Assembly: GCA_021205185.1 (NCBI GenBank)
Contig: JAJPYB010000013.1
Location: forward strand, 1-64,000
DNA: 64,000 bases
From: Ruminococcus sp.
GTDB taxonomy: Bacteria; Bacillota; Clostridia; Oscillospirales; Ruminococcaceae
Direction: 5' to 3'
The notes below the pieces were generated by a model. It did not search any database, was not told where the DNA came from, and worked only from the letters and a program-made list of their open reading frames with translations. The position numbers and the translations under genes were made by a program. Shown piece after piece: positions 1 through 64,000 of this stretch. Numbering within the stretch: the first letter of the stretch is position 1; each line of letters begins with the position of its first letter.

Positions 1-47
1 GGGTAGGTTAAAATAAAAAAGATGAAATTAAATGAATTTTGTCGAAT

Positions 48-72
48 AAGTAATGCAGGCGCTTCTTCGACA
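48..72 (+). promoter_or_regulatory. 5' UTR element shared with the dockerin gene
   Basis: The 25 bases just upstream of the ribosome binding site match 33589-33612 in front of the dockerin gene with only a few differences; the common core is AGTAATGCAGGC followed by TTCGAC. Both copies precede secreted-protein genes. The copy here lacks the downstream AGCCTGC arm that makes a hairpin in the other copy. Confidence 0.4.
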
Positions 73-116
73 GTAGGGAGAGAAGATTATGAAAAAAAAC
101 TGAAATTACAAAGAAA

Positions 117-1454
117 TTGTTGGCTTTAGGTCTTTTGTGTATTGCAATGCTTACATCGGTAGGCTGCGGGGATAACAATACTAGTTCGTCTGAAACTGAT
201 TCTGAAAGTGCAGTTACTACTACGCTTGAAGGTGAAGACGAGACTACTCTTTATGAGGATAACAATGACAGCGAAGCGACAACAAATACAGATTTTGGAG
301 ATGCAAATGTTTTGGTATATCAAAACGAAAATATCAACATATATTATATGCGATGCGAGGAGGATAATTATAACAATCAATCTGTTGTTTTCTATGTTGA
401 AAATAATTACGAAACAAGCGTTGCTATCTTTGCTTCATCACTTGCTTTTGATAAACAAAATATTGATATTGGATGGAACGAGACAGTTGCAGCGTGCTCA
501 GCAGGCGAATTAAGCTTGCCTGTTAAAACCGATGACTCGCTTCCAACATTGACACCATCTATCCTTACTATGGAAGGTCGATTACTAGACAGCAATTGGG
601 ATGAAATAATCGACTTCAACATTGTTGATTTGCCAATAGGAACTTCAACCGACATAGAACTTGGCACCAATAAACTTGAATCTGATGTACTCTTATTTAG
701 AAGCGATAATATTAGTATTTATTATCGTTCTTGCGAAAAGGATGATAATAACGATGAAAATGTTGTGTTTTATGTTATTAACAACTATGATACCGGGATT
801 TCTATGATGGCAACATCCTTAGCGTTAGATGGTGTAAATGTAGATGTGGGATGGAACGAGACAATCGCTGCACATTCAGAGGGAGAATTGAGATTACCTG
901 TAGATGACGGAAATGAACTTCCGACATATACACCGTTGCGCATTACTATTGATGCACGGCTTCTCGACAGTAGTTGGGAATCAGTAAAAGAATTTAGCAT
1001 CATCAATCAATCGTTACAAGAAACAACTCTTGATGATATAGAAGAAGATAGCACCACTCAGCAAGAAACAGAATATTTTATTGCACAGGGTAATACAACG
1101 TTATATAATTTTTTGGATGCAGTCTCTTCAAATGGTTATCATTTATATAATCCGCAAAGAGATGATGTATATGTAAATGCTGTTGCTAAAGGAACCGGAG
1201 GTTCTTTTAATATTTGCTATATGGTTGAGGAACAACACGTATATATGGTTGAAGTGTTTGCTGATGATTTGATGTCTGATGGTTTTAAAGACTGCGTGCG
1301 AGCAATGGCTTTAACATTGAATCCCAATATTTCTGATGATGGTTTGGAAGAAGCCATAAATTACGTCCTGGATTCTACAGATGAATCTTATGTCATTGAA
1401 GATACATTATTTAGGTTTGATAGCGCAGACAACAAACTTGTAATCACATACTAA
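117..1454 (+). CDS. Lipoprotein with tandem duplicated domain; start frameshifted
   Basis: I do not recognise the family. The protein carries two copies of a domain of about 110 residues (roughly residues 65-180 and 185-300), each with the pattern VVFYVxNNY ... GWNET ... AxSxGEL ... ARLLDSxW. An unrelated C-terminal domain follows (about 330-445). The open frame begins at TTG 117 without a ribosome binding site. An ATG at 89 follows a good GGGAGAGAAG site but is closed after four codons, because the A run at 92-99 has eight As. With seven As it would read MKKTEITKK and run into a typical lipoprotein signal ending in the lipobox SVGC. The true gene therefore probably starts at 89 and is either frameshifted here or phase-variable. 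The product is expected on the outer face of the membrane. Function unknown. Confidence 0.75.
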   Translation: MLALGLLCIAMLTSVGCGDNNTSSSETDSESAVTTTLEGEDETTLYEDNNDSEATTNTDFGDANVLVYQNENINIYYMRCEEDNYNNQSVVFYVENNYETSVAIFASSLAFDKQNIDIGWNETVAACSAGELSLPVKTDDSLPTLTPSILTMEGRLLDSNWDEIIDFNIVDLPIGTSTDIELGTNKLESDVLLFRSDNISIYYRSCEKDDNNDENVVFYVINNYDTGISMMATSLALDGVNVDVGWNETIAAHSEGELRLPVDDGNELPTYTPLRITIDARLLDSSWESVKEFSIINQSLQETTLDDIEEDSTTQQETEYFIAQGNTTLYNFLDAVSSNGYHLYNPQRDDVYVNAVAKGTGGSFNICYMVEEQHVYMVEVFADDLMSDGFKDCVRAMALTLNPNISDDGLEEAINYVLDSTDESYVIEDTLFRFDSADNKLVITY

Positions 1455-1484
1455 TTAATGGAAAATTATACTATAAGCAAGCGA

Positions 1485-1517
1485 GGGGAGATGCGTTTAA
1501 TAGCATCTCCCCCTTTT
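1485..1517. terminator. Rho-independent terminator, convergent
   Basis: Perfect 10-bp stem GGGGAGATGC / GCATCTCCCC with an 8-base loop, then a short T run. It lies between the lipoprotein gene (plus) and the PARG-like gene (minus) and can serve both. Confidence 0.85.
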
Positions 1518-1587
1518 AGTTATATAATAATCCTCTGAAATAAACATTCCTGTGTAATTCAAATAATGAGTTTTACACTTTTCGCAC

Positions 1588-2598
1588 TCAGCCCTCATCA
1601 CCTTCCTCCCCAAAATTCCTGTAAAATTCTTTAAAGTTGTAGTCCTTTTCCGGTCGGCAAAGCACAGCAAACTGAATAGAATCAAATAGCTGACTGCTAT
1701 CTTTTCCGTTGAAGCTAAAGTAACGAATGGCACGAGCAAATAAATCCGATACGAGGGTCGCGTCGTTTCCGTATATGCCGCACCCAAAAGCGCCCAGGAT
1801 CAGATGACGATATCCACAAGAAGCCGCAACCAGAAGTATGCCGTTAATGCGATTAAGAAGCATAGCTTCATATTCCTGCTGTGACATACCCTCAAGTCCC
1901 AGCCGAACCATCGGAGCGGCACAGCTGATAACAGAAACAGGGAAGGGAGCGTCAAGCGGGTCGGAAACGCTCTTTATAACCTCGACGTTCGGGGAAAATA
2001 TAATGCTGTCAGATCCCATTCGTGTTTTTAACGTTTCGTTGTATTGGTAATACTTTTTCGCAGCTTCGCTTTCTAAAGACAATAAGAGTGAAGTCCTTCG
2101 GCAAAGATCCTCCTCCTGCGCGCTTGCGCCTTGTCTTGTGTGACCGCCTGGGTGAGTAGCGCTCGCTAAATTAAGCAGAAGAATTTCAGGATTCGCTTCT
2201 CCGCTTTCTTTCAAGGCTTTGTATTTATTCTGAGCAAGAGCCAAAGAGTCAGCGTTTTCACAGCTAAAAGAGCATTGAGAAGCTGCTGCTTTATTTTCAC
2301 CAATGCAATTATTTGCTTTTAACGCTTCAATATCATAAGGCAAAAACACTTCTGTATTTTGCATTTGCTCTTTTGTATAGTGAAGCTTAATGGTTTTGTC
2401 GCCTTTTTTGTAGCAACCCTTATCAAGAATACTCAGCGTATCATTAAGCTCGTCAATGTTCTGCTTTTTCCTCATTTCCTTTTGCCGCTCCCTTTGCTGA
2501 ATTTCTTCCTCGGAAAGTCCTGCGTATTCGGCGCTGCGCATTTGAGCCGCTAACTGCTTTAACCTTTCCTCTTCGGGAAGATTTTCCTGCTTAGCCAT
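1588..2598 (-). CDS. Microbial PARG-type macrodomain protein (TIGR02452/DUF2263)
   Basis: Likely poly/mono-ADP-ribose glycohydrolase of the microbial PARG family. It has a helical, charged N-terminal region (to about residue 110) followed by the macrodomain. The family signature GGG-x(6-8)-QEE appears as PGGHTRQGASAQEE near residues 150-163, so the QEE with the catalytic glutamate is kept and the third glycine is His. A second glycine-rich loop, GAFGCGIYGND, follows near residue 265. The start was set at ATG 2598, ten bases after an AAGGAAAGG site; a GTG at 2607 is in frame but sits on that site. The start overlaps the stop of the upstream sirtuin by 8 bp, so translation is probably coupled. 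With two SirTM-like sirtuins in the same operon, it is inferred to be the eraser of an ADP-ribosylation system. Confidence 0.85.
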   Translation of the reverse strand: MAKQENLPEEERLKQLAAQMRSAEYAGLSEEEIQQRERQKEMRKKQNIDELNDTLSILDKGCYKKGDKTIKLHYTKEQMQNTEVFLPYDIEALKANNCIGENKAAASQCSFSCENADSLALAQNKYKALKESGEANPEILLLNLASATHPGGHTRQGASAQEEDLCRRTSLLLSLESEAAKKYYQYNETLKTRMGSDSIIFSPNVEVIKSVSDPLDAPFPVSVISCAAPMVRLGLEGMSQQEYEAMLLNRINGILLVAASCGYRHLILGAFGCGIYGNDATLVSDLFARAIRYFSFNGKDSSQLFDSIQFAVLCRPEKDYNFKEFYRNFGEEGDEG

Positions 2599-3325
2599 TT
2601 TCTTCACGCCTTTCCTTCAGCTTTTTAAATACGTCGTCGCAATCCTCCCGAATGTTAAGCGCAGCCACGCTGTCAAAGCCTGTGCGACCGGGATTTATCT
2701 GTATAATTACAGCTCCTCTGTTTCGATAGCCCCAATATACGTCGCCGTAGTTCCCACGAGTTCCAATGGCAAGAATCAAATCTGCTTGTGAAATCCATTT
2801 TCTTGCTTTGCGGACATCTTCCTCCCATAATCCGATATGACTGTACAGCGGCCAGGGGAGTATTTCGCCTCCGCAGGATTTACAGTGTGGAAGCTCATCC
2901 TGCTTCCAGATTTCATAGCCGTCGTAATGCTGTCCGCAGTCGGCACAGCAGTTAACCTGAAGGCTTCCCTGAATTTCAGCAACATTTTTTGAACCGGCTA
3001 TTGTGTGCATACAGTCCACATTTGTGGTGATAATTCCGAGAAGCTTTCCTTCGTCCTCCAATTCCTTTAAAGCGTAATGACTGAAGCTCGGCTGATATGA
3101 AAACATATTATCAAGATATGTCGGCAGGAAGGAGCTGTAACTGTCGCCGCTTCTTCTCATTCTGCCAGCGCCTCGGTTGGAAAACAGCATTTGCCCATAC
3201 GTTATACCTCCGCCTCCGACAGAAATTCCTGCGCCTGTAGTTGCAACGATATTACGACTGTTGTTAATATAAGCGGCTAGCTGCCCAATCTGATCATTGC
3301 TTTGACTGCTCTTAAAAAAACTCAT
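2591..3325 (-). CDS. Class M-like sirtuin (putative protein ADP-ribosyltransferase)
   Basis: SIR2-family NAD-dependent enzyme of 244 aa. GAGIS (31-35) and TNVD (101-104) form the NAD site, and two CxxC pairs (127/130 and 148/151) form the zinc ribbon. The segment after GAGIS lacks the PDFR motif of deacylase sirtuins. The catalytic histidine position reads EIQGS, with Gln119 in place of His. That substitution is a hallmark of the macrodomain-linked class (SirTM), whose members transfer ADP-ribose to protein rather than deacylate it. The gene lies 12 bp after a second sirtuin and overlaps a PARG-like gene. The activity call is inference from family and context. Confidence 0.85.
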   Translation of the reverse strand: MSFFKSSQSNDQIGQLAAYINNSRNIVATTGAGISVGGGGITYGQMLFSNRGAGRMRRSGDSYSSFLPTYLDNMFSYQPSFSHYALKELEDEGKLLGIITTNVDCMHTIAGSKNVAEIQGSLQVNCCADCGQHYDGYEIWKQDELPHCKSCGGEILPWPLYSHIGLWEEDVRKARKWISQADLILAIGTRGNYGDVYWGYRNRGAVIIQINPGRTGFDSVAALNIREDCDDVFKKLKERREENG

Positions 3326-3337
3326 ATGCTCACGTCC

Positions 3338-4063
3338 TTATCCATTCATAACCTTATCGAATACCTCGGCGGCGTCGGCACGAATATTTAAATTTGCAAT
3401 TTTATCAAATTCTGTTGCAGAAGGATTTATCTGAACCAAAATAGTAGTATCTCTCATACGGCTAAGGTATTCATCGCTGCGAAAGCCGGTAGTTCCGATT
3501 ATAATAACTAAATCCGATTTTGAAATCATATCAGTAGCTTTTTGCATATTTTCGTGTGAAGTGACAGCGCTGGCTCTGCTGTTTCGTAAAAAGCAGGTCG
3601 GCATTAAAGGCGCGCCGCATTTCTCACAGCAGGGCATATGCCCCTGATTCCACACCGTATAATCATAGCAGCGGCTTTCGCATTTAATACAGATGTTATC
3701 TCTGAAGCTGCCTTGAAATTCAACAACATTTTTTGATCCCGCAATAGTATGCAGGCAGTCAAGGTTTTGCGTAACAATTCCGTAGATTTTTCCTTGCCTT
3801 TCAAGCTCTGCAAGCTGCTTGTGAACGACGCTTGGTCCCTTTACAAAAGTTGCGTCAAGGAATGCGTCCTTCATCGTAGCATAAAACTTCTCAGGGCTTT
3901 TGCGAATATAGGAAGGGGAAAATATTCGACCCGCATTCATTATACCAACGCTCTGCTTTAGCCTTCGCATACCGTAAAGATATGAAATTCCGGCTCCAGT
4001 TACAGCAACAGTTTTTTTGCTTCTCGCCATATATTCCTTTAATCGAATGTATTCTTGTTCCAT
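3338..4063 (-). CDS. Class M-like sirtuin, second copy
   Basis: SIR2-family protein of 241 aa and first gene of the three-gene operon. GAGIS is at 23-27, TQNLD at 98-102, and the zinc CxxC pairs at 125/128 and 146/149. The catalytic position reads EFQGS with Gln117 in place of His, as in its neighbour, and no PDFR motif follows GAGIS. The two sirtuins are clearly paralogous (shared TIAGSKNV segment and shared ending VQINPxxTxFDxxAxLNIRxD) but quite diverged, so they may have different targets or work as a heteromer. The start ATG at 4063 follows a weak AAAATGG-type region. It is inferred to be a writer partner of the PARG-like eraser. Confidence 0.85.
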   Translation of the reverse strand: MEQEYIRLKEYMARSKKTVAVTGAGISYLYGMRRLKQSVGIMNAGRIFSPSYIRKSPEKFYATMKDAFLDATFVKGPSVVHKQLAELERQGKIYGIVTQNLDCLHTIAGSKNVVEFQGSFRDNICIKCESRCYDYTVWNQGHMPCCEKCGAPLMPTCFLRNSRASAVTSHENMQKATDMISKSDLVIIIGTTGFRSDEYLSRMRDTTILVQINPSATEFDKIANLNIRADAAEVFDKVMNG

Positions 4064-4098
4064 TTTAAGTAGCCTCCAATCAATAAATTACATACAGC

Positions 4099-4146
4099 AA
4101 CACCCATCGGAGAGAGCAAATTCCCTTCGGTGGGTGCTAATTTTTT
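4099..4146 (+). terminator. Hairpin with T run between the sirtuin operon and nitroreductase
   Basis: CACCCATCGG pairs with the TTCGGTGGGTG arm (one GT pair) and is followed on the plus strand by TTTTTT. Both neighbours are on the minus strand and the T run is on the plus side, so its role in ending the nitroreductase transcript is unclear. Confidence 0.4.
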
Positions 4147-4173
4147 AAATGCGTAAATCTTAAGTCTGGGAAA

Positions 4174-4842
4174 TTACATCCAGGTGAAATTGTCCGTACC
4201 TGCGCCAAGCTCAAAGTGATATTTAACTATTCCTAAATCAGCTCCGGAAAAAGAACCGCTGCTGCAGGATATACTAACCTTATCCTCCTTGCCTTTTATG
4301 GAGAAAGCCTGCTTGTTCATAGCCGTAGGAGCTAATAAAGCTGATGTAACGCCTTCGTTGAACCATTGCGGCGTAGCACCTTCATAAGAGGACACCTCTG
4401 ATGCAGCTTTAGACTTGTGCGCAACGCCTTGCTCTTGACCATAGCCAACGGCGACAACTCCGATGATTTTAGCGTTGTCTCCAGCATTCGAGTTCTTTCT
4501 CGCACCCTTGCGGCTGAACATTCCTCCGATCCACCAGGTGTTCAAGCCGAGCGTCTGTGCGTACAGCATTAAATCTGCGCTGCTGTATCCCAGCTTTTCA
4601 TCAACGTCTGCTGAGTCATGACCCGCAAGTATAATGTAGTTATTAACGCCCTTTGACATAAGCAGCGCTATAATTCCGGGCATTGAATCCTTGTTATTTG
4701 TAACAAGCTGCATATTTAAGCCGAATTTCTGATTCTGAGCTTCAATTCGCTCGTTAAGCTTAACGATTGCGTCTTTTGCCAACGGTTCATTCTTATACTT
4801 GCGAACGGAGTGCCGTGCGCTCATTGCTTCCTTTAAGTTCAT
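4174..4842 (-). CDS. Nitroreductase-family protein
   Basis: Flavin-dependent nitroreductase-like fold of about 222 aa. The N-terminal AMSARHSVRKYK is the typical phosphate-binding stretch for FMN, and a GVVAVGYG-type strand follows in the middle. The start was moved to ATG 4842: the longer frame starts with ATGGAGG, which is the ribosome binding site itself. It lies downstream of a second, shorter nitroreductase on the same strand, probably in one operon controlled by the divergent Rrf2 regulator. The C-terminal part (about 130-222) resembles the second half of duplicated putative nitroreductases. Substrate unknown. Confidence 0.8.
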   Translation of the reverse strand: MNLKEAMSARHSVRKYKNEPLAKDAIVKLNERIEAQNQKFGLNMQLVTNNKDSMPGIIALLMSKGVNNYIILAGHDSADVDEKLGYSSADLMLYAQTLGLNTWWIGGMFSRKGARKNSNAGDNAKIIGVVAVGYGQEQGVAHKSKAASEVSSYEGATPQWFNEGVTSALLAPTAMNKQAFSIKGKEDKVSISCSSGSFSGADLGIVKYHFELGAGTDNFTWM

Positions 4843-4883
4843 AATAACCTCCATAACTATCGACCTGATATGTTAAGCGTTCT

Positions 4884-5414
4884 CTAAATATAGTTTGTTT
4901 CAATAGAAACAGATATATTTCTCGGCTGTGCTTCGCCACTCTTGCTGTAACCTAGCGCAGCTGCTGAAACAGGTCTGAATCCTTCAGGAATACCCATTTT
5001 ATCACACAGCTCTTTATTTTTAGCTAGAGCCTGTACACCGCCCCATAGATAAATGTTATCTACTCCTGCGTCTGTTGCCGCAAGTAACATATTCTCAATA
5101 ACGCAAGCTGCATTTGCGTACTCAATTCCCGGCGCCATTTGTTTTTCACTTGCGCTGACAAAAATGACAACAGGCGCGCCGTAGAAGAAATCTCTCGGTT
5201 CCATTTTCATAGCAGCGGCGGTTGTCTGATTTATTTCATCGAGAATTTCTTTGCTGCTGCACACCGTTAAATGAAGAGAATCCTTTTTGCCTGCGCCGAT
5301 CGGAGCCTGGCAGCCTGCCTTTACGATTGTATCAATAATTTCATCCGCAACCGCTTTATCAGGGTCAAAATCCCTTGTTGACCTTCTTCTTGCAATAGCT
5401 TCTAATGTTTGCAT
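4884..5414 (-). CDS. Nitroreductase-family protein (small)
   Basis: Flavoprotein of 176 aa. RRRSTRDFDPDKAV at the N-terminus and NIYLWGGVQAL plus AAALGYSKSG in the C-terminal half are typical of the nitroreductase superfamily. The start was set at ATG 5414, five bases after GGAGG; the longer frame begins in that site. It is the first gene after a perfect TTGACA-N17-TATAAT promoter that overlaps two palindromic operators, so it is probably repressed by the divergently encoded Rrf2 protein and induced by oxidative, nitrosative or electrophile stress (inference). Confidence 0.85.
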   Translation of the reverse strand: MQTLEAIARRRSTRDFDPDKAVADEIIDTIVKAGCQAPIGAGKKDSLHLTVCSSKEILDEINQTTAAAMKMEPRDFFYGAPVVIFVSASEKQMAPGIEYANAACVIENMLLAATDAGVDNIYLWGGVQALAKNKELCDKMGIPEGFRPVSAAALGYSKSGEAQPRNISVSIETNYI

Positions 5415-5428
5415 AGAAAACACCTCCA

Positions 5429-5489
5429 TAATGTAATATCTGCAATTACATTATACTGCCTTGAAAATGTAATGTCAAGAGTTACATTT
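5429..5489. promoter_or_regulatory. Twin Rrf2-type operators within a divergent promoter
   Basis: Two copies of ATGTAA-N9-TTACAT sit at 5431-5451 and 5467-5487, centres 36 bp apart. The minus-strand promoter TTGACA (5478-5473) -N17- TATAAT (5455-5450) overlaps both copies. The plus-strand promoter TTGATT (5488-5493) -N17- TATACT (5511-5516) abuts the second. The arrangement predicts autorepression of the regulator and repression of the nitroreductases. Confidence 0.8.
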
Positions 5490-5556
5490 GATTTTTTCAG
5501 AAAAATCTGCTATACTGTTCTGTACAAACACTATACAGCGGAAAGAGGGCGATTAT

Positions 5557-6033
5557 ATGTGCGTCAGCAAACGGTTTCCATTAGCGGTACATTCGCTATT
5601 GTTCGTAGCGGTCTTGTCTCCTAAAAAGCGTGTAACAAGTGCGCTTGTTGCCGAAAGCACACGTTCTAATCCTGTTACAGTAAGAAATATTTTTCTCAAT
5701 CTATCGGACAGCGGACTGCTGATAGCTTCGGCAGGAAAAAACGGCGGAGTACGCTTGGCAAGAGAACCGAAAAATATCACGCTGTGGGATATTTATCAAG
5801 CTGTAGAGCTTAAAGACGTAAATAAGATTTTTAATATGTATGAGGGAAGTGGTACCTGTCCGATAGGCAAGAATTTCTATAAAATTCTGCACCCTCACAT
5901 GGTATCGGCTTCAAACGCTATGAAGGCGGATATGGAAAGGGTAACCTTGGAAACGCTAATGTCAGAGCTAAAAGAGCTGATTAAAACTTCCCCTTTGGAA
6001 ACCTGTCAGGCAAAATCTTTAAAGCAACAATAG
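5557..6033 (+). CDS. Rrf2-family transcriptional regulator
   Basis: Winged-helix repressor of 158 aa. The N-terminal RFPLAVHSLLFVA, the recognition region NPVTVRNIFLNLSDSGLL and the wing GKNGGVRLAR are typical of Rrf2 proteins of the YwnA group. Only one Cys (in TCPIGKN) falls in the sensor region, so the three-Cys [2Fe-2S] cluster of IscR is absent; a redox-Cys or ligand sensor is more likely. The start at 5557 follows AGAGGG; the frame is open further upstream but has no site there. It is divergent from two nitroreductases and probably binds the paired ATGTAA-N9-TTACAT sites. Confidence 0.85.
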   Translation: MCVSKRFPLAVHSLLFVAVLSPKKRVTSALVAESTRSNPVTVRNIFLNLSDSGLLIASAGKNGGVRLAREPKNITLWDIYQAVELKDVNKIFNMYEGSGTCPIGKNFYKILHPHMVSASNAMKADMERVTLETLMSELKELIKTSPLETCQAKSLKQQ

Positions 6034-6105
6034 AATACAGGAGAAAAATCTTAGGGGGCGGCAGCAAACAGATCTGTGATTGTGGTACAAAAGGAAGGTA
6101 ATGCT

Positions 6106-6804
6106 ATGCTACAAATCAAAGATATTCACAAGCAATACAAAACCGGAGATATAATTCAAAACGCATTAGACGGAGTTTCGCTCAGCTTCAGAGAAAGCGA
6201 ATTTGTCGCAATTCTGGGATCAAGCGGTTCTGGAAAGACAACGCTTTTAAATATAATCGGTGGACTGGACCGCTACGACAGCGGCGACCTTATCATCGAC
6301 GGCGTTTCAACCAAAAAATACAAGGACAGAGACTGGGATACCTACCGAAACCATTCTATCGGATTTGTATTTCAAAGCTATAACCTTATCACACACCAAT
6401 CGGTGCTTGCAAACGTTGAGCTTGCACTGACTCTTTCGGGAGTTTCGAGAGCAAAACGAAAGGAACACGCCGCTCAGATGCTTGAAAAGGTAGGACTGGG
6501 CGATCAGCTTCACAAAAAGCCAAACCAGCTTTCAGGCGGTCAGATGCAGCGAGTAGCCATTGCAAGAGCATTGGCGAACAACCCTAAAATTTTGCTTGCT
6601 GACGAACCGACTGGTGCGCTTGATACCAACACAGGTATTCAGGTAATGGAGCTGTTAAAAGAGGTTGCAAAAGACCGACTGGTTGTAATGGTAACTCACA
6701 ATCCCGATCTGGCGCAGCAGTACGCTACCCGTATTGTAAGACTACAGGACGGTCAGCTGATTTCTGATTCAAATCCGCTTTCCGAACAGGAAGGAGGGGA
6801 ATAG
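6106..6804 (+). CDS. ABC transporter ATP-binding protein (MacB/LolD type)
   Basis: Cytoplasmic ATPase of 232 aa. Walker A GSSGSGKTT is at 38-46, the Q-loop sits in FVFQSYNL, the signature LSGGQMQRVAIARAL begins at 142, Walker B is ILLADEPTGALD near 162, and the switch His is in VTHNP. Sequence type and the fused downstream partner place it with the MacB/LolD/FtsE group, which powers export or mechanotransmission rather than import. The start at ATG 6106 follows AAGGAAGG; a GTG at 6076 in frame has no site. The permease begins 2 bp after its stop. The Rrf2 gene lies 72 bp upstream, so co-regulation is possible but not shown. Confidence 0.93.
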   Translation: MLQIKDIHKQYKTGDIIQNALDGVSLSFRESEFVAILGSSGSGKTTLLNIIGGLDRYDSGDLIIDGVSTKKYKDRDWDTYRNHSIGFVFQSYNLITHQSVLANVELALTLSGVSRAKRKEHAAQMLEKVGLGDQLHKKPNQLSGGQMQRVAIARALANNPKILLADEPTGALDTNTGIQVMELLKEVAKDRLVVMVTHNPDLAQQYATRIVRLQDGQLISDSNPLSEQEGGE

Positions 6805-6806
6805 AG

Positions 6807-9716
6807 ATGCCAAAAAATAAGAAAAAGCACTCCTCAATGTCCTTCCTGACAGCGCTTGGACTTTCCGCCAACAATCTGCGAACCAAAAAGGGAAGAACTA
6901 TTATGACTTCCTTCGCGGGAAGCATTGGTATTATTGGTATTGCGCTGATTCTTGCGCTTTCAAGCGGCGTTAATGAATACATTCAGTCGATTGAAGAGGA
7001 TACGCTTTCTGAGTACCCTTTACAGATTACAAATTCTGAGTTTGACCTTACATCGCTGATGGCGGCAATGTCCTCAACTGTTGGAGATTCAGGTTCAGAC
7101 GATGCTGAAATCTCAGTAACAGAAATCGTGTCTACACTATTTTCCGAGATGAATTCAAACGACCTTGCTTCCTTAAAAGAGTATATAGACAGCGGCGAAA
7201 GCGACCTTGAAAGCTATTCCACCGCCGTTGAGTATGTCTACGACCTGGAGCCTGAAATTTATCTTGAGTCAGACGATTCAGTTCGCAAGGTCAACCCCGA
7301 CACAACTTTAAGCTCTGCCAGTGGAAATTCTATGCTGACAACTATGATGTCATCCTATGGTATCACTTCGTTTTACGCAATGCCAGACAGTGAAGCGCTT
7401 TATAAGAACAAATATGAGGTAAAGGCTGGACGCTGGCCGAAAAACTACAATGAGTGCGTGCTTGTGCTTACATCTGACGGAAGTATAAGCGACTATATGC
7501 TTTACGCTTTAGGTTTAAGAGATTATTCAGAGCTTGAAGCCATACTTAACGATTATTTAAACGAAGAAAGTACGACCTCGTACCAGAACAGCGACAGCTA
7601 TTCTTACGAAGACGTTCTCGGCACAACCTACAAGGTAGTCTGTGCCGCAGATTATTACGCTTACGACAGCGAGTATGACGTCTGGGTTGATAAAACTGAA
7701 AACACAGATTATTTAAACGAGCTGGTTGAAAACGGCGAGGACCTGACGATTGTCGGCGTCGTTCAGCCGACAGAGGACTCTGCTTCAACGCTTTCGACTG
7801 GTATCAACTATTCCTCCTCGCTGATTACTCATATGGCGGAGCTTTCAGCAAAAAGCGATGTCGTAAAGGCACAGCTTGCAACGCCCGACGTAAATATTTT
7901 TACAGGAGAAGCGTTTGGCGAGAGCGATAACAGCTTTAGCCTGGATTCGCTGTTCTCGTTAGACGAAGAAGCGCTTGCAGAATTGTTCGACTTCGATTCG
8001 TTGAGTTTAGATTCGTCAGAGCTTGATATGTCCTCGCTTAGCATTGATACAGACTCTCTTCTTTCAGGACTGGATACAGCTGACCTGTCGATTGACACCG
8101 ACTTTTTAGAGGACTATTTGTCTGATTACGAGATAGATACAAGTTCGCTTGACCTTTCAGAAATGGATTCAATTTCAATTGACCTCTCCGAGCTTGATTT
8201 AAGCGGAGTTCTTGACAGTATAACCGCAGATATTTCCGAAGACGCAGTTTCCACGCTGCTCAATAATCTGCTTGCCGGCTATCAGTCCTATTCTGAAACC
8301 GCTGGCATTTCATACACCGATTTGAGCGAGGATTTTTCCAATTATTTACAAAGCGATGAAGCACAACAAATTATCGTCGATTTTCTGAGCAGTCATATTT
8401 CAGTCGGAGATTTTTCTGTTTCCTCTGAAGGGTTATCCGATGCGATAGCTTCGGTAATTCCCGAGGACGAGGAAATAACCTCAGCAGATATCGAAGAGGT
8501 TACTACCGCTGTGACGGCATATATAAATGAGAATGCTGAAATTTCTGTCAATATAAGCGATGAAGATTTAGCGGCCCTTTCATCTACTCTTGTTTCTGGA
8601 TATTCAGCTTCTGCTACAATAGATTTAAACGCAATAAGCGAGAGCTTCAGCGATTATCTTAGCTCAGATGCTGCTATGCAAATTTTATCGGATGGTCTTG
8701 CTGAAATGCTTGACTGGGATTCATTGCAAAGCCAGCTTAATTCAGCGGTTGAAAGCTATTTGCAGGAAATGATGTCCTCGGTAGTTTCGTCTTATATTGA
8801 TGCCGTTGAAGCACAGCTTTTAAGCCTTACGGAACAAATGCAAGCGGAGCTTACATCAGCTCTCACCACAGAAATTTCCACACAGCTTAACAGCATTATG
8901 GAATCGTCGGTCGACGACCTGATGAGCCAGATTTCAGAGCAGCTGTCGACCGAAATGGAGTCTTTATTTGAAAGCTCAATAAGCAATTTGCTGACGGCTG
9001 ACAGTAGCTCGATACTTGAAGCCTTCGGACTTGAGATGGATGCTGACGAGCTGTCCGAGCTGCTCCTTTCTATGAGCATTTCAGTAAGCACAGATTACGA
9101 AAGCAATCTTGAAACGCTGGGGTATATAGATTTTGACACGCCAACAGAGATTGACATTTATCCTATAGACTTTGAAGCTAAAGATATGATAGTAGAAATT
9201 CTTGACGACTACAACAATCAAATGGAAGAATCGGGAGAAACAGAAAAGGTTATTACCTATACCGATTTAGTCGGTACAATGATGTCGTCTGTGACAACTA
9301 TTATCAATGTCGTCACTTATGTCCTTATTGCCTTTGTAGCGATTTCACTTGTCGTTTCTTGTATTATGATTTCCATTATTACGCAAATTTCCGTAATGGA
9401 GCGAACCAAGGAGATTGGTATTCTGCGAGCAATTGGCGCTTCAAAGCGAAATATCTCAGAGGTGTTTAACGCCGAAACCTTTATTATCGGCATAAGCTCA
9501 GGACTTATTGGAGTTGTAATTTCAAAGCTTCTGATTATACCGATAAATGTGTTGATTCATTGGCTTGCCGGTTCGACAAACGTCAATGCTGTTTTGCCCT
9601 GGAGCTACGCTTTTATTCTGGTAATTATCAGTGTCGTAATTACAGTTCTGAGCGGACTTCTCCCTGCAAGAAAAGCTGCAAAAATGAATCCTGTTACAGC
9701 ATTGCGAACCGAGTAA
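6807..9716 (+). CDS. FtsX/MacB-like ABC permease with giant acidic extracellular domain
   Basis: Membrane permease of 969 aa, about twice the usual size. A basic N-terminus is followed by one membrane segment (about 33-53). An extracellular region of about 760 residues follows, then three membrane segments near 820-845, 875-905 and 930-955. The C-terminal part has the FtsX hallmarks SVMERTKEIGILRAIGASKRNI and the ending LLPARKAAKMNPVTALRTE. Residues about 374-470 are a low-complexity Leu/Ser/Asp tract with a recurring (L/I)(D/S)(L/T)S(S/E)LD rhythm, and 480-765 is Ser/Glu-rich and largely helical. The gene starts 8 bases after AAGGAGGGG and is translationally linked to the ATPase. It may act as a wall-facing exporter or signalling transporter; cargo unknown. 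Confidence 0.9.
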   Translation: MPKNKKKHSSMSFLTALGLSANNLRTKKGRTIMTSFAGSIGIIGIALILALSSGVNEYIQSIEEDTLSEYPLQITNSEFDLTSLMAAMSSTVGDSGSDDAEISVTEIVSTLFSEMNSNDLASLKEYIDSGESDLESYSTAVEYVYDLEPEIYLESDDSVRKVNPDTTLSSASGNSMLTTMMSSYGITSFYAMPDSEALYKNKYEVKAGRWPKNYNECVLVLTSDGSISDYMLYALGLRDYSELEAILNDYLNEESTTSYQNSDSYSYEDVLGTTYKVVCAADYYAYDSEYDVWVDKTENTDYLNELVENGEDLTIVGVVQPTEDSASTLSTGINYSSSLITHMAELSAKSDVVKAQLATPDVNIFTGEAFGESDNSFSLDSLFSLDEEALAELFDFDSLSLDSSELDMSSLSIDTDSLLSGLDTADLSIDTDFLEDYLSDYEIDTSSLDLSEMDSISIDLSELDLSGVLDSITADISEDAVSTLLNNLLAGYQSYSETAGISYTDLSEDFSNYLQSDEAQQIIVDFLSSHISVGDFSVSSEGLSDAIASVIPEDEEITSADIEEVTTAVTAYINENAEISVNISDEDLAALSSTLVSGYSASATIDLNAISESFSDYLSSDAAMQILSDGLAEMLDWDSLQSQLNSAVESYLQEMMSSVVSSYIDAVEAQLLSLTEQMQAELTSALTTEISTQLNSIMESSVDDLMSQISEQLSTEMESLFESSISNLLTADSSSILEAFGLEMDADELSELLLSMSISVSTDYESNLETLGYIDFDTPTEIDIYPIDFEAKDMIVEILDDYNNQMEESGETEKVITYTDLVGTMMSSVTTIINVVTYVLIAFVAISLVVSCIMISIITQISVMERTKEIGILRAIGASKRNISEVFNAETFIIGISSGLIGVVISKLLIIPINVLIHWLAGSTNVNAVLPWSYAFILVIISVVITVLSGLLPARKAAKMNPVTALRTE

Positions 9717-9734
9717 AAATCCCGTCTAAAATAA

Positions 9735-9771
9735 AACCCCTCAAACGACCAATCTCGCTTGCGGGGGTTTA
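9735..9771. terminator. Bidirectional terminator
   Basis: AAAACCCC and GGGGGTTT arms with an inner partly paired CAA-CG / CG-TTG segment. Located between the convergent permease and cytidylyltransferase genes. Confidence 0.7.
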
Positions 9772-9786
9772 AATCTGCCTGTATTT

Positions 9787-10506
9787 TTACTTTTCCAGCT
9801 CAGCCTTTTTTCTTAGCCACTTAACATACCCTTCTGCGAACGCTATATCGCTTTGGTAGGTAAGCTTTATGTTTGCCATATCGCCTGAAACGGTGTAAAC
9901 CTTTTCGCCAGCAAGCGTAAATAACCGAGTGCAGTCTGTAGCAAGCTCCTTTTGCTCATCAGTGAGGGAGCTGTAAATCTCCTCAAATCTTAACGCTTTA
10001 AAGGTCTGCGGAGTTTGTACCAATTGCATTTTGCTTCTGTCAAAAATTTCTTCTACCTCTTCTCCGCCCATAACAATTGTGTCTGTCGCTGGTATTGCCG
10101 TCGTGCAGGTGCCTGAAGACGTACAAACTTCAAGGTTTTCTTCTATTATTCTCCTTGTGACAAATGGCCGAACGCTGTCGTGTGTAAGGAGTATAGTCGA
10201 TGCGTCAAGCTCGCCCTGCTCACGCAAAAAGCTTATAGCTTTTAAAATCGTGTCGTTTCTGGTTTTGCCGCCCGAAATTACCGTAACGCCCGAAATTTCG
10301 TACTCTTTTAGCAATTCGGTTGTATATTTCACATAGTCAATCGGCACAAGCGCTAAAATCCTGTCGAAATCGCAAGCTGTAAACTGCCTTAGCGTATGAA
10401 TTATAATAGGCTCGCCGCCAATCTTTATATACTGCTTTGGAAGGCTAGCTCCCATTCTGCTGCCGCTTCCTCCTGCGGCGATAACCGCTACTCTGTTGTT
10501 TTTCAA
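9787..10506 (-). CDS. IspD/TarI-family cytidylyltransferase
   Basis: Transfers CMP from CTP to a sugar- or polyol-phosphate. The N-terminal AAGGSGSRMG and PKQY are the CTP-binding signature. Other residues (GGKTRNDTI, THDSVRPFVTRRIIEEN, QTPQTF, NIKLT) look more like D-ribitol-5-phosphate cytidylyltransferase (TarI) than MEP cytidylyltransferase (IspD), whose usual text is HDAARP. The chosen start is TTG 10506, preceded by GGAAGTGAT; the longer frame from ATG 10521 begins inside that site. A second family member lies in the polymer locus at 26224. Which of them, if either, is the real IspD cannot be settled from sequence alone. Confidence 0.8.
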   Translation of the reverse strand: MKNNRVAVIAAGGSGSRMGASLPKQYIKIGGEPIIIHTLRQFTACDFDRILALVPIDYVKYTTELLKEYEISGVTVISGGKTRNDTILKAISFLREQGELDASTILLTHDSVRPFVTRRIIEENLEVCTSSGTCTTAIPATDTIVMGGEEVEEIFDRSKMQLVQTPQTFKALRFEEIYSSLTDEQKELATDCTRLFTLAGEKVYTVSGDMANIKLTYQSDIAFAEGYVKWLRKKAELEK

Positions 10507-10608
10507 AAATATCACTTCCATGTTTTAGCTTGCCTTAATTATACAATAGCTCCGCCGTCCTTGTCAAATACTACTCAAACTTTTTACAATATTTTTTACA
10601 AGTAATAG

Positions 10609-10659
10609 TTGACAAAATTATTTTGAAGTGATATACTATTTTTGTGAGAATATCACAAA
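10609..10659 (+). promoter_or_regulatory. Aquaporin promoter with palindromic operator at the start site
   Basis: TTGACA (10609-10614), 17-bp spacer, TATACT (10632-10637). A perfect inverted repeat TTTGTGA-GAATA-TCACAAA lies at 10641-10659, covering the expected transcription start. A second small hairpin TGGGG-ATTA-CCCCA follows at 10665-10678, before the AGGAGGG site. Confidence 0.75.
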
Positions 10660-10702
10660 ATCTATGGGGATTACCCCAATATACTATCTAGGAGGGCATA
10701 TT

Positions 10703-11383
10703 ATGGAAAGATTTAAAAAGTACCTTGCCGAATTTATAGGTACCTGCGTTTTGGTAACATTTGGCTGCGGAACGGCAGTAGCAGTCGGCTGTTCAAGTGA
10801 GATTGGCTGCGGTTATATTTTAACTGCTCTTGCATTCGGACTTGTCATTGTTGCAATGGCTTACAGCATCGGAAACATTTCAGGCTGTCATGTAAACCCT
10901 GCTGTTTCACTTGCAATGCTTATCAGAGGTCAGCTTTCAGTTACTGACTTTATCGGCTACGTTGTTGCACAATGTGCAGGCTCAGCGCTCGGCTGCGTAA
11001 TTTTAGGTATCGTTTTCGGCTTCGATTGCGGCTTCGGCGCAAATCAGGTTCAGTCTACTTGGGAAAACGGATCTGTTGGCGGCGCACTGTTTGTTGAAAT
11101 TGTGCTGACGTTTGTATTTGTACTTGCTATTGTCGGCGTTACAAGCAAGACTGAAAACACAGCAGTAACCGGTATCGTAATCGGCTTGACATTAACGCTT
11201 GTACATATTCTTGGAATTGCCCTCACGGGAACTTCAGTTAACCCTGCAAGAAGCTTAATGCCTGCAATTTTTGCTGGCGGAGATGCTCTTTCACAGCTTT
11301 GGGTATTCATAGTTGGACCACTCGTTGGTGGAGCGCTTGCAGCATTGGTTTATATGTTCCTTGAGCATAAAAAGGCTAAGTAA
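10703..11383 (+). CDS. aqpZ: Aquaporin (MIP family, water-channel type)
   Basis: Channel of 226 aa with six membrane spans and two half-helices carrying NPA motifs at 65-67 and 180-182. The selectivity-filter positions can be read by their spacing to the NPA motifs: Phe45, His168, Thr177 and Arg183, the same set as AqpZ, which indicates a water-selective channel rather than a glycerol facilitator. The start at ATG 10703 follows AGGAGGG; an upstream in-frame extension has no such site. The gene is monocistronic, with its own promoter, a palindrome at the start site and a terminator downstream. It is expected to act in rapid osmotic water flow. Confidence 0.92.
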   Translation: MERFKKYLAEFIGTCVLVTFGCGTAVAVGCSSEIGCGYILTALAFGLVIVAMAYSIGNISGCHVNPAVSLAMLIRGQLSVTDFIGYVVAQCAGSALGCVILGIVFGFDCGFGANQVQSTWENGSVGGALFVEIVLTFVFVLAIVGVTSKTENTAVTGIVIGLTLTLVHILGIALTGTSVNPARSLMPAIFAGGDALSQLWVFIVGPLVGGALAALVYMFLEHKKAK

Positions 11384-11409
11384 TTTAGTAATCAAGAGTA
11401 AATAAATAA

Positions 11410-11441
11410 AACCGCTGGGATTTTCTCTCAGCGGTTTTTCT
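11410..11441. terminator. Bidirectional terminator
   Basis: AAACCGCTGGGA / TCTCAGCGGTTT stem followed by T5 on the plus strand, with a T-rich stretch on the other side. It ends both the aquaporin gene and the phage-like operon. Confidence 0.85.
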
Positions 11442-11461
11442 TGTGCTTGTGTTTTCTGTTG

Positions 11462-12421
11462 TCAGCTTATAGATATATCGCCTGAATAGCTGTCAAAGTA
11501 TGTGTAAAGGCGTGTTACTATTCCGTTTTGGTTTGCAGAAATGTGAATCCTGTGAATGCGTTTAAGTCTTATGAAGCTGCTACCGTCGACCTGCACGGTA
11601 AACTTATCAAACAAGTCCTCTCCGCTATAGCCGAGAACCTTAACTGCCTTGTAGCTTGTCGCCCTGTTTGAATATTTAACACGCTTTTCAAGCGCCGCTT
11701 CAGGCTCGCTCAGCCATTGACTGTCGTAGTTGATTTTCTTTTCTCGGATAATATCACGCTCGGTAGCGTAAGTGTTTTCAAGCTCGTACGTTTCGTAGCT
11801 TTCGTCAAAATCCTTCATATTGATTTTTGAAATCAGATTAGAAAGATTAGTTCCGTAAGAGGTGGTTAAAACCTCGCTTGAATAGGAGAAGATAGAATAG
11901 CCGGAATCGGGCGGCGTTACTCTTACAGTATTTGCTCCTCGGATAAAGGGATAGCTGTCATACGCTTTTATCGAGTATGCAACGATAGCGTCCCAAAGGG
12001 TGTCCTTGTCAAGAATATAAACGTAGTTTACAGTATCCGTGTCAGCTTCACAGCTTATATTCGGAAGCGTTATGTTTGAAGTCAGTATGTCCTCAAGGTT
12101 TACATCGCTGTTGATTTTAGGAATTGGTTGGTTTACACCGAGTGCCGCCGTATAGCTCTTTGAGTAAATGGAAATTTGAAATCTGCCGTCTGCTTGACGC
12201 TCAGCTTCAAGGCTGTAAATAGGGCCGTCGTGAATAATCTTGCTGTTTATGATAAGCGTTATCTCGTTTGAATCGCTAAGAGCAGTATCGCTTAAAAGGG
12301 TAATGCTAAGCGTCGAATAGGGAGTATACCATTCCTTGTTAAAGCTAAGCGACACAACGTCCTGGCAGGTAATAGAGCTGCCTGATGAAGCTTCAATAAT
12401 AGTTGCCGTTATATTACTCAT
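11462..12421 (-). CDS. Phage baseplate-hub-like protein (XkdQ/gpD type, tentative)
   Basis: 319 aa, last gene of the phage module. Beta-rich in pattern, with an opening domain of strands (about 1-100), a middle domain around DTLWDAIVAYSIKAYDSYPF and a closing strand RIHISANQNGIVTRLYTYFD. Size, position after small tail genes and general layout fit the hub or late-control protein family that caps a tail tube. I could not identify a diagnostic motif, so the assignment rests on context and fold impression. Its ATG overlaps the stop of the preceding gene by 8 bp. Confidence 0.5.
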   Translation of the reverse strand: MSNITATIIEASSGSSITCQDVVSLSFNKEWYTPYSTLSITLLSDTALSDSNEITLIINSKIIHDGPIYSLEAERQADGRFQISIYSKSYTAALGVNQPIPKINSDVNLEDILTSNITLPNISCEADTDTVNYVYILDKDTLWDAIVAYSIKAYDSYPFIRGANTVRVTPPDSGYSIFSYSSEVLTTSYGTNLSNLISKINMKDFDESYETYELENTYATERDIIREKKINYDSQWLSEPEAALEKRVKYSNRATSYKAVKVLGYSGEDLFDKFTVQVDGSSFIRLKRIHRIHISANQNGIVTRLYTYFDSYSGDISIS

Positions 12422-12761
12422 CGTTTACATACAGCTCGATATTTATACTACCAAGCTTTTCCCCCGAATTTAAATTTATCTCAAAGTCATAGATATGAGC
12501 GTTTGAATATTCCTTGTCGTTGATGCAAACGGTTTTAACAGACGTCAGGCTTTCTTCAAGCAGGTCTGACAGGTATTCGTAGTCCTCGCTTAAAAGTTTT
12601 CCGCTAAGAGAGATAAACTTTCTTGCCGCTCCCATATTTCGTGTGACAACGCCATTTGAAGCGGTCGTTATGTGCGAAAGCTTAGCGCTTCTTTTTATAA
12701 CCGCCTTTTCACAAGGAATTTCTATATCGTCAATCAAAACAGAAATTCTGTATTTCTCCAT
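12414..12761 (-). CDS. Small phage tail-type protein
   Basis: 115 aa from ATG 12761, which follows GGAGGAGACAACAT; the frame is open further upstream but inside the neighbour. The start overlaps the stop of the preceding gene by one base (TAATG). The sequence is beta-rich with an early MEKYRISVLIDDIEIP segment. Position between a minor tail-type protein and the hub-like protein suggests a tail-completion or tube-initiator role. No family recognised. Confidence 0.6.
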   Translation of the reverse strand: MEKYRISVLIDDIEIPCEKAVIKRSAKLSHITTASNGVVTRNMGAARKFISLSGKLLSEDYEYLSDLLEESLTSVKTVCINDKEYSNAHIYDFEINLNSGEKLGSINIELYVNDE

Positions 12762-13162
12762 TATGTTGTCTCCTCCAATAGATAAGATATTTTTGCAGTC
12801 AATCCGCCCTGCAGGCATTTGTAGCTGGTAGAATAGCTTATCGGCGACAGGCTTAGATTTACAATATTCAGGCTTTCTCCTTCGTAAAGCAATTGCAAAA
12901 TGCTGTCAAGCTGTGTCTGAACGTCAGCTGCGCCCTCGCTCGGTAAAAAATAAAGGTCAATTTTTATCTTCGCTTCATACCCTTCAAAGTATACGCCGCC
13001 GCTTGAAATACCTCTGCCGACAGGGCTTGCCGACTGACTGCTTACAACCGCAAATTTTGTGTTTTTATGAGCTTCATACTTCACATCTGCAAAGGAATAG
13101 TAGCAGGTAAAGTCAAAGCCTTTGAGAATGCTTGAAAGCTCAGTATATACGCTTGATAGCAA
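12761..13162 (-). CDS. Putative phage tail-completion/minor tail protein
   Basis: 133 aa. The start is TTG at 13162, six bases after GGGAGG. The layout (N-terminal helix LSSVYTELSSILKGF, a mixed core, strand-rich C-terminus) and position two genes after the capsid fit the small neck or tail-terminator proteins of siphophages and myophages. No diagnostic motif was seen, so the role is inferred from gene order. Confidence 0.6.
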   Translation of the reverse strand: MLSSVYTELSSILKGFDFTCYYSFADVKYEAHKNTKFAVVSSQSASPVGRGISSGGVYFEGYEAKIKIDLYFLPSEGAADVQTQLDSILQLLYEGESLNIVNLSLSPISYSTSYKCLQGGLTAKISYLLEETT

Positions 13163-13180
13163 AAAATTCCTCCCTTCAGC

Positions 13181-13549
13181 TTATACGTTGACAAACAAAA
13201 AATCGTCGTCAATCAAAAGGTGTCTTACATTTTTCAAAGCAAGATTCATCATAAGCTCTGCGGACTTTATTCTGAGGTCGTTTTCGCTGCCTGAGATGTA
13301 TTTGCCATTGTCGGAAAGATAGCGGCTTTCCCGTGAGTAAACGACTGTGTTGTAGCTGTAAAACGCAACGCACGCCGTAGCGTATTCAAGCTCAGATATT
13401 TCCTCGTCGGTATATTCGTCGTCCTCCTTTATAAGTCGGTTTGAAATATAATAATAAGAGTAAGTGACAATGTCAATGAAGCTTGAGCGCTCCGATGATA
13501 GAGCGCCCGAAAGCTTGCAAAAGACCGAAACTATATTTTCGAGGTCCAT
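13181..13549 (-). CDS. Putative head-tail connector protein
   Basis: 122 aa, largely helical, acidic and tyrosine-rich (a YSYYYISN stretch near residue 30). It lies directly after the major capsid gene, the usual position of gp6-like head-tail adaptors. The start ATG 13549 follows AGGAGAATT with an 11-bp gap from the capsid stop. The role is inferred from order and helical make-up. Confidence 0.6.
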   Translation of the reverse strand: MDLENIVSVFCKLSGALSSERSSFIDIVTYSYYYISNRLIKEDDEYTDEEISELEYATACVAFYSYNTVVYSRESRYLSDNGKYISGSENDLRIKSAELMMNLALKNVRHLLIDDDFLFVNV

Positions 13550-13560
13550 TTTAATTCTCC

Positions 13561-14535
13561 TTATGACAATGTAAGCTTGATAATTGCTGACGGATTTATC
13601 TTGCTGATTCCCATTGAAACGGAAGCGGCAATCTGATCAAACTGCAGTATAATAAGCTTTCCTGTTTCAACGGTCATATCACCGCTTTGAACAAGCTCGT
13701 AGCAGTACTTGCTTGAAAGTCCGTAGTAGCTAGGAGTTGAAAGTCCTGCAACAGGAATAATTGTCACACCGAAAGGCGTCTTGACGCTTGAGCCGTTGGT
13801 GCTGACGCCTGTTGAAACCTGATTCTTAATCTCGTCGAACTCTAAGATCTTTGCATACATAGTCTTTGAGCAGAGAATAGTGTCCATCTCAAAATCCTCC
13901 ATTGACGTCCAGAAATCAATGAGAGATGAGTATGAAAAGTCTGCTTCCGCAACGTTTGTAGTTGTTGTAGAAATCTCGCCGATTGGAGGAAGAAGCTGTG
14001 CGTTAATGCTGTTGGCGATAGTCATACCAAGCTGCTTTAAAATAACCGCAAAGGTATCAATTCTCTTTTGCCTGATTGATTCGTATGAAATCTTAAGAGC
14101 CTTAGCGTACTTGCTTACGCTTGAGTTGCTGGTAGTGATAGTAATTGCTCCCATTTCGCCGCCTTCAGCTACAGCGCAATCCTCGCCGTCGTCCTCAACT
14201 GTCAGAATACCGTAGTAGTTGTCGTCAACCGTAATCATTGAAGCTGCAGCGTCGCCGAGAATAAATGCGTCGTCAAAGCCGAGCTTGATCTGTCTGCGAA
14301 TAAATTCCGGGAACAAAACGGCCGACTCGCTGGTAGTGAAAAACTTTGATACGTTGTCACAATCGTTTCCGCTGATTTTTATGTCAAATCTCTTGAGCTG
14401 TCTTTCAAAAGCGTCAAGTCCGTTAAGCGGTGTGTCAGCGTATTCCTCGTCAGGGTCTAGGTCTGAAAGAACGGAAGAAAAGCTCTTTCCTGAAATGTTA
14501 TACATAGTCTTGTCTAGTTTAATATCGTTGTACAT
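13561..14535 (-). CDS. Putative phage major capsid protein
   Basis: 324 aa. Position right after the prohead protease, size and motif-like features such as GAITITTSNSSVSKYAKALKISYE and the conserved style of FDEIKNQVST ... PFGVTIIPV ... ILQFDQIAASVSMG fit an HK97-fold capsid subunit. The N-terminal 100 residues may be the delta domain removed by the protease. The start ATG 14535 has GGAGATTATTT ahead of it. The frame is intact, so capsids could still be made if the operon is expressed. Confidence 0.75.
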   Translation of the reverse strand: MYNDIKLDKTMYNISGKSFSSVLSDLDPDEEYADTPLNGLDAFERQLKRFDIKISGNDCDNVSKFFTTSESAVLFPEFIRRQIKLGFDDAFILGDAAASMITVDDNYYGILTVEDDGEDCAVAEGGEMGAITITTSNSSVSKYAKALKISYESIRQKRIDTFAVILKQLGMTIANSINAQLLPPIGEISTTTTNVAEADFSYSSLIDFWTSMEDFEMDTILCSKTMYAKILEFDEIKNQVSTGVSTNGSSVKTPFGVTIIPVAGLSTPSYYGLSSKYCYELVQSGDMTVETGKLIILQFDQIAASVSMGISKINPSAIIKLTLS

Positions 14536-14549
14536 AAATAATCTCCTTT

Positions 14550-15401
14550 TTACATTTTAAAATTTTGTATTGAGCTGTCGAGCTTCTTGCTATCACGCAA
14601 AATCTCGTCTAAAAATTTTATACCTCTTTGCTTGCTTCTTATCTCCTCGCAGGTGTCTCTCAGCTCGTCGTATGAAAGCCTGTCGCAAAGCTTTTCTATA
14701 ACGCTTCGTGAAACGTCAGGCATTTCAAGCAAAAGTGTGCTGAGCGCAATTTGCTTGAGCGTTTTGTCAGAATTGCTTTCGCTGTCTGTCTTTGCTTCGC
14801 CGTCAACGGACGCTTTGCTGCAATATTTCTTGGCAACTCCTGCTCTTGGCTGCACTGGAATCGCCACGAAAGAGAATTCATAAGCGTCGTAAGCGTTGTC
14901 AAGAATGTGACAGCATTTCTTGCCGTTATAAATCTTGCCGTTTATGTGCGAGCATGACTTAGCGTTCTGGTTTTTGCCGCAAATGCTGCAAAGCCTGTCC
15001 TTTACCGCACAGCTTACAGAAACCTCCTTTTTAATGCCGCCGTCAATTTCCTTGATAAGGTCGGTATTTTTTTCCGTTCTTATCATATAAGCGTAGCCTG
15101 AAAGGTAGGTGTAATCCTCGCCGGCGCTTGTTTTTTTGCTGCTGTCTGTCACAACTTCAGTCTGATATATCCTCGCCGTTTGATTTTCGCCCTTTGGGTT
15201 GTGATCGAAAATTCCTGTCTTGCCGACAAAAAGGGATGCAAGCTGCTTTAAAGCTTTAATCGAAAACCTTTCGCCGTCTCTGTCAACTTCATTATCGCAA
15301 AGCACAATAGGGAAGGCGTAAAGCTCGTCGACGGAAAATTTTCGACGGGTTAGCTTATTTATCTTATCAAGCTGCTCATCGTCAAGTGTAAAGTTATCCA
15401 T
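14550..15401 (-). CDS. Putative phage prohead protease with Cys/His-rich insertion
   Basis: 283 aa. The pattern of an S78-like prohead protease is visible: a His in GKTGIFDHNPKG (about residue 82) and a Ser in KKEVSVSC (about 128), followed by the strand EFSFVAIPVQPRAGVA. Between these lies an unusual Cys/His-rich loop (about 135-165) with CSICG, CSH and CCH, which could bind a metal. The C-terminal 80 residues are helical and may act as scaffold. Its start overlaps the portal stop by 8 bp, consistent with coupled phage translation. Confidence 0.75.
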   Translation of the reverse strand: MDNFTLDDEQLDKINKLTRRKFSVDELYAFPIVLCDNEVDRDGERFSIKALKQLASLFVGKTGIFDHNPKGENQTARIYQTEVVTDSSKKTSAGEDYTYLSGYAYMIRTEKNTDLIKEIDGGIKKEVSVSCAVKDRLCSICGKNQNAKSCSHINGKIYNGKKCCHILDNAYDAYEFSFVAIPVQPRAGVAKKYCSKASVDGEAKTDSESNSDKTLKQIALSTLLLEMPDVSRSVIEKLCDRLSYDELRDTCEEIRSKQRGIKFLDEILRDSKKLDSSIQNFKM

Positions 15402-16542
15402 TTAATTTCTCTCTTTCGTTTTGAATTTCAAGCTGCTTCGCCTGAGCGTTGTAAAGCCTTGCCTTTGCAAGCTCCGTTTCGTCGAGAAGGTTAATTGTGT
15501 CCCACTCAACCTGCGCTTCGCAGTCTGCGCCGACAGAACGCAAATAGGTATTTGCAATCTGCGTAATAACAGGCGTTAAAAGCCGTCTGTAATATTCAAG
15601 CTCGCTTGTCAGAATATCGCATTGCTGTGTGCTCATTCGCTCGGTTGAGCTCCAGTTGAGCCCCAGCAAAAACGGCGGAATTGAAAGCTTTGAAATCATC
15701 TGCTCCAAAAGCTGACGGACAGGAACCTCGCTGTCAATTATCTGATTGTCAGCGCCAATTACCTTGATGTCAACGTCGCCGACTGCAATAAAATCCTTAA
15801 CGCAGCCGTTTCGGGTGCTCATCATGCCGTCCGACCATTCCTTTGCAATTTGAACGGCTCTGTCCTTTGCATAAGTCATATCAGATTCGTTTTTAGGCTT
15901 GTAGGTTACGGCGTAGCGGACGTTTCCGGCTCTTTCAAAATTCTGACCGATTGAAGAATATATCTTCATAAGAATTTCAGCCAAAGAGGGAAGTCCTCTG
16001 AAAACCGAAACGCCAAACGGATTTTTCGGATTAGGATTAAGACACGCAAACAGTATTCTGTCTGTGTTTTCGATTAAAATATCCTCGCTGCCGCCCCTTG
16101 CCCAAAATTTCCTGTCGCAAGGGTCCTTACCTCTGGTTACTTTGAATAACGTCGGATCTCCGTTGTAAAGTCCTATAATTTGATTGTCCCGAACTAAAAT
16201 CTCTCCGATTCCTTTTCCGTAGGTTATCATCGAGTCTAAGAAAATATCCGCAAACTCGTTTACCGAAACTCCGCTTAAGCCGACAGGTACCGTCCTTTGA
16301 AATCTTTCAAGCTCCTCCTGGTATCTTTCGTTTTCAGCTATAAGCTTAAAGCCGCCGACAAGCCTTACAATTTTCAGTACGCAGGCGTCAATTACAGGTA
16401 CGTTTGCTCTTAACGCTTCATAAAGCTCGTATTCAAAGGTATTTATTCCGCAGATGTGACTTTGCGGCAATACGCTTCTTTCTGAAAACGCAGTAGCGGC
16501 TAAGCTGTCTGAGCTTTTCTTCTGAACCTTTCTAAGTTTGAT
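15394..16542 (-). CDS. Phage portal protein, apparent ATC start
   Basis: HK97-type portal: GVSVNEFADIFLDSMITYGKGIGEIL, ILFACLNPNPKNPFGVSVFRGL, and the C-terminal SIPPFLLGLN ... STQQCDILTSELEYYRRLL are characteristic. It forms the dodecameric DNA entry ring at the capsid vertex. No ATG/GTG/TTG follows a ribosome binding site. The only good site, AAAGGAG at 16558-16552, is followed nine bases later by ATC (16542), giving an N-terminus IKLRKVQKK that fits the family. In-frame TTG codons at 16584 and 16635 lie inside the terminase gene without sites. Either ATC is used or an ATG has mutated. Confidence 0.85.
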   Translation of the reverse strand: MKLRKVQKKSSDSLAATAFSERSVLPQSHICGINTFEYELYEALRANVPVIDACVLKIVRLVGGFKLIAENERYQEELERFQRTVPVGLSGVSVNEFADIFLDSMITYGKGIGEILVRDNQIIGLYNGDPTLFKVTRGKDPCDRKFWARGGSEDILIENTDRILFACLNPNPKNPFGVSVFRGLPSLAEILMKIYSSIGQNFERAGNVRYAVTYKPKNESDMTYAKDRAVQIAKEWSDGMMSTRNGCVKDFIAVGDVDIKVIGADNQIIDSEVPVRQLLEQMISKLSIPPFLLGLNWSSTERMSTQQCDILTSELEYYRRLLTPVITQIANTYLRSVGADCEAQVEWDTINLLDETELAKARLYNAQAKQLEIQNEREKLNG

Positions 16543-16567
16543 TTTAAAGCGCTCCTTTCTTAAAAGT

Positions 16568-17818
16568 TTAGTGCTTTCTGTCAAGCGAGATACAGAAAAA
16601 ATCCTCTCTCGCTCCCGACAGAAATGTAGAAACAAAATATCTTATATCGTCCATTGCGTGGTCGTTTTCTTTAAGCGGCGCGTCTCTCCCGCTTTTTTCG
16701 TCCCAGCGATAAAGCTCGGATTCCCGAATCGAATCAACGCATTGCTCGCAAATTTTAATTTTGCCCTGCTTTATAGCGTCGCTGACCTGTCTTATTCCTG
16801 AAACTACGTCGTTTTTAGCGCGAACAGTTTTGTATTTTCCATGCCTGTTTATACATTCTATAAACGAAGCTGCGGAAGGATCGACAATAACGCACTCTGG
16901 AATGATATTCCCAAGAAGTGAGCAAAGAGATGTGTAATGCTCCTCATCGGTTTTTTGAAAGCCTTCCTTTCGGGAATCGAAGTAGTATTCTTTGATTCTC
17001 ACCCAAACGCCATCTCTATCACAACCCCAAAGCCCAAACGAGCTGGGGTTTACCGTACCGTAATCGCAGGAAACCACATACTGCGAGCAATAATTCTCAC
17101 AGACCTTTACAACTGCATTTTTAAAGTCGGGGTAGACAAGTCCGTAGGTGCTTGACCATTTGCCTAAGACAAATCTGTCGTAAAACGCTCCGCTGAAGAG
17201 TGCCTTGTATCTTTTCTTTATCGAAGGCGAGAGGCTAGGATTGTCATCAAGCGTAAATCTTATGTACAAGAGATTTTTCTCCTTCGCCTTGTCTATCCAC
17301 TCTTTTTTAAACCAATGGTAAGGGTTGTCAGGGTTGCAATTAAACCAGAGCTTCGAGCTTTCCTTAGAGCATCGAGCTATTGCCTGCTCGACAAAGCTTC
17401 TCGGCATAAGCACTACCTCATCGAGTAAAATCCCCGAAAGAGTAATGCCCTGAATTAACGAGGCGGAGCCTTCGTCCTTTCCGCCGAAAAGGTAGTACCT
17501 GTTGTGAAATCTTCCCCTTGAAATGTCAATCCTGTTTTTGGATTTTAATTCTTTAACGCTAAACCCGCTTTTTAAAAGGTACGAAATCAGCGGCTCAATA
17601 AGATTCCTTCTAAGTGAAGTAATCGTCTTGCCACAAAAAGCAAAGCTTGCGTTTTGAAAGCTGCTCATCGACCATAACACAAAGGAAAGCGACATCGAGA
17701 AGGTTTTGCCGGAACGCACAGCTCCGTCGCAGATTATACCGTCTGAGTTTTTGAATTTTTTATTGCTGTACCAGCTTAAAACAAGCAGCTGCTTTTTAGA
17801 AAACTCATTCATTTTCAT
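16568..17818 (-). CDS. Phage terminase large subunit (PBSX type)
   Basis: DNA-packaging motor and nuclease of 416 aa. Walker A GAVRSGKT is at 32-39, Walker B GILLDE ends at 134, and the C-terminal RNase H-like nuclease acidic residues are Asp252 (SCDYGTVNP), Asp313 (IVDPSAASF) and Asp390/391 (DHAMDDIRYF). All catalytic residues are present. The start is ATG 17818 or 17812, overlapping the small-subunit stop. The family cuts concatemers and pumps DNA into proheads through the portal encoded next. Confidence 0.95.
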   Translation of the reverse strand: MKMNEFSKKQLLVLSWYSNKKFKNSDGIICDGAVRSGKTFSMSLSFVLWSMSSFQNASFAFCGKTITSLRRNLIEPLISYLLKSGFSVKELKSKNRIDISRGRFHNRYYLFGGKDEGSASLIQGITLSGILLDEVVLMPRSFVEQAIARCSKESSKLWFNCNPDNPYHWFKKEWIDKAKEKNLLYIRFTLDDNPSLSPSIKKRYKALFSGAFYDRFVLGKWSSTYGLVYPDFKNAVVKVCENYCSQYVVSCDYGTVNPSSFGLWGCDRDGVWVRIKEYYFDSRKEGFQKTDEEHYTSLCSLLGNIIPECVIVDPSAASFIECINRHGKYKTVRAKNDVVSGIRQVSDAIKQGKIKICEQCVDSIRESELYRWDEKSGRDAPLKENDHAMDDIRYFVSTFLSGAREDFFCISLDRKH

Positions 17819-18155
17819 CAGCGTCCTTTGTCGGAAGCTGATAGTTTAGCTTGTTGCAGGAATAATTAAAGCTTTCCAAAAATGCGTCGCCGTCGTCGCC
17901 CTTAGCCTGTTCAACCTTTCCAAGCTCGATTAAAAGCTCAAGCGCTTTTATCTTGTCGAAGCTCTTGACCTCGCAGCCCTTTTCGCCCTTTTTGTATTCG
18001 CTAAGGCAAAACAGGTTCTCAGGCTCGCTTGATGTAATATTTGACCCCGCAATGTTAGCTAAATCGTCCTGCTCCGACATAACAAGTCTGTACAGTCCGA
18101 TTTTTGCGAGGTCTAAGGCGTCCATGCGAAGTATTCGCCGATTAGAAATTTTCAT
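17805..18155 (-). CDS. Putative terminase small subunit
   Basis: 116 aa, first gene of the phage module. It starts at ATG 18155 after AGGAGGAGAAAAGAA. Its position directly before and overlapping the large terminase and its helical, acidic character suggest the DNA-recognition subunit. It has no clear helix-turn-helix and is not a strong match to a known family by eye, so the role is inferred from context. Confidence 0.55.
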   Translation of the reverse strand: MKISNRRILRMDALDLAKIGLYRLVMSEQDDLANIAGSNITSSEPENLFCLSEYKKGEKGCEVKSFDKIKALELLIELGKVEQAKGDDGDAFLESFNYSCNKLNYQLPTKDADENE

Positions 18156-18318
18156 TTCTTTTCTCCTCCTGATTTTGTTCTACTGAAAAGTTTTCCGGAA
18201 ATTACCTTTCACTAAAACTCAAAATGAACGAGAATTTTGTACGTTTGCGTGCAACGGTAACAAAATCTCAAACACTTGTTTACAAATTCTTAAAATTCAG
18301 TGCCAAAAATCCCTCTTG

Positions 18319-18347
18319 TTGCAAAATTAAAACGAATGTGGTAAAAT
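18319..18347 (+). promoter_or_regulatory. Promoter of the DUF815 ATPase gene
   Basis: TTGCAA (18319-18324), 17-bp spacer, TAAAAT (18342-18347). The 18156-18376 spacer between this gene and the divergent phage module is AT-rich; I saw no repressor-like operator in it. Confidence 0.5.
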
Positions 18348-18376
18348 AGGTAAAATACTTCTGGAGATGACATTTA

Positions 18377-19684
18377 ATGAACCATATAACCTCAAAGCTT
18401 CTGATTTTCGGAAACTTGGATAAGAACGAACCGCTTCTGAAGCTGTCTGAAATTTTCGCCGACCTTGAAGTGAAAAGTATCAGCAAGGACGAAGCAATAA
18501 GCCGAATTTACGAGGAGATACGAGAGATTTTAAAAATTGCCACCGATTATGGCTTCGATAAAAATCTTTGGCAAAACTACCTCACATTTTTGCTTGTGAC
18601 AAACGAAAACCCCTTCACCGTTACCTGTGAGAAAACAGGCGCGCAGGAGGGGAGTGTAAATCATTTTGCTATTAACGACTGCAAGCTTTTTATGCAGCTT
18701 TTTAATTACGACTTCAGCGAAATTGAAAACGAGCTGTCTATTGTTTGCTTTTCAAGAATTACAAGCTACAAAGCTATCGAGAAAAAGGAGCTTATGTACA
18801 ATAAAAACGTGAGCGAAAAGGTAAGGGCGCTAAGCGAGAAGCTTTCCGCTTCCGCCGATGAGCAGGAATTTTTCGTTCACCTGACCGATTTCTACAAAGA
18901 TTACGGCGTTGGAATGTTCGGACTTAACAAGGCGTTTCGACTTAAAAATGTAGGCGATTCAATAGAGCTTATTCCTATAAACAATATGGACAGGGTTGTA
19001 CTTGACGACTTGGTAGGCTATGAGCTTCAAAAGCAGCAGCTTGTCGAAAACACGCTTGCTTTTGTAGAAAACCGAAAGGCTAACAATGTTCTTCTTTATG
19101 GAGACAGCGGAACGGGTAAATCAACCAGCATAAAGGCGATTGTAAACGAGTTTTATCCAAAGGGTCTGAGAATGATTGAAATTTACAAGCATCAGTTCAA
19201 GGATCTTTCAAACGTCATTGCAATGGTCAAGAACCGAAACTATAAGTTTGTAATTTATATGGACGATCTCTCGTTTGAGGAGTTTGAAATAGAGTACAAG
19301 TTCTTAAAGGCTGTAATTGAAGGCGGCGTTGAAACAAAGCCCGATAACATACTGATCTACGCTACCTCAAACAGACGCCACCTTATTAAAGAAACATGGA
19401 ACGACAGAAATGATATGGAATCCTCAAACGGCATTCACCGCTCTGATACTATTGAGGAAAAGCTGTCGCTTGTAAACCGCTTCGGCGTAAAAATAAACTA
19501 CTCGAAGCCCACAAGGCAGGAGTATTTGAACATCGTTCTTGAGCTTGCAAAGCGAAGCGGAATTTCTCTTTCCGACGACGAGCTTATCAAAGAAGCTAAC
19601 AAGTGGGAGATCAGTCACGGCGGCATCAGCGGAAGAACCGCCCAGCAGTTTATCTACAACCTTTTGAGCAAAGAATCTTATTAG
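18377..19684 (+). CDS. DUF815-family AAA ATPase
   Basis: Predicted P-loop ATPase of 435 aa. The N-terminal 200 residues are helical without known motifs. The ATPase domain has Walker [13 protein letters not shown] (near 240), Walker [13 protein letters not shown] (near 295), sensor 1 in [12 protein letters not shown] and an arginine-rich stretch with NRFG after it. The ending [10 protein letters not shown] is typical of DUF815. Family role is unknown. It is divergent from the phage module with a 221-bp spacer and followed by repeats, so a link to the module is possible but unproven. Confidence 0.85.
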
Positions 19685-19719
19685 GATAGAGAGGTAATGG
19701 ACTGCAATCAGATTTGATA
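19684..19719 (+). repeat. Dispersed element E, copy 1
   Basis: GGATAGAGAGG, nine variable bases, then GCAATCAGATTTGATA. The same two blocks with the same 9-base gap recur inverted at 33389-33424. It lies immediately downstream of the DUF815 stop. Confidence 0.65.
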
Positions 19720-19798
19720 GATTAGAATCTGTTAATGCCTGCTGTTTAAGGACTGGCTTTGGCATTCTATAAAGCGGAGAGTGTAAAATTCGTGTACA

Positions 19799-19836
19799 TA
19801 AAAAAGAAACCCCCCGATTTTTCGGGGGTTTCTTAA
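19799..19836 (-). terminator. Terminator, minus orientation
   Basis: GAAACCCCC / GGGGGTTTC stem with the strong T run on the minus-strand side. The only thing it could end on the minus strand is the tRNA-like tail at 19841-19865, since the LRR gene runs the other way. Confidence 0.75.
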
Positions 19837-19840
19837 TATC

Positions 19841-19865
19841 TGGCGGAGACGGTGGGATTCCACCC
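19841..19865 (-). other. Possible tRNA-Ser 3'-end remnant
   Basis: Read on the minus strand, the segment ends GGAATCCCACCGTCTCCGCC plus A, which resembles the T-arm and acceptor 3' half of a tRNA-Ser gene including CCA. It is followed after a few bases by a terminator. The T-loop is damaged (GTGGAAT instead of TTCGAAT) and no anticodon or D arm precedes it. It may be a leftover of an attachment site. Confidence 0.35.
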
Positions 19866-19876
19866 CAACACCCCTC

Positions 19877-19970
19877 CCAAAAATTACAAAAAAGTGGTCA
19901 AAAATTACATAATTATGCAAACTGCACAAAAATCGTCCTTCAAATTTGTCTAATCTGCGAATTGACGGGG
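19877..19970 (+). repeat. 94-bp dispersed intergenic repeat R, copy 1
   Basis: Matches 33267-33360 without gaps at about 82 of 94 positions by eye. The last 22 bases, ending TCTGCGAATTGACGGG, are almost invariant. It is followed by GGGTAGGTTTAAAATAAA, which also opens this window at base 1, so a third copy may end just outside. The 334-bp space 19685-20018 holds element E, a terminator, the tRNA-like tail and this repeat. Confidence 0.8.
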
Positions 19971-20018
19971 GGGTAGGTTTAAAATAAAGTATATTAAAAT
20001 AATAGGAGTTGATTATTG

Positions 20019-21389
20019 ATGAAAAAACGAATTTTATCTTTACTAACAACATTAGTTATGGTATTTGGTCTTACCGCCTGTCTGCCAACAATAACTGCGA
20101 GCGCATATTATTCAGGTGATTACACTTACAGCGTTAGCAACGGTAAAGCCACTATTACAGGCTATTCGGGAAGTGCTACTAGTCTAAAAATTCCGAGTGA
20201 ATTAGACGGCTATACTGTAGTTTCGATTGGCAAATATGCACTTGGTATGTGCAGTAGTTTAACTAGTGTAACAATACCAGATACTGTTGTAACTATTGGA
20301 TATGGTGCATTTATAGGTTCTAGTAATTTGATAAGCATAACAATACCAAATTCCGTAGTAAGCATTGACGATTATGCATTTTTGTATTGTACGAGTTTGT
20401 CAAAAGTTTCAATGGGCAATTCAGTAAAAACTATCGGCTATTCTTCATTCGGAGGCTGTGATAGTTTAGCGAGCATAAAGTTACCAAATTCTGTTACAAG
20501 TTTGGGTGAAGCTGTGTTTGGCATGTGCAGTAGCTTAACTAGCATAACCATACCAGATTCTGTAATAACCATTCCTGATTCTGCTTTTTTGAGTTGCACG
20601 AGCTTGACTAGTGTTAAGTTGGGAAGCTCTGTAAAAAGCATTAAGGACTGTGCATTTGGTTTGTGTGGTAATTTAACAAGAGTGACAATTCCATCTTCTG
20701 TTACTAGCATTTCTTCGTCTGCGTTTAGTTCAAGCGACAACGTAGTTATCTATGGTTATAAAAACTCTTACGCGCAGTCCTATGCATCATATTACGACAT
20801 TCCATTTAAACTACTCATTCCCACAGTTTCTGCTAAGTCTACATACTCAAGCACAACCTCATCCGTTACTATCAACTGGAACAAGGTTTCTGGCGCATCG
20901 GGTTACAGAATTTATAAGTATAATTCAAGCACAAAAAAGTGGGTTAATATAAAGACTATTTCAGGTAATTCTACTACTTCCTATAAGACTTCTGGTTTGA
21001 GCGCAGGAAAGACTTATAAATTTAAGGTTAAGGCATACATAAAAGACAATGGAACTACCTACTGGGGCAGTGCAAGTTCAACTATAACTACGTCAACAAA
21101 ACCTACTACTGCGAAATTCACTACAGCGAGCAAGACCACAACCGCAATCCGTCTTAACTGGAAGAAGGTAACAGGAGCAAGTGGCTATCAGATCCAAAAG
21201 TATAATTCTAGCACAAAATCGTGGTCCACAGTTAAAACAATCACAAGCGGCTCAACTTTGACCTACAGAATATCAGGACTTAAAAAGGGTACCGTTTACA
21301 AATACAGAATCCGAGCTTATAGAACGGTAAATAGCAACAAGCTCTATGGCGCTTGGTCAGCAACTAAGAAAGTTACAACTAAATCGTAA
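20019..21389 (+). CDS. Secreted BspA-type LRR protein with two fibronectin III domains
   Basis: 456 aa. An N-terminal signal with possible cleavage after ITASA (an LTAC box is also present). LRR_5 repeats of about 23 residues occupy about 40-245 (LTSVTIPDTV ... IGYGAF pattern). Two FN3 domains follow near 269-360 and 363-456 (SVTINWNKVSGASGYRIYKYN and the matching second copy). There is no LPxTG, GW or dockerin, so it is probably secreted or loosely attached and used for binding host or plant surfaces (inference). The start is ATG 20019, eight bases after AGGAGTT; a TTG just upstream is less likely. Confidence 0.9.
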   Translation: MKKRILSLLTTLVMVFGLTACLPTITASAYYSGDYTYSVSNGKATITGYSGSATSLKIPSELDGYTVVSIGKYALGMCSSLTSVTIPDTVVTIGYGAFIGSSNLISITIPNSVVSIDDYAFLYCTSLSKVSMGNSVKTIGYSSFGGCDSLASIKLPNSVTSLGEAVFGMCSSLTSITIPDSVITIPDSAFLSCTSLTSVKLGSSVKSIKDCAFGLCGNLTRVTIPSSVTSISSSAFSSSDNVVIYGYKNSYAQSYASYYDIPFKLLIPTVSAKSTYSSTTSSVTINWNKVSGASGYRIYKYNSSTKKWVNIKTISGNSTTSYKTSGLSAGKTYKFKVKAYIKDNGTTYWGSASSTITTSTKPTTAKFTTASKTTTAIRLNWKKVTGASGYQIQKYNSSTKSWSTVKTITSGSTLTYRISGLKKGTVYKYRIRAYRTVNSNKLYGAWSATKKVTTKS

Positions 21390-21416
21390 ATTCTTTTGCA
21401 ATGTTTTATATACCTC

Positions 21417-21455
21417 AAACAGCAGCAGGCACTTTTGTCTGCTGCTGTTTGCTTT
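21417..21455 (+). terminator. Terminator of the LRR/FN3 gene
   Basis: Perfect 12-bp stem AAACAGCAGCAG / CTGCTGCTGTTT with a 10-base loop, followed by GCTTTAA. Confidence 0.8.
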
Positions 21456-21538
21456 AATACACCCAATAACCCAGCCACACAAAAGCAAAAAACATTAGCA
21501 GAGTAAAACAAAAGTATGAGAATCGTAAAATGTAAGTA

Positions 21539-21567
21539 TTGACAATGTAAAGCGTAAATGGTATAAT
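21539..21567 (+). promoter_or_regulatory. Polymer-locus promoter P1
   Basis: Consensus TTGACA (21539-21544), 17-bp spacer, TATAAT (21562-21567). The promoter and about 25 bases upstream are nearly identical to P2 at 31903-31931 on the other strand, including ATGTAAA directly after the -35 box and an upstream GTAAAATGT. The two promoters drive inward from both ends of the polymer locus. Confidence 0.85.
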
Positions 21568-21661
21568 ATTTTAGGTCTTTATTGGCAATTTTTGTAGAAC
21601 TATATAATGATGAAAAAAAGAAAAACAAGCAGGTGTTCAGAGAATACCAAGCTGTCAGGAT

Positions 21662-22855
21662 TTGTTAAAGGATATGAAGTTATCGGGAATTAAGAGAGTA
21701 GTTAGAGAGCTTGTAAAGCTTACAGCATTTAGGATTATTTATCCGCTCACATACAAAATTTGCTGTATCAGAAAGCAAAATTTGTGCCTTACGCTTTTTT
21801 GCGAGGTGCGTCATGATTACCTTACTGACAGTTTTAAGCCAATTTACGAGGAACTCAAGCGACAAAAAAAGCCGATTCAAGCTTTTTATATTCATAATAA
21901 CAGCGGTGGGCTTTCTTATCTTTTGAGGTATTTCAAGCTTTGTATGATTTTGCCGACAGCGAGAAACATAATCATAGACGATACCTGCAATTTGTTCGGA
22001 GCATTTAAGCTTAGAAAGGGTACAAAGCTCATTCAAACGTGGCATTCGTGCGGAGCGTTTAAAAAATGGGGATATTCTATAGCAGGGCTTAGCTTTGGCC
22101 AAAATCCAAAAGAGCTCGACCGTTATCCTGCACACAATAATTACAATCTTGTTACCGTGAGCAGCGAGGAATGTATACAGCATTTTAATGAGGCGTTTGG
22201 ATTTGATAAATCTGGTAAAAATTGCGTTAAGGCTATCGGAGTAGCACGAACAGATTTTTTCTTTCATAAAGAGAATGTAGAAGCGGCGTATAAATCTTTA
22301 TTTGAAGCTTGTCCCGAAGCTAAGGGCAAGAAGGTTTTGCTTTATGCGCCAACTTATAGAGGGGATGCTGACAACGCTAAACCTCCGAAAATGTTTGATA
22401 TATCTGCATTGAAAGCAAGACTGAATGGTTGCATTTTGTTAATAAAACAGCATGGATTTGTAAGCGATATAACGGAAATTCCCGAAGATTGCAAGGACTT
22501 TGCTTTTGATGTAAGCGACAAGCTTGAAATTGAAGAGCTTATAGCGGTAAGTGATATTTGCATAACTGATTATTCGTCGATAATTTTTGAATATTCTCTC
22601 TTTGAAAGGCCAATGGTGTTTTACGCATATGACCTTGACGAGTTTTATGACTATCGTGGTTTTTATTATAACTATGACGAAAACTTTTTACCTGGAGATA
22701 TTGCAAGGACAGAAAATGAGCTTTTCTCTGCAGTTGAGAAAGCAGTCAAAAATGGTGCGAATATAGAGCAGGTAAGAAGCTTCAAGGATAAGTTTATGGG
22801 AGCTTGCGACGGAAAGTCAACCCAGAGAATTGTAGAATATATACTGGAGGATTAA
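21662..22855 (+). CDS. CDP-glycerol/ribitol glycerophosphotransferase (TagB/TagF-like)
   Basis: Peripheral membrane GT-B polymerase or primase of teichoic-acid-like chains, 397 aa. It carries the family marks WHSCGAFKKWG near residue 127, LLYAPTYRG near 222, IKQHGF near 263 and the acceptor/donor motif ITDYSSIIFEYSLF near 300. The basic amphipathic N-terminus can contact the membrane. The start is uncertain: TTG 21662 or ATG 21674, neither with a strong site. It is the first gene of the seven-gene polymer operon behind promoter P1; its stop lies 2 bp before the next start. Whether it primes or extends cannot be read from sequence. Confidence 0.88.
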   Translation: MLKDMKLSGIKRVVRELVKLTAFRIIYPLTYKICCIRKQNLCLTLFCEVRHDYLTDSFKPIYEELKRQKKPIQAFYIHNNSGGLSYLLRYFKLCMILPTARNIIIDDTCNLFGAFKLRKGTKLIQTWHSCGAFKKWGYSIAGLSFGQNPKELDRYPAHNNYNLVTVSSEECIQHFNEAFGFDKSGKNCVKAIGVARTDFFFHKENVEAAYKSLFEACPEAKGKKVLLYAPTYRGDADNAKPPKMFDISALKARLNGCILLIKQHGFVSDITEIPEDCKDFAFDVSDKLEIEELIAVSDICITDYSSIIFEYSLFERPMVFYAYDLDEFYDYRGFYYNYDENFLPGDIARTENELFSAVEKAVKNGANIEQVRSFKDKFMGACDGKSTQRIVEYILED

Positions 22856-22857
22856 GT

Positions 22858-24468
22858 GTGAAATTTGGTATAATAGGCAATAAAAGCGCTGTGAATATCG
22901 GAGATGATATTCAATCATTTGCAATAGCAAATTTCTTGCCATCTGTTGATTACTTTATTGATCGTGAGCATTTAAATACTTTCAAGACTGACGACGGTGA
23001 GCCCGTAGCGGTTGTAATGGCTGCATGGTATATGTGGAAAAAATGGAACTGGCCGCCAAGCAAGTATATTGTCCCCAAACTTATTAGTATGCACTATGCA
23101 GATTATCAAATCGGCAATCAGCCGGGCGGACCTGTTAAGTATGAGTTTATGACTGGTGCAGGCAAAGATTATATGAACGCATATGGTCCTGTTGGTTGTC
23201 GAGATATGTTTACTTATAGAAATTTCAAGGAGCGTGGAATCGACTGCTACTTTTCCGGCTGTGTTACGCTTACTCTTCCGAAAATGCCGAGGGTTGAGCA
23301 TGAAAAGGAATATATCTGCGCTGTAGATTTAAGACCGCCTTCGCTTAATAAGCTCAAGAGCATTTTAAAGGGAAGTGAAATTGAGCTAAAGGTAATTACG
23401 CACAATAAGACGAAACAGGGCGACGAAAATAGCGAGTGGGAGGATACCAAAAAGGACGTCGTTGAGTTGCTCACTCTTTATCAAAATGCAAAGTGCGTTG
23501 TTACAAGGCGTTTACATTGTGCATTACCGTGCCTTGCTATGGATGTTCCTGTATTTGTAATAAACAGTCGTTCTAAGGCAGCGTCAAATAGATTTGAACC
23601 TTATTTTGATTGGCTGCACAATTCAAAAGAAGGCGCTTTTGTAAACGATGAATATGATTATGATTTCTTTAATCCTCCTCCAAATAACGGAAAGCATATT
23701 CCAACAAGAGAAAAGCTTATAAAAGATATAACTGAATTTGTTGACGAATATAAGAACAAACAGGGTTTAGTAGACGAATATGTAAAGGCAACCTATACAC
23801 CTGAAGAGGTTGTGAAGTGGCAAAACTCAGCTATGAAGGAGTCGCTTGATAAGTGGGTTCCGCTTTTTGACGAGCTTTTCAGACAGATTGATGCTTTACA
23901 GGATAGGCGCGATCAGCTTTTAAATCGTTATACAGAAATAACAGATCAGTGCAATGAAATATTTGAGTCTAAGGGAGTAAACAGAATAGTTTCTTTAAGA
24001 AATACTTTCTTGAAGGACAGCAATAAAATGGTCCTGCCGTCAATATCTAAAGAAACAGACAAACCAAGTAATAAGAAAAAGAAGTCAGGTAAAAAGACTA
24101 AGGGCAAAGCTGATGTGTATGCAAAGACTCCTGAGCTTAGCCGAATGATTAACGATGAGGCGAAGCCCTCAGTCGAAGATTATAGAAACGACAGACTTTC
24201 GTGGCAGACCGACACGCTAAGCGCAGAGGAGTTTAATGATACATTGAGAAATCAGCTTGACGAGTGGTCTAAGCTTTATCGACAAGGTATTGTTCTGACG
24301 CATAGATTGGAAAACGAGATTGATTCTGTTCCTGCTAAGTATGAGAGCCTTAAAAAGTATAAAAAGTTTATTGACTGCCGAAGTGTGGCACTTGCAGTTA
24401 AAGTGGTGAATGTTTTCAGAAGAGAAGATAACAAGCTTGTTATTCCGACATTTGAAAAGGAATCTTAA
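22858..24468 (+). CDS. Polysaccharide pyruvyl transferase-like protein with basic C-terminal tail
   Basis: 536 aa from GTG 22858, seven bases after GGAGG. The N-terminal 320 residues fit the polysaccharide pyruvyl transferase fold: IGNKSAVNIGDDIQSFAIA at the start, GPVGCRDMFTYRNFKERG near 122, and VVTRRLHCALPCLAMDVPVFV near 215. These enzymes add pyruvate ketals to surface sugars using phosphoenolpyruvate. A helical region follows, with a lysine-rich patch (KKKKSGKKTKGK) near 406, then a further helical segment. This tail is not part of the known family and may tether or scaffold the machinery. Confidence 0.8.
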   Translation: MKFGIIGNKSAVNIGDDIQSFAIANFLPSVDYFIDREHLNTFKTDDGEPVAVVMAAWYMWKKWNWPPSKYIVPKLISMHYADYQIGNQPGGPVKYEFMTGAGKDYMNAYGPVGCRDMFTYRNFKERGIDCYFSGCVTLTLPKMPRVEHEKEYICAVDLRPPSLNKLKSILKGSEIELKVITHNKTKQGDENSEWEDTKKDVVELLTLYQNAKCVVTRRLHCALPCLAMDVPVFVINSRSKAASNRFEPYFDWLHNSKEGAFVNDEYDYDFFNPPPNNGKHIPTREKLIKDITEFVDEYKNKQGLVDEYVKATYTPEEVVKWQNSAMKESLDKWVPLFDELFRQIDALQDRRDQLLNRYTEITDQCNEIFESKGVNRIVSLRNTFLKDSNKMVLPSISKETDKPSNKKKKSGKKTKGKADVYAKTPELSRMINDEAKPSVEDYRNDRLSWQTDTLSAEEFNDTLRNQLDEWSKLYRQGIVLTHRLENEIDSVPAKYESLKKYKKFIDCRSVALAVKVVNVFRREDNKLVIPTFEKES

Positions 24469-24612
24469 TGATTTGATGCGGAAGAAGCTTTTTTATGCGA
24501 GTTTATGAGAACTTGAGCGTGGATTTTCAATGTAAAGTTTTTGAGTGTTTGCAACGGAAAATCTACAAATATGATGAGGATAATAAATCAAAATAGAAAC
24601 GGAAGTGGTAAT

Positions 24613-26208
24613 ATGGCAAAGTACCTTATCAGAGGTGGAAAAACCCCCACGGAAAAGTTGAAAATAGATGAATACGTAAACATCAATTTAATGGGGTCGA
24701 ATTCTGGTAACTATATGTATCTTTATGGCATAATTCGTACTCTTACCACTGATGACGATGTTACATTTGAAAGTACAAGATATAGATATGATTTTGACGA
24801 CGCTGAGATAGATCGTATAAATAATGAGTGCGACGGATTTATAATTCCTCTTGCTGATGCGTTTAGAGAAAATTTTATGACAGAGCTTGTTGGAATTACA
24901 AATCTTGTGAAGAAGCTGAAAATACCTAGCTATGTAATAGGTGTTGGAGTAAAAGCAGGCGCAGAAGAAAAACTTGCAAATAAAAATTTTGGATTTGAAA
25001 AAGAAGCACAGAGTTTTGTAAAAGCGGTGCTTAAGAATTCAAATAACATAGGTGTAAGAGGTGAAACTACAGGTGAGTTTCTAGAATATCTAGGTTTTAA
25101 GGAGGGGCAGGATTTTAAGGTGATAGGCTGTCCCTCAATGTATACTTTTGGAAATAATCTTAAAATAAGAAATACGAAAAAAGATGCAGACAGCAATGTT
25201 GCTTATAACCTCACATACTATTCAAAGCCCGAAACTATTGATTTTATGGATGCAGCAGTAGCTCAGTTTAAGAGCCCTGTTTTTGTTCCACAGATGCTTG
25301 CAGAGCTTAAGACTCTTTACTGGGGAATTGATTATAAAAGCACTTTTGAAAATGCTAAACGGAATTATCCCTGCAACATAAACAGTCCGGTTTATGCTCA
25401 GGACAGAGTGCGTTTTTTTGTGAATGTAAATGAATGGATCGATTTTATGAAAACACGCGATTTGGTTTTTGGAACCAGACTACATGGAAATATTCCTGCA
25501 GTAATTGCAGGAACACCGTCTATTTTGATAACTAAAGATATAAGGATGCGTGAATTAGCAAGATTTCATGGACTTACATGGATTGATGAGTCGGAGCTTT
25601 ACAAGTTTAAAGATATTTGGGAGATTATTGATAGTGTGGATTTCCACAGCCCTGAAAGAAAGCAACAGAAAAACTTTGAAAACTACCTTGATTTTTTGCA
25701 TTCGAACGGATTTAAAACTATATATGACGATAACAGGGATCGTGTTGATGCTCCGCTTGATGATATGGTTAATGGAGTGCACAATGAGTTTAAGTCTGCT
25801 GCACTTTGTTCAAAAGGCGAAATTTCAAGCCGCATGAACAATTCTATAAAATTTGTAAAAGAACAGCGTGAAGAGTTGAAAAAAGAAAATAAAAAGCTAA
25901 AAAATGAAAGAAAAAAATTAAAAGAGAAATTAAATGATCAAAAGAAGACTGCGGAGCGTATAAAAAAAGCTAATGAAAAAATCCAAAAGGACCTCGAATC
26001 AAAGCTTTTAGCCGAGCAAAAAAGATCTGCAGAGCTTGAAAAAAGTGCTAACGATTTGCAGCTGCAGCTTGAAGATACAGGCAAAGAGCTTTACGATAAA
26101 AATGAACAGCTCTCCCACCTAAAAAATGTCGTTTCTTGTAAATGCGTAAAATATCCTGTTGCAATAAGAAATGCTTTTGTGAGCAAGAAAAAGAAAATCA
26201 AACTTTAA
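24613..26208 (+). CDS. Polysaccharide pyruvyl transferase-like protein with coiled-coil tail
   Basis: 531 aa from ATG 24613, which follows GGAAGTGG; the longer frame to 24541 has no site. The transferase domain shows YVIGVGVKAG near 105, a GVRGETTGEFL segment near 152 and FGTRLHGNIPAVIAGTPSILI near 285. From about 410 to 500 the sequence is a long lysine/glutamate coiled coil (KENKKLKNERKKLKEKL). It is paralogous in design to the preceding gene: both are transferase plus helical tail and end in a similar KYPVAIRNAF / RSVALAVKVVNVF segment followed by a positively charged end. The pair could form a complex. Confidence 0.8.
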   Translation: MAKYLIRGGKTPTEKLKIDEYVNINLMGSNSGNYMYLYGIIRTLTTDDDVTFESTRYRYDFDDAEIDRINNECDGFIIPLADAFRENFMTELVGITNLVKKLKIPSYVIGVGVKAGAEEKLANKNFGFEKEAQSFVKAVLKNSNNIGVRGETTGEFLEYLGFKEGQDFKVIGCPSMYTFGNNLKIRNTKKDADSNVAYNLTYYSKPETIDFMDAAVAQFKSPVFVPQMLAELKTLYWGIDYKSTFENAKRNYPCNINSPVYAQDRVRFFVNVNEWIDFMKTRDLVFGTRLHGNIPAVIAGTPSILITKDIRMRELARFHGLTWIDESELYKFKDIWEIIDSVDFHSPERKQQKNFENYLDFLHSNGFKTIYDDNRDRVDAPLDDMVNGVHNEFKSAALCSKGEISSRMNNSIKFVKEQREELKKENKKLKNERKKLKEKLNDQKKTAERIKKANEKIQKDLESKLLAEQKRSAELEKSANDLQLQLEDTGKELYDKNEQLSHLKNVVSCKCVKYPVAIRNAFVSKKKKIKL

Positions 26209-26223
26209 AGAGGTTATAATAAT

Positions 26224-26928
26224 ATGATATATGGAGCAATGCTTGCCGGAGGCAGCGGCACAAGAGTTAAAAGCTCGGTAATACCTAAACAGTTTATCGA
26301 GGTAGGCGGCGTACCTATAATTATTCATACGCTAAAGAATATGCTAAAGGTAACAAGATTCGATAAAATTTACATTGCTGCACGTGAGGACTATATAGAG
26401 TACCTTATGCAGCAGGTTGAAAAAAACGTCGATGATCCGCACAGGGTTAAGATAATAGCCGGCGGTAAGGAGCGAATGGACTCGATTCACAATGTTACGG
26501 CAGCAATTGAGAGCGAAAATGGAATAACCGATGATGATGTTATTGTAATTCACGATGCAGTAAGACCGTTCGTTACGGAGAAAATTCTTAATGATTCGAT
26601 AGATGCGGCGGCAAAATACGGAGCTTGCGTTTGCGGATTGCCGTGTGCCGATACTATTTTACACTCAAAAAAAGGTGATGTGGTTGATGATATTCCGCCA
26701 AGAAGCGAGCTTTACAGCGGACAAGCACCTGACAGCTTTAATCTAAGGCGTTTTATCCAAATGGAGGATAATCTGACTGATGAGCAGAAGGAAAAAATTA
26801 CCGGTACGTCTCAAATTTGTACAATGAACAATCAGCCGATCTATATAATAGAGGGCGATGCAATAAACTTTAAAATTACCACTGACAGCGATCTGCTTAT
26901 GGTGAGAACGCTGCTCGGTGAGAAATAA
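26224..26928 (+). CDS. tarI: Ribitol/polyol-5-phosphate cytidylyltransferase (TarI-like)
   Basis: 234 aa. LAGGSGTRVKSSVIPKQF at the N-terminus is the CTP site, and GGKERMDSI, IHDAVRPFVT and SGQAPDSFNL complete the IspD/TarI pattern. The adjacent TarJ-like reductase supplies a pentitol 5-phosphate, so this enzyme should make the CDP-pentitol used by the polymerases. It starts at ATG 26224, 15 bp after the coiled-coil gene, with AGAGG ahead. IspD activity is not excluded by sequence, but context argues for polymer precursor synthesis. Confidence 0.82.
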   Translation: MIYGAMLAGGSGTRVKSSVIPKQFIEVGGVPIIIHTLKNMLKVTRFDKIYIAAREDYIEYLMQQVEKNVDDPHRVKIIAGGKERMDSIHNVTAAIESENGITDDDVIVIHDAVRPFVTEKILNDSIDAAAKYGACVCGLPCADTILHSKKGDVVDDIPPRSELYSGQAPDSFNLRRFIQMEDNLTDEQKEKITGTSQICTMNNQPIYIIEGDAINFKITTDSDLLMVRTLLGEK

Positions 26929-26946
26929 GGAAAAGGAATTAACTAT

Positions 26947-28017
26947 ATGAAAAGTTTAATTGAAATACCTGAAAAGATGAATGCCTTAGTGCTTCATGGA
27001 GTAGGAGATTTAAGATACGAGCAGGTTGAAGTACCTGAGCTTAAAGACGGAACCGTTTTGTTAAAGATTAAGGCGTGCGGAATTTGTTCAAGCGATATGC
27101 CAAGAATTTTTGTAAACGGAACCTATCATTTTCCAACCATTCCGGGTCACGAATTTTCAGGACAGATAGTAGCTGTTGGCAACGGAGTTGACGAGAGCTT
27201 ACTTGGCAAAAGAAGCTGTGTCTTTCCTATGCTGCCGTGTAGAAGCTGTCGTGCCTGCGAAATGGAGGAGTGGGCTCAATGCTCAGGATATAGCTATTTT
27301 GGTTCACGCTGTGACGGAGCATTTGCTCAATATTTGGTTGTACCGACGTGGAATCTTGTACCGTTTTCAGACGAGCTTTCGTACGAGGAAGCGGCTCTTT
27401 GCGAGCCTGCAGCTGTATCACTTCATGCAGTAAATCTGAGCGGGCTCAAAGAGGGAATGAATGTCGCCGTAATCGGCACAGGAACGATTGCCTTCTTAAT
27501 AGGCTCGTTTGCAAAGAGCAAAATAGGCGACGGCAAGGTTGTAATTTGTGGCAGAAGTGAGAATAAGCTTGAGTATGCCGAACAGCTGGGTTTTGAAATG
27601 GTGAACACAAGTGAAGAACAGCCGCAGGACGGAATAAAGAGAATTACCGGTAGCGACGGCGCAGACGTTGTGTTTGAAGCGGTTGGCTCAAATGCTGCAA
27701 TTTCAAGTGCAATTAAATCTGCTGCTGCGTTGGGAAAGGTAATACTTGTTGGAAATCCTGATGATGATTTAAAGCTTGAAAAGAATGTTTATTGGTCAAT
27801 TTTGCGCCGACAGCTTACAATTGCTGGATCGTGGAATTCAAATTATAATTCAAGAATAAACGACTGGGCGGACGCGCTTAAAATCTTTGAGAGCGGAAGT
27901 CTTAATCTGAAGGGCTTAATTACGCATACATTCAAGCTTGAGGATAACGAAAAGGCTTTTGAAACAATAAAGGATCCGAATGAATTCACGCTTAAAGTAA
28001 TGTTTACAATAGATTAA
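26947..28017 (+). CDS. tarJ: Zinc-dependent pentulose-5-phosphate reductase (TarJ-like)
   Basis: Medium-chain dehydrogenase of 356 aa. Catalytic zinc ligands are Cys47 (CGICSSD) and His68-Glu69 (PGHEFSG), structural zinc ligands are Cys98, 101, 104 and 112, and the Rossmann loop is VIGTGTIAFLIG near 176. It resembles TarJ and galactitol-1-phosphate dehydrogenase. Next to the TarI-like gene it most probably reduces ribulose-5-phosphate (or xylulose-5-phosphate) with NADPH to the pentitol phosphate. It starts 18 bp after tarI with AGGAATT as site. Confidence 0.85.
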   Translation: MKSLIEIPEKMNALVLHGVGDLRYEQVEVPELKDGTVLLKIKACGICSSDMPRIFVNGTYHFPTIPGHEFSGQIVAVGNGVDESLLGKRSCVFPMLPCRSCRACEMEEWAQCSGYSYFGSRCDGAFAQYLVVPTWNLVPFSDELSYEEAALCEPAAVSLHAVNLSGLKEGMNVAVIGTGTIAFLIGSFAKSKIGDGKVVICGRSENKLEYAEQLGFEMVNTSEEQPQDGIKRITGSDGADVVFEAVGSNAAISSAIKSAAALGKVILVGNPDDDLKLEKNVYWSILRRQLTIAGSWNSNYNSRINDWADALKIFESGSLNLKGLITHTFKLEDNEKAFETIKDPNEFTLKVMFTID

Positions 28018-28053
28018 CGCAAAAAGTATTGAGAGGAAAGAGCGTATTTTTAC

Positions 28054-29919
28054 ATGGAAAGTATAGACTTGATAGAAGAAAAGAAGCTAGAAGAGATTGC
28101 GGACAGACGAAAAGCAGTCGATAAAAAGCTGTCAAAGGGCAAAACGTTCGGCTTGATAAAAAACATTGAATTTAAGAGGGTTATTTTTCATCTTTCTGGT
28201 GAAATTGTAAATGCTGACCCATCTAAGGAGTATGGCGCAAGATTTGTTACTGAGGACAGAACAAAAATGTTTTATCCTGCACATTTTGATGCAGATGGAA
28301 ACCAGTTCTCAATTTCTATGAACATTATGTGCTGCAAAAATCAAGAGCCGATTGCTTCGGGAAATTATTATCTTGTGATATTTGAAAAATACGAGGGATA
28401 TAAAGAGGAGCAGGATTTTGTATTTAGCGATACCTGTGAACTTGTAAAACGTAGCGATGTTGTATACAAGGTTACAAGTGACGAAGAGGGAAGAACTGTT
28501 GACAAGGTGAAGCTTACCTGCGAGTATCCTTGCTTTATCGATTCCGAATACGACGGAATGTGCGATAACGAAAGTGTAAATCCGTGGAATTTTAAATATA
28601 GGCGAAGCGGCAGCAATCTTTTTTACTCTGTTTCAAAGCAGGATATGGATACGGCAGAGTATTCGCTTTCAGTAACTTATAAAGCGCCAGGAAAGCCTAT
28701 TCATTTTTTCGGTCGGCAAAAGAAGTACTGGATGGGAAAATTTAATAATTTCAAGAAGGATAAAAATGCGCTTGAGCTATGGTTCTTTACCCATTCATTT
28801 AAACTGTTTACTAAATTTGCCAAGAGAAACGGAGATGTAATTCTTTTTGCGTCGGGCTCCAGAGCTGAGATTGGCGGCAATGAGGAATTTATTTACAAGC
28901 GTATGATAGAACGTGGTCTTGACAAGAAATATAAATTCCGTTTCGATTTTAAGGAAAGCATAAATGTAAATAGACCTTGGTGGAAGATGTTACGATTTGC
29001 TTACTACCTTGCGACATCAGATATTATTTTAATAGACGATTATTATCCGGAAATATATAAGATCGATTATCCAAAAACTACAAAAATTTTGCAGGTATGG
29101 CACGCTTGTGGAGCTTTTAAGTCGCTCGGATTTGAAAGACTTGGCAAACCGGGTGCGCCACCGTTTAATACACGAGTTCACAAATGCTATACTCATGTTC
29201 CTGTGAGCTCGTACCATTCGGCAAAGCACCATGCGGAGGGCTTTGCAATTGATGAGAGCAAATTCTATCCCGTAGGTGTTCCGAGAACTGATATTTTCTT
29301 TGATGAAGAGTATAAGAAAGAAACTCGTTTGCGAATGCTTGATGAGTTTGAGCCGTGTAAGACTGCTGATAAGGTCTATTTGTATGCACCTACATTTAGA
29401 GGAAATAACGCTGTCGATGCATATTTCCCGTTTGACAAGTTCGACCTTGATAGGTGGGGTGAATTTTTAGAAAAGAAAAATGCCGTGCTTATTATAAAGA
29501 TGCACCCATTCGTTTCTAAGCGTGTTGAAATTCCGCCCAAATACAAGGATAGAATTTTAGATGCAAGCGATTATAGAGAAGTAAATGATATATTGTTTAT
29601 AATTGATGTGCTTATTACCGATTATTCATCAATTATTTATGAAACCTCGCTTTTGAAAAAGCCAATGCTGTTTTTTGCATTCGACCGCAAATATTATGAA
29701 AACACAAGAGATTTTTATGAGCCTTATGAGGAACTCGTTCCGGGAAAAATCGTAACTGATTTTGATGAGCTTTTGGAAGCTATGGAAAATGAGGATTATG
29801 ACGCTCATAAAATGGATGCTTTTATCGAGAAAAACTTCACATATACTGACGGCAAGGCGACCGATAGGGTTATAGACCAACTGATTATCGGTAATGAGCC
29901 TAACGCCGAACAAAAATGA
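28054..29919 (+). CDS. CDP-glycerol/ribitol polymerase (TagF/TarL-like), large
   Basis: 621 aa. The N-terminal 230 residues are a beta-rich accessory domain. The C-terminal half is the GT-B phosphotransferase: ILQVWHACGAFKSLGF near 346, PRTDIFFDEEY near 410, YLYAPTFRGNN near 447, IKMHPFVSKR near 484 and LITDYSSIIYETSLLKKPMLFF near 525. It is likely to add polyol-phosphate units to the growing chain at the membrane. It is the longest of three such enzymes here and lies directly after the TarI/TarJ pair, so it is the best candidate for the main polymerase. Confidence 0.88.
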   Translation: MESIDLIEEKKLEEIADRRKAVDKKLSKGKTFGLIKNIEFKRVIFHLSGEIVNADPSKEYGARFVTEDRTKMFYPAHFDADGNQFSISMNIMCCKNQEPIASGNYYLVIFEKYEGYKEEQDFVFSDTCELVKRSDVVYKVTSDEEGRTVDKVKLTCEYPCFIDSEYDGMCDNESVNPWNFKYRRSGSNLFYSVSKQDMDTAEYSLSVTYKAPGKPIHFFGRQKKYWMGKFNNFKKDKNALELWFFTHSFKLFTKFAKRNGDVILFASGSRAEIGGNEEFIYKRMIERGLDKKYKFRFDFKESINVNRPWWKMLRFAYYLATSDIILIDDYYPEIYKIDYPKTTKILQVWHACGAFKSLGFERLGKPGAPPFNTRVHKCYTHVPVSSYHSAKHHAEGFAIDESKFYPVGVPRTDIFFDEEYKKETRLRMLDEFEPCKTADKVYLYAPTFRGNNAVDAYFPFDKFDLDRWGEFLEKKNAVLIIKMHPFVSKRVEIPPKYKDRILDASDYREVNDILFIIDVLITDYSSIIYETSLLKKPMLFFAFDRKYYENTRDFYEPYEELVPGKIVTDFDELLEAMENEDYDAHKMDAFIEKNFTYTDGKATDRVIDQLIIGNEPNAEQK

Positions 29920-29946
29920 GAACTTAGAAAGGAAGCGAAGGATTAA

Positions 29947-30636
29947 ATGGGTACACAGGATAAAGAGAAGGGCAAGATTTCAGTGTCTATGATGTGTGTA
30001 AGGATAGACCTTACTATGGATTATCTGAAAGCTTTTGAGAGAAACGGTGTAGAGCTGCTGCATATAGACGTTATGGACGGAACTTTTGTACCGAATATTA
30101 CAATTGGTGTTGATTATGTAAAACAGCTGAGAGAAATAAGCAAACAACCGTTTGATTTTCATTTTATGGTTGAAGAACCAGAGGAGAAGATGCGGTGGTT
30201 TGACATTCGTGAAGGAGATTGGGTTTCTGTTCATTGGGAATCAACCAAGCATATCGACAAATGTATGCAATATATTAAGAGTAAAGGCGCACACGCTTGT
30301 ATTGCTTTGAATCCTGGAACTCCAATTAGCGTTTTGGAAGAAATGTATGGTTATCTTGACGGAGTGCTTCTTTTGAGCGTAAATCCTGGCTTTGCAGGAC
30401 AAAAGCTTATTCCGTCTGTAATCGATAAGGTAAAGAGAATGTCAGCTCATCTCAAAGAGATTGGAAGAGAGGACATAACAATTATCGCAGACGGAAATAT
30501 GTCTAATGAAAATGCGAAGCTTATGTATGATGCTGGAGCGAGAATATTTGTTGCAGGAACGTCAAGTATCGTTAAGGACACGATCGAAGGCGTAGACGAA
30601 AGAATTGCAGCAAAGCGTAAAAGCATTGGTTATTAA
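29947..30636 (+). CDS. Ribulose-phosphate 3-epimerase-family enzyme
   Basis: TIM-barrel epimerase of 229 aa. The metal ligands of the family are all present: His39 and Asp41 (LHIDVMDGTFVPN), His72 (DFHFMV) and Asp182 (IIADGNMS). The phosphate-binding SVNPGFAGQ is near 144. The usual LSADF serine loop is replaced by VSMMCVRIDL and the DGG by DGN, so it is a divergent member. In this locus it probably interconverts ribulose- and xylulose-5-phosphate to feed the TarJ/TarI pair, or gives a different pentitol such as arabinitol (inference). It is the last gene before the terminator. Confidence 0.85.
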   Translation: MGTQDKEKGKISVSMMCVRIDLTMDYLKAFERNGVELLHIDVMDGTFVPNITIGVDYVKQLREISKQPFDFHFMVEEPEEKMRWFDIREGDWVSVHWESTKHIDKCMQYIKSKGAHACIALNPGTPISVLEEMYGYLDGVLLLSVNPGFAGQKLIPSVIDKVKRMSAHLKEIGREDITIIADGNMSNENAKLMYDAGARIFVAGTSSIVKDTIEGVDERIAAKRKSIGY

Positions 30637-30654
30637 ATACAAACAGTAAAAAAT

Positions 30655-30686
30655 AACGACTGAATTTTTTAGGTTCAGTCGTTTTC
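30655..30686 (+). terminator. Terminator of the polymer operon
   Basis: Perfect 10-bp stem AACGACTGAA / TTCAGTCGTT, then TTTC. It separates the operon from the convergent transferase gene. Confidence 0.8.
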
Positions 30687-30718
30687 TTTATTTGGGAATT
30701 TATCTCACTCGAGTAAAA

Positions 30719-31813
30719 TCACAGATGAATGATTCTGTTAAAAATTCTTTCGGTCGAATTACCGTCACAAGCAGATAAGTATTTTTTCCTGAAACGTATT
30801 AATTTATCTTTGTCAATGGTATCTGGCGATTTTATGATAGCATCGGGTAGCTTATCAGCTTCTTTTACAATATTGCCGGGGATTTCCGAATAATCAAGGT
30901 AGAAGCCTCTATCAGAGTAATACTCGTCAAAATCCGGAACAAATAGCACAAGTGCTTTATCAAACAGTAAATACTCAAATATTACAGAAGAATAATCTGA
31001 AATCATTACATCTACAACAGGAAGTAACTCCTCGGTAGAAAGCGTACAGTTGCTTTCGATGCTTTTTAAATGCAGATGAGGCTTGATTATCACAAACCAT
31101 TCTTCTCCAAGCTTGCTTTGCAGCTCTCGTATAGTCTCTTCACCGACAATCGAAGGACTACCCGCGTTTCCACGAAAGGTAGGCGCCCACATAACTAGCT
31201 TTTTCCCTTTAGCTTTTGGGTACGCAGCGTAAAATTTATCCTTACAGCTTTGAATGTATTTTTCGTCAAACAAGCAATCGGTTCGACACGAACCTAGAGG
31301 TTCAATGCGTTCCTCTGGAAGCAGAAAAGCACCTGCAAGCGGTTTGATGCAATCAGGAGAGGTCACCGCAACAAGATCAAAGTTTTTAGTAGGTGAGCCT
31401 TTATAGGATTTAGAAATATCGTCATCGGCGTCATAGCCTGTCTTTTTGAAAGCTCCGCAAGCGTGCCATATTTGTATAACCTTTGTGTCAGCTCTTTTGT
31501 TTGCCGATGAGACAGGCAGGTAATAATCGCATATTATTACATATTTAGCAGTAGCATAGCTTCGCATAAATCTAATCATTTCTCGCATAACTTTAAAGGG
31601 GCTGCTGTGATTATAATCAAGGAAGAAGTCCTCAATATAATATCCCTCATTTTGAAATTTTTCATGCAAAGCAACCATACTGTATGGAATGCTGTTATTG
31701 TGTGCGTCAGCGAATATAACCTTGTTCTTGTCAACTTCTTTTTTTAGAGATGTGTTATAGAATCTCGGCAATATTTTAAGCTGCAAAAATGATTTGAGCC
31801 ATTGTTTAATCAT
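30719..31813 (-). CDS. CDP-glycerol/ribitol glycerophosphotransferase, third copy
   Basis: About 364 aa. Family marks: IQIWHACGAFKKTGYD near 135, VMWAPTFRGNAG near 225, IIKPHLHLKS near 265 and MISDYSSVIFEYLLFDKALVLF near 293. It is oriented against the main operon but uses an almost identical promoter (P2), so it belongs to the same system. The start is uncertain: ATG 31813 gives MIKQWLKSF, similar to the start of the first transferase, while an in-frame GTG at 31870 lies very close to the expected transcript start. Its role could be priming or chain modification. Confidence 0.85.
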   Translation of the reverse strand: MIKQWLKSFLQLKILPRFYNTSLKKEVDKNKVIFADAHNNSIPYSMVALHEKFQNEGYYIEDFFLDYNHSSPFKVMREMIRFMRSYATAKYVIICDYYLPVSSANKRADTKVIQIWHACGAFKKTGYDADDDISKSYKGSPTKNFDLVAVTSPDCIKPLAGAFLLPEERIEPLGSCRTDCLFDEKYIQSCKDKFYAAYPKAKGKKLVMWAPTFRGNAGSPSIVGEETIRELQSKLGEEWFVIIKPHLHLKSIESNCTLSTEELLPVVDVMISDYSSVIFEYLLFDKALVLFVPDFDEYYSDRGFYLDYSEIPGNIVKEADKLPDAIIKSPDTIDKDKLIRFRKKYLSACDGNSTERIFNRIIHL

Positions 31814-31902
31814 AACATACCAATTCTTTACTTTTGTGTAATAGCACGAGAATAAATTCAAGTGCAGCACATATTTCTTATATTGATTTTATTGTTGTGA
31901 AC

Positions 31903-31931
31903 ATTATACCATTTGCTTTTTACATTGTCAA
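31903..31931 (-). promoter_or_regulatory. Polymer-locus promoter P2
   Basis: On the minus strand: TTGACA (31931-31926), 17-bp spacer, TATAAT (31908-31903). It matches P1 almost base for base over more than 50 bp, including the ATGTAAA repeats. The 451-bp space 31814-32264 holds P2, the cysK promoter and operator, and a short leader ORF. Confidence 0.85.
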
Positions 31932-32080
31932 TACAAACATTTTACATTGCCCATACTTATATTTCAGCTATAAACTATTTTAACAGTCAGGTACAATTAC
32001 AGTCTTAACAAAGTAGTTTTTTCAATTTGAACAAGTACTTCAGACATTTAAAATATTTTCCGATTTTTCCACCTTTCCCC

Positions 32081-32132
32081 TTGACAACTCTCGGCAATCG
32101 TGCTATACTAATACCTAGAAAACATATAGGTA
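32081..32132 (+). promoter_or_regulatory. cysK promoter with Rrf2/CymR-like operator
   Basis: TTGACA (32081-32086), 17-bp spacer, TATACT (32104-32109). The inverted repeat TACCTA-N9-TAGGTA spans 32112-32132 at the start site. Hexamer-N9-hexamer is the same geometry as the operators at 5429-5489, and Rrf2 proteins of the CymR/IscR type are known regulators of cysteine genes, so cysteine-responsive repression is likely. Confidence 0.7.
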
Positions 32133-32155
32133 ATAGTAAAGAAAGCGTGATTGCT

Positions 32156-32197
32156 ATGAAAATTATGAGAATTCCAAAATCTTATTTTCGATGTTGA
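32156..32197 (+). CDS. Candidate Cys-terminated leader peptide upstream of cysK
   Basis: A 13-codon ORF starting at ATG 32156 reads MKIMRIPKSYFRC and stops. It sits in the cysK 5' UTR, about 40 bases after the predicted start site and 68 bases before cysK. The last residue is Cys and it has only a weak AAAGAAAG site. It could couple cysteine supply to cysK expression, or be chance. Confidence 0.35.
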   Translation: MKIMRIPKSYFRC

Positions 32198-32264
32198 AGC
32201 TGATTTTTGAAAAGAAAAATTCTGAAATTATTTAAAATTTAAAAATCAAAAGGAGAAATTCACA

Positions 32265-33194
32265 ATGAAAGTTTATGAAACACTTACTGATCTGATCGGC
32301 TCAACACCGATTCTGAAGCTTACAAATTACAATAAGTTAAATGAGCTTGAGGCTGATATTTACGGAAAGCTTGAGTATTTTAATCCCGCTGGAAGCGTAA
32401 AGGATAGAATCGCAAAGGCAATGATTGATGACGCTGAACAAAAAGGCTTGCTAAAGAAAGGCTCGGTAATAGTAGAGCCGACAAGCGGAAATACGGGAAT
32501 TGGTTTAGCATCAGTTGCCGCTGCTCGTGGATACAGGGTTATTTTGACAATGCCTGAAACTATGAGCGTTGAGAGAAGAAATCTTTTAAAGGCTTACGGC
32601 GCAGAAATTGTCCTGACCGACGGCGCAAAGGGTATGACTGGCGCAATAGAAAAGGCTAATGAGCTGGCAAAAGAAATTTCAGATAGCTTTATTCCAAGCC
32701 AGTTTGAAAACCCGGCAAATCCAGCTGCACACGTAGCTACTACTGGTCCTGAAATCTGGGAGGACACCGACGGCAGGGTTGATATTTTTGTAGCTGGCGT
32801 TGGAACTGGCGGTACGCTTTCTGGCGTTGGCGAATACTTAAAGAGCAAAAATCCGAACGTAAAAATTGTTGCTGTAGAGCCTGCTGGTTCGCCGGTTCTT
32901 TCAAAGGGAACAGCAGGACCGCACAAGATTCAAGGCATCGGCGCAGGCTTTGTTCCAAAGACGCTCAATACTGAAATTTACGACGAGATAATCGCCGTTG
33001 AAAACGACGACGCATTTAAAACAGGCAGAACGCTTGCGAGAAAGGAAGGACTTTTGGTAGGAATTTCCTCTGGCGCAGCCGTTTACGCTGCAACCGAGCT
33101 TGCAAAGCGTCCGGAGAATAAAGGAAAGTTTATCGTGGCACTTTTGCCTGATACAGGCGAGCGCTACCTTTCAACCCCGATGTTTTCAGATTAG
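32265..33194 (+). CDS. cysK: Cysteine synthase A (O-acetylserine sulfhydrylase)
   Basis: PLP enzyme of 309 aa that makes cysteine from O-acetylserine and sulfide in the cytoplasm. The PLP lysine is Lys46 in NPAGSVKDR, the substrate loop PTSGNTG is at 72-78 and the phosphate loop GTGGT at 180-184; SSGAAVYAA closes the active site. Length is normal for CysK. The gene is monocistronic, with its own promoter, an Rrf2-like operator and a hairpin terminator. No serine acetyltransferase gene lies nearby. The start ATG 32265 follows AAAAGGAG. Confidence 0.95.
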
Positions 33195-33220
33195 ACCCAT
33201 CTTTAATAAACATTACCCCC

Positions 33221-33257
33221 AAAGCAGCCCCATTGCAAATCGCAGTGGGGCAGCTTT
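33221..33257 (+). terminator. cysK terminator
   Basis: AAAGCAGCCCCATTGC pairs with GCAGTGGGGCAGCTTT apart from two mismatches. Only a short T run follows. Confidence 0.65.
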
Positions 33258-33266
33258 GAGTCTTTA

Positions 33267-33360
33267 CCAAATATTACAAAAAACCCGTCAAAAATTACAT
33301 TTTTATGCAAACTATACAAAAATCGCCCTCAAAATTTGTCTAATCTGCGAATTGACGGGA
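33267..33360 (+). repeat. 94-bp dispersed intergenic repeat R, copy 2
   Basis: Ungapped match to 19877-19970. In this copy the ends form an inverted repeat, CCCGTCAA near the left and TTGACGGG at the right. The 455-bp gap 33195-33649 holds the cysK terminator, this repeat, inverted element E and the dockerin gene promoter. Confidence 0.8.
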
Positions 33361-33388
33361 GGATTAGAAGAAGCAGATTGCCCAAAAT

Positions 33389-33424
33389 TATCAAATCTGA
33401 TTGCATTCCGCTCCCTCTCTATCC
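33389..33424 (-). repeat. Dispersed element E, copy 2 (inverted)
   Basis: On the minus strand: GGATAGAGAGG, nine variable bases, GCAATCAGATTTGATA, identical in both blocks and in spacing to 19684-19719. Located 28 bp after repeat R, whereas copy 1 lies 157 bp before its R. Confidence 0.65.
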
Positions 33425-33534
33425 AAATAAAACCTTAAACCAGCTTAAGAAGATTCTTAACACATTTATTAAAATATCACAATATTTGTTCATATCGCAT
33501 ATATTTTAAGTAACCGATTTGTTGATTCTGCTAA

Positions 33535-33628
33535 TTGACAATTCTCGACCACAAAAGCTATAATGAGCTTAGATAAACCCAGTTGGGAAAGTAATGCAGG
33601 CTCTTTTTCGACGTAAAGATAAGCCTGC
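33535..33628 (+). promoter_or_regulatory. Dockerin gene promoter and structured leader
   Basis: TTGACA (33535-33540), 18-bp spacer, TATAAT (33559-33564). The leader contains CCCA-GT-TGGG (33578-33587), then GCAGGCT (33596-33602) pairing perfectly with AGCCTGC (33622-33628). The segment 33589-33612 matches bases 48-72 of the window. It may be a regulatory RNA element. Confidence 0.55.
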
Positions 33629-33649
33629 TGGCATTTTGGAGGGTTAAAA

Positions 33650-35896
33650 ATGAGGATTAAAAAGCTTTTGTGCGTTGTTTTGGCGGCGGCAGTTGCAGCT
33701 TCTTGTGTAACGCTGTCAGCTTTTACGACAGCTTCTGCTGAAACGGCTAGCGGTACTTGTGGGGATAACGCAGCGTGGACGCTTAGCGACGACGGAGTTT
33801 TGACAATTTCGGGAACAGGCAGCGTTACTGATACTTCGGGTTATTCAGCTTATTCTTCTTCGGTTACAAGCGTAGTGGTTGGCGAGGGGATTACTTCTCT
33901 TTGCGACAGCGCTTTTAGCGGATTTTCGGTGATGGAAAGCGTAAGTCTGCCAAGCACGCTTACAAGCTTAGGAGCTAAGGCGTTTTATAGCTGCTCAAAG
34001 CTTGCAAGTATTGCGATTCCGGAGGGAATTACAACCATTGATACATATACCTTTTATATGTGTCTTTCGCTTACAAGCGTTAGTTTGCCTTCAACGCTTG
34101 TGACAATAGCCGACCGTGCGTTTCAATGCTGTAAAGCACTCACATCTATAACAATTCCCGAAGGCGTTACGAGTCTGGGCGCATATAGCTTTTATTATTG
34201 TATATCGCTTAAGAGTGTGAGCTTGCCGAGTACACTTTTAACAATTGATACTTATGCGTTTTATAAATGTTCGTCGCTTGAAAGCATAACCTTGCCCGAC
34301 TCGATTACAACAATAGGCGCTTATGCTTTCCGTGAGTGTTCGGCTCTTACAAGCATTGTGATTCCTGAAAGCGTTACTGTTATTAACAAGTACGCATTCG
34401 CTGATTGCTCCGCCCTTGCAAGCGTAAGCTTGCCTTCGACGCTTACCAGCATTGATATTAACGCATTTTATTGCTGTACTTCACTTACGAGTATAACGAT
34501 TCCTGAGGGCGTTACAAGTGTTGGCAATTATGCGTTTTACGGATGTACTTCTCTTAAAAGCGTAAGCTTGCCAAGCACGCTTACAACGCTCGGAACATAC
34601 TGCTTCTCAGGCTGTACAGCGCTCGCAAAAGTAAATGTTCCTGAAAACATTACTTCAATAGGAACTAAGACGTTTTACGATTGCACAAATGAGGATCTGG
34701 TAATTGATATTCAGTCAACTTCTTTGACAACCATAAATTCCACATCATTCAGGAATGTTACAGGAACAATCTATGTACATTCCGAGGAAATGTATACGCT
34801 TGTTTCTAAATACGCTACCACCGCAACGGTAATTTACGGGGAAGTAAGCAGCAGCGTTGACACAGCGGATCTCGAAACTGCGATCGCTGACGCCGAGACT
34901 ATTGATACAAATGTTTATACTGACGAAAGCGTTGCCGCATTAACCGAAGCTATTACTGCCGCAAAGGCTGTTTTAGCCAATTCTGATGCAACGCAAGATG
35001 ATATTGACGAGGCTCTTGCTGCAATCTCAACGGCAGTAGCAGACCTCACATATAAAAGTGCAGATTATTCAGCAGTCGAAGCGGCGCTCGCAAACGTTCC
35101 AACCGACCTTAGCATTTATACTGATGAGAGTGTTGCAGCTTTAAATGAAGCGATAGCCGCAGTAGACGACAGCAAAAACATCACCGAGCAGGGAGATGTA
35201 AATGCTATGGCTGAAGCAATTACTGCTGCCATTGCGGCTCTTGAGGTCAAGGCTGTTGATACAACTGCACTCGAAACGGCGATAGCAGAAGCCGAAGCTA
35301 TAAACACATCAAACTACACAAGCGATAGCGTCCAGGATCTTGAAGCGGCAATAGAAGCTGCAAAGATAGTTTTAGCTGACGAAAGCGCTACACAGACTGA
35401 TGTTGATAATGCGCTTGAAGCGATAAACAGCGCAATATCTTCACTTGTAGCGAATGCTACAACCTACAGCGTAGCAGGAACCATCTACGTATCAGACGAA
35501 GATACAACAACCGATATGACAGTTGTAGCGGAAGCTTCCGACGGAACAGAAACAAGTGTAACTGCATCAAGCATGGGCGAGTATGTTATCGAAGGCTTGG
35601 AAGCTGGCACTTATACAATCACAATCAGCGGTGGAAAGTATGCTCCGAGAAGCTACGAAGTAACGGTTTCCGAAACTCTGTCACAGGACGTTTACTTAAA
35701 TCCTTATGGCGACGTTAATGGCGACGGTAAGGTAACAACAGCTGACGTTGGTCTTGCAAATTCACACGCTAAGGGTGTTACAACACTTGAGGATTACGAG
35801 TTTATTTGCGCAGACGTAAATCTTGACGGAAGCGTAACAACAGCGGACGTTGGAAAGATTAACAGCCACGCAAAGGGCGTAGTAGCGCTTTGGTAA
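33650..35896 (+). CDS. Secreted LRR/FIVAR protein with C-terminal dockerin
   Basis: 748 aa. Signal peptide of about 30 residues; LRR_5 repeats about 40-395 (LTSVSLPSTL ... AFxxCxSL); three helical FIVAR-type repeats about 405-610, each with the pattern LExAIADAExI...ATQxDIDxAL; a CnaB/carboxypeptidase-regulatory-like beta domain about 615-680; and a type I dockerin about 685-748 with both calcium loops (DVNGDGKVTTADV and DVNLDGSVTTADV). The dockerin should plug into a cohesin on a cell-surface scaffold. No catalytic domain is visible, so the role is binding or structural. The start ATG 33650 follows GGAGGG. Confidence 0.93.
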   Translation: MRIKKLLCVVLAAAVAASCVTLSAFTTASAETASGTCGDNAAWTLSDDGVLTISGTGSVTDTSGYSAYSSSVTSVVVGEGITSLCDSAFSGFSVMESVSLPSTLTSLGAKAFYSCSKLASIAIPEGITTIDTYTFYMCLSLTSVSLPSTLVTIADRAFQCCKALTSITIPEGVTSLGAYSFYYCISLKSVSLPSTLLTIDTYAFYKCSSLESITLPDSITTIGAYAFRECSALTSIVIPESVTVINKYAFADCSALASVSLPSTLTSIDINAFYCCTSLTSITIPEGVTSVGNYAFYGCTSLKSVSLPSTLTTLGTYCFSGCTALAKVNVPENITSIGTKTFYDCTNEDLVIDIQSTSLTTINSTSFRNVTGTIYVHSEEMYTLVSKYATTATVIYGEVSSSVDTADLETAIADAETIDTNVYTDESVAALTEAITAAKAVLANSDATQDDIDEALAAISTAVADLTYKSADYSAVEAALANVPTDLSIYTDESVAALNEAIAAVDDSKNITEQGDVNAMAEAITAAIAALEVKAVDTTALETAIAEAEAINTSNYTSDSVQDLEAAIEAAKIVLADESATQTDVDNALEAINSAISSLVANATTYSVAGTIYVSDEDTTTDMTVVAEASDGTETSVTASSMGEYVIEGLEAGTYTITISGGKYAPRSYEVTVSETLSQDVYLNPYGDVNGDGKVTTADVGLANSHAKGVTTLEDYEFICADVNLDGSVTTADVGKINSHAKGVVALW

Positions 35897-35988
35897 AAGA
35901 AATTCACATTTGAGATTCCGAAAAAAATAGTTGCGAAAGGCGGCAGATGATAAGTCTGTCGCTGTTCACTTTATATCCTAATAAAATA

Positions 35989-36018
35989 ACCCCCTCTCAG
36001 CATTAGCCAAGAGGGGGT
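35989..36018. terminator. Bidirectional terminator
   Basis: Perfect 9-bp stem ACCCCCTCT / AGAGGGGGT. The minus side has the better T-rich tail. Located between the convergent dockerin and coiled-coil protein genes. Confidence 0.8.
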
Positions 36019-36081
36019 ATGTATATATCTTTCTTAAATTTTACACTGATTTTTTCTCTCTGTTTTTGTCAAGTCGATAGG

Positions 36082-36561
36082 TTAGTTTTCCTGTCCGATC
36101 GGCTGTTTTGGTTCAGCTACCGCAATGATAGCTTCTTTGGTCTGCTTTACGTCAACAAGATTTCTTGTAAGAACCTCTTCAGCTTCTGTTAGTGCTGCTT
36201 CAAGCTTCTTTGCCATAGCGTTTCTGATTTCCTTATCAGCAGCATAAGCCTGATTTAAAATGTCAGCAGCCTGAATTTGAGCCGCCTTGGTGATTTCGTC
36301 CTGAGAAACCAAAACCTGCGCTCTTTCTTCAGCCTTTTTGATGATGACTTCTGCTTTTTTGTTAGCTTCCGTCATAATTATAGCCTGATCATTTTGCAGC
36401 TCCTTAGCCTTTTTAATATCGGTAGGAAGATTATATCTGATGCTGTCGATATATTCTCTCATCTTCTCTATGTCGATAACCTTTTTGTTGGTAAACGGAA
36501 CGCTGGAAGCCTTGTCAATCATTTCGTCCATTAAATCCAGAATTTCTTCAACTTTTGCCAT
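36082..36561 (-). CDS. Conserved coiled-coil protein downstream of coaD
   Basis: 159 aa, almost entirely helical with Ala/Glu/Lys heptads (about 45-140). No signal peptide or membrane segment. Similar small proteins, often labelled ATPase or DivIVA-like, sit beside coaD in many Clostridia; function is unknown. It is the last gene of a minus-strand run after rsmD and coaD, 21 bp after coaD. The start ATG 36561 follows AAGGAGTAGA. Confidence 0.7.
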   Translation of the reverse strand: MAKVEEILDLMDEMIDKASSVPFTNKKVIDIEKMREYIDSIRYNLPTDIKKAKELQNDQAIIMTEANKKAEVIIKKAEERAQVLVSQDEITKAAQIQAADILNQAYAADKEIRNAMAKKLEAALTEAEEVLTRNLVDVKQTKEAIIAVAEPKQPIGQEN

Positions 36562-36582
36562 TTTAATCTACTCCTTCACATT

Positions 36583-37071
36583 TTAATTGTTTCCTACAAG
36601 CCGATCTGAAATTGTGTTCAGAATCTCACTTGGTACTAAGCTTGAAATATCGCCGCCATATCTTGCAATTTCCTTGACAACGCTCGAGCTGAGATACATA
36701 TTCTCCGATCTGGTTGTAAGGAAGATAGTGTCGCCCTGAGGGTAGAGCGTTTTGTTGGCGAGCGCTTGCTGAAATTCGTACTCGAAGTCCGAAACAGCTC
36801 TTAGTCCTTTGACTATAGCGCAGACATTTCGCTTCTTGCAATATTCAGCTAAAAGTCCCTCCCAGGTATCCACCTCAACATTCGGCAGATCCTTCGATAC
36901 CTTTTTTATCATCTCGACTCGCTCTGCTGCTGAAAAGCTGGTGTTCTTAGTCGAATTTACCGAAACTAAGACGATAACCTTGTCAAACAGCACAGAGGCT
37001 CGATGAATGATGTCCAAATGCCCGAACGTAACCGGATCAAAGCTACCGGGGCAAACAGCAATCTTTTCCAT
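36583..37071 (-). CDS. coaD: Phosphopantetheine adenylyltransferase
   Basis: 162 aa, normal length. Catalyses the penultimate step of coenzyme A synthesis, adenylating 4'-phosphopantetheine. The nucleotidyltransferase signature GSFDPVTFGHLDII with His18 is at 9-22, KGLRAVSDFEYEFQ is near 88, and the conserved SSSVVKEIA is near 128. It starts two bases after the rsmD stop, so the two are co-translated. Confidence 0.96.
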   Translation of the reverse strand: MEKIAVCPGSFDPVTFGHLDIIHRASVLFDKVIVLVSVNSTKNTSFSAAERVEMIKKVSKDLPNVEVDTWEGLLAEYCKKRNVCAIVKGLRAVSDFEYEFQQALANKTLYPQGDTIFLTTRSENMYLSSSVVKEIARYGGDISSLVPSEILNTISDRLVGNN

Positions 37072-37073
37072 GT

Positions 37074-37622
37074 CTATTCCTCACAAGTCTTTAGTCTGTA
37101 AACGCTGAGCGCAATTTTTCCGTACCTGTACCGCTTTGATAGCTCCAAGCGTCCAAACTGTTCCGGCAATGTAAGCTCCGATTCATGCTCACAAACAACA
37201 ATAGCTTCGTCGTTTAACAGCCTTTCAATTTTCCAAAGACAGCGGGGGAGAATGTCCTGATGATACGGAGGGTCAAGCAAAGCTATGTCTATGCCCTTCT
37301 TTCCAACGCTCAGGTATTCCAGGCTGTCAAGGTTTAAAATTCTCGACCTATCAAGAAAACCGCAAGAAGAAATATTTTCCCTGGTGATGTCAAGTGATGC
37401 CTTGCTCTTGTCTACGAATACGCAATGCGCCGCTCCTCGACTTAACGCTTCAATTCCAAGCTGACCTGAGCCTGAAAACAAATCCAAAACGCTGGCTGCC
37501 GGTACGTCAAACTGTATGATGGAAAATATAGCTTCCTTTACCTTGTCTGACGTTGGACGAACCTCAAGGCCGTCAAGCGTTTTAAGTTTTTTACCCCTCG
37601 CAGTTCCCGTAATTACTCTCAT
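37074..37622 (-). CDS. rsmD: 16S rRNA (guanine(966)-N2)-methyltransferase
   Basis: SAM-dependent methyltransferase of 182 aa acting on the 30S subunit. The SAM loop LDLFSGSGQLGIEA is at 46-59 and the catalytic DPPY at 117-120. The start was set at ATG 37622, giving MRVITGTARGKKL, the family's normal N-terminus; the open frame extends 22 codons upstream but without a site. The rsmD-coaD order is common in Firmicutes. Confidence 0.93.
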   Translation of the reverse strand: MRVITGTARGKKLKTLDGLEVRPTSDKVKEAIFSIIQFDVPAASVLDLFSGSGQLGIEALSRGAAHCVFVDKSKASLDITRENISSCGFLDRSRILNLDSLEYLSVGKKGIDIALLDPPYHQDILPRCLWKIERLLNDEAIVVCEHESELTLPEQFGRLELSKRYRYGKIALSVYRLKTCEE

Positions 37623-38069
37623 TGGCTTTTTTGAATCCTTAATTTGAAAAAATATGCAGCAAGTAAAGCTTTTTGACTTTACATACATAGCTGAGATTTA
37701 AATTTTGAATTTCCAAACCTTAGCGTAGTATTATTATACTACAAGTGAAGCCGTTTGTCTACAAGAAAATCCAAGAAAAGTGTAACTAATTTGTAACTTT
37801 TATAAAAACGAAACGCGATTCCTGTTAACAAAATGCCCGAACACACGCCTTAAAATATCTCAAAACACTATTTCTAAATTCGCAAAAATAAGCTTCGTTA
37901 TGCAAAACGGGCTCGAATTTTGTCGCCTGAAACCGACAAAGTTTACAATTTGTAATGTTTCCGGCCCCTCTTTTTGGAATAATTCACAATAGCGCTTTCT
38001 CTGTAAAGTAAACTCGCTTTACAGGCACTTTTTGAATTTATTTTCAAACTAACGCACAGCCAAAATCAA
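37623..38069. other. Intergenic region with hairpins and a dispersed motif
   Basis: No gene seen. It holds a perfect inverted repeat GTAGTAT-TATT-ATACTAC at 37725-37742, probably part of the rsmD promoter, and an 8-bp perfect hairpin CTGTAAAG / CTTTACAG at 38001-38024. A motif at 37898-37925 (TTATGCAAAACGGGCTCGAA, then TTTTGTCG) recurs in altered form at 40481-40513. Confidence 0.5.
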
Positions 38070-38098
38070 CAAAAAAGAGCAGACAAAATGCCTGCTCT
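38070..38098 (-). terminator. Terminator of the nifS-iscU operon
   Basis: AGAGCAG / CTGCTCT stem followed on the minus strand by TTTTTTG, 60 bp after the iscU stop. Confidence 0.8.
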
Positions 38099-38158
38099 CG
38101 TTCATTAAAAATCAATATATTTATTTGTCTTGCTATCAATACCTCGGCTTCAGGCTGA

Positions 38159-38593
38159 TTACTCACAGCCCTCACAGGTTTCGCAATGATTGTCAATCTT
38201 ACCAACATAAAGCTCGGGGTCAAGTCCCTGTCTTTGATAGTAGTCGGCAATAGCTGCCTTCATTGCCTGCTCAGCTAAAACAGAGCAGTGAATTTTTGCC
38301 GGCGGAAGTCCGTCGAGCGCTTCGATAACAGCCTTGTTTGTGATTTTCAGTGCGTCCTCAAGCTTCTGACCCTTTATAAGCTCGGTCGCCATTGAAGATG
38401 TCGCAACAGCCGCGCCGCAGCCGAACGTTTTAAACTTAACGTCCTCTATAACGCCGTTGTTGATTTTAAGATACATCTTCATTATATCTCCGCACTTAGC
38501 GTTTCCAACCTCGCCGATACCGTCTGCGTCCTCAATTTCGCCGACGTTTCTCGGATTTGTAAAATGGTCCATTACCTTTTCAGAATATATCAT
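38159..38593 (-). CDS. iscU: Fe-S cluster scaffold protein (IscU/NifU N-terminal type)
   Basis: 144 aa. The three cluster-binding cysteines are at 34 (NAKCGD, with Asp36), 59 (TFGCGAA) and 103 (KIHCSVL). The C-terminus ends in an extra Cys-rich tail (HCETCEGCE) seen in clostridial NifU-like proteins. It receives sulfur from the cysteine desulfurase encoded just upstream and builds 2Fe-2S or 4Fe-4S clusters. The gap to nifS is 18 bp with a good AGGAG site. Confidence 0.95.
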   Translation of the reverse strand: MIYSEKVMDHFTNPRNVGEIEDADGIGEVGNAKCGDIMKMYLKINNGVIEDVKFKTFGCGAAVATSSMATELIKGQKLEDALKITNKAVIEALDGLPPAKIHCSVLAEQAMKAAIADYYQRQGLDPELYVGKIDNHCETCEGCE

Positions 38594-38611
38594 TTTTCAT
38601 TTCTCCTTTCC

Positions 38612-39814
38612 TTAGATAGTTCCTGTCAGTCCTTCGTTTTTGCAAATTCTTTCCCAGAGCGGCGACATAGACCTCAGCCTGTCTACAACCTTCGGAATCG
38701 TTTCAAGAATATAATCTACATCCTCGTCGCTTACTTCATCTGAAATTGAAAGTCTGAGCGAGCCGTGCGCTATTTCGTGGGGAAGTCCAATCGCTAAAAG
38801 TACGTGCGACGGGTCTAAGCTTCCCGAGGTGCAGGCCGAACCGCTCGACGCCATTATTCCGTACATATCAAGCATAAGAAGTAAGCTTTCGCCCTCGACT
38901 CCTCTGATTGAAATGTTTACGTTTGAGCAAAGCCGCTTGTTCCTGTCGCCATTTAGCCTTGTCTGTTGGATTTTGAGTATTCCGTCAATCAGTCTGTCCC
39001 TTTTCTTGGACAGTCTTTCCTGCTTTGCGGAAATATCCTTGCAAGCGTCCTCGAGCGCAACCGATAAAGCGATAATCGAAGCTACGTTTTCAGTTCCTGC
39101 TCTCTTGCCACGCTCCTGCGCTCCTCCGTGAATTAAGTTCGGAAGATTTATTCCGCCCCTGACGTAAAGTGCGCCGATGCCTTTAGGCGCGTGAATTTTA
39201 TGTCCCGAAAGGGAAAGCATATCAATTCCCATTTCCTTGACGTTAATCTCCACGTTTCCGACTGCCTGAACAGCGTCGGTGTGAAAGTATACCTTCTTTT
39301 CCTTGCAGATTTTAGCAATCTCCTCAATCGGCTGAATAGTACCGATTTCGTTGTTTGCAAACATTACCGTTACAAGACAGGTGGTGTCCTTTATTGCGCT
39401 TTCAATGTCGGCAGGGTTTACAAGCCCGTTTTCATCGACAGGAACATAAGTTACCTCATATCCTTGCGTTTCCAAAAACTCGCAGGTGTGCAAAACTGCG
39501 TGGTGTTCAAACACAGTTGTTACAATGTGATTCTTGCCCTTTTTCTTGCCAAGAAGCGCCGCTCCCTTGATCGCCCAGTTGTCCGATTCAGAGCCGCCCG
39601 AGGTAAAGAAAATCTCCGATGCCTTGCAGCCTAATATTCCTGCAATTTTTTCTCTTGCTGCTAAAATGGCCTTTGCCGCATTTTGTCCATGCATATAAAT
39701 GCTTGAAGCGTTTCCGTATTCCTCTGTGAAGTAGGGAAGCGCTGCTTCAAGCGCTCGCTTGCTGACAGCGGTAGTAGCTGCATTATCGCAGTATATAACC
39801 TTTTTATTATCCAT
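38612..39814 (-). CDS. nifS: Cysteine desulfurase (NifS/IscS type)
   Basis: PLP enzyme of 400 aa that removes sulfur from cysteine for Fe-S cluster assembly. The PLP lysine is Lys206 ([11 protein letters not shown]) and the persulfide-forming cysteine is Cys328 in [17 protein letters not shown], the long-loop signature of group I enzymes. It is paired with iscU in the same operon. No iscR or other Fe-S regulator is adjacent. The minus-strand leader has a TATAAT-like box near 39855. Confidence 0.95.
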
Positions 39815-39879
39815 ATAATCAGTCCTTTTAAAAACTTCGTTAAAGGGTATTATACTCTTGTTTTAAAAATTTTTCAAGC

Positions 39880-40332
39880 TTAAAGCAGGTTGTGCGTGGC
39901 AAAATTTTTACTTTCCGCAACCGCCAGAGCGTCGCAACGCTCGTTTTCAGGCTGTCCTGCGTGTCCTTTCACCCAGTAAAAAGTGACATCGTGAATGTTA
40001 ATCAAGGCTAACAATTTCTCCCAGAGATCAACATTTAAAGCGGGTTCCTTGTTGCTCTTTTTCCAGCCTCTTGCCTTCCAGCTCTCCGCCCAGCCTAGGC
40101 TTATAGCGTCGACCACATACTTCGAGTCGGAATAAACCAAAACTTTGCAAGGTTCCTTTAAAGCGGAAAGTCCTGCAATAACAGCGCTCAGCTCCATTCG
40201 GTTGTTGGTGGTGCTTTCCTCGCCGCCTGAAAGCTCCTTTGTGTGATTTCCGTATTTTAAAATAGTACCATATCCTCCGGGACCGGGATTTCCCGAACAC
40301 GCTCCGTCGGTATACATTATAACCTCTTTCAT
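39880..40332 (-). CDS. rnhA: Ribonuclease HI
   Basis: 150 aa. Degrades RNA in RNA-DNA hybrids. The DEDD metal site is intact and aligned with the E. coli enzyme: Asp9 ([12 protein letters not shown]), Glu47 (NNRMELSA), Asp69 (YSDSKYV) and Asp134 (NERCDALA). The basic handle segment [13 protein letters not shown] near 85 is present, and there is no N-terminal hybrid-binding domain. It lies 65 bp downstream of nifS's start region and probably has its own promoter. Confidence 0.96.
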
Positions 40333-40640
40333 AAACCCTCCGATTTTGTTTACGCTTATTTCTTAAAGAATTGTACCACAAAAGTTATTCAATATCAAGA
40401 CAGCTATGCGTAGGTTAAGCTTTTAGCATTAAAAAAATATCTCTTGCAGGAGATATTTTTTGCCTTAAATAAATTAGTAATTATGCACAAAAACGGCGTG
40501 CTCAATTTGTCGCAAATGTCAAATTGTGTGTTCAATTTTGAAATTCTGTTGATTTTTTTGTGATTATTATGTATAATGAAACCATAAATTGAAGCAAGAC
40601 TATATTTGCTTGATTTCTGAACTGTTTAAGGAGGCAGATT
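40333..40640. other. Divergent intergenic region with a palindromic terminator-like hairpin
   Basis: No gene seen. It holds the perfect 12-bp hairpin AAAAAATATCTC / GAGATATTTTTT at 40431-40461, bidirectional in form although both neighbours point away from it. The dispersed TTATGCA...CAATTTGTC motif lies at 40481-40513, and a promoter TTGATT (40549-40554) -N17- TATAAT (40572-40577) serves the solute-binding protein gene. Confidence 0.6.
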
Positions 40641-42071
40641 ATGAAAAAGCTTAAAAGATTGCTTGCAGGCTCAATGGCAATTATTATGACATTTGCGTTT
40701 GTGGGCTGTTCCGATTCGGAGGATACAGAGGATGCGTCATCCGTTAAAGAAGAAACTGTAAAGGTTGTTTCAACCGATGATATTGAAGATATTCCAGAGG
40801 GAGCTGAAACCGAGCTTCTCTATATGGGTGAATCTGATCTTAACCCGACAAGCTCTAACGAAAAGAGCGTTGGACTTAACCTCTTTGAGGATAAGGGCGG
40901 CACAATAACATATTCAAGAGTTACCTCGTCGAACAAGTTTACAAAGCTGGGCGCTGCTGTAACATCAGGTAAGGACGTTCCTGATCTTTTCGATTATGAA
41001 TGGTTGGCGTTCCCGTGTCAGGTTGTACAGGGCTTTTATCAGCCGATAACCGACCTCGTTGACTTTGACGACGCTATGTGGGTAGACGTTAAGGAAACCG
41101 CTTCGCAGTATCAGTTAAACGGTGAGTATTATGTAGCGCCTATTTCATATAACGCTTCATCAATGCTTTTCTACAACAGAGATTTCTTCACCGATTCAGG
41201 TCTTGACGACCCTGTAGATTTGTACTACGCAGGTGAGTGGGATATTGACGCTATGGAAGAGCTTATGAGCGAATGGTGCAAGGGTTCAACTGAGGATACT
41301 GTCAGATACGGAATCAACGGTTATTTCGCTTTGCAGATTATTCAGCAGACAGGCGAAACAATGGTTACAACAGAGGACAATATAACATTTACAAATAACC
41401 TCGACAGCGCTGCAATTGCAAAGGCTCAGGAAAGACTATACAATTGGCAGAAGGACGGCTACGTTGAGCCAAACTGGATTGGCGGAGCTTCCGATGCGTT
41501 TGAAAAGAACATTCTCTTCTACGCTATGGGCGACTGGGCGGCAACAGGCTCATCAGGTCCTTCAAGCTCAGACAACTGGGGAGTAGTTCCTTTCCCAAGC
41601 GATCCTTCCTATGAAGGCGACAAGCCGATCACAACATCTGATATGACAGCTTATATGTGGGTAAACGGCTCGGAAAAGAGCGAGGCTGTAAAGACCTTCT
41701 ATGAGTGCTACAGAGTAGCTGAAACTGATACTACTTATATTCAGAATACAAAGGACAAGTGGCTTGCTGACAATCCTTACTGGACAGAAGAGGATTACGA
41801 GATTATCAGAACGGTTGCTGACCCTGACGAAAACTTTATGATTTTCGATCCGGCTTACGGCGTATCATCACTGATGGGTGACGACTGGGGCGGATTCAGA
41901 ACTGGTGTAAACCTGACAGGCTGGTTGTACACAGGCTGTACGAAGGCTGACGAAACCGATGGCGTTTCCTATACTTGGACGCAGCTCAAGGAAACCTATT
42001 CGGGAACCGTTGACAGCGAGCTTGAATCTATAAACTCACAGATTGAAAGCTTCATTGCAGCAAACTCATAA
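40641..42071 (+). CDS. Extracellular solute-binding lipoprotein, copy 1
   Basis: 476 aa. Lipobox FVGC near residue 20-23, then an acidic Ser/Asp linker and a family-1-like (carbohydrate ABC) binding fold. Segments conserved across all four paralogs in this window include NLFExKGG, SRVTSSN, YYAGEWD, YGINGY, QTGET, FDPAYGVSSLMGDD and YTWTQ. It should capture a sugar outside the cell and hand it to a permease, but no permease or ATPase gene is nearby. It starts at ATG 40641 after AAGGAGG and has its own promoter and terminator. Confidence 0.88.
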   Translation: MKKLKRLLAGSMAIIMTFAFVGCSDSEDTEDASSVKEETVKVVSTDDIEDIPEGAETELLYMGESDLNPTSSNEKSVGLNLFEDKGGTITYSRVTSSNKFTKLGAAVTSGKDVPDLFDYEWLAFPCQVVQGFYQPITDLVDFDDAMWVDVKETASQYQLNGEYYVAPISYNASSMLFYNRDFFTDSGLDDPVDLYYAGEWDIDAMEELMSEWCKGSTEDTVRYGINGYFALQIIQQTGETMVTTEDNITFTNNLDSAAIAKAQERLYNWQKDGYVEPNWIGGASDAFEKNILFYAMGDWAATGSSGPSSSDNWGVVPFPSDPSYEGDKPITTSDMTAYMWVNGSEKSEAVKTFYECYRVAETDTTYIQNTKDKWLADNPYWTEEDYEIIRTVADPDENFMIFDPAYGVSSLMGDDWGGFRTGVNLTGWLYTGCTKADETDGVSYTWTQLKETYSGTVDSELESINSQIESFIAANS

Positions 42072-42098
42072 TTTTATTGAACCAAATAAGTTAATCTG

Positions 42099-42130
42099 GC
42101 GTCCGTACATAATTTGTGCGGACGCTTATT
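42099..42130 (+). terminator. Terminator after solute-binding protein 1
   Basis: Perfect 7-bp stem GCGTCCG / CGGACGC followed by TTATTTG. Confidence 0.75.
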
Positions 42131-42232
42131 TGTGTCCTGTTAAGCAACCTTAAAAATTCCCCTGCAAGTATTGTCTTTTTATGTAAAATCCGGGAGAGAT
42201 TTTCGTCATAATAGATAATAATTTTCTGAAAA

Positions 42233-42306
42233 TTTGTGCATTTTGCACAAAGATGATTTGCGTTGTATTAGCGTTTGTTGACTTTCTTTCACCAAAGCTT
42301 TATAAT
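42233..42306 (+). promoter_or_regulatory. Promoter and upstream palindrome of solute-binding protein 2
   Basis: TTGACT (42278-42283), 17-bp spacer, TATAAT (42301-42306). Upstream at 42233-42251 is a perfect palindrome TTTGTGCATTTTGCACAAA. It shares the TTTGTG-N7-CACAAA frame with the aquaporin operator at 10641-10659. Confidence 0.7.
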
Positions 42307-42339
42307 AAAGACACAAGTTTTTAAAAAAGGAGGATTTAC

Positions 42340-43785
42340 ATGAAAAATCTTAAGAGATTGTTAGCTGGCTGTATGGCTGTAGCAATGGTTTTTGCATTTA
42401 CAGCTTGTGACGATTCGAGTGACGATTCTTCATCTAAGGAGGATACAGTTAAGGTAGCTGAGGCTGAGGATATTTCCGATATCCCTGATGGTGCAGAAAC
42501 CGAGCTTATCTACATGGGTGTTGGAGATTTAAACCCGACCGGCGACAATGAAAAGAGCGTTGGACTTACCCTGTTTGAGCAAAAGGGCGGAACAATTACA
42601 TATTCAAGAGTTACTTCATCTAACCAGTACACAAAGCTTGGTGCTGCTGTAACTGCTGGTAAGGATGTTCCTGACCTGTTCAACTACACAGCATTGGCAG
42701 TTCCTTCACAGGTTATTCAGGGCTTCTATCAGCCGCTTGATGATATTATCGACTTTGAAGATGCAATGTGGGTAGGAATCAAGGATACAGCTGATCAGTT
42801 TACTGTAAACGGTGAGCACTATGTTGTACCGTTCAGCTACAAGCCGCTTTCGCTTCTTTTCTATGACAGAACAGTTATCACAGAAAACGGACTTGACGAT
42901 CCACAGGACCTCTATTATGCAGGCGAGTGGGATTACGACGCAATGGACGACCTTATGAGCGAATATGTTGCTGGTGCTTCAGGCGATGAGATCAGAAGAT
43001 ATGGTATCAACGGATACTATGCTCCTTCATACGTTCAGCAGACAGGCGAAACAATCGTAACAACAGAGGACGGCATTACTTACGAGTCAAACCTCGACAG
43101 CGCAAAGATCGCAGCTGCAGAGGAAAGACTTTCCAACTGGCTCAAGGAAGGCTATGTATACGAGAGCTGGATTGGTGAAGCTTCAGAAGCGTTTGAAACA
43201 AACTGCTTGTTCTACGCAATGGGCGAGTGGGCAGCTATTGATACTCACACTCCGTCAGCTGACGACGACTGGGGCGTAGTTCCGTTCCCAAGCGATCCAT
43301 CATACGAAGGCGACCTTCCAATTTCATCTGCTAGTATGTCAGATGACTCAGTTCTTTGGGTAAATGGTTCTGAAAAGGCAGAAACTGTTAAGGTATTCTA
43401 TGAGTGCTACAGAGTTGCTCAGACAGACCCGGATTATCAGCAGAACGAGAAGGATAAGTGGTTGGAGAACAACCCATACTGGGGCGAAGAAGCTTATGAC
43501 ATCATCAGCGATGTTTCAGACCCAGAAACTCACCTTATGATTTTTGACCCATCATACGGTGTATCATCACTTATGGGTGATGACAACAGCGGATTTATGA
43601 GCGGCGTTTCTTTGACAAACTGGATCTATAAGTCAACTTCATCAGCTGACGAGCAGGGCGAAACCTACACATGGACTCAGACCAAGGAAAAATACGCAAA
43701 CACTGTTGAAAGTGAAGTTGCTTCACTTAACGAATCTATCCAGGCATTCATCACTAATGGTACAACTGTAGCAGCAGAGGAATAA
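42340..43785 (+). CDS. Extracellular solute-binding lipoprotein, copy 2
   Basis: 481 aa with lipobox FTAC. It is closely similar to copy 1 over its whole length but differs in the likely ligand-contact stretches (FNYTALAVPSQVIQGF, VPFSYKPLSLLFYDR, WAAIDTHTPSADDDWG). The start ATG 42340 follows AAAGGAGG. Its own promoter with an upstream palindrome and a strong terminator make it a single-gene unit, so it can be induced separately from copy 1. It probably delivers a related sugar to a shared remote transporter (inference). Confidence 0.88.
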   Translation: MKNLKRLLAGCMAVAMVFAFTACDDSSDDSSSKEDTVKVAEAEDISDIPDGAETELIYMGVGDLNPTGDNEKSVGLTLFEQKGGTITYSRVTSSNQYTKLGAAVTAGKDVPDLFNYTALAVPSQVIQGFYQPLDDIIDFEDAMWVGIKDTADQFTVNGEHYVVPFSYKPLSLLFYDRTVITENGLDDPQDLYYAGEWDYDAMDDLMSEYVAGASGDEIRRYGINGYYAPSYVQQTGETIVTTEDGITYESNLDSAKIAAAEERLSNWLKEGYVYESWIGEASEAFETNCLFYAMGEWAAIDTHTPSADDDWGVVPFPSDPSYEGDLPISSASMSDDSVLWVNGSEKAETVKVFYECYRVAQTDPDYQQNEKDKWLENNPYWGEEAYDIISDVSDPETHLMIFDPSYGVSSLMGDDNSGFMSGVSLTNWIYKSTSSADEQGETYTWTQTKEKYANTVESEVASLNESIQAFITNGTTVAAEE

Positions 43786-43814
43786 TCTGAATAGAATTTA
43801 AATCAGTTAAAATT

Positions 43815-43850
43815 AACCCACCCCGTGCATTTAGCATGGGGTGGGTTTTT
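43815..43850. terminator. Bidirectional terminator
   Basis: AACCCACCCCGTGC / GCATGGGGTGGGTT stem followed by TTTTTG. Shared by the convergent Fic gene. Confidence 0.88.
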
Positions 43851-43866
43851 GTTTGCTTAAAAAGCA

Positions 43867-44754
43867 TCACAGAATTTTTAAAAACATATCAAGTCTTTCG
43901 TTTATATATTTTGCAAAGAGCTTTTCCATCGCAGAAAGATTATGCTTTGTGTGATACTCGTCGAAAGCATTATAATATGCTGCTCTGTCTGTGAATTTAA
44001 TGTCAATAGGCGGGTAGCCTTCTTTCATAAGCTCCAGGTTAATCAGCAGCCTTCCAGTTCTGCCATTTCCGTCAATGAATGGGTGAATCCCTTCAAATTC
44101 AATGTGAAAACGAGCGAGCTTTGTTACCAAATTCTCTTCGCTTGCATTGAAGTCTAAAATTAACTGCTCCATTTTTTGCTGAATCAAATAAGGCTCCACA
44201 GGCTCAAGATGTGCGTCCATTATGCGAACGGGAACCCTACGATAAACACCTCGGTCTTCCTTTTTGTCGGCAAGAACGAGATAGTGAATTTGTTTTATTA
44301 CTCTCTCGCTTATTGGAACATTTCCTTTTACCAGTTCACTCACAAACTCAAATGCTTCCTTGTGTCCTACAGCCTCCAAATGATCCTTTAACGGCTTTTC
44401 GCCAATAATCAGACCCTGTAAAACGTAATCAGTTTCCCTGAGAGTGAGTGTGTTACCTTCGATTGCGTTTGAATTGTAGGTATATTCAACGATAAACTCT
44501 TCGTTAAGCCGTGCCAGTTCGCCTTCAGTTAATGGGCGCTTGCTATCAAGCTCGGCTTTCTTTTTGTAAATTTGCGAAAGCATACTTTCTATAGATTTGT
44601 AGCGACCGTCAGCAGGCTTTTTAGCATCAGCAGGAATTTTCCAGCTGTTGCCTTGTTTGAAAGCGCCAGCAATTTTGCCCTGAGCGCAAAGGCTACGTAT
44701 TCTTCTGTCTGAAATGCCCCATTTTTCAGCAGCTTCATTTACTGACATATTCAT
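43867..44754 (-). CDS. HTH-Fic protein (self-inhibited AMP transferase)
   Basis: 295 aa from ATG 44754, which follows GGAGGAATGCACA; the longer frame lacks a site. The N-terminal 45 residues (SVNEAAEKWGISDRRIRSLCAQGKI ... NSWKIP) are a MerR/excisionase-like DNA-binding helix-turn-helix. The Fic core carries the complete motif HPFIDGNGRTGR at 224-235. The inhibitory helix SNAIEGN is at 95-101, so it is an N-terminal (class II) self-inhibited enzyme. Family members AMPylate protein side chains. Three direct repeats in its own promoter suggest autoregulation through the helix-turn-helix. No antitoxin gene is adjacent. Confidence 0.92.
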   Translation of the reverse strand: MNMSVNEAAEKWGISDRRIRSLCAQGKIAGAFKQGNSWKIPADAKKPADGRYKSIESMLSQIYKKKAELDSKRPLTEGELARLNEEFIVEYTYNSNAIEGNTLTLRETDYVLQGLIIGEKPLKDHLEAVGHKEAFEFVSELVKGNVPISERVIKQIHYLVLADKKEDRGVYRRVPVRIMDAHLEPVEPYLIQQKMEQLILDFNASEENLVTKLARFHIEFEGIHPFIDGNGRTGRLLINLELMKEGYPPIDIKFTDRAAYYNAFDEYHTKHNLSAMEKLFAKYINERLDMFLKIL

Positions 44755-44779
44755 TGTGCATTCCTCCAATCTCGTACTT

Positions 44780-44846
44780 AGTATACCATATATTCGGAAC
44801 AATATCAACACTTTCGGAACAATATTTTGCTCTCTTCGGAACAATA
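44780..44846 (-). promoter_or_regulatory. Fic promoter with three direct repeats
   Basis: Minus-strand TTGATA (44808-44803), 17-bp spacer, TATACT (44785-44780). TTCGGAACAATA (plus-strand reading) occurs at 44793-44804, 44813-44824 and 44835-44846, spaced 20 and 22 bp. The first lies between -35 and -10 and the others just upstream, the layout of a cooperative repressor site. Confidence 0.8.
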
Positions 44847-44923
44847 CAATTTATTATTTTTCCCCCAAAAAACTCCTCTCGCCAGATTTCTCTGACAAGG
44901 GGAGCAGCTAAAACTCACAAGTT

Positions 44924-46576
44924 TTACTTAAACCAAAATCCTGAGTAGTCGTACTTAAACGCTCTGTACCACCATTGATCGCCCGAGCCATTTAAAGAAC
45001 TAATAAGCTCGCCGTCGCTGTCGTATTCCGCCGCTGTGAAGGCAAATCCGCTGTCGGCGAGAATATTTCCGTTATCCAGAAGCTGAACCGAGCTTACATA
45101 AGCCGAGTAAGCTACCGGCAAGGAATAGGTAAGCTCGAAAGTACCCTCGTTTTCGTCAACCAGATAGATGTAGAAGTACGATTCGGCGTCGTCCTCTTCG
45201 ACCTCAGAGTATGTTCCGTAGTAGTTGTCGTCCTCGTCGTAGTCGTAGCCGCGACTGGAGCATTTTGTAAAGTTGTTGTTGAACATATACAGATAATATT
45301 GACCGTCCTCAAGACTTTCGTCCTCGACAACCTCTACACAATGCTGACCTGCTTGAAGCGAAAATTCGCCAACCTGCTCAAGCAAAAGATCCTCGTAACC
45401 TGTTCCTTCCCAGAAATTATCCGAGCCGATTGTCCACTCTACCGTTGGATTGTCGTAAATGTTGTCAACCCGCATAATTGTTGAAGTTTCACGAGCGCTT
45501 AGTATCAGCGAATCGTCGTCAACAAGCGAAAGGGTGTTGAGGTGCATCCAGTCGAGAGTATCGTCGTCAGGGTACTCAAGCGTATCGAGGTAATCGCCGA
45601 ACAGATCCCGCAGGTCTATAATCTCAGTAACCTCGCCCGACTCCAGGTCAAGACTTAAAACTCTGTCCTCCTCTGTGTCGGCGTTATATTCTGTGCCTAG
45701 AAGAAGTACGTTTCCGTCCGTTCCGAAGATGTAATCGTGGTGAAGTCTGTAGTCGCCGAGGTCGTAAATTTCAGCTATGCGACCTGTTGCGTCCATTCCA
45801 ACAAAATACTTAGCTGAAGCCGAATAGTACATAATTCCGTCTTTGAAAATAAGTCTGTGCGCTCTATAGCTCATTACAGGAATTTCCGCCCTGCAGACGC
45901 CGTCGTTGTCATAGATATAAATATATCTGTAAGCTGCGTCCTCGTCCTCGCCTTCGTCCATATCCTGATCGTTTCCGAGAATTGTATATAAGCCGTCGCT
46001 TACCTCCTGAGTGCTGGTGCCTTCGGTTATATCAAGCTTTATATATTCGTCCTGATTTTGAATTTCAGGAGCAGTATATGTCCATTGAGTGCTTTCGGTG
46101 TTGCCGCTTTCATCAGTAGCGGTCAGAGTTACTGTATTTTCTGCCCCGCCAACTAATCCTATAAGCTGATACTCATGCTCGGTTGTATAACCGCCTGAGG
46201 TTGTATAGCTAAAATCGCTGTAGCCGTCCGCTGAAATTGTGTAGGAAATTTCAACAGCTTCATCTGTGTTGAAATAGACGTAAAGGCTTGTTGTGTTTGT
46301 ACGATAAGGATTTGCAATTATAAGAGGGGAGTCGAACGTGTACTCCGAGCTTTTAAGTTCCTCAATCTGATTGTAAATATCCTCCTGGAATTCAGTCGTA
46401 TAAATAGTCTTTACATTCGTTTCGTCACTAAGAATCATAATGCCTTCGCTTTCTGCTAGACTTGCTGCACTTTGCGAAGCGCTTTCCGCCTCTTCGTCAG
46501 ACGAACAGCCGCCCATCAAAAGAACGCTTGCCCCCAAAAGCAAAAGCAATGGTCTTTTAAGTTTAGTTGCTTTCAT
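44924..46576 (-). CDS. Arylsulfotransferase (ASST)-like lipoprotein
   Basis: 550 aa from ATG 46576 (site GGAAGAG). Lipobox LLMGGC with Cys near residue 24. An N-terminal beta domain (about 60-175) resembles the ASST N-terminal domain. A beta-propeller follows with repeated strand motifs, including RAHRLIFKDG, HHDYIFGTDGNVLLL, DWMHLNTLSLVDDDSLILSA and SVQLLDNGNILADSG. These are the marks of PAPS-independent aryl sulfotransferases, which move sulfate between phenols. The candidate catalytic His is in DWMHLN or HHDY. As a lipoprotein it would act outside the cell, perhaps on host or plant phenolic sulfates (inference). Confidence 0.82.
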   Translation of the reverse strand: MKATKLKRPLLLLLGASVLLMGGCSSDEEAESASQSAASLAESEGIMILSDETNVKTIYTTEFQEDIYNQIEELKSSEYTFDSPLIIANPYRTNTTSLYVYFNTDEAVEISYTISADGYSDFSYTTSGGYTTEHEYQLIGLVGGAENTVTLTATDESGNTESTQWTYTAPEIQNQDEYIKLDITEGTSTQEVSDGLYTILGNDQDMDEGEDEDAAYRYIYIYDNDGVCRAEIPVMSYRAHRLIFKDGIMYYSASAKYFVGMDATGRIAEIYDLGDYRLHHDYIFGTDGNVLLLGTEYNADTEEDRVLSLDLESGEVTEIIDLRDLFGDYLDTLEYPDDDTLDWMHLNTLSLVDDDSLILSARETSTIMRVDNIYDNPTVEWTIGSDNFWEGTGYEDLLLEQVGEFSLQAGQHCVEVVEDESLEDGQYYLYMFNNNFTKCSSRGYDYDEDDNYYGTYSEVEEDDAESYFYIYLVDENEGTFELTYSLPVAYSAYVSSVQLLDNGNILADSGFAFTAAEYDSDGELISSLNGSGDQWWYRAFKYDYSGFWFK

Positions 46577-46792
46577 AGCTCTTCCTTCTTTCCATAAAAT
46601 AAATAATAGAGGCACGACGAAAAAAGTCTGCCCCTGTTTTTGAATAATTTATGCTTCCTGTGTGTTTTGTTTGTGAAGTGTTTGAGAAAGTTTGCAAAAA
46701 AATCTCGCAAAAAAGAATGAAGAACAAGCTAAATCGCCAACCTTCGGATCAATTTTCCGCCAATCATCGGAAAAGTTCAAATAATCAACGAT

Positions 46793-47683
46793 TTATTTTT
46801 CGCTTTTCACCTCTCTCCTTATCCTCTCCAGATATAGACTTGCTGCTCGAGATAGGACTTGATACTTTTTCCAAACCAAATAAAGCTCTGATTGCCATGC
46901 GGGCTCAAGCGGACGAAAACACAAGCCGCTGGAGCCTGCTGTGTTTATAAGCTTGTCAAGTCCAATTACATAGCCGAAGCCTTCCTTGACGAATAGAGAA
47001 GCATTGTAAATAAGATCGTATTTCATTACTATGTTAAGCTCAGCCTCGCTTTTCTTTAACCATTGAAATAGCTCGCTGTGCTTTGAGGCTTGATGTGAAA
47101 CAATAAGCGGTTTGTCATATAAATCCTCTGCGTGAATTGCTTTGTTTTCTGCTAGCGAACAATCATCACGCATAAGAATTCCCCATCTGTCCTTTTGTGG
47201 CAGGCGAATGTAGTTGTATTTTTCAAAGCTAGTGGGAGCTGCAACAAAAAGACCAAAGTCAATCAGTCCTTTGTCGAGCTTTTCTGAAATGCGCTCTGCG
47301 TCTCCACTGAACATATGATAATGAATATGCGGATACTCCTGCTTTAGCTCGCAGGCAATTTTCGCAAGAAAAGAAACTGCGTCTGATTCGCCGCCACCAA
47401 TGTATATGTCTCCGGTTATGTCATAGTCAGAAGTCATAATTTCGCTTTTCGTTTTTTGCATTAAATCAATTAGCTGCTGCGCTCGCTGTCTCAGAAGAAT
47501 ACCGTCCTCCGTCAGCGTTACTTTTTTGCTTCCTCGAATCAAAAGCTGCTTGCCAAGCTCGTCCTCTAAATCCTTCAGTTGCCTTGAAAGCGGCGGCTGA
47601 GTCATGTGCAGCGACTGAGCTGCTTTTGTTATGCTTTCTTCTCGTGCAACTGCTAAAAAATATTGTAGCACTCTTATATCCAT
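46793..47683 (-). CDS. LysR-family transcriptional regulator
   Basis: 296 aa from ATG 47683, after GAGGTG. The helix-turn-helix MDIRVLQYFLAVAREESITKAAQSLHMTQPPLSRQLKDLEDELG is at the N-terminus, and the effector-binding domain follows (about 90-290). It is divergent from an iron-containing alcohol dehydrogenase gene with a 164-bp spacer, the usual arrangement of a LysR activator and its target. A weak hairpin at 46753-46774 follows the gene. The effector is probably related to an alcohol or aldehyde. Confidence 0.93.
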   Translation of the reverse strand: MDIRVLQYFLAVAREESITKAAQSLHMTQPPLSRQLKDLEDELGKQLLIRGSKKVTLTEDGILLRQRAQQLIDLMQKTKSEIMTSDYDITGDIYIGGGESDAVSFLAKIACELKQEYPHIHYHMFSGDAERISEKLDKGLIDFGLFVAAPTSFEKYNYIRLPQKDRWGILMRDDCSLAENKAIHAEDLYDKPLIVSHQASKHSELFQWLKKSEAELNIVMKYDLIYNASLFVKEGFGYVIGLDKLINTAGSSGLCFRPLEPAWQSELYLVWKKYQVLSRAASLYLERIRREVKSEK

Positions 47684-47774
47684 TTTTATGCACCTCATCA
47701 AAATGTGTTTCTTTTCTTATTGTATCACATAAGCTCATACCTTTCAAGTATGGAAACTGATATTTTATATGTAT

Positions 47775-47803
47775 TTGATATTTTGAAAACTATAGAGTAT
47801 AAT
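47775..47803 (+). promoter_or_regulatory. Promoter of the alcohol dehydrogenase gene
   Basis: TTGATA (47775-47780), 17-bp spacer, TATAAT (47798-47803). The upstream space to the LysR gene is AT-rich and could hold a T-N11-A site. Confidence 0.65.
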
Positions 47804-47847
47804 ATACAAAAGAGATAAAATCATGTAAATTTACAAGGAGGAATATT

Positions 47848-49020
47848 ATGAACGATTTTATTTTTTACAACCCCGATAAGGTCTATTTTGGCAAGGATAT
47901 AATGAAAAATCTCCTTCAGGAGCTGCTTGCTTTCGGAAAGAAAGTTTTGCTTGTATACGGCGGCGGTTCAATCAAGAAAAACGGTTTATATGATGAGATT
48001 ACTTCTCTTGCAAAGGCTGCAGATATAGAGCTTTTTGAGCTTTCTGGCGTTGAACCAAATCCCCGCCATACAACGGTAAACAAGGGCGCCGCAATTTGTA
48101 AAGAGAAGGGGATTGACGTTATTCTTGCAGCAGGAGGCGGTTCTACTATCGACTGCGCCAAGGGGGTAGCAGCTGCTGCTCTTACAGACAATGGCGATGT
48201 GTGGGGACTTGTGTCAAACGGCGTATGGGTAACTAAGGCTTTGCCTATTGTTGCAATTTTAACAAATGCCGCAACAGGCTCTGAGATGGATGCGTGGGCT
48301 GTAATTTCGAATATGGATACCAACGAGAAAATCGGGCTTGGCGGCTCTGCTCTCATTCCTAGAGCTGCTTTTGAAAATCCTGAGTACAGCTTTTCTCTCC
48401 CCGCTTATCAGACTGCGTGCGGTGCATTTGATATTTTCAATCACGTGCTAGATAACTATTATTTTGCAGGCGACGCCACATTTGATATGCTGCTTGAAAT
48501 GCAGGAAGCTGTAATGCGAACTGTTGTTAAATGGGCGCCAATAGCTATCAGTGAGCCTGAAAACTATGAAGCGAGAGCAAATCTTATGTGGGCGTCTTCA
48601 ATGGCGCTGAATACTGTTCTTGACGGCGGAACCGTTCACGACTGCGCTTGCCATATGATGGAGCACGAGCTGTCCGCTTATTATGATATAACTCACGGAC
48701 ACGGACTTGCAATTTTAACGCCACGTTGGCTTACTTATATTTTGGACGAAGAAACTGCCCCTGCGATATATCGCTTTGGAAAAGCTGTTTTCGGCGTTTC
48801 TGACGGCTATTCTCCAATAGACGGCGCAAAAGCGGCAATTGAAGCTGTTTCAGAATTCTGTTTTGAAACACTTGGACTTAAACCAACTCTTTCAGATTTA
48901 TCAATTGACAACGAAAACTTCAAGGCAATGGCTGATCACGCTTGCAGAGGCGGCGGTATTAACGGAATTAGTAAGCTAAACAGCTGTGACGTTGAAAAAA
49001 TTTATGAAATGTGTCTGTGA
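47848..49020 (+). CDS. Iron-containing alcohol dehydrogenase (BDH/YqhD type)
   Basis: 390 aa, group III alcohol dehydrogenase using NAD(P)H to reduce aldehydes. The nucleotide loop [11 protein letters not shown] is near 95. Metal ligands fall in [15 protein letters not shown] near 195 and [21 protein letters not shown] near 270. It resembles the butanol dehydrogenase/YqhD branch by its N-terminal [15 protein letters not shown]. The start ATG 47848 follows AAGGAGG. It is probably activated by the divergent LysR protein. An acetyltransferase gene follows 7 bp later, suggesting an operon. Confidence 0.93.
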
Positions 49021-49027
49021 TAAGAAA

Positions 49028-49600
49028 ATGATAACGGTTGAAGATATAATAAAAGGCTTTGAAAAAGGCGAACCGGAAAGCCCCGAATGGCATAAGAAGG
49101 CGAATTCGCTTTTTCAGGAAGCAATCCGTATAGGAATGGAGCTTAATAACAGCTACCATTCACCCGAGGAAATCAGAGAGATTTTTAGTAGGCTGATTGG
49201 CAAACCTGTAGACGACAGCTTTCGCTTGTTTCCGCCATTTTATACGGATTTTGGAAAGAACATTCATATCGGCAAGGATGTCTTTATAAATTCAGGCTGT
49301 CATTTTCAGGATCAGGGCGGGGTTAAAATTGGCGAAGGAGCGTTTATAGGACACAATGTAGTGCTTGCAACCATCAATCACGACCTGAACCCGAAAAATA
49401 ATCGAAAGAACATTTATGCGCCAATTGTTATCGGAAATCACGTTTGGATAGGTTCAAACGCTACGATTTTACAGGGTGTTACTATCGGCGAATGGGCGGT
49501 AGTTGCGGCTGGCGCTGTTGTTACAAAGGACGTAAAGCCGTACACAGTTGTCGGCGGCGTTCCGGCAAAGGTAATAAAAACAATCGGGATAGATGTCTGA
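49028..49600 (+). CDS. Sugar O-acetyltransferase (maltose/galactoside type)
   Basis: 190 aa, left-handed beta-helix acetyltransferase. The hexapeptide repeats run from about 75 ([19 protein letters not shown]) to the end ([29 protein letters not shown]). The catalytic His is in [12 protein letters not shown] near 117. The N-terminal helical cap (maltose-acetyltransferase type) starts at ATG 49028, 7 bp after the dehydrogenase stop. Uses acetyl-CoA; the acceptor is unknown. It is probably co-transcribed with the dehydrogenase and the flavodoxin. Confidence 0.9.
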
Positions 49601-49611
49601 GAGGTGATCGA

Positions 49612-50286
49612 ATGAAATGTCTGATGAGTATTTTTTTAACAATTTGTATGGTGGCAAGCGTTGCTTTGCTGTTGCCGTCTTGCTCGACAAACGAGGAGAT
49701 AACAAGCTCTGTATCTGAATCCGAAGAACAAACCCATCAAACGAAACAAAGCGAAACTGATACAACTGACACAACTACAACAACGCAGGAAAAATCGGAC
49801 GACAGCACAAATATTTTAGTAGTATATTTTTCCTGCACAGAAACTACCGAGCAAATAGCCGATTGGATAGTGACAGAAACGAGCGCAGATGTCTATGAGA
49901 TTTTGCCGAAAGACCCGTATACCGATGAGGATTTGGATTATAATAATTCTTCCAGCCGTGCCAATCAGGAACAAGCGGATTCCACTGCCCGTCCTGAAAT
50001 TTCAAACATATTAGACAGCATTGATCAATATGACGTTATTTTTCTCGGTTATCCAATATGGCATGGGCAGGCTCCGAGAATAATAAGCACTTTTTTAGAA
50101 AGCTTTGACTGTTCTCAAAAGACAATTATCCCATTCTGCACCTCCCACAGCAGCGGTATCGGCTCGAGCGCTGAAAATTTGCATTCTTTGTGCGCTGATA
50201 CTGTTGTTTGGCTGGATGGCGAGCGTTTTTCAAGCGATACGACAGCTGACGACATTTCCGATTGGCTTGACGGCCTGAATTATTAA
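49612..50286 (+). CDS. Lipoprotein-anchored flavodoxin
   Basis: 224 aa from ATG 49612 after GAGGTGATC. The signal peptide ends in lipobox LLPSC (Cys near 24), followed by a Thr/Ser/Glu linker to about 60. The flavodoxin domain follows: ILVVYFSCTETTEQIADWI is the FMN phosphate loop, then DVIFLGYPIWHGQAPRIISTFL and FCTSHSSGIGSS. Flavodoxins are usually cytoplasmic; the lipoprotein signal places this one outside the membrane, where it could serve an extracytoplasmic electron-transfer route. It lies 11 bp after the acetyltransferase, so the operon may run from 47848 to 51454. Confidence 0.9.
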   Translation: MKCLMSIFLTICMVASVALLLPSCSTNEEITSSVSESEEQTHQTKQSETDTTDTTTTTQEKSDDSTNILVVYFSCTETTEQIADWIVTETSADVYEILPKDPYTDEDLDYNNSSSRANQEQADSTARPEISNILDSIDQYDVIFLGYPIWHGQAPRIISTFLESFDCSQKTIIPFCTSHSSGIGSSAENLHSLCADTVVWLDGERFSSDTTADDISDWLDGLNY

Positions 50287-50302
50287 ATCGAAAGGATGAA
50301 AT

Positions 50303-51454
50303 ATGAAACCTTACTTTATTGCAATTGCTTTGACTTTTACACTTGGCTTGTCTGCTTGTCAAAGCGAGAACATAAGCGTGGAAAGCTCATCTTCTGCTCA
50401 AACAATTCAAGCAACAGAGACGACGAGCGAAGCGACAACAGATGCTACAACCGAAGTGCAAAATGTTATGCAAACGCCGACTTTCGAGTATATAGAAGCT
50501 TCAAACCCTGACGAAAAGGTGACATTAAAGGTAACAAGTGACCTCGAAAACGTCGACAAGCTTTTAGTTTATCATATCGAAGCTACATCTGATGATAAAA
50601 GCGTTGTGAACAGACAGCTTGCTAGTGAATTTTCGGTGAATGAAATTTCCGACGATTTAACGCTTAATATTGATATGTCTGGCGCTGGAGAGGTTGAAGA
50701 GATTTCAAAAGACAATAGTGCAATAAAGACTACATTTTATTCAGCAGGCTATAAAATCTGCGCTGTAAATGAAAGTGGAGAGCAATGGTCGGAATACTAT
50801 CCTTATGAGGTCTTGTTTGACACAGGAAGCGTATATCAGTACAATGCAAGCTTTTATGGTTCAACTGCCTGCGGTGCAGCAAACGGTGTTTTGCTTTTAC
50901 AAACTGCAATGCCGGCGTGGGGAGATGAGCTTAACGAGCGTCTTGACGTCGTTCGCAGCTATTCAGGAATTTCAGACGATTACAGCTGCGGAGAAGAAAT
51001 TGATTATTGTATGTCTGGAACTCACATTAAAAATTCTGTTAATCGCTGGCTTGAAGAAAACAATATCACCGAGTTTAGTGTTGAGGACTTCGGTGATGAG
51101 GACGGAGAAACCGAGAATATTATTCGCTCGCTTTTGGATACGGGCAGACCAGCTACTGTAATGGTAGCCTATAGTGGTGGAGAATTACTTGATGAGTACA
51201 GGTATGCTCATTGGATAACAATTAACGGATATAGAATCAGCGACGACGGGCAGACCTGCGAGTTTCGGTGGGAGAACACCATTTTACAGGTCGATTCTCA
51301 ATGGGACAGCGCAGAAACGGTTGAAACAGCTATTGAAGTAGTAATCAATGCTGATAATACAGGCGAGCGTTACGGAATAAACGAGGAGAATATGCCCGAA
51401 ATCGTCAGATATATTGTAGCCCTTAAATCGCCGCTCATTGCAGCTCTCGCATAG
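50303..51454 (+). CDS. Lipoprotein with C39-like peptidase domain
   Basis: 383 aa. Lipobox GLSAC with Cys19, Thr/Ser linker to about 55, a beta domain about 60-160 and then a peptidase C39-like domain. The putative catalytic Cys is near 190 in STACGAANG and the His near 303 in YAHWITINGY; the third residue may be the Asn in RWENT near 322. C39-like enzymes cleave at double-glycine leaders or act on wall peptides; this orphan has no ABC transporter domain. It follows the flavodoxin gene by 16 bp and starts at ATG 50303 after GAAAGGATG. Confidence 0.82.
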   Translation: MKPYFIAIALTFTLGLSACQSENISVESSSSAQTIQATETTSEATTDATTEVQNVMQTPTFEYIEASNPDEKVTLKVTSDLENVDKLLVYHIEATSDDKSVVNRQLASEFSVNEISDDLTLNIDMSGAGEVEEISKDNSAIKTTFYSAGYKICAVNESGEQWSEYYPYEVLFDTGSVYQYNASFYGSTACGAANGVLLLQTAMPAWGDELNERLDVVRSYSGISDDYSCGEEIDYCMSGTHIKNSVNRWLEENNITEFSVEDFGDEDGETENIIRSLLDTGRPATVMVAYSGGELLDEYRYAHWITINGYRISDDGQTCEFRWENTILQVDSQWDSAETVETAIEVVINADNTGERYGINEENMPEIVRYIVALKSPLIAALA

Positions 51455-51489
51455 AACTTCACTAACCCCTATAAATTTGTATCTCTGCC

Positions 51490-51527
51490 AAGAACCATCG
51501 CATTTTGCGTTGGTTCTTTGCACTTTT
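51490..51527 (+). terminator. Terminator after the C39-like gene
   Basis: AAGAACCA / TGGTTCTT outer stem with an inner CGC / GCG, then TTTGCACTTTT. The rest of the 340-bp gap 51455-51794 holds the next promoter and leader and no gene. Confidence 0.75.
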
Positions 51528-51666
51528 AAAAACTATATCACACAATTCCTCTCGCTGCTAAAATCTCTCAAGTTTCCTTAACAAAATGTGTAAATCAAGC
51601 GTACTTGTTGTGTTCCATTTGTGAAATGTCACAAAAATTTGCCCTTATATATGTGTAAAATGTACA

Positions 51667-51780
51667 TTGCCAATTGCGAGCGTTTATGTTACAATTAAGG
51701 TGTAGCAAAATTGCGGTTGCGCTCGACTGAACCGTAGCTTTAGCTGGAAACAATTTGTGCTGATTTGCGCTTTGGCACAA
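51667..51780 (+). promoter_or_regulatory. Promoter and leader of solute-binding protein 3
   Basis: TTGCCA (51667-51672), 17-bp spacer, TACAAT (51690-51695). In the leader, TTGTGC (51755-51760) can pair with GCACAA (51775-51780) directly before the GGGAGG ribosome binding site, so a hairpin abuts the site. Confidence 0.6.
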
Positions 51781-51794
51781 GGGAGGAGATTGGT

Positions 51795-53207
51795 ATGAAA
51801 ATATTAAAAAGAATTTTAGCGGGAACTTTGGCGGTCGTTCTGACATTTGCTTTGGTAGGCTGCGACTCAGGTGATGATGATTCTTCAAAGGATGATGAAA
51901 TCGCCGTTGTTTCAACCGACGACATTGAGCCAATCGCCGACGGTGAGGAAACTACCCTTGTCTGGATGGCAAACTACGACCTTAACCCTTCAAGCGACGA
52001 TGACGACAGAACTGTCGGACTTACTCTTTTTGAGGAAAAGGGCGGCTCTATTGAATATATGAGAGTTACCTCATCAAATCAGTTTACTAAGCTTGCAGCT
52101 GCAGTTACTGCGGGAACTGATGCGCCTGACCTTTTTGCGTATAATACGCTTGCTTTTCCGTGTCAGGTGGTTCAGGGCTTCTATCAGCCGCTCGATGAGG
52201 TTATAGATTTTGATTCTGATCTTTGGTCAAGCGTCAAGGATACAGCTGATCAGTTTATGCTTGATGGTAAGCATTATGTCGCTCCGATTGAATACGGACT
52301 GACAGCGCTGCTTTATTACGATAAGACTGTAATCTCTGAGGAAGGCTTGGACGACCCTATTGACCTTTATTATGCAGGTGAGTGGGATTACGACGCTATG
52401 GACGACCTTATGAGCGAATATGTTTCCAACGCTGCCGGCGATGAGGTAAGATACGGAATCAACGGCTGGTACGCTCCTCAAATGGTAGCGCAGACTGGTG
52501 AAACTCTTGTAACAACTGAGGATAATATTACATATGAGTCAAACCTTGACAGCGCAAAGATAGCGTCTGTTATGGAAAGACTTTACAACTGGCAGAAGAA
52601 CGGCTACGTTGAACCTAACTGGATAGGAACAGCTGCCGACGCTTTTGAGAAGAACATTTTGTTCTATTCAATGGGAACATGGGCTGCTATGGGCGATAAC
52701 GGTCCTGACGTTGAAGGCGATTGGGGAATGGTACCGTACCCGAGCGATCCTACTTACGAAGGTGAAAAGCCGATTTCATCCGCAAGCATTACTTCATATA
52801 TGTGGGTAACAGGTTCTGAAAAGACGGACGCAGTAAGATGCTTCTACGAGTGCTACAGAATAGCTCAGACTGATCCTACCTATGCTGCTACAGGACTTGA
52901 AAAGGCTAAGGCTGCAAGCCCGACATGGACTGATGAGGATTTCGAGCTTATGAGCGATCTTACAAATCCTGACAAGGTGCTTCTATTGTTCGACCCGGCT
53001 TACGGCGTATCGTCACTAATGGGCGACGACTTCAGCGGCTTTATGAGCGGCGTTTGCCTTGCAAACTGGCTTTATAAGTCAACCTCTGTTCCTGACGAGG
53101 AGGGCAATACCTATACATGGACTCAGAGCAAGGAAAAGTATTCAAGCACCGTTGAAGAAGAGGTAGCAACAATCAATTCGCAGATTCAGGACTTCATCAG
53201 CGAGTAA
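51795..53207 (+). CDS. Extracellular solute-binding lipoprotein, copy 3
   Basis: 470 aa from ATG 51795 (GGGAGGAGA ahead). Lipobox LVGC and an acidic DDDSSKDDE linker. It shares all the conserved segments of copies 1, 2 and 4, and is closest to copy 4 in TTDDIEPIADGEETTL(V/L)WMANYDLNP. Distinctive parts are SITSYMWVTGSEKTD and the segment KAKAASPTWTDEDFEL. It is probably transcribed with copy 4, which follows after 75 bp without a clear terminator. Ligand unknown; presumably an oligosaccharide. Confidence 0.88.
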   Translation: MKILKRILAGTLAVVLTFALVGCDSGDDDSSKDDEIAVVSTDDIEPIADGEETTLVWMANYDLNPSSDDDDRTVGLTLFEEKGGSIEYMRVTSSNQFTKLAAAVTAGTDAPDLFAYNTLAFPCQVVQGFYQPLDEVIDFDSDLWSSVKDTADQFMLDGKHYVAPIEYGLTALLYYDKTVISEEGLDDPIDLYYAGEWDYDAMDDLMSEYVSNAAGDEVRYGINGWYAPQMVAQTGETLVTTEDNITYESNLDSAKIASVMERLYNWQKNGYVEPNWIGTAADAFEKNILFYSMGTWAAMGDNGPDVEGDWGMVPYPSDPTYEGEKPISSASITSYMWVTGSEKTDAVRCFYECYRIAQTDPTYAATGLEKAKAASPTWTDEDFELMSDLTNPDKVLLLFDPAYGVSSLMGDDFSGFMSGVCLANWLYKSTSVPDEEGNTYTWTQSKEKYSSTVEEEVATINSQIQDFISE

Positions 53208-53282
53208 GCGTTGGTAATTGTGGTACAAATGATGTCAGTCGTTTGATATAGAATTTTACAATTCAGAAAAGGAGTTTAGAAA

Positions 53283-54692
53283 ATGAAAAATCTCAAAAAA
53301 TTGTTAGCAGCAATGCTGGCAGTTTCAATGACGTTTGCATTAGCAGCTTGTAGCGACGACGACTCTGAAGATGCTTCTTCTCACGAGGATACCGTACAGG
53401 TTGTAAGCACAGACGACATTGAGCCTATCGCCGACGGAGAGGAAACAACTCTTCTTTGGATGGCAAACTACGACTTGAACCCGACCTCAGATGATGAGAA
53501 GACAGTTGGTTTAACGCTGTTTGAGGAAAAGGGCGGCTCGATTGAATGGTCGAGAGTTACCTCTTCAAACCAGTTTACAAAGCTGGCTGCTGCTGTAACA
53601 TCAGGCAAGGACGTTCCTGACCTGTTTGCAAGCGGATCATTCCCATATCAGGTTCTTCAGGGCTTCTATCAGCCGGTTGACGATGTAGTTGACTTTGACG
53701 ACCCGCTGTGGGTTGACGTTAAGTCTACTGCCGATCAGTATGTATTAAACGGCAAGCATTATGTTGCGCCTATCGAGTTTTCTCCTGCGGTTTACATCTT
53801 CTATGATAAGAATACAATCGTTGAAGAGGGACTTGACGATCCACAAGACCTCTATTATGCAGGCGAGTGGGATTACGACGCTATGGACGACCTTATGAGC
53901 GAGTACGTAAATAATGCGGAAGGCGACGAGGTAAGGTACGGAATTAACGGCTACTATGCGCCTTCATACATTCAGCAGACTGGCGAAACGCTCGTTATGG
54001 TTGATGACGACGGAACATACTATTCTAACCTTGACAGCGCTGCAATAGCAAAGGCTGAGGAAAGACTTTACAACTGGCAGAAGAACGGCTACGTTGAAGC
54101 AAGCTGGATAGGTAGCGCTGCTGACGCATTCAACGCAGGCTGCTTGTTCTACGCTATGGGTTCATGGGCAGCTACTGGTGACGCAGGTCCGTCATCAGGC
54201 GAGAGCTGGGGAATCGTTCCTGTTCCTTCCGACCCTGACTACGATGGAGATTTACCGCTTGTATCCGCTACAATGACAGCTTACTGGTGGGTTAAGGGTT
54301 CTACAAAGACCGACGCTGTAAGATGCTTCTATGAGTGCTACAGAATTGCTCAGACTGATGAAACCTACAAGCAGAACGTTAAGGATAAGTGGCTTGAAGA
54401 TAATCCGAACTGGACAGAAGATGATTACGATCTTATGATGGAGCTTTCTGACCCTGACCAGAACCTTATGATCTTTGACCCGGCTTACGGAGTATCAGCT
54501 CTTATGGGCGACGACAACAGCGGTTTCCATTCAGGTGAGTCACTTGCAAACTACCTCTATAAGGCAACCTCTGCTCCTGACCAGACGACAGGTAATATCC
54601 TGACCTGGACGCAAACGAAGGAAACCTATTCGGCAACTGTTGAGAGCGAAGTTGAAACTCTTAACGAGTCGATCGCATCCTTTACTGAATAG
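53283..54692 (+). CDS. Extracellular solute-binding lipoprotein, copy 4
   Basis: 469 aa. Lipobox ALAAC near residue 22, acidic linker, then the same binding fold. It has FASGSFPYQVLQGFYQP in place of the longer N-terminal loop of the others and FSPAVYIFYDKN in the ligand region. The start ATG 53283 follows AAAGGAG. It is the last of the four paralogs and ends at a strong terminator. As with the others, transport would need a permease encoded elsewhere. Confidence 0.88.
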   Translation: MKNLKKLLAAMLAVSMTFALAACSDDDSEDASSHEDTVQVVSTDDIEPIADGEETTLLWMANYDLNPTSDDEKTVGLTLFEEKGGSIEWSRVTSSNQFTKLAAAVTSGKDVPDLFASGSFPYQVLQGFYQPVDDVVDFDDPLWVDVKSTADQYVLNGKHYVAPIEFSPAVYIFYDKNTIVEEGLDDPQDLYYAGEWDYDAMDDLMSEYVNNAEGDEVRYGINGYYAPSYIQQTGETLVMVDDDGTYYSNLDSAAIAKAEERLYNWQKNGYVEASWIGSAADAFNAGCLFYAMGSWAATGDAGPSSGESWGIVPVPSDPDYDGDLPLVSATMTAYWWVKGSTKTDAVRCFYECYRIAQTDETYKQNVKDKWLEDNPNWTEDDYDLMMELSDPDQNLMIFDPAYGVSALMGDDNSGFHSGESLANYLYKATSAPDQTTGNILTWTQTKETYSATVESEVETLNESIASFTE

Positions 54693-54716
54693 AAATCAAA
54701 CGATTGATTTGTAAAA

Positions 54717-54755
54717 AAATATCCCTTGCCAGTTTTCTGGCAGGGGATATTTAAG
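54717..54755. terminator. Bidirectional terminator
   Basis: AAATATCCCTTGCCAG / CTGGCAGGGGATATTT with a TTTT loop, and T runs on both sides. Ends solute-binding protein 4 and the asparaginase gene. Confidence 0.88.
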
Positions 54756-54766
54756 TTTTGTCAATT

Positions 54767-55651
54767 TTAGTCTGTTTCTACGCCGCTTAGCAAACAGGCG
54801 TAAGCCGTTTCAAGCGTTAAGTCGTGAAGAAATTTTACGCCGAGTCCTTGAAGCTCAACAGTAGATTCATAAAGCGTATTTTCCGATTTTACCGAAGCGG
54901 CATAAATTTCTGTACCGCTTGTCCTTGCCTTCTCAACAAGCACTTTCAAGACGTCAACATCTGTCGTTCCGCCGTGGTAAAGCTCGATTAAAATGCTGTC
55001 AAAGCATTTAGTGTCCACAAACGAATAGTCCGCCCCGACATAGCTTTTTAATATCAGAACTCGCTTTTTAAATCCTGAAAATTCATCACAGTATACAGGC
55101 CTTGAGGGGAGAGAATAAAAGCTACTGCCTAAAATCTGCGACTGAGTAATCTGGTAGCCTTTGTGCAGCCTGACCGCTTCTCCTTCGCTTTTGTAAGGCA
55201 CATAAACGCCGCTTGTAACGCCGCTTAGTAGTACGTCAACCCCACACTTTAAATTTTCAAGTCCGTTAGCTCTTTTGTCCTCTAAAACCCTGTCCGAAGC
55301 AATTACAAAAACCGGCAAGTTTTTATTCCCGAAGAAAACCGAAAGCATATTTGCAAAGTAAGCGAGCGTGTCGCTGCCGTGCGCAATAAATATAGCGTCG
55401 TAATTTTTATCATCAACTGATAAAAGTCTGCTTACAATTTTTTCCCAGTCTGACGGCTTCATATTCTCACTCAGCTTGTTAAGTAAAAATTCGCACTCAA
55501 ACTCTATTTTCTCACGATATTTCGGATATAAGTCAAAGAACATATCCGCCAGGCGGCTTTTTGAACCTCCGCCATTATCAATAGGAGAAATTGCATTATC
55601 GCTGATGGTAGATGCAATAGTTCCGCCTGTAAAAATCATAAGAGCTTTCAT
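54767..55651 (-). CDS. Asparaginase-family protein
   Basis: 294 aa, cytoplasmic (no signal). The first catalytic Thr is Thr11 in FTGGTIAST. The second motif reads AHGSDTLAYFA at 90-100, with Ser93 where most L-asparaginases have Thr. The third region (SDRVLEDKRANGLENL) has the lysine area but not the usual MR-x-x-SADG text. It is therefore a divergent member; asparaginase activity is plausible but other amidase activity cannot be excluded. It diverges from purA. The start ATG 55651 follows GGAAGTG. Confidence 0.82.
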   Translation of the reverse strand: MKALMIFTGGTIASTISDNAISPIDNGGGSKSRLADMFFDLYPKYREKIEFECEFLLNKLSENMKPSDWEKIVSRLLSVDDKNYDAIFIAHGSDTLAYFANMLSVFFGNKNLPVFVIASDRVLEDKRANGLENLKCGVDVLLSGVTSGVYVPYKSEGEAVRLHKGYQITQSQILGSSFYSLPSRPVYCDEFSGFKKRVLILKSYVGADYSFVDTKCFDSILIELYHGGTTDVDVLKVLVEKARTSGTEIYAASVKSENTLYESTVELQGLGVKFLHDLTLETAYACLLSGVETD

Positions 55652-55740
55652 TTCGTTTCACTTCCCATTGCGTAAAGTTTATCAAAAACAAACGCTTTTG
55701 TCAAATTGTGCTTCAACTTGTAAAAATTTCAATTTAATTC

Positions 55741-55769
55741 TTTACAAGCCGTCTTTTTTATGGTATACT
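55741..55769 (+). promoter_or_regulatory. purA promoter
   Basis: TTTACA (55741-55746), 17-bp spacer, TATACT (55764-55769), 52 bases before the purA start. Confidence 0.75.
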
Positions 55770-55821
55770 TTATCCTGTGATTTTATTCACAAAAATTGTG
55801 CCTATTCGGGAGGAGAAAGTA

Positions 55822-57111
55822 ATGGTAAAAGCAATAGTTGGAGCTAACTGGGGCGACGAAGGAAAGGGCAAAATGACCGATATGCTCGCTTGCAACGCTG
55901 ATATCGTAATCAGATTTCAGGGCGGAGCAAACGCTGGTCATACCATAGTAAATGATTATGGGAAATTTGCGCTTCATACACTTCCGAGCGGAGTTTTCAA
56001 TTCAAATACAACTAACATTATTGGTAACGGCGTTGCGCTTAATATTCCTGTATTCTTTAACGAGCTTAAAGAGGTTGTAAGCCGCGATGTTCCAATGCCG
56101 AAGATTTTAATATCCGACCGTTGTCAGATAGTAATGCCTTATCATATTGCTTTTGACGAATACGAGGAGGAAAGATTAGGCAAGTCGAGCTTTGGTTCAA
56201 CAAAGTCTGGTATTGCGCCGTTTTATTCTGATAAGTACGCAAAGATCGGTATTCAGGTTCAGGAGCTTTTTGACGAGAAGTCTTTAAGAGAGCATCTTGA
56301 AAGAATTGCGCCGCAAAAGAACGTAATACTCGAGCACCTGTATCACAAGCCTGCGCTTGACATTGACGCTCTTATGGAAACGCTTAAAGAGTACAAAGAA
56401 ATGGTTGAGCCTTACGTTTGTGACGTTTCCTTGTATCTTGATAACGCTATCAAGGAGGGTAAGGAAATTCTTCTTGAGGGTCAGCTCGGAACCCTAAAGG
56501 ATCCTGATCACGGAATCTATCCAATGGTTACATCCTCTTCAACACTTGCGTCTTATGGCGCAATCGGTACTGGCATTCCTCCTTATGAGATTAAGCAAAT
56601 TGTTACCGTCTGCAAGGCTTATTCGTCAGCAGTCGGAGCAGGAGCATTTGTTTCTGAAATTTTCGGCGAGGAAGCCGACGAGCTAAGACGTCGTGGCGGC
56701 GACGGCGGAGAGTACGGAGCTACAACAGGCCGTCCGAGAAGAATGGGTTGGTTTGACTGCGTAGCTTCAAAATACGGCTGCCGTTTACAAGGAACAACAG
56801 ACGTAGCGTTTACAGTTCTGGATGTTTTAGGATACCTGGAGAAAATCCCTGTTTGCGTGGGTTATGAAATTGACGGCGAGGTTACTACCGACTTCCCGAC
56901 AACCGTAAAGCTTGAAAAGGCAAAGCCTGTGCTTAAGGTTCTTGACGGCTGGATGTGCGACATCAGAGGAATCAAAACTTATGAGGAGCTGCCTGAAAAC
57001 TGCCGCAAGTACATAGAGTTCTGCGAGGAGCAAATCGGCTATCCTATAACTTACGTTTCAAACGGACCAAAAAGAGAAGATATTATAAAGCGTAAAAGCG
57101 CATTGAAATAA
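55822..57111 (+). CDS. purA: Adenylosuccinate synthetase
   Basis: 429 aa, normal length. Joins IMP and aspartate with GTP in AMP synthesis. The GTP loop GDEGKGK is at 11-17, followed by the IMP-binding segments GANAGHTIV and TKSGIAPFYSDKYAK, and the C-terminal YEELPENCRKYIEF with TYVSNGPKRED. The start ATG 55822 follows GGGAGGAGAAAGTA; the frame extends upstream into the promoter. Single gene with its own promoter and terminator. Confidence 0.97.
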   Translation: MVKAIVGANWGDEGKGKMTDMLACNADIVIRFQGGANAGHTIVNDYGKFALHTLPSGVFNSNTTNIIGNGVALNIPVFFNELKEVVSRDVPMPKILISDRCQIVMPYHIAFDEYEEERLGKSSFGSTKSGIAPFYSDKYAKIGIQVQELFDEKSLREHLERIAPQKNVILEHLYHKPALDIDALMETLKEYKEMVEPYVCDVSLYLDNAIKEGKEILLEGQLGTLKDPDHGIYPMVTSSSTLASYGAIGTGIPPYEIKQIVTVCKAYSSAVGAGAFVSEIFGEEADELRRRGGDGGEYGATTGRPRRMGWFDCVASKYGCRLQGTTDVAFTVLDVLGYLEKIPVCVGYEIDGEVTTDFPTTVKLEKAKPVLKVLDGWMCDIRGIKTYEELPENCRKYIEFCEEQIGYPITYVSNGPKREDIIKRKSALK

Positions 57112-57126
57112 TTTAAGCCAAAAAAC

Positions 57127-57163
57127 AAAGTCCTGTGAGTTTTAAAGCTCGCAGGACTTTTTT
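57127..57163. terminator. Bidirectional terminator
   Basis: AAAGTCCTGTGAG / GCTCGCAGGACTTT stem followed by T run; also serves the convergent aldo/keto reductase gene. Confidence 0.87.
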
Positions 57164-57173
57164 ATACTTATTT

Positions 57174-58169
57174 CTACCAAGCCTTTGTAAGGCTGTCGAT
57201 TTTTTTGATTTCTTCCTCTGAAAATTCAAGGTTTTCTACCGCCTTGCAGTTTTCCTCAATCTGAGAAGGCTTAGATGCGCCAATCAGAACGGTAGTGCAT
57301 TTTTCATCTCGTAAAACCCAAGCCAAAGCCATTTGCGAAAGGGTCTGACCTCTCCCTCTTGCAATTTCATTCAAGGCGTTTAGCTGCGTGATTTTTTCTT
57401 CATCAAGCTGACTTCTGAGCCATTCGTTTTTGGAAGCTCTGCTGCCCTCGGCGATACCGTTTAAATATTTGTCGGTTAAAAATCCTTGCGCAAGCGGACA
57501 ATACGCCGCCATCCCAACGCCCGTCTGACAGCACAAATCGTAAAGTCCGTCAGGCTCAATCCAGCGGTGAAGCATATTGTACATCGGCTGATTTATAATA
57601 TACGGCGTGTGAAGGGATGCAAAAATCGAAGCTATTTCCTCCGACTGCTGTCTGTTATAATTTGAAATTCCGATATACAGAGCTTTTCCGCTTCTGACAA
57701 TTCCGTCTAGTGCCTGAGCCGTTTCTTCAAGCGGCGTGTCAGGGTCAAATACGTGGTGGTAGAAAATATCGACGTAGTCGACGCCAAGTCTTTTTAAGCT
57801 TTGATCGATTGAAGCTGTAAGGTACTTCTTGCTTCCGCCCTTTCCTCCGTAAGGTCCGTCCCACATCTCATAGCCTGCCTTTGTGGCGATTACAATTTCA
57901 TCTCTGTACGACGCAAACGATGTCTTTAAAACTCTGCCAAAGTTTTCCTCCGCCGAGCCGTTGTACGGGTGACCGTAGTTGTTGGCAAGGTCGAAGTAGG
58001 TGATTCCGTTATCAAAAGCCGTTTCGCACATCTTTAAAATATTTGAAAACGGCGCTTCAAAGCCAAAATTCTGCCACAGTCCAAGCGAAATCCTAGGAAG
58101 CTTCAGTCCGCTATTTCCGCATCTTGAATATTTCATTTTTTCATATCTTTTCTCATCAGCAATATACAT
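57174..58169 (-). CDS. Aldo/keto reductase (YghZ/glyceraldehyde-3-phosphate reductase type)
   Basis: 331 aa, NADPH-dependent TIM barrel. The catalytic tetrad is visible: Asp60 and Tyr65 (FDLANNYG), Lys97 (ATKAG) and His138 (YHHVFDPDTP). The segments HPYNGSAEENFGRVL and GYEMWDGPYG are typical of the YghZ branch, which reduces L-glyceraldehyde 3-phosphate and methylglyoxal. The start ATG 58169 follows GAGAGG. The gene is alone between a terminator and a divergent promoter region, consistent with a detoxification role. Confidence 0.92.
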   Translation of the reverse strand: MYIADEKRYEKMKYSRCGNSGLKLPRISLGLWQNFGFEAPFSNILKMCETAFDNGITYFDLANNYGHPYNGSAEENFGRVLKTSFASYRDEIVIATKAGYEMWDGPYGGKGGSKKYLTASIDQSLKRLGVDYVDIFYHHVFDPDTPLEETAQALDGIVRSGKALYIGISNYNRQQSEEIASIFASLHTPYIINQPMYNMLHRWIEPDGLYDLCCQTGVGMAAYCPLAQGFLTDKYLNGIAEGSRASKNEWLRSQLDEEKITQLNALNEIARGRGQTLSQMALAWVLRDEKCTTVLIGASKPSQIEENCKAVENLEFSEEEIKKIDSLTKAW

Positions 58170-58320
58170 ATTTTTTCCTCTCTTTCAAAGCAATTTTATC
58201 ATATCGAAAAACGAATGTCAATCAGGCGAGCTTTCAAAGTCACAGCCTGCTTCTTTTCGACATATTATGATATGAAATGTTATGAGTAAGTCAACATCCA
58301 AAAAATAGGAGAAAAATAAA

Positions 58321-58545
58321 ATGAACTACAATCTGATTGCAATGACGAGTATAACCTATGCGCAAAAGGCAAAAAGCCTTTTAAACGCACAGAGAATGTA
58401 CTGTGAAATACAAAAAACACCGAGCGAATATTTTTCAGGCTGCGGATATTCAATAAGAGTAAAGGACGATATTAGTAAAGTTACAGCAATTTTGCGGGAA
58501 AACGGAGTTAAGTACAAGCAAACGGCGAGTGGTTACAGGAGGTAG
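58321..58545 (+). CDS. DUF3343 putative Se/S carrier-like protein
   Basis: 74 aa, small ferredoxin-like fold of the DUF3343 family. The single Cys in SGCGYSIRV (about residue 40-43) is the candidate sulfur or selenium carrier. These proteins are often encoded next to class V aminotransferases/cysteine desulfurases, as here: the downstream gene starts 5 bp after its stop. A role in shuttling sulfur or selenium is inferred from that linkage. Confidence 0.85.
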   Translation: MNYNLIAMTSITYAQKAKSLLNAQRMYCEIQKTPSEYFSGCGYSIRVKDDISKVTAILRENGVKYKQTASGYRR

Positions 58546-58549
58546 CGGC

Positions 58550-59671
58550 GTGATAAATTTTGACAATTCAGCTACAACCTTTCCAATGCCCGAAGCTGTA
58601 GCTAAGGCAGTTTACACCGCGGTTAAACGCTATGGCGGAAATGCAGGAAGAAGCGGACATAGCCTGTCAATTATGACGGCAGGAAAGGTGTTTGAGGTGC
58701 GTGAAGCGTTATCTCAGCTTTTTGACGCAAAGCCTGAAAACGTAGTCTTTACACTAAACTGCACCCACGCTTTAAATTTAGCTATAAAAGGAACTCTCAA
58801 AGCAGGGGATCATTGCATAATTTCCTCCCTTGAGCACAACAGCGTTTCACGACCTGTTTATGCTATGTCAAGAAGGTCCGGCGTTACCTTTTCGGTTTTA
58901 GAGGTAATCGACGATGACGAGCAAACGCTCGATCGCCTGAAGCGTCTTATAAGAGATAACACAAAGGCGATAGCAATGACAATTTGCTCAAACGTCACAG
59001 GAAAAATCCTGCCGTACAAACTGATAGGCGAGCTTTGCCGCAGAAGGGGAATTGTTTATATAGCCGACGCTGCACAGGCGGCAGGCGTAATACCCCTTTC
59101 AATGAGCGACGGCTTCGACTTTTTGTGTATGTCGGGTCATAAAGGACTTTACGGCCCGACAGGAACAGGTGTGCTTATCTCCTCCGAGCGTTTTCCCTTG
59201 TCAACAATTATCGAGGGAGGAACCGGCACGACCTCTTTAGAGCTTGAGCAAACCGGCGGTTTGCCCGAACAGCTAGAAAGCGGAACGTTAAACAGCGTCG
59301 GAATTATAGGACTTGGCGCAGGAATTAATTTTGTCAAAGAAAAGGGAATGCAAAAAATTTATGACCACGAAATGCGTCTGACAAACGCTTTCTTTCAAGG
59401 ATTAGCCGAAATGAAAGATATAACCGTTTTGCGTGGAAGCGGCAACTACTCGGCAGTCGTTTCGTTTAACAAGAACGGCTTTCATTCAGACGAGCTAGCT
59501 GAGTATCTTAGCGACAGGGGAATTTTTCTTCGGGGCGGCTACCATTGCTCAGCTTTAGCGCACAAATATTTAAAGACTGAAAAGACAGGAGCAGTGAGAT
59601 TTTCGCCGTCTGTTATGAACACAAAAGACGATGTAAAAAAGCTTCTTTTCGAGCTTAGAAGAATTTCTTAA
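58550..59671 (+). CDS. Class V aminotransferase / cysteine desulfurase (SufS/CsdA-like)
   Basis: 373 aa from GTG 58550, seven bases after AGGAGG; the longer frame starts before that site. The N-terminus INFDNSATTFPMP is typical. The PLP lysine is Lys198 (CMSGHKGLYGPTGTG) and the active-site Cys is Cys333 in RGGYHCSALAHK, the short-loop signature of group II desulfurases. It is coupled to the DUF3343 gene, so the pair may deliver sulfur or selenium from cysteine or selenocysteine. It is distinct from the nifS/iscU pair at 38-40 kb. Confidence 0.88.
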   Translation: MINFDNSATTFPMPEAVAKAVYTAVKRYGGNAGRSGHSLSIMTAGKVFEVREALSQLFDAKPENVVFTLNCTHALNLAIKGTLKAGDHCIISSLEHNSVSRPVYAMSRRSGVTFSVLEVIDDDEQTLDRLKRLIRDNTKAIAMTICSNVTGKILPYKLIGELCRRRGIVYIADAAQAAGVIPLSMSDGFDFLCMSGHKGLYGPTGTGVLISSERFPLSTIIEGGTGTTSLELEQTGGLPEQLESGTLNSVGIIGLGAGINFVKEKGMQKIYDHEMRLTNAFFQGLAEMKDITVLRGSGNYSAVVSFNKNGFHSDELAEYLSDRGIFLRGGYHCSALAHKYLKTEKTGAVRFSPSVMNTKDDVKKLLFELRRIS

Positions 59672-59721
59672 TGGTATCTGAATTCTTTTGAAATTTCCCA
59701 CAATTTTTTTGCCGCAAAGCC

Positions 59722-59750
59722 TTGTTAATGCCCACAAAATATGGTATACT
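59722..59750 (+). promoter_or_regulatory. cdaA promoter
   Basis: TTGTTA (59722-59727), 17-bp spacer, TATACT (59745-59750). Confidence 0.7.
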
Positions 59751-59791
59751 TAATATGAATAAGTGTATAGCTGATGAGGGGAAGTGGGTTT

Positions 59792-60676
59792 TTGGAAGCT
59801 TTTTACGAATATCTGGACGCTTTTATAAGTGTAATAAAATCCATCACATTTTTTGATATTTTAGACATAGCAATATTGGCGTTCCTGCTTTATAAGGGAA
59901 TACAAATAGCGAGAGAAACCAGAGCAGGACAGCTCGTCAAGGGAATTATTTTAATAGCTGCTTGTTATTTTGTGGCTGACTTTTTCGAGCTAAAGGCAAT
60001 GAAATACCTGCTTGATACGTTCTTCAGATGGGGATTCTTAGCAATAGTCATTTTGTTCCAGCCTGAATTCAGACGAGTTTTAGAGCGAGTTGGAAGAAGT
60101 AAGGTGGCAAGCATTACAACTCTCGGCCCTTTGGACAGAAGCGCTGCGAGCGACGTTTGGTCGAACTGTATCGATGTTATTTGCGAATCCGCCGCTACAC
60201 TTTCTTCAACCAAAACAGGTGCGCTTATAGTATGCGAGCGAATGACAAAGCTCGGCGAGCAGATTGACACGGGCACAATTTTAGACTGCGTTCCTTCAGA
60301 AGCGGTTTTTGGAAATATCTTCTTCCCGAACACTCCGCTGCACGACGGAGCGGTTATCATAAGAAACGGATATATTTTAGCTGCCGGATGCTTTTTGCCG
60401 AAGCCGCAAAAGGAAGAGCTTATCAATAAGCAGCTGGGCTCACGTCACCGAGCTGCTATCGGAATGAGCGAGGTCAGCGACGCTATTATAGTTGTCGTTT
60501 CCGAAGAAACAGGAAATATCTCCGTTGCAGAGGACGGAGTTTTAACAAGAGGATACAATAAGGATAGTCTGAAAAAGCATTTGATTTCAAGGCTTTTACC
60601 GAAGGACGATGAGAACAAGAAGCATCAGGGCATTGCTGAAAGGGTGAAGAGAAGATGGAAAAAAGAAAAAAGCTAA
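59792..60676 (+). CDS. cdaA: Diadenylate cyclase CdaA
   Basis: 294 aa membrane enzyme making cyclic di-AMP from two ATP. Three membrane segments lie in the first 90 residues (DILDIAILAFLLYKG, LVKGIILIAACYFVADF, FFRWGFLAIVILFQ). The DAC domain follows, with DGA (185-187, LHDGAVIIRNG) and RHR (218-220, LGSRHRAAIGMSE). The start was set at TTG 59792, after AGGGGAAGTG, giving the usual short N-terminus; an ATG at 59774 is in frame without a site. The 3' end overlaps the cdaR-like gene by 22 bp, the conserved cdaA-cdaR pair. Confidence 0.95.
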   Translation: MEAFYEYLDAFISVIKSITFFDILDIAILAFLLYKGIQIARETRAGQLVKGIILIAACYFVADFFELKAMKYLLDTFFRWGFLAIVILFQPEFRRVLERVGRSKVASITTLGPLDRSAASDVWSNCIDVICESAATLSSTKTGALIVCERMTKLGEQIDTGTILDCVPSEAVFGNIFFPNTPLHDGAVIIRNGYILAAGCFLPKPQKEELINKQLGSRHRAAIGMSEVSDAIIVVVSEETGNISVAEDGVLTRGYNKDSLKKHLISRLLPKDDENKKHQGIAERVKRRWKKEKS

Positions 60677-62001
60677 GACCTAGCCTTGACAAGCTCCTTG
60701 ACAGCAAGCGGTTTATAATGATTCTTGCTATTGCAATAGCTATCGTTCTGTGGCTTATTATGTCAATTACCGTTTACCCTGACGTTGAGAAAAAAATTGC
60801 GGGAATACCGCTTACAGTTTCCTTTGACGACAGCGCAACAGGCGAGGATACACTTATTGCTCAGAACAGCGACAGCTTTTCAATTACCGCTAACATTTCA
60901 GGCGCCAGATATGTAATAGGAGATTATACCTCCGACGATCTGGTCGCAAGCGTCAGCACAGCAAATGTTACCAAAAGCGGAGAATATACGCTTGATGTAA
61001 GCGTATCGAGCGCAAGCGGCGACAGCATTGACGTTTTGTCAGTTTCCCCGAAGACTGTAACTCTTTCGTTTGATTATACCGCTACTAAGGTAATTGAGCT
61101 TACAAGCGATAAGGTTGACACCTCATCTCTTACAACTGCCGACGGCTATGTAAAGGACGTTCCTGTTATAAACCCGACTACAATAACAATCGAGGGCGCA
61201 AAGTCAATAGTCGATACAATTAGCACAGTTTCAGTCAAGGTTTTGGACGAAGCTGAGAATTTAACCGAAGCGTTTACCACCTCTAATACTGAAATTATTC
61301 TTTATGACGAGGATTCTAACGTCGTTTCAAAGGACGATCTTGAAATAACTCCCGAGAATATTTCCGTTTCAGTAAACGTAACTCAAAAGGCGTCTGTGCC
61401 GATAACTATAAACTTCACCAACTCTCAGGGTGAGGTTCAAAACGACATTATAGATGCTACAAGCATAATTTCAACAATTTCACCGCAGGCGATAAACGTT
61501 TCAACAACGGCTGATTCTGACGAATCCACAGAGCAGCTGGTCATTGAGCTTGACTTAAGCCTCAGAGAAGCCGCTCCGGGAAAGACGGTTATGATTGATA
61601 AAACTGCTGTAAAGGCGGCTCTTTCCGCAAAGGGCTTAACAGCGTCAGATTCTGATATAAGCGACATTTATGTAACCTATAAATCCGACGGCTTTTCAAG
61701 CAAGGAAATTTCTCTTTCCGAGTCGTCAATCCAGCTTTTAAACGTCCCCGACGACAAGGAGGTATCTATTGTTACCGAAACTATTTCAAACGTCGTTGTA
61801 TACGGACCTGAGGATGTAATCGAATCGCTTACAAGCGACGACTTCGTTGCAGTTTTAGATCTTTCCATTGCTGAGCTTTCAAACGATACATTTCCTGTTA
61901 CCGTTTACTGCGAAAGCTACGATACTGTATGGGCTTACGGAGATCAGACGATAACGCTAAGCATCACAGATAAGGAAGAGGAAACTACCACTACGGCTTA
62001 A
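60655..62001 (+). CDS. cdaR: YbbR-domain regulator of CdaA
   Basis: 448 aa. A basic N-terminus and one membrane segment (FIMILAIAIAIVLWLIMSI, about 19-38) anchor four extracellular YbbR beta domains (about 45-430), each around 85 residues. The protein ends in an acidic threonine tail. It binds CdaA in the membrane and adjusts cyclic di-AMP output. There is no glmM directly downstream, unlike in Bacillus, where the order is cdaA-cdaR-glmM. Confidence 0.94.
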   Translation: MEKRKKLRPSLDKLLDSKRFIMILAIAIAIVLWLIMSITVYPDVEKKIAGIPLTVSFDDSATGEDTLIAQNSDSFSITANISGARYVIGDYTSDDLVASVSTANVTKSGEYTLDVSVSSASGDSIDVLSVSPKTVTLSFDYTATKVIELTSDKVDTSSLTTADGYVKDVPVINPTTITIEGAKSIVDTISTVSVKVLDEAENLTEAFTTSNTEIILYDEDSNVVSKDDLEITPENISVSVNVTQKASVPITINFTNSQGEVQNDIIDATSIISTISPQAINVSTTADSDESTEQLVIELDLSLREAAPGKTVMIDKTAVKAALSAKGLTASDSDISDIYVTYKSDGFSSKEISLSESSIQLLNVPDDKEVSIVTETISNVVVYGPEDVIESLTSDDFVAVLDLSIAELSNDTFPVTVYCESYDTVWAYGDQTITLSITDKEEETTTTA

Positions 62002-62017
62002 GAGGAATAAATCAATG

Positions 62018-62060
62018 GGCGGAGATGAAGCGTTCGTTTCCGCCTGTTTTAGTTTTTTAA
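62018..62060 (+). terminator. Terminator after cdaR
   Basis: GGCGGA / TCCGCC stem with a partly paired inner part, then TTTTAGTTTTTT. Confidence 0.65.
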
Positions 62061-62078
62061 AAGGGGTGTAAAATCGCA

Positions 62079-63647
62079 TTGCCGATAATTGTGCATCAAA
62101 TCAAATGTCCCATTGACGAAAGCGAGCAAAACGCAAAAGCCAAAGCTTTAAAGCAGCTGGGTTTAAAGGAAAGAGACGTCAAAGATATTAGCCTGCACAA
62201 GCGTTCGCTGGACGCAAGAAAAGGCTATAAAACGTCCTTTGTCTATTCCTTTATGATAAGTCTTGCGGATGAAAACAAAGAAAAGACAATAGCTGAGAAG
62301 AAAAAAGCAACGCTTGTAAAAAATGAAGAGTTCTTTCCAAAATGCAGGCTTGACAAAAAATCAAATATAATTATCGCAGGCTTTGGACCTGCCGGAATGT
62401 TCGCCGCACTCACCCTTGCAAGAATGGGCTATAAGCCTATCGTGCTTGAACGAGGCGGCAGTATGACTGACAGAGTAGCCGCCGTTAATTCCTTCTGGAA
62501 GGGCGGCGTGCTTGATGAATCGACTAATGTTCAATTTGGAGAGGGCGGCGCTGGAACCTTTTCCGACGGCAAGCTTACCACCCGAATAAAAGACCCGCTT
62601 TGCAGGATGGTGTTAAATGAGTTTGTAGTCTTCGGCGCAGACAGATCAATTTTAACGCAAGCCAAGCCGCATATCGGAACTGATAAGATACGAGAAATCG
62701 TCGTTTCTTTAAGACAGGAAATTGAACGTCTCGGCGGCAAGGTTTTGTTTAACTCGCCGCTTGATAATCTGACGATAAAAAACGGAAGAGTAACGAGCGT
62801 CTGGTCAAATGGCAGAGAGCTTAAAACGGACAGGCTTATCCTTGCTATTGGTCACAGCGCAAGAGATACATTCGAGCTGCTGCTTGAAAAGGGAATTGTA
62901 ATCGAGCCGAAGCCTTTTTCAATTGGTGCGAGAATTGAGCATAGACAAGCTGACGTCGACAAGAGCCTGTACGGCTCCCTTGCGGGAGATAAACGCCTTC
63001 CAAAGGGCGAGTATCAGCTTTCCAAGTGGTTTTCGCCCCTTTCTGCGACCTATACCTTTTGTATGTGTCCGGGCGGCTATGTAGTGCCGTCGCAAAGCGA
63101 GGAGAAAACAATTCTCACAAACGGAATGAGCTTGTCCGACCGAAACGGCGAGAACGCTAATTCTGCCGTTGTCGTTTCCGTTTCTCAAAACGACTTTGGA
63201 AACTCTCCACTCGACGGCGTAAAGCTTGCAAGAGAAATCGAGCGAAGAGCTTATAATTTAACGGGCAGCTACAGCGCGCCCTGTATGAGCGTAAGGGGCT
63301 TTTTGCAGGACGATAAAACCATAAAATCAAGCGTCAAACCCAGCTACTCGCTTGATACTTGCTATACTGATTTTTCAAAGCTTTTTCCAATCAGAGTAAT
63401 AAGACTAATGAAAGAAGGACTAGCCGACTTTTCAAAGAAAATGTCCTGCTTTAGCGGCGGAATTTTAACTGCGCCCGAAACCCGAACCTCGTCGCCTGTC
63501 AGAATTTTAAGAAACAGCGATATGACTGCGGTGGGAGTAAAAAACCTCTACCCGACAGGTGAAGGAGCAGGCTACGCTGGCGGCATTATGTCAGCGGCAG
63601 TTGACGGAATCAAAGCCGCCGTTATGATAATGGAAGATGATAACTAA
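62079..63647 (+). CDS. NAD(P)/FAD-dependent oxidoreductase (uncharacterised dehydrogenase family)
   Basis: 522 aa. A small N-terminal domain (about 1-90) with basic helices precedes the FAD fold. The dinucleotide loop IIAGFGPAGMFAALTLARMG is at 98-117, with ERGG at the strand end; NVQFGEGGAGTFSDGKLTTR near 150 and the C-terminal YPTGEGAGYAGGIMSAAVDG are highly conserved in this family. Found widely in Clostridia, with unknown substrate. It starts at TTG 62079 with AGGGGTG ahead and is followed 26 bp later by the ComM/YifB-like gene. Confidence 0.9.
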   Translation: MPIIVHQIKCPIDESEQNAKAKALKQLGLKERDVKDISLHKRSLDARKGYKTSFVYSFMISLADENKEKTIAEKKKATLVKNEEFFPKCRLDKKSNIIIAGFGPAGMFAALTLARMGYKPIVLERGGSMTDRVAAVNSFWKGGVLDESTNVQFGEGGAGTFSDGKLTTRIKDPLCRMVLNEFVVFGADRSILTQAKPHIGTDKIREIVVSLRQEIERLGGKVLFNSPLDNLTIKNGRVTSVWSNGRELKTDRLILAIGHSARDTFELLLEKGIVIEPKPFSIGARIEHRQADVDKSLYGSLAGDKRLPKGEYQLSKWFSPLSATYTFCMCPGGYVVPSQSEEKTILTNGMSLSDRNGENANSAVVVSVSQNDFGNSPLDGVKLAREIERRAYNLTGSYSAPCMSVRGFLQDDKTIKSSVKPSYSLDTCYTDFSKLFPIRVIRLMKEGLADFSKKMSCFSGGILTAPETRTSSPVRILRNSDMTAVGVKNLYPTGEGAGYAGGIMSAAVDGIKAAVMIMEDDN

Positions 63648-63673
63648 TACAAAAATAACAAGGGGAGAAGAAA

Positions 63674-64000
63674 ATGTTTGCTGAAATCAAAAGTCTTGGA
63701 CTTGTCGGAATGAATGCTTTTCTGGTGCACGCTGAAATCGAAGCCAGCAGGGGAATACCGTCCTTTGACATTGTAGGCTGCGCCGATACTGCTGTGCGTG
63801 AAAGCAGAGAGCGTTTAAAAAGCGCCTTTCGTTCAAGCGGCATAGCTTTCCCTGGAGTTCAGATTATAATTAACCTTGCGCCTGCCGACACAAAAAAGAC
63901 AGGCTCGGTTCACGACCTTGCTATCACGGCGGCGCTCTTTGCCGTATTAGGAGCTTTAAATGCCGACGAGCTTAGCGACTGCGCCTTTATAGGCGAGGTT
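63674..64000 (+). CDS. ComM/YifB-family Mg-chelatase-like ATPase, N-terminal part
   Basis: Partial: the first 109 codons from ATG 63674 (site AAGGGGAG); the window ends inside the gene. The N-terminal domain is recognisable by MFAEIKSLGLVGMNAFLVHAE, FDIVGCADTAVRESRERLKSA and IIINLAPADTKKTGS, in place of the more usual NLAPAD-x-KEG. The Walker motifs lie beyond the end. Family members are AAA+ helicase-like proteins that help in DNA uptake and recombination. Confidence 0.92.
   Translation, partial: MFAEIKSLGLVGMNAFLVHAEIEASRGIPSFDIVGCADTAVRESRERLKSAFRSSGIAFPGVQIIINLAPADTKKTGSVHDLAITAALFAVLGALNADELSDCAFIGEV

What the first reader, a model, noticed from the sequence alone, without database searches (positions are those of the whole stretch)
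1588..4063. Operon of two class-M-like sirtuins plus a microbial PARG macrodomain
Sequence shows two diverged sirtuins, both with Gln in place of the catalytic His (EIQGS and EFQGS), and an overlapping PARG-type macrodomain protein. In known SirTM loci a single sirtuin is linked to a zinc macrodomain, a GcvH-like carrier and a lipoate ligase. Here the carrier and ligase are absent, the eraser belongs to a different macrodomain family, and there are two writers. This looks like a separate reversible ADP-ribosylation system, possibly for stress or phage defence. I do not know of a description of this arrangement, but cannot search.
Basis: partly seen in the sequence, partly recalled or inferred. 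Interest (0 to 1): 0.78.

Follow-up and report, generated by a model that had tools for sequence, protein, structure and literature searches.

The report
Redox-controlled twin sirtuin–PARG operon
A bacterium carries a tightly controlled operon in which two unusual sirtuins, both lacking the normal catalytic histidine, sit with a matching ADP-ribose-removing enzyme and two flavin reductases; it looks like an undescribed switchable protein- or chemical-tagging system.

Summary
Window 1588-4063 (minus strand) encodes two sirtuins with Gln for the catalytic His and a TIGR02452/PF10021 PARG-type protein. The interpretation changes in three ways. (1) The sirtuins are not class M: their profile matches canonical sirtuins far better (hhalign score 305 against 93), they lack SirTM inserts, and this genome has a genuine SirTM/Zn-macro pair elsewhere. 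(2) The operon is larger: two nitroreductase genes lie upstream, behind a perfect TTGACA-17-TATAAT promoter that overlaps two palindromes, divergent from an Rrf2 regulator. That layout recurs at 27 of 33 Rrf2 genes examined (window included), and the genome has no other perfect palindrome. So a dedicated, probably redox-type switch controls it; I found no sign of phage defence. (3) The PARG is altered too: 65 of 65 sirtuin-linked copies lack the third Gly of the GGG-x7-QEE signature that 27 of 27 unlinked PARGs of the family keep. The best 80 database matches come from 74 metagenome-assembled genomes; three loci are from a named koala, the hosts of the rest are unread. I read it as an inducible, reversible ADP-ribosylation module. 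Catalysis and target are untested. New variant of a known kind.

The parts
1588..2607 (-). PARG-type (TIGR02452/PF10021) macrodomain protein; likely ATG start at 2598; ~54-residue conserved charged N-terminal extension; PGG-H-TRQGASAQEE catalytic loop
   Evidence: third Gly of GGG replaced
2591..3325 (-). SIRB: sirtuin with Gln for catalytic His (EIQGS), TTNVD, GAGIS, CxxC..CxxC zinc ribbon
3338..4063 (-). SIRA: sirtuin with Gln for catalytic His (EFQGS), TQNLD, GAGIS, zinc ribbon
4064..4173 (-). intergenic stretch with a conserved hairpin-like sequence (CACCCACCGAAG...CTCCGATGGGTG) between NTR1586 and SIRA
   Evidence: alignment of 5 sequences from 4 genomes; no Rfam match there
4174..4854 (-). 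NTR1586: TM1586-type nitroreductase (PF14512); likely start at 4842 behind GGAGGT
   Evidence: linked in relatives
4884..5429 (-). NTR881: small nitroreductase-family flavoprotein (PF00881); likely start at 5414 behind GGAGGTG
   Evidence: linked in relatives
5431..5451 (.). operator-like palindrome 2, ATGTAATATCTGCAATTACAT, at the end of the -10 and the start region of the operon promoter
5450..5478 (-). perfect sigma-70 consensus promoter TTGACA-17-TATAAT for NTR881-NTR1586-SIRA-SIRB-PARG
5467..5487 (.). operator-like palindrome 1, ATGTAATGTCAAGAGTTACAT, covering the -35
5557..6033 (+). Rrf2-family regulator (PF02082), divergent; start refined from the listed 5488 to the ATG of MCVSKRFP

Best explanation
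It is a locally regulated, stress-inducible, reversible ADP-ribosylation operon. Step 1 (strong sequence inference): the Rrf2 protein binds the two ATGTAAY-N7-RTTACAT palindromes that cover the -35 and the -10/start region of a perfect consensus promoter and holds the operon off. Step 2 (inferred): a reactive, redox-active or electrophilic chemical inactivates Rrf2 and the operon fires. Step 3 (inferred from family): the two nitroreductases, or flavodoxins in some relatives, reduce the chemical. Step 4 (inferred from the Gln and from SirTM precedent): SIRA and SIRB cannot deacylate normally and instead move ADP-ribose from NAD+ onto a target, the two paralogues having different targets. Step 5 (inferred): the altered PARG, whose catalytic QEE is intact but whose GGG loop is changed, removes that mark and resets the system. 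The target is unknown; no widely conserved small carrier protein was found.
For: Gln on the catalytic position in 209 of 210 SIRA/SIRB-type ORF hits of at least 180 aa in cassette loci, against His in all 26 other sirtuin hits of the same set (several loci cover the same gene and are counted more than once; the 6 SirTM hits are apart). In 27 of 27 aligned cassette sirtuins the NAD-site residues G31, G33, I34, S35, N102, D104, N211 and four zinc cysteines are invariant. PARG QEE invariant in 20 of 20; third Gly absent in 65 of 65 sirtuin-linked PARGs, present in 27 of 27 family PARGs without a nearby sirtuin. Promoter plus palindrome at 27 of 33 Rrf2 genes, perfect promoter in 46 of 3000 random windows of the same loci; palindrome with at most 2 mismatches upstream of 28 of 33 Rrf2 genes against 26 of 2000 random windows; the two perfect palindromes are the only perfect ones in the 1.75 Mb genome. 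A divergent relative, L205, has MarR, flavodoxin, nitroreductase and Gln sirtuin in overlapping frames; L116 and L140 keep a diverged pair of nitroreductases (29% and 41% identity; Pfam for L116). Known SirTM: Gln for His, transferase and not deacylase, flavoprotein neighbours, oxidative-stress induction (PMC4518038 and PMC11490716, passages).
Against: No enzymatic evidence. By overall sequence these are canonical-type sirtuins, so the SirTM precedent carries over through one residue. PARG is reported to cut ribose-ribose bonds and not the terminal protein-ribose bond (PMC7050489, passage), so its fit as eraser of a mono-ADP-ribose mark is uncertain. PARG is missing downstream in 11 of 62 loci (one has it upstream) and nitroreductases are missing within 5 kb upstream in 18 of 47. 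The diverged relatives L204 and L205 have no PARG beside the sirtuin. In SpySirTM the Gln works with Arg192; the matching SirTM Arg aligns with Leu in SIRB. One SIRB (L152) has Glu, not Gln. The sister species' Rrf2 gene is frameshifted in its assembly, and one Rrf2 (L151) has no Cys at all. No structure could be predicted.
Confidence: 0.5

Rival explanations
1. Xenobiotic inactivation: the sirtuins ADP-ribosylate a small molecule (as Arr does to rifampicin, recalled) that the nitroreductases also attack; PARG recycles the adduct or rescues mis-tagged proteins.
For: Flavin reductases in the same transcription unit and a local repressor are typical of detoxification operons (family knowledge); flavin proteins persist beside the sirtuin in the PARG-less relative L205; all 80 listed loci come from a few MAG name blocks, three of them koala by record title.
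Against: No sirtuin is known to me that modifies xenobiotics (recalled). A dedicated eraser fits a regulatory mark better than a dead-end adduct.
Confidence: 0.17
2. Deacylation with a twist: Gln still supports NAD-dependent deacylation (or O-acyl-ADP-ribose formation), and the PARG-type macrodomain clears the ADP-ribose product.
For: Sequence is otherwise closest to canonical deacylases; some macrodomains (MacroD1, MacroD2, TARG1) are reported to hydrolyse O-acetyl-ADP-ribose (PMC7050489, passage).
Against: The catalytic His is absent in all 210 (Gln 209, Glu 1); the canonical DFR motif is also lost; the genome already has an ordinary His sirtuin.
Confidence: 0.15
3. Class M sirtuins proper, with the Zn-macro partner swapped for PARG.
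For: Gln for His; AU test does not reject all Gln sirtuins on one side (p 0.36; without one long row p 0.57, where the held tree even scored 1.9 log units better).
Against: hhalign 93 against 305 for canonical; SirTM inserts absent; the own SirTM has no Pfam match at E 0.001 while these match SIR2 strongly; own SirTM pair present.
Confidence: 0.1
4. NAD-depleting or ADP-ribosylating anti-phage defence.
For: SIR2 domains act in several defence systems (recalled; mentioned in PMC9503650, passages).
Against: No PADLOC match for the 3 proteins; no nuclease or Argonaute among the 10 neighbour proteins scanned; no relative in viral contigs or plasmids; conserved promoter/operator with flavin reductases.
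Confidence: 0.04

Closest known systems
SirTM (class M sirtuin)/Zn-macrodomain operons, including the GcvH-L/LplA2 extended form (PMC4518038, PMC11490716)
   Same: Gln in place of catalytic His; sirtuin and ADP-ribose hydrolase in one operon; flavoprotein neighbours
   Different: Different sirtuin group without SirTM inserts; two to four sirtuins, not one; PARG-type and not Zn-macro eraser; no lipoyl carrier or ligase found; Rrf2 with its own operators. A true pair coexists in this genome.
Microbial PARG (TIGR02452, DUF2263/PF10021; solved relatives 5zdf and 3sig)
   Same: Family match, QEE catalytic motif, AFGCG motif
   Different: Third Gly of GGG replaced (mostly Gln, His or Arg) in the sirtuin-linked copies; conserved N-terminal extension; genetic link to Gln sirtuins
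Canonical bacterial NAD-dependent deacylases (CobB type)
   Same: Overall sequence, zinc ribbon, NAD site; closest by profile
   Different: Catalytic His and DFR motif lost; usually paired or in triplets with PARG
Rrf2-family local regulators (general family knowledge)
   Same: Divergent regulator, palindromic sites over the promoter, mostly one conserved Cys
   Different: The controlled unit here includes sirtuins and PARG

Membership tests
Class M sirtuin (SirTM) | QG in place of HG at the catalytic position | tested here: met
Class M sirtuin (SirTM) | Genetic link to a Zn-binding macrodomain of the PRK04143 kind | tested here: not met
   Partner is PF10021/TIGR02452; the genome's PRK04143 gene is on contig C8 beside a true SirTM
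Class M sirtuin (SirTM) | Sequence membership of the class M group, with its inserts | tested here: not met
   the AU test does not exclude a common side of the tree
Class M sirtuin (SirTM) | Arg192 partner of the Gln | tested here: inconclusive
   The matching SirTM Arg (placed by the offset of the Gln) aligns with Leu in SIRB; SIRA has an F-x-R nearby (listing) whose place is not settled
Class M sirtuin (SirTM) | ADP-ribosyltransferase without deacylase activity | not testable with these tools
   needs enzyme assay
Microbial PARG | PF10021/TIGR02452 score over curated cut-off | tested here: met
   100.9 against 23.5 bits; 151.7 against 50 bits
Microbial PARG | GGG-X6-8-QEE signature | tested here: not met
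   QEE and spacing kept, third Gly replaced in 65 of 65 linked copies with a readable motif; signature recalled, seen as GGG in 27 of 27 family controls
Microbial PARG | Poly(ADP-ribose) glycohydrolase activity | not testable with these tools
   needs enzyme assay
Canonical sirtuin deacylase | Catalytic His | tested here: not met
Known anti-phage defence system | Match to a PADLOC profile | tested here: not met
   0 of 3 proteins
Rrf2 regulator | PF02082 over cut-off | tested here: met
   93.5 against 30 bits

The most novel reading that the evidence does not exclude
A second sirtuin-based ADP-ribosylation system, distinct from SirTM, in which writer and eraser changed their active sites together (His to Gln in the sirtuins, third Gly lost in the PARG), shared horizontally through the gut community of a leaf-eating marsupial and switched on, through Rrf2, by reactive leaf chemicals.
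Probability: 0.22. Interest if true: 0.85.

Novelty: new variant of a known kind. Interest (0 to 1): 0.66.

Why it matters
SirTMs are described as apparently the only sirtuins with transferase activity alone, and GcvH-L as their only known target (PMC11490716, passages). A second set of Gln sirtuins with another eraser family would show whether the His-to-Gln change alone makes a transferase, and offers a natural experiment: paired sirtuin paralogues, a co-changed PARG and a clean one-operon switch. If the host link holds, it would also give a molecular lead on how gut bacteria cope with toxic leaf diets.

Tried and rejected
Lipoyl or other small carrier as target: ORFs of 30-90 aa around the cassette were clustered; no family spans more than 5 loci, so no general carrier was found. 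Of the neighbour clusters I scanned ten proteins; none is GcvH or a lipoate ligase; an AMP-binding ligase follows in 20 of 52 loci, unexplained. Defence: rejected (one search gave only 9 phage records, 8 listed, at 33-37% identity over part of the protein). RNA element: only one sub-threshold Rfam hit, elsewhere. Independent origin of the Gln: I expected the tree to show it, but the AU test does not reject a common side, so I do not claim it. Host: I tried to establish the source of the JAJ* records without success. Only the three Zagget loci are koala by title and paper. Rrf2 sites beyond the operon: one 1-mismatch site on contig C6, not followed. Check of the one Gly-bearing cassette-type PARG (L069): no sirtuin on its contig, but the contig ends 0.5 kb upstream of the gene, so linkage is not excluded there.
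Full report
WHAT IS THERE. Three minus-strand ORFs fill 1588-4063. SIRA (3338-4063) and SIRB (2591-3325) are SIR2 proteins; the third (1588-2607) is a microbial-type PARG (PF10021, TIGR02452). SIRA and SIRB share 37% identity. In an alignment with 16 His-type sirtuins and 5 SirTMs their Gln lies on the catalytic His column. G31, G33, I34, S35, N102, D104, N211 (SIRB numbering) and four zinc cysteines are invariant in the 27 cassette sirtuins aligned, so NAD binding is expected. Besides the His, the canonical DFR motif is lost (RLK in SIRA, TYG in SIRB of the window). The PARG keeps QEE, and its closest solved relatives by sequence are 5zdf and 3sig.

THE OPERON IS LARGER. Upstream on the same strand lie a TM1586-type nitroreductase (4174-4854) and a small nitroreductase (4884-5429); divergent is an Rrf2-family regulator, whose start I place at 5557. 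The minus strand between them holds a 12-of-12 consensus promoter, TTGACA (5478-5473), 17 nt, TATAAT (5455-5450). Two palindromes ATGTAAY-N7-RTTACAT lie at 5467-5487 (over the -35) and 5431-5451 (over the end of the -10 and the start region); four matches with up to 2 mismatches occur in the window against 0.72 expected. In the whole 1.75 Mb genome only these two are perfect, with one further 1-mismatch site on contig C6.

The same design recurs. Of 33 Rrf2 genes in 32 loci (window included, one known duplicate locus left out), 27 have the perfect promoter, and in all 27 a palindrome (at most 3 mismatches of 14) overlaps it; by my count of that listing 22 of the 27 have two palindromes 36 nt apart. 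The promoter occurs in 46 of 3000 random windows drawn from the same loci, real promoters included. With at most 2 mismatches the palindrome is upstream of 28 of 33, against 26 of 2000 random windows. In seven loci with no nitroreductase found within 5 kb upstream (L086, L089, L100, L118, L129, L145, L153) the Rrf2 gene stands next to the sirtuins, so the link is to the sirtuins themselves. A Cys is at position 100 in 29 of 34 Rrf2 rows (one row a duplicate; two others have one a few residues off, one is truncated, and L151 and L153 lack it); three-Cys iron-sulphur types (recalled) are therefore unlikely and a thiol or electrophile sensor is likelier. In the sister species the Rrf2 frame is broken in the assembly while promoter and both palindromes are kept.

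DISTRIBUTION. A pattern scan of a collection of 84,980 species genomes found 170 relatives; only the best 80 are listed, from 74 MAGs. Families named in the titles, by locus: Lachnospiraceae 24, Oscillospiraceae 14, Erysipelotrichaceae 2, Clostridiaceae 1, Eubacteriaceae 1, none 38. Five MAGs hold 2 or 3 of the loci; one has two SIRB loci 29 kb apart on a contig (L097, L102), of which L097 shows neither SIRA nor PARG. By whole-genome search, sirtuins of this group, told by a clear score gap, are in 6 of 297 genomes of the window's family and in 6 of 299 of the family of G693 at E 1e-36 (G693 included; two of the six have one diverged sirtuin each, without PARG beside it). Across the phylum, 12 of 398 genomes match SIRA at E 1e-26: the window's own and 11 others, and those 11 have His. 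No relative was found in viral contigs or plasmids; 9 phage records match weakly. Patchiness with 70-80% identity across named families suggests horizontal spread (inference).

CASSETTE STATISTICS (loci L075-L154, counting only loci with enough flank): SIRA 68 of 77; PARG downstream 51 of 62; any nitroreductase upstream 29 of 47; Rrf2 or TetR regulator 27 of 47 (Rrf2 19 of 47); extra SIRB-type paralogue 20 of 52. The 11 without PARG downstream are L090, L097, L100, L109 (which has it upstream), L112, L114, L117, L118, L122, L129 and L130; whether their genomes have it elsewhere was not searched in general. For G267, whose cassette lacks it, a PARG of this kind is on another contig (L069). A minimal flavodoxin-SIRA-PARG unit exists (L067).

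A CO-CHANGED PAIR. Of 66 distinct PARG ORFs of at least 180 aa with a readable motif from cassette genomes, 65 lie in loci with cassette sirtuins, and all 65 have Gln 33, His 15, Arg 15, Ala 1 or Lys 1 at the third Gly of GGG; the one with Gly (L069) has no sirtuin on its 7-kb contig. That contig ends 0.5 kb upstream of the gene, behind a YkgJ-like gene, so a sirtuin beyond it is not excluded. Two linked PARGs outside the count, L101 and a broken one in L066, also have Gln. Of 30 other PARG loci of the family, 27 gave a readable motif and all 27 keep GGG; none of the 30 has a sirtuin ORF of at least 180 aa in the 2.1-3.5 kb held. So linkage to Gln sirtuins goes with a changed PARG loop; shared descent of the linked PARGs would give the same pattern, so this may be one change kept, not many. 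[quoted passage not shown]

NOT CLASS M. The genome has a genuine SirTM/Zn-macro pair on contig C8 (L157), with SirTM hallmarks absent from SIRA/SIRB. That SirTM has no Pfam match at E 0.001, whereas SIRA and SIRB match SIR2 at 6e-23 and 6e-21. Profile comparison: cassette sirtuins against five SirTMs E 4e-13, score 93; against eleven His sirtuins E 2e-46, score 305. Trees give SIRA+SIRB 100/100 and SirTM 100/100 as separate groups (SIRA+SIRB 97/95 in the smaller tree). Against my reading: the AU test does not reject all Gln sirtuins on one side (p 0.36; without the long SirTM_L158 row p 0.57, with the held tree 1.9 log units better), so one origin of the Gln remains possible.

HOW IT MOST LIKELY WORKS. 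Rrf2 holds a very strong promoter off through two palindromes; a reactive chemical releases it; nitroreductases act on the chemical while Gln sirtuins ADP-ribosylate targets and the modified PARG reverses this. The regulatory layout is shown by sequence; binding, inducer, transfer, target and reversal are inferred. A relative without PARG but with MarR, flavodoxin, nitroreductase and Gln sirtuin in overlapping frames (L205), and a diverged nitroreductase pair in L116 and L140, make the flavin-redox link a persistent feature, though 18 of 47 loci show no nitroreductase upstream. A caution: PARG is reported to cut ribose-ribose bonds, not the terminal protein-ribose bond (PMC7050489, passage), so either this altered PARG has a new specificity or the product is not a simple mono-ADP-ribosyl protein.

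HOST. Three of the 80 loci carry the name Zagget, a koala. The other 77 bear isolate names in the series U, C, AH, BH, MO and MI, whose host I could not read. Two of them match Zagget contigs over 5.8 kb (mean 96.1%) and 6.8 kb (mean 94.2%), counting only pieces at least 93% identical. Two further koala studies stand in the reference list of a paper on MAG surveys (PMC9911409, reference passages), which does not tie them to these records. A koala or marsupial link is therefore plausible but not shown, and the 90 weaker matches were not listed. The window's own host is unknown.

LITERATURE. Searches of the held open-access library for SirTM with macrodomain, TIGR02452 with Sir2, sirtuin with microbial-type PARG or operon, sirtuin with ADP-ribosylation, nitroreductase or Rrf2, and Sir2 with PARG, gene neighborhood, macro domain or DUF2263 showed no description of this arrangement in what I saw: listings (20 of 352 papers and 12 of 33, all in the others) and passages of four papers. 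Subscription papers, including the 2015 natural-history review of ADP-ribosylation cited, were not read.

VERDICT. Real, conserved, regulated by its layout, and not described in what could be searched. New variant of a known kind: reversible sirtuin-linked ADP-ribosylation, with the enzymatic claim open.

Noticed in passing
genome contig C8, locus L157 (681-2900): A genuine SirTM and Zn-macro pair in the same genome, preceded by a PNPOx-ferredoxin gene (Pfam), so both Gln-sirtuin systems have redox-protein neighbours.
   Followed up: partly
window 4064-4173: Conserved hairpin-like sequence between NTR1586 and SIRA in the loci aligned; no Rfam match there. Could be a processing or attenuation element.
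   Followed up: no
L151 5436-8099, L146 10559-13251: AMP-binding ligase, GNAT acetyltransferase and esterase genes follow PARG in a subset (ligase in 20 of 52 loci), same strand; link to the cassette unknown.
   Followed up: partly
L150 231-542, L116 6974-7294, L206 5783-6082, L069 6629-6937: Small Cys-rich protein (CNxCGKCC, YkgJ-like by eye, no Pfam match) beside the cassette in 16 of 47 loci.
   Followed up: no
L064 11100-11950: Rrf2 gene of the sister species is frameshifted in the assembly while promoter and both palindromes are kept.
   Followed up: partly
L152 8001-8723: The one cassette sirtuin with Glu (ELEG) instead of Gln at the catalytic position.
   Followed up: no
L067 5932-7035: A transposase-like ORF (IS110-like by eye, not searched) stands upstream of a minimal flavodoxin-SIRA-PARG unit.
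   Followed up: no
window 117-1454: Lipoprotein-like ORF with an internal repeat (by eye) and no Pfam or NCBIfam match, convergent with the operon.
   Followed up: no
G000:C6:36807-36827: Only other near-palindrome site (1 mismatch) in the genome; neighbouring genes not examined.
   Followed up: no
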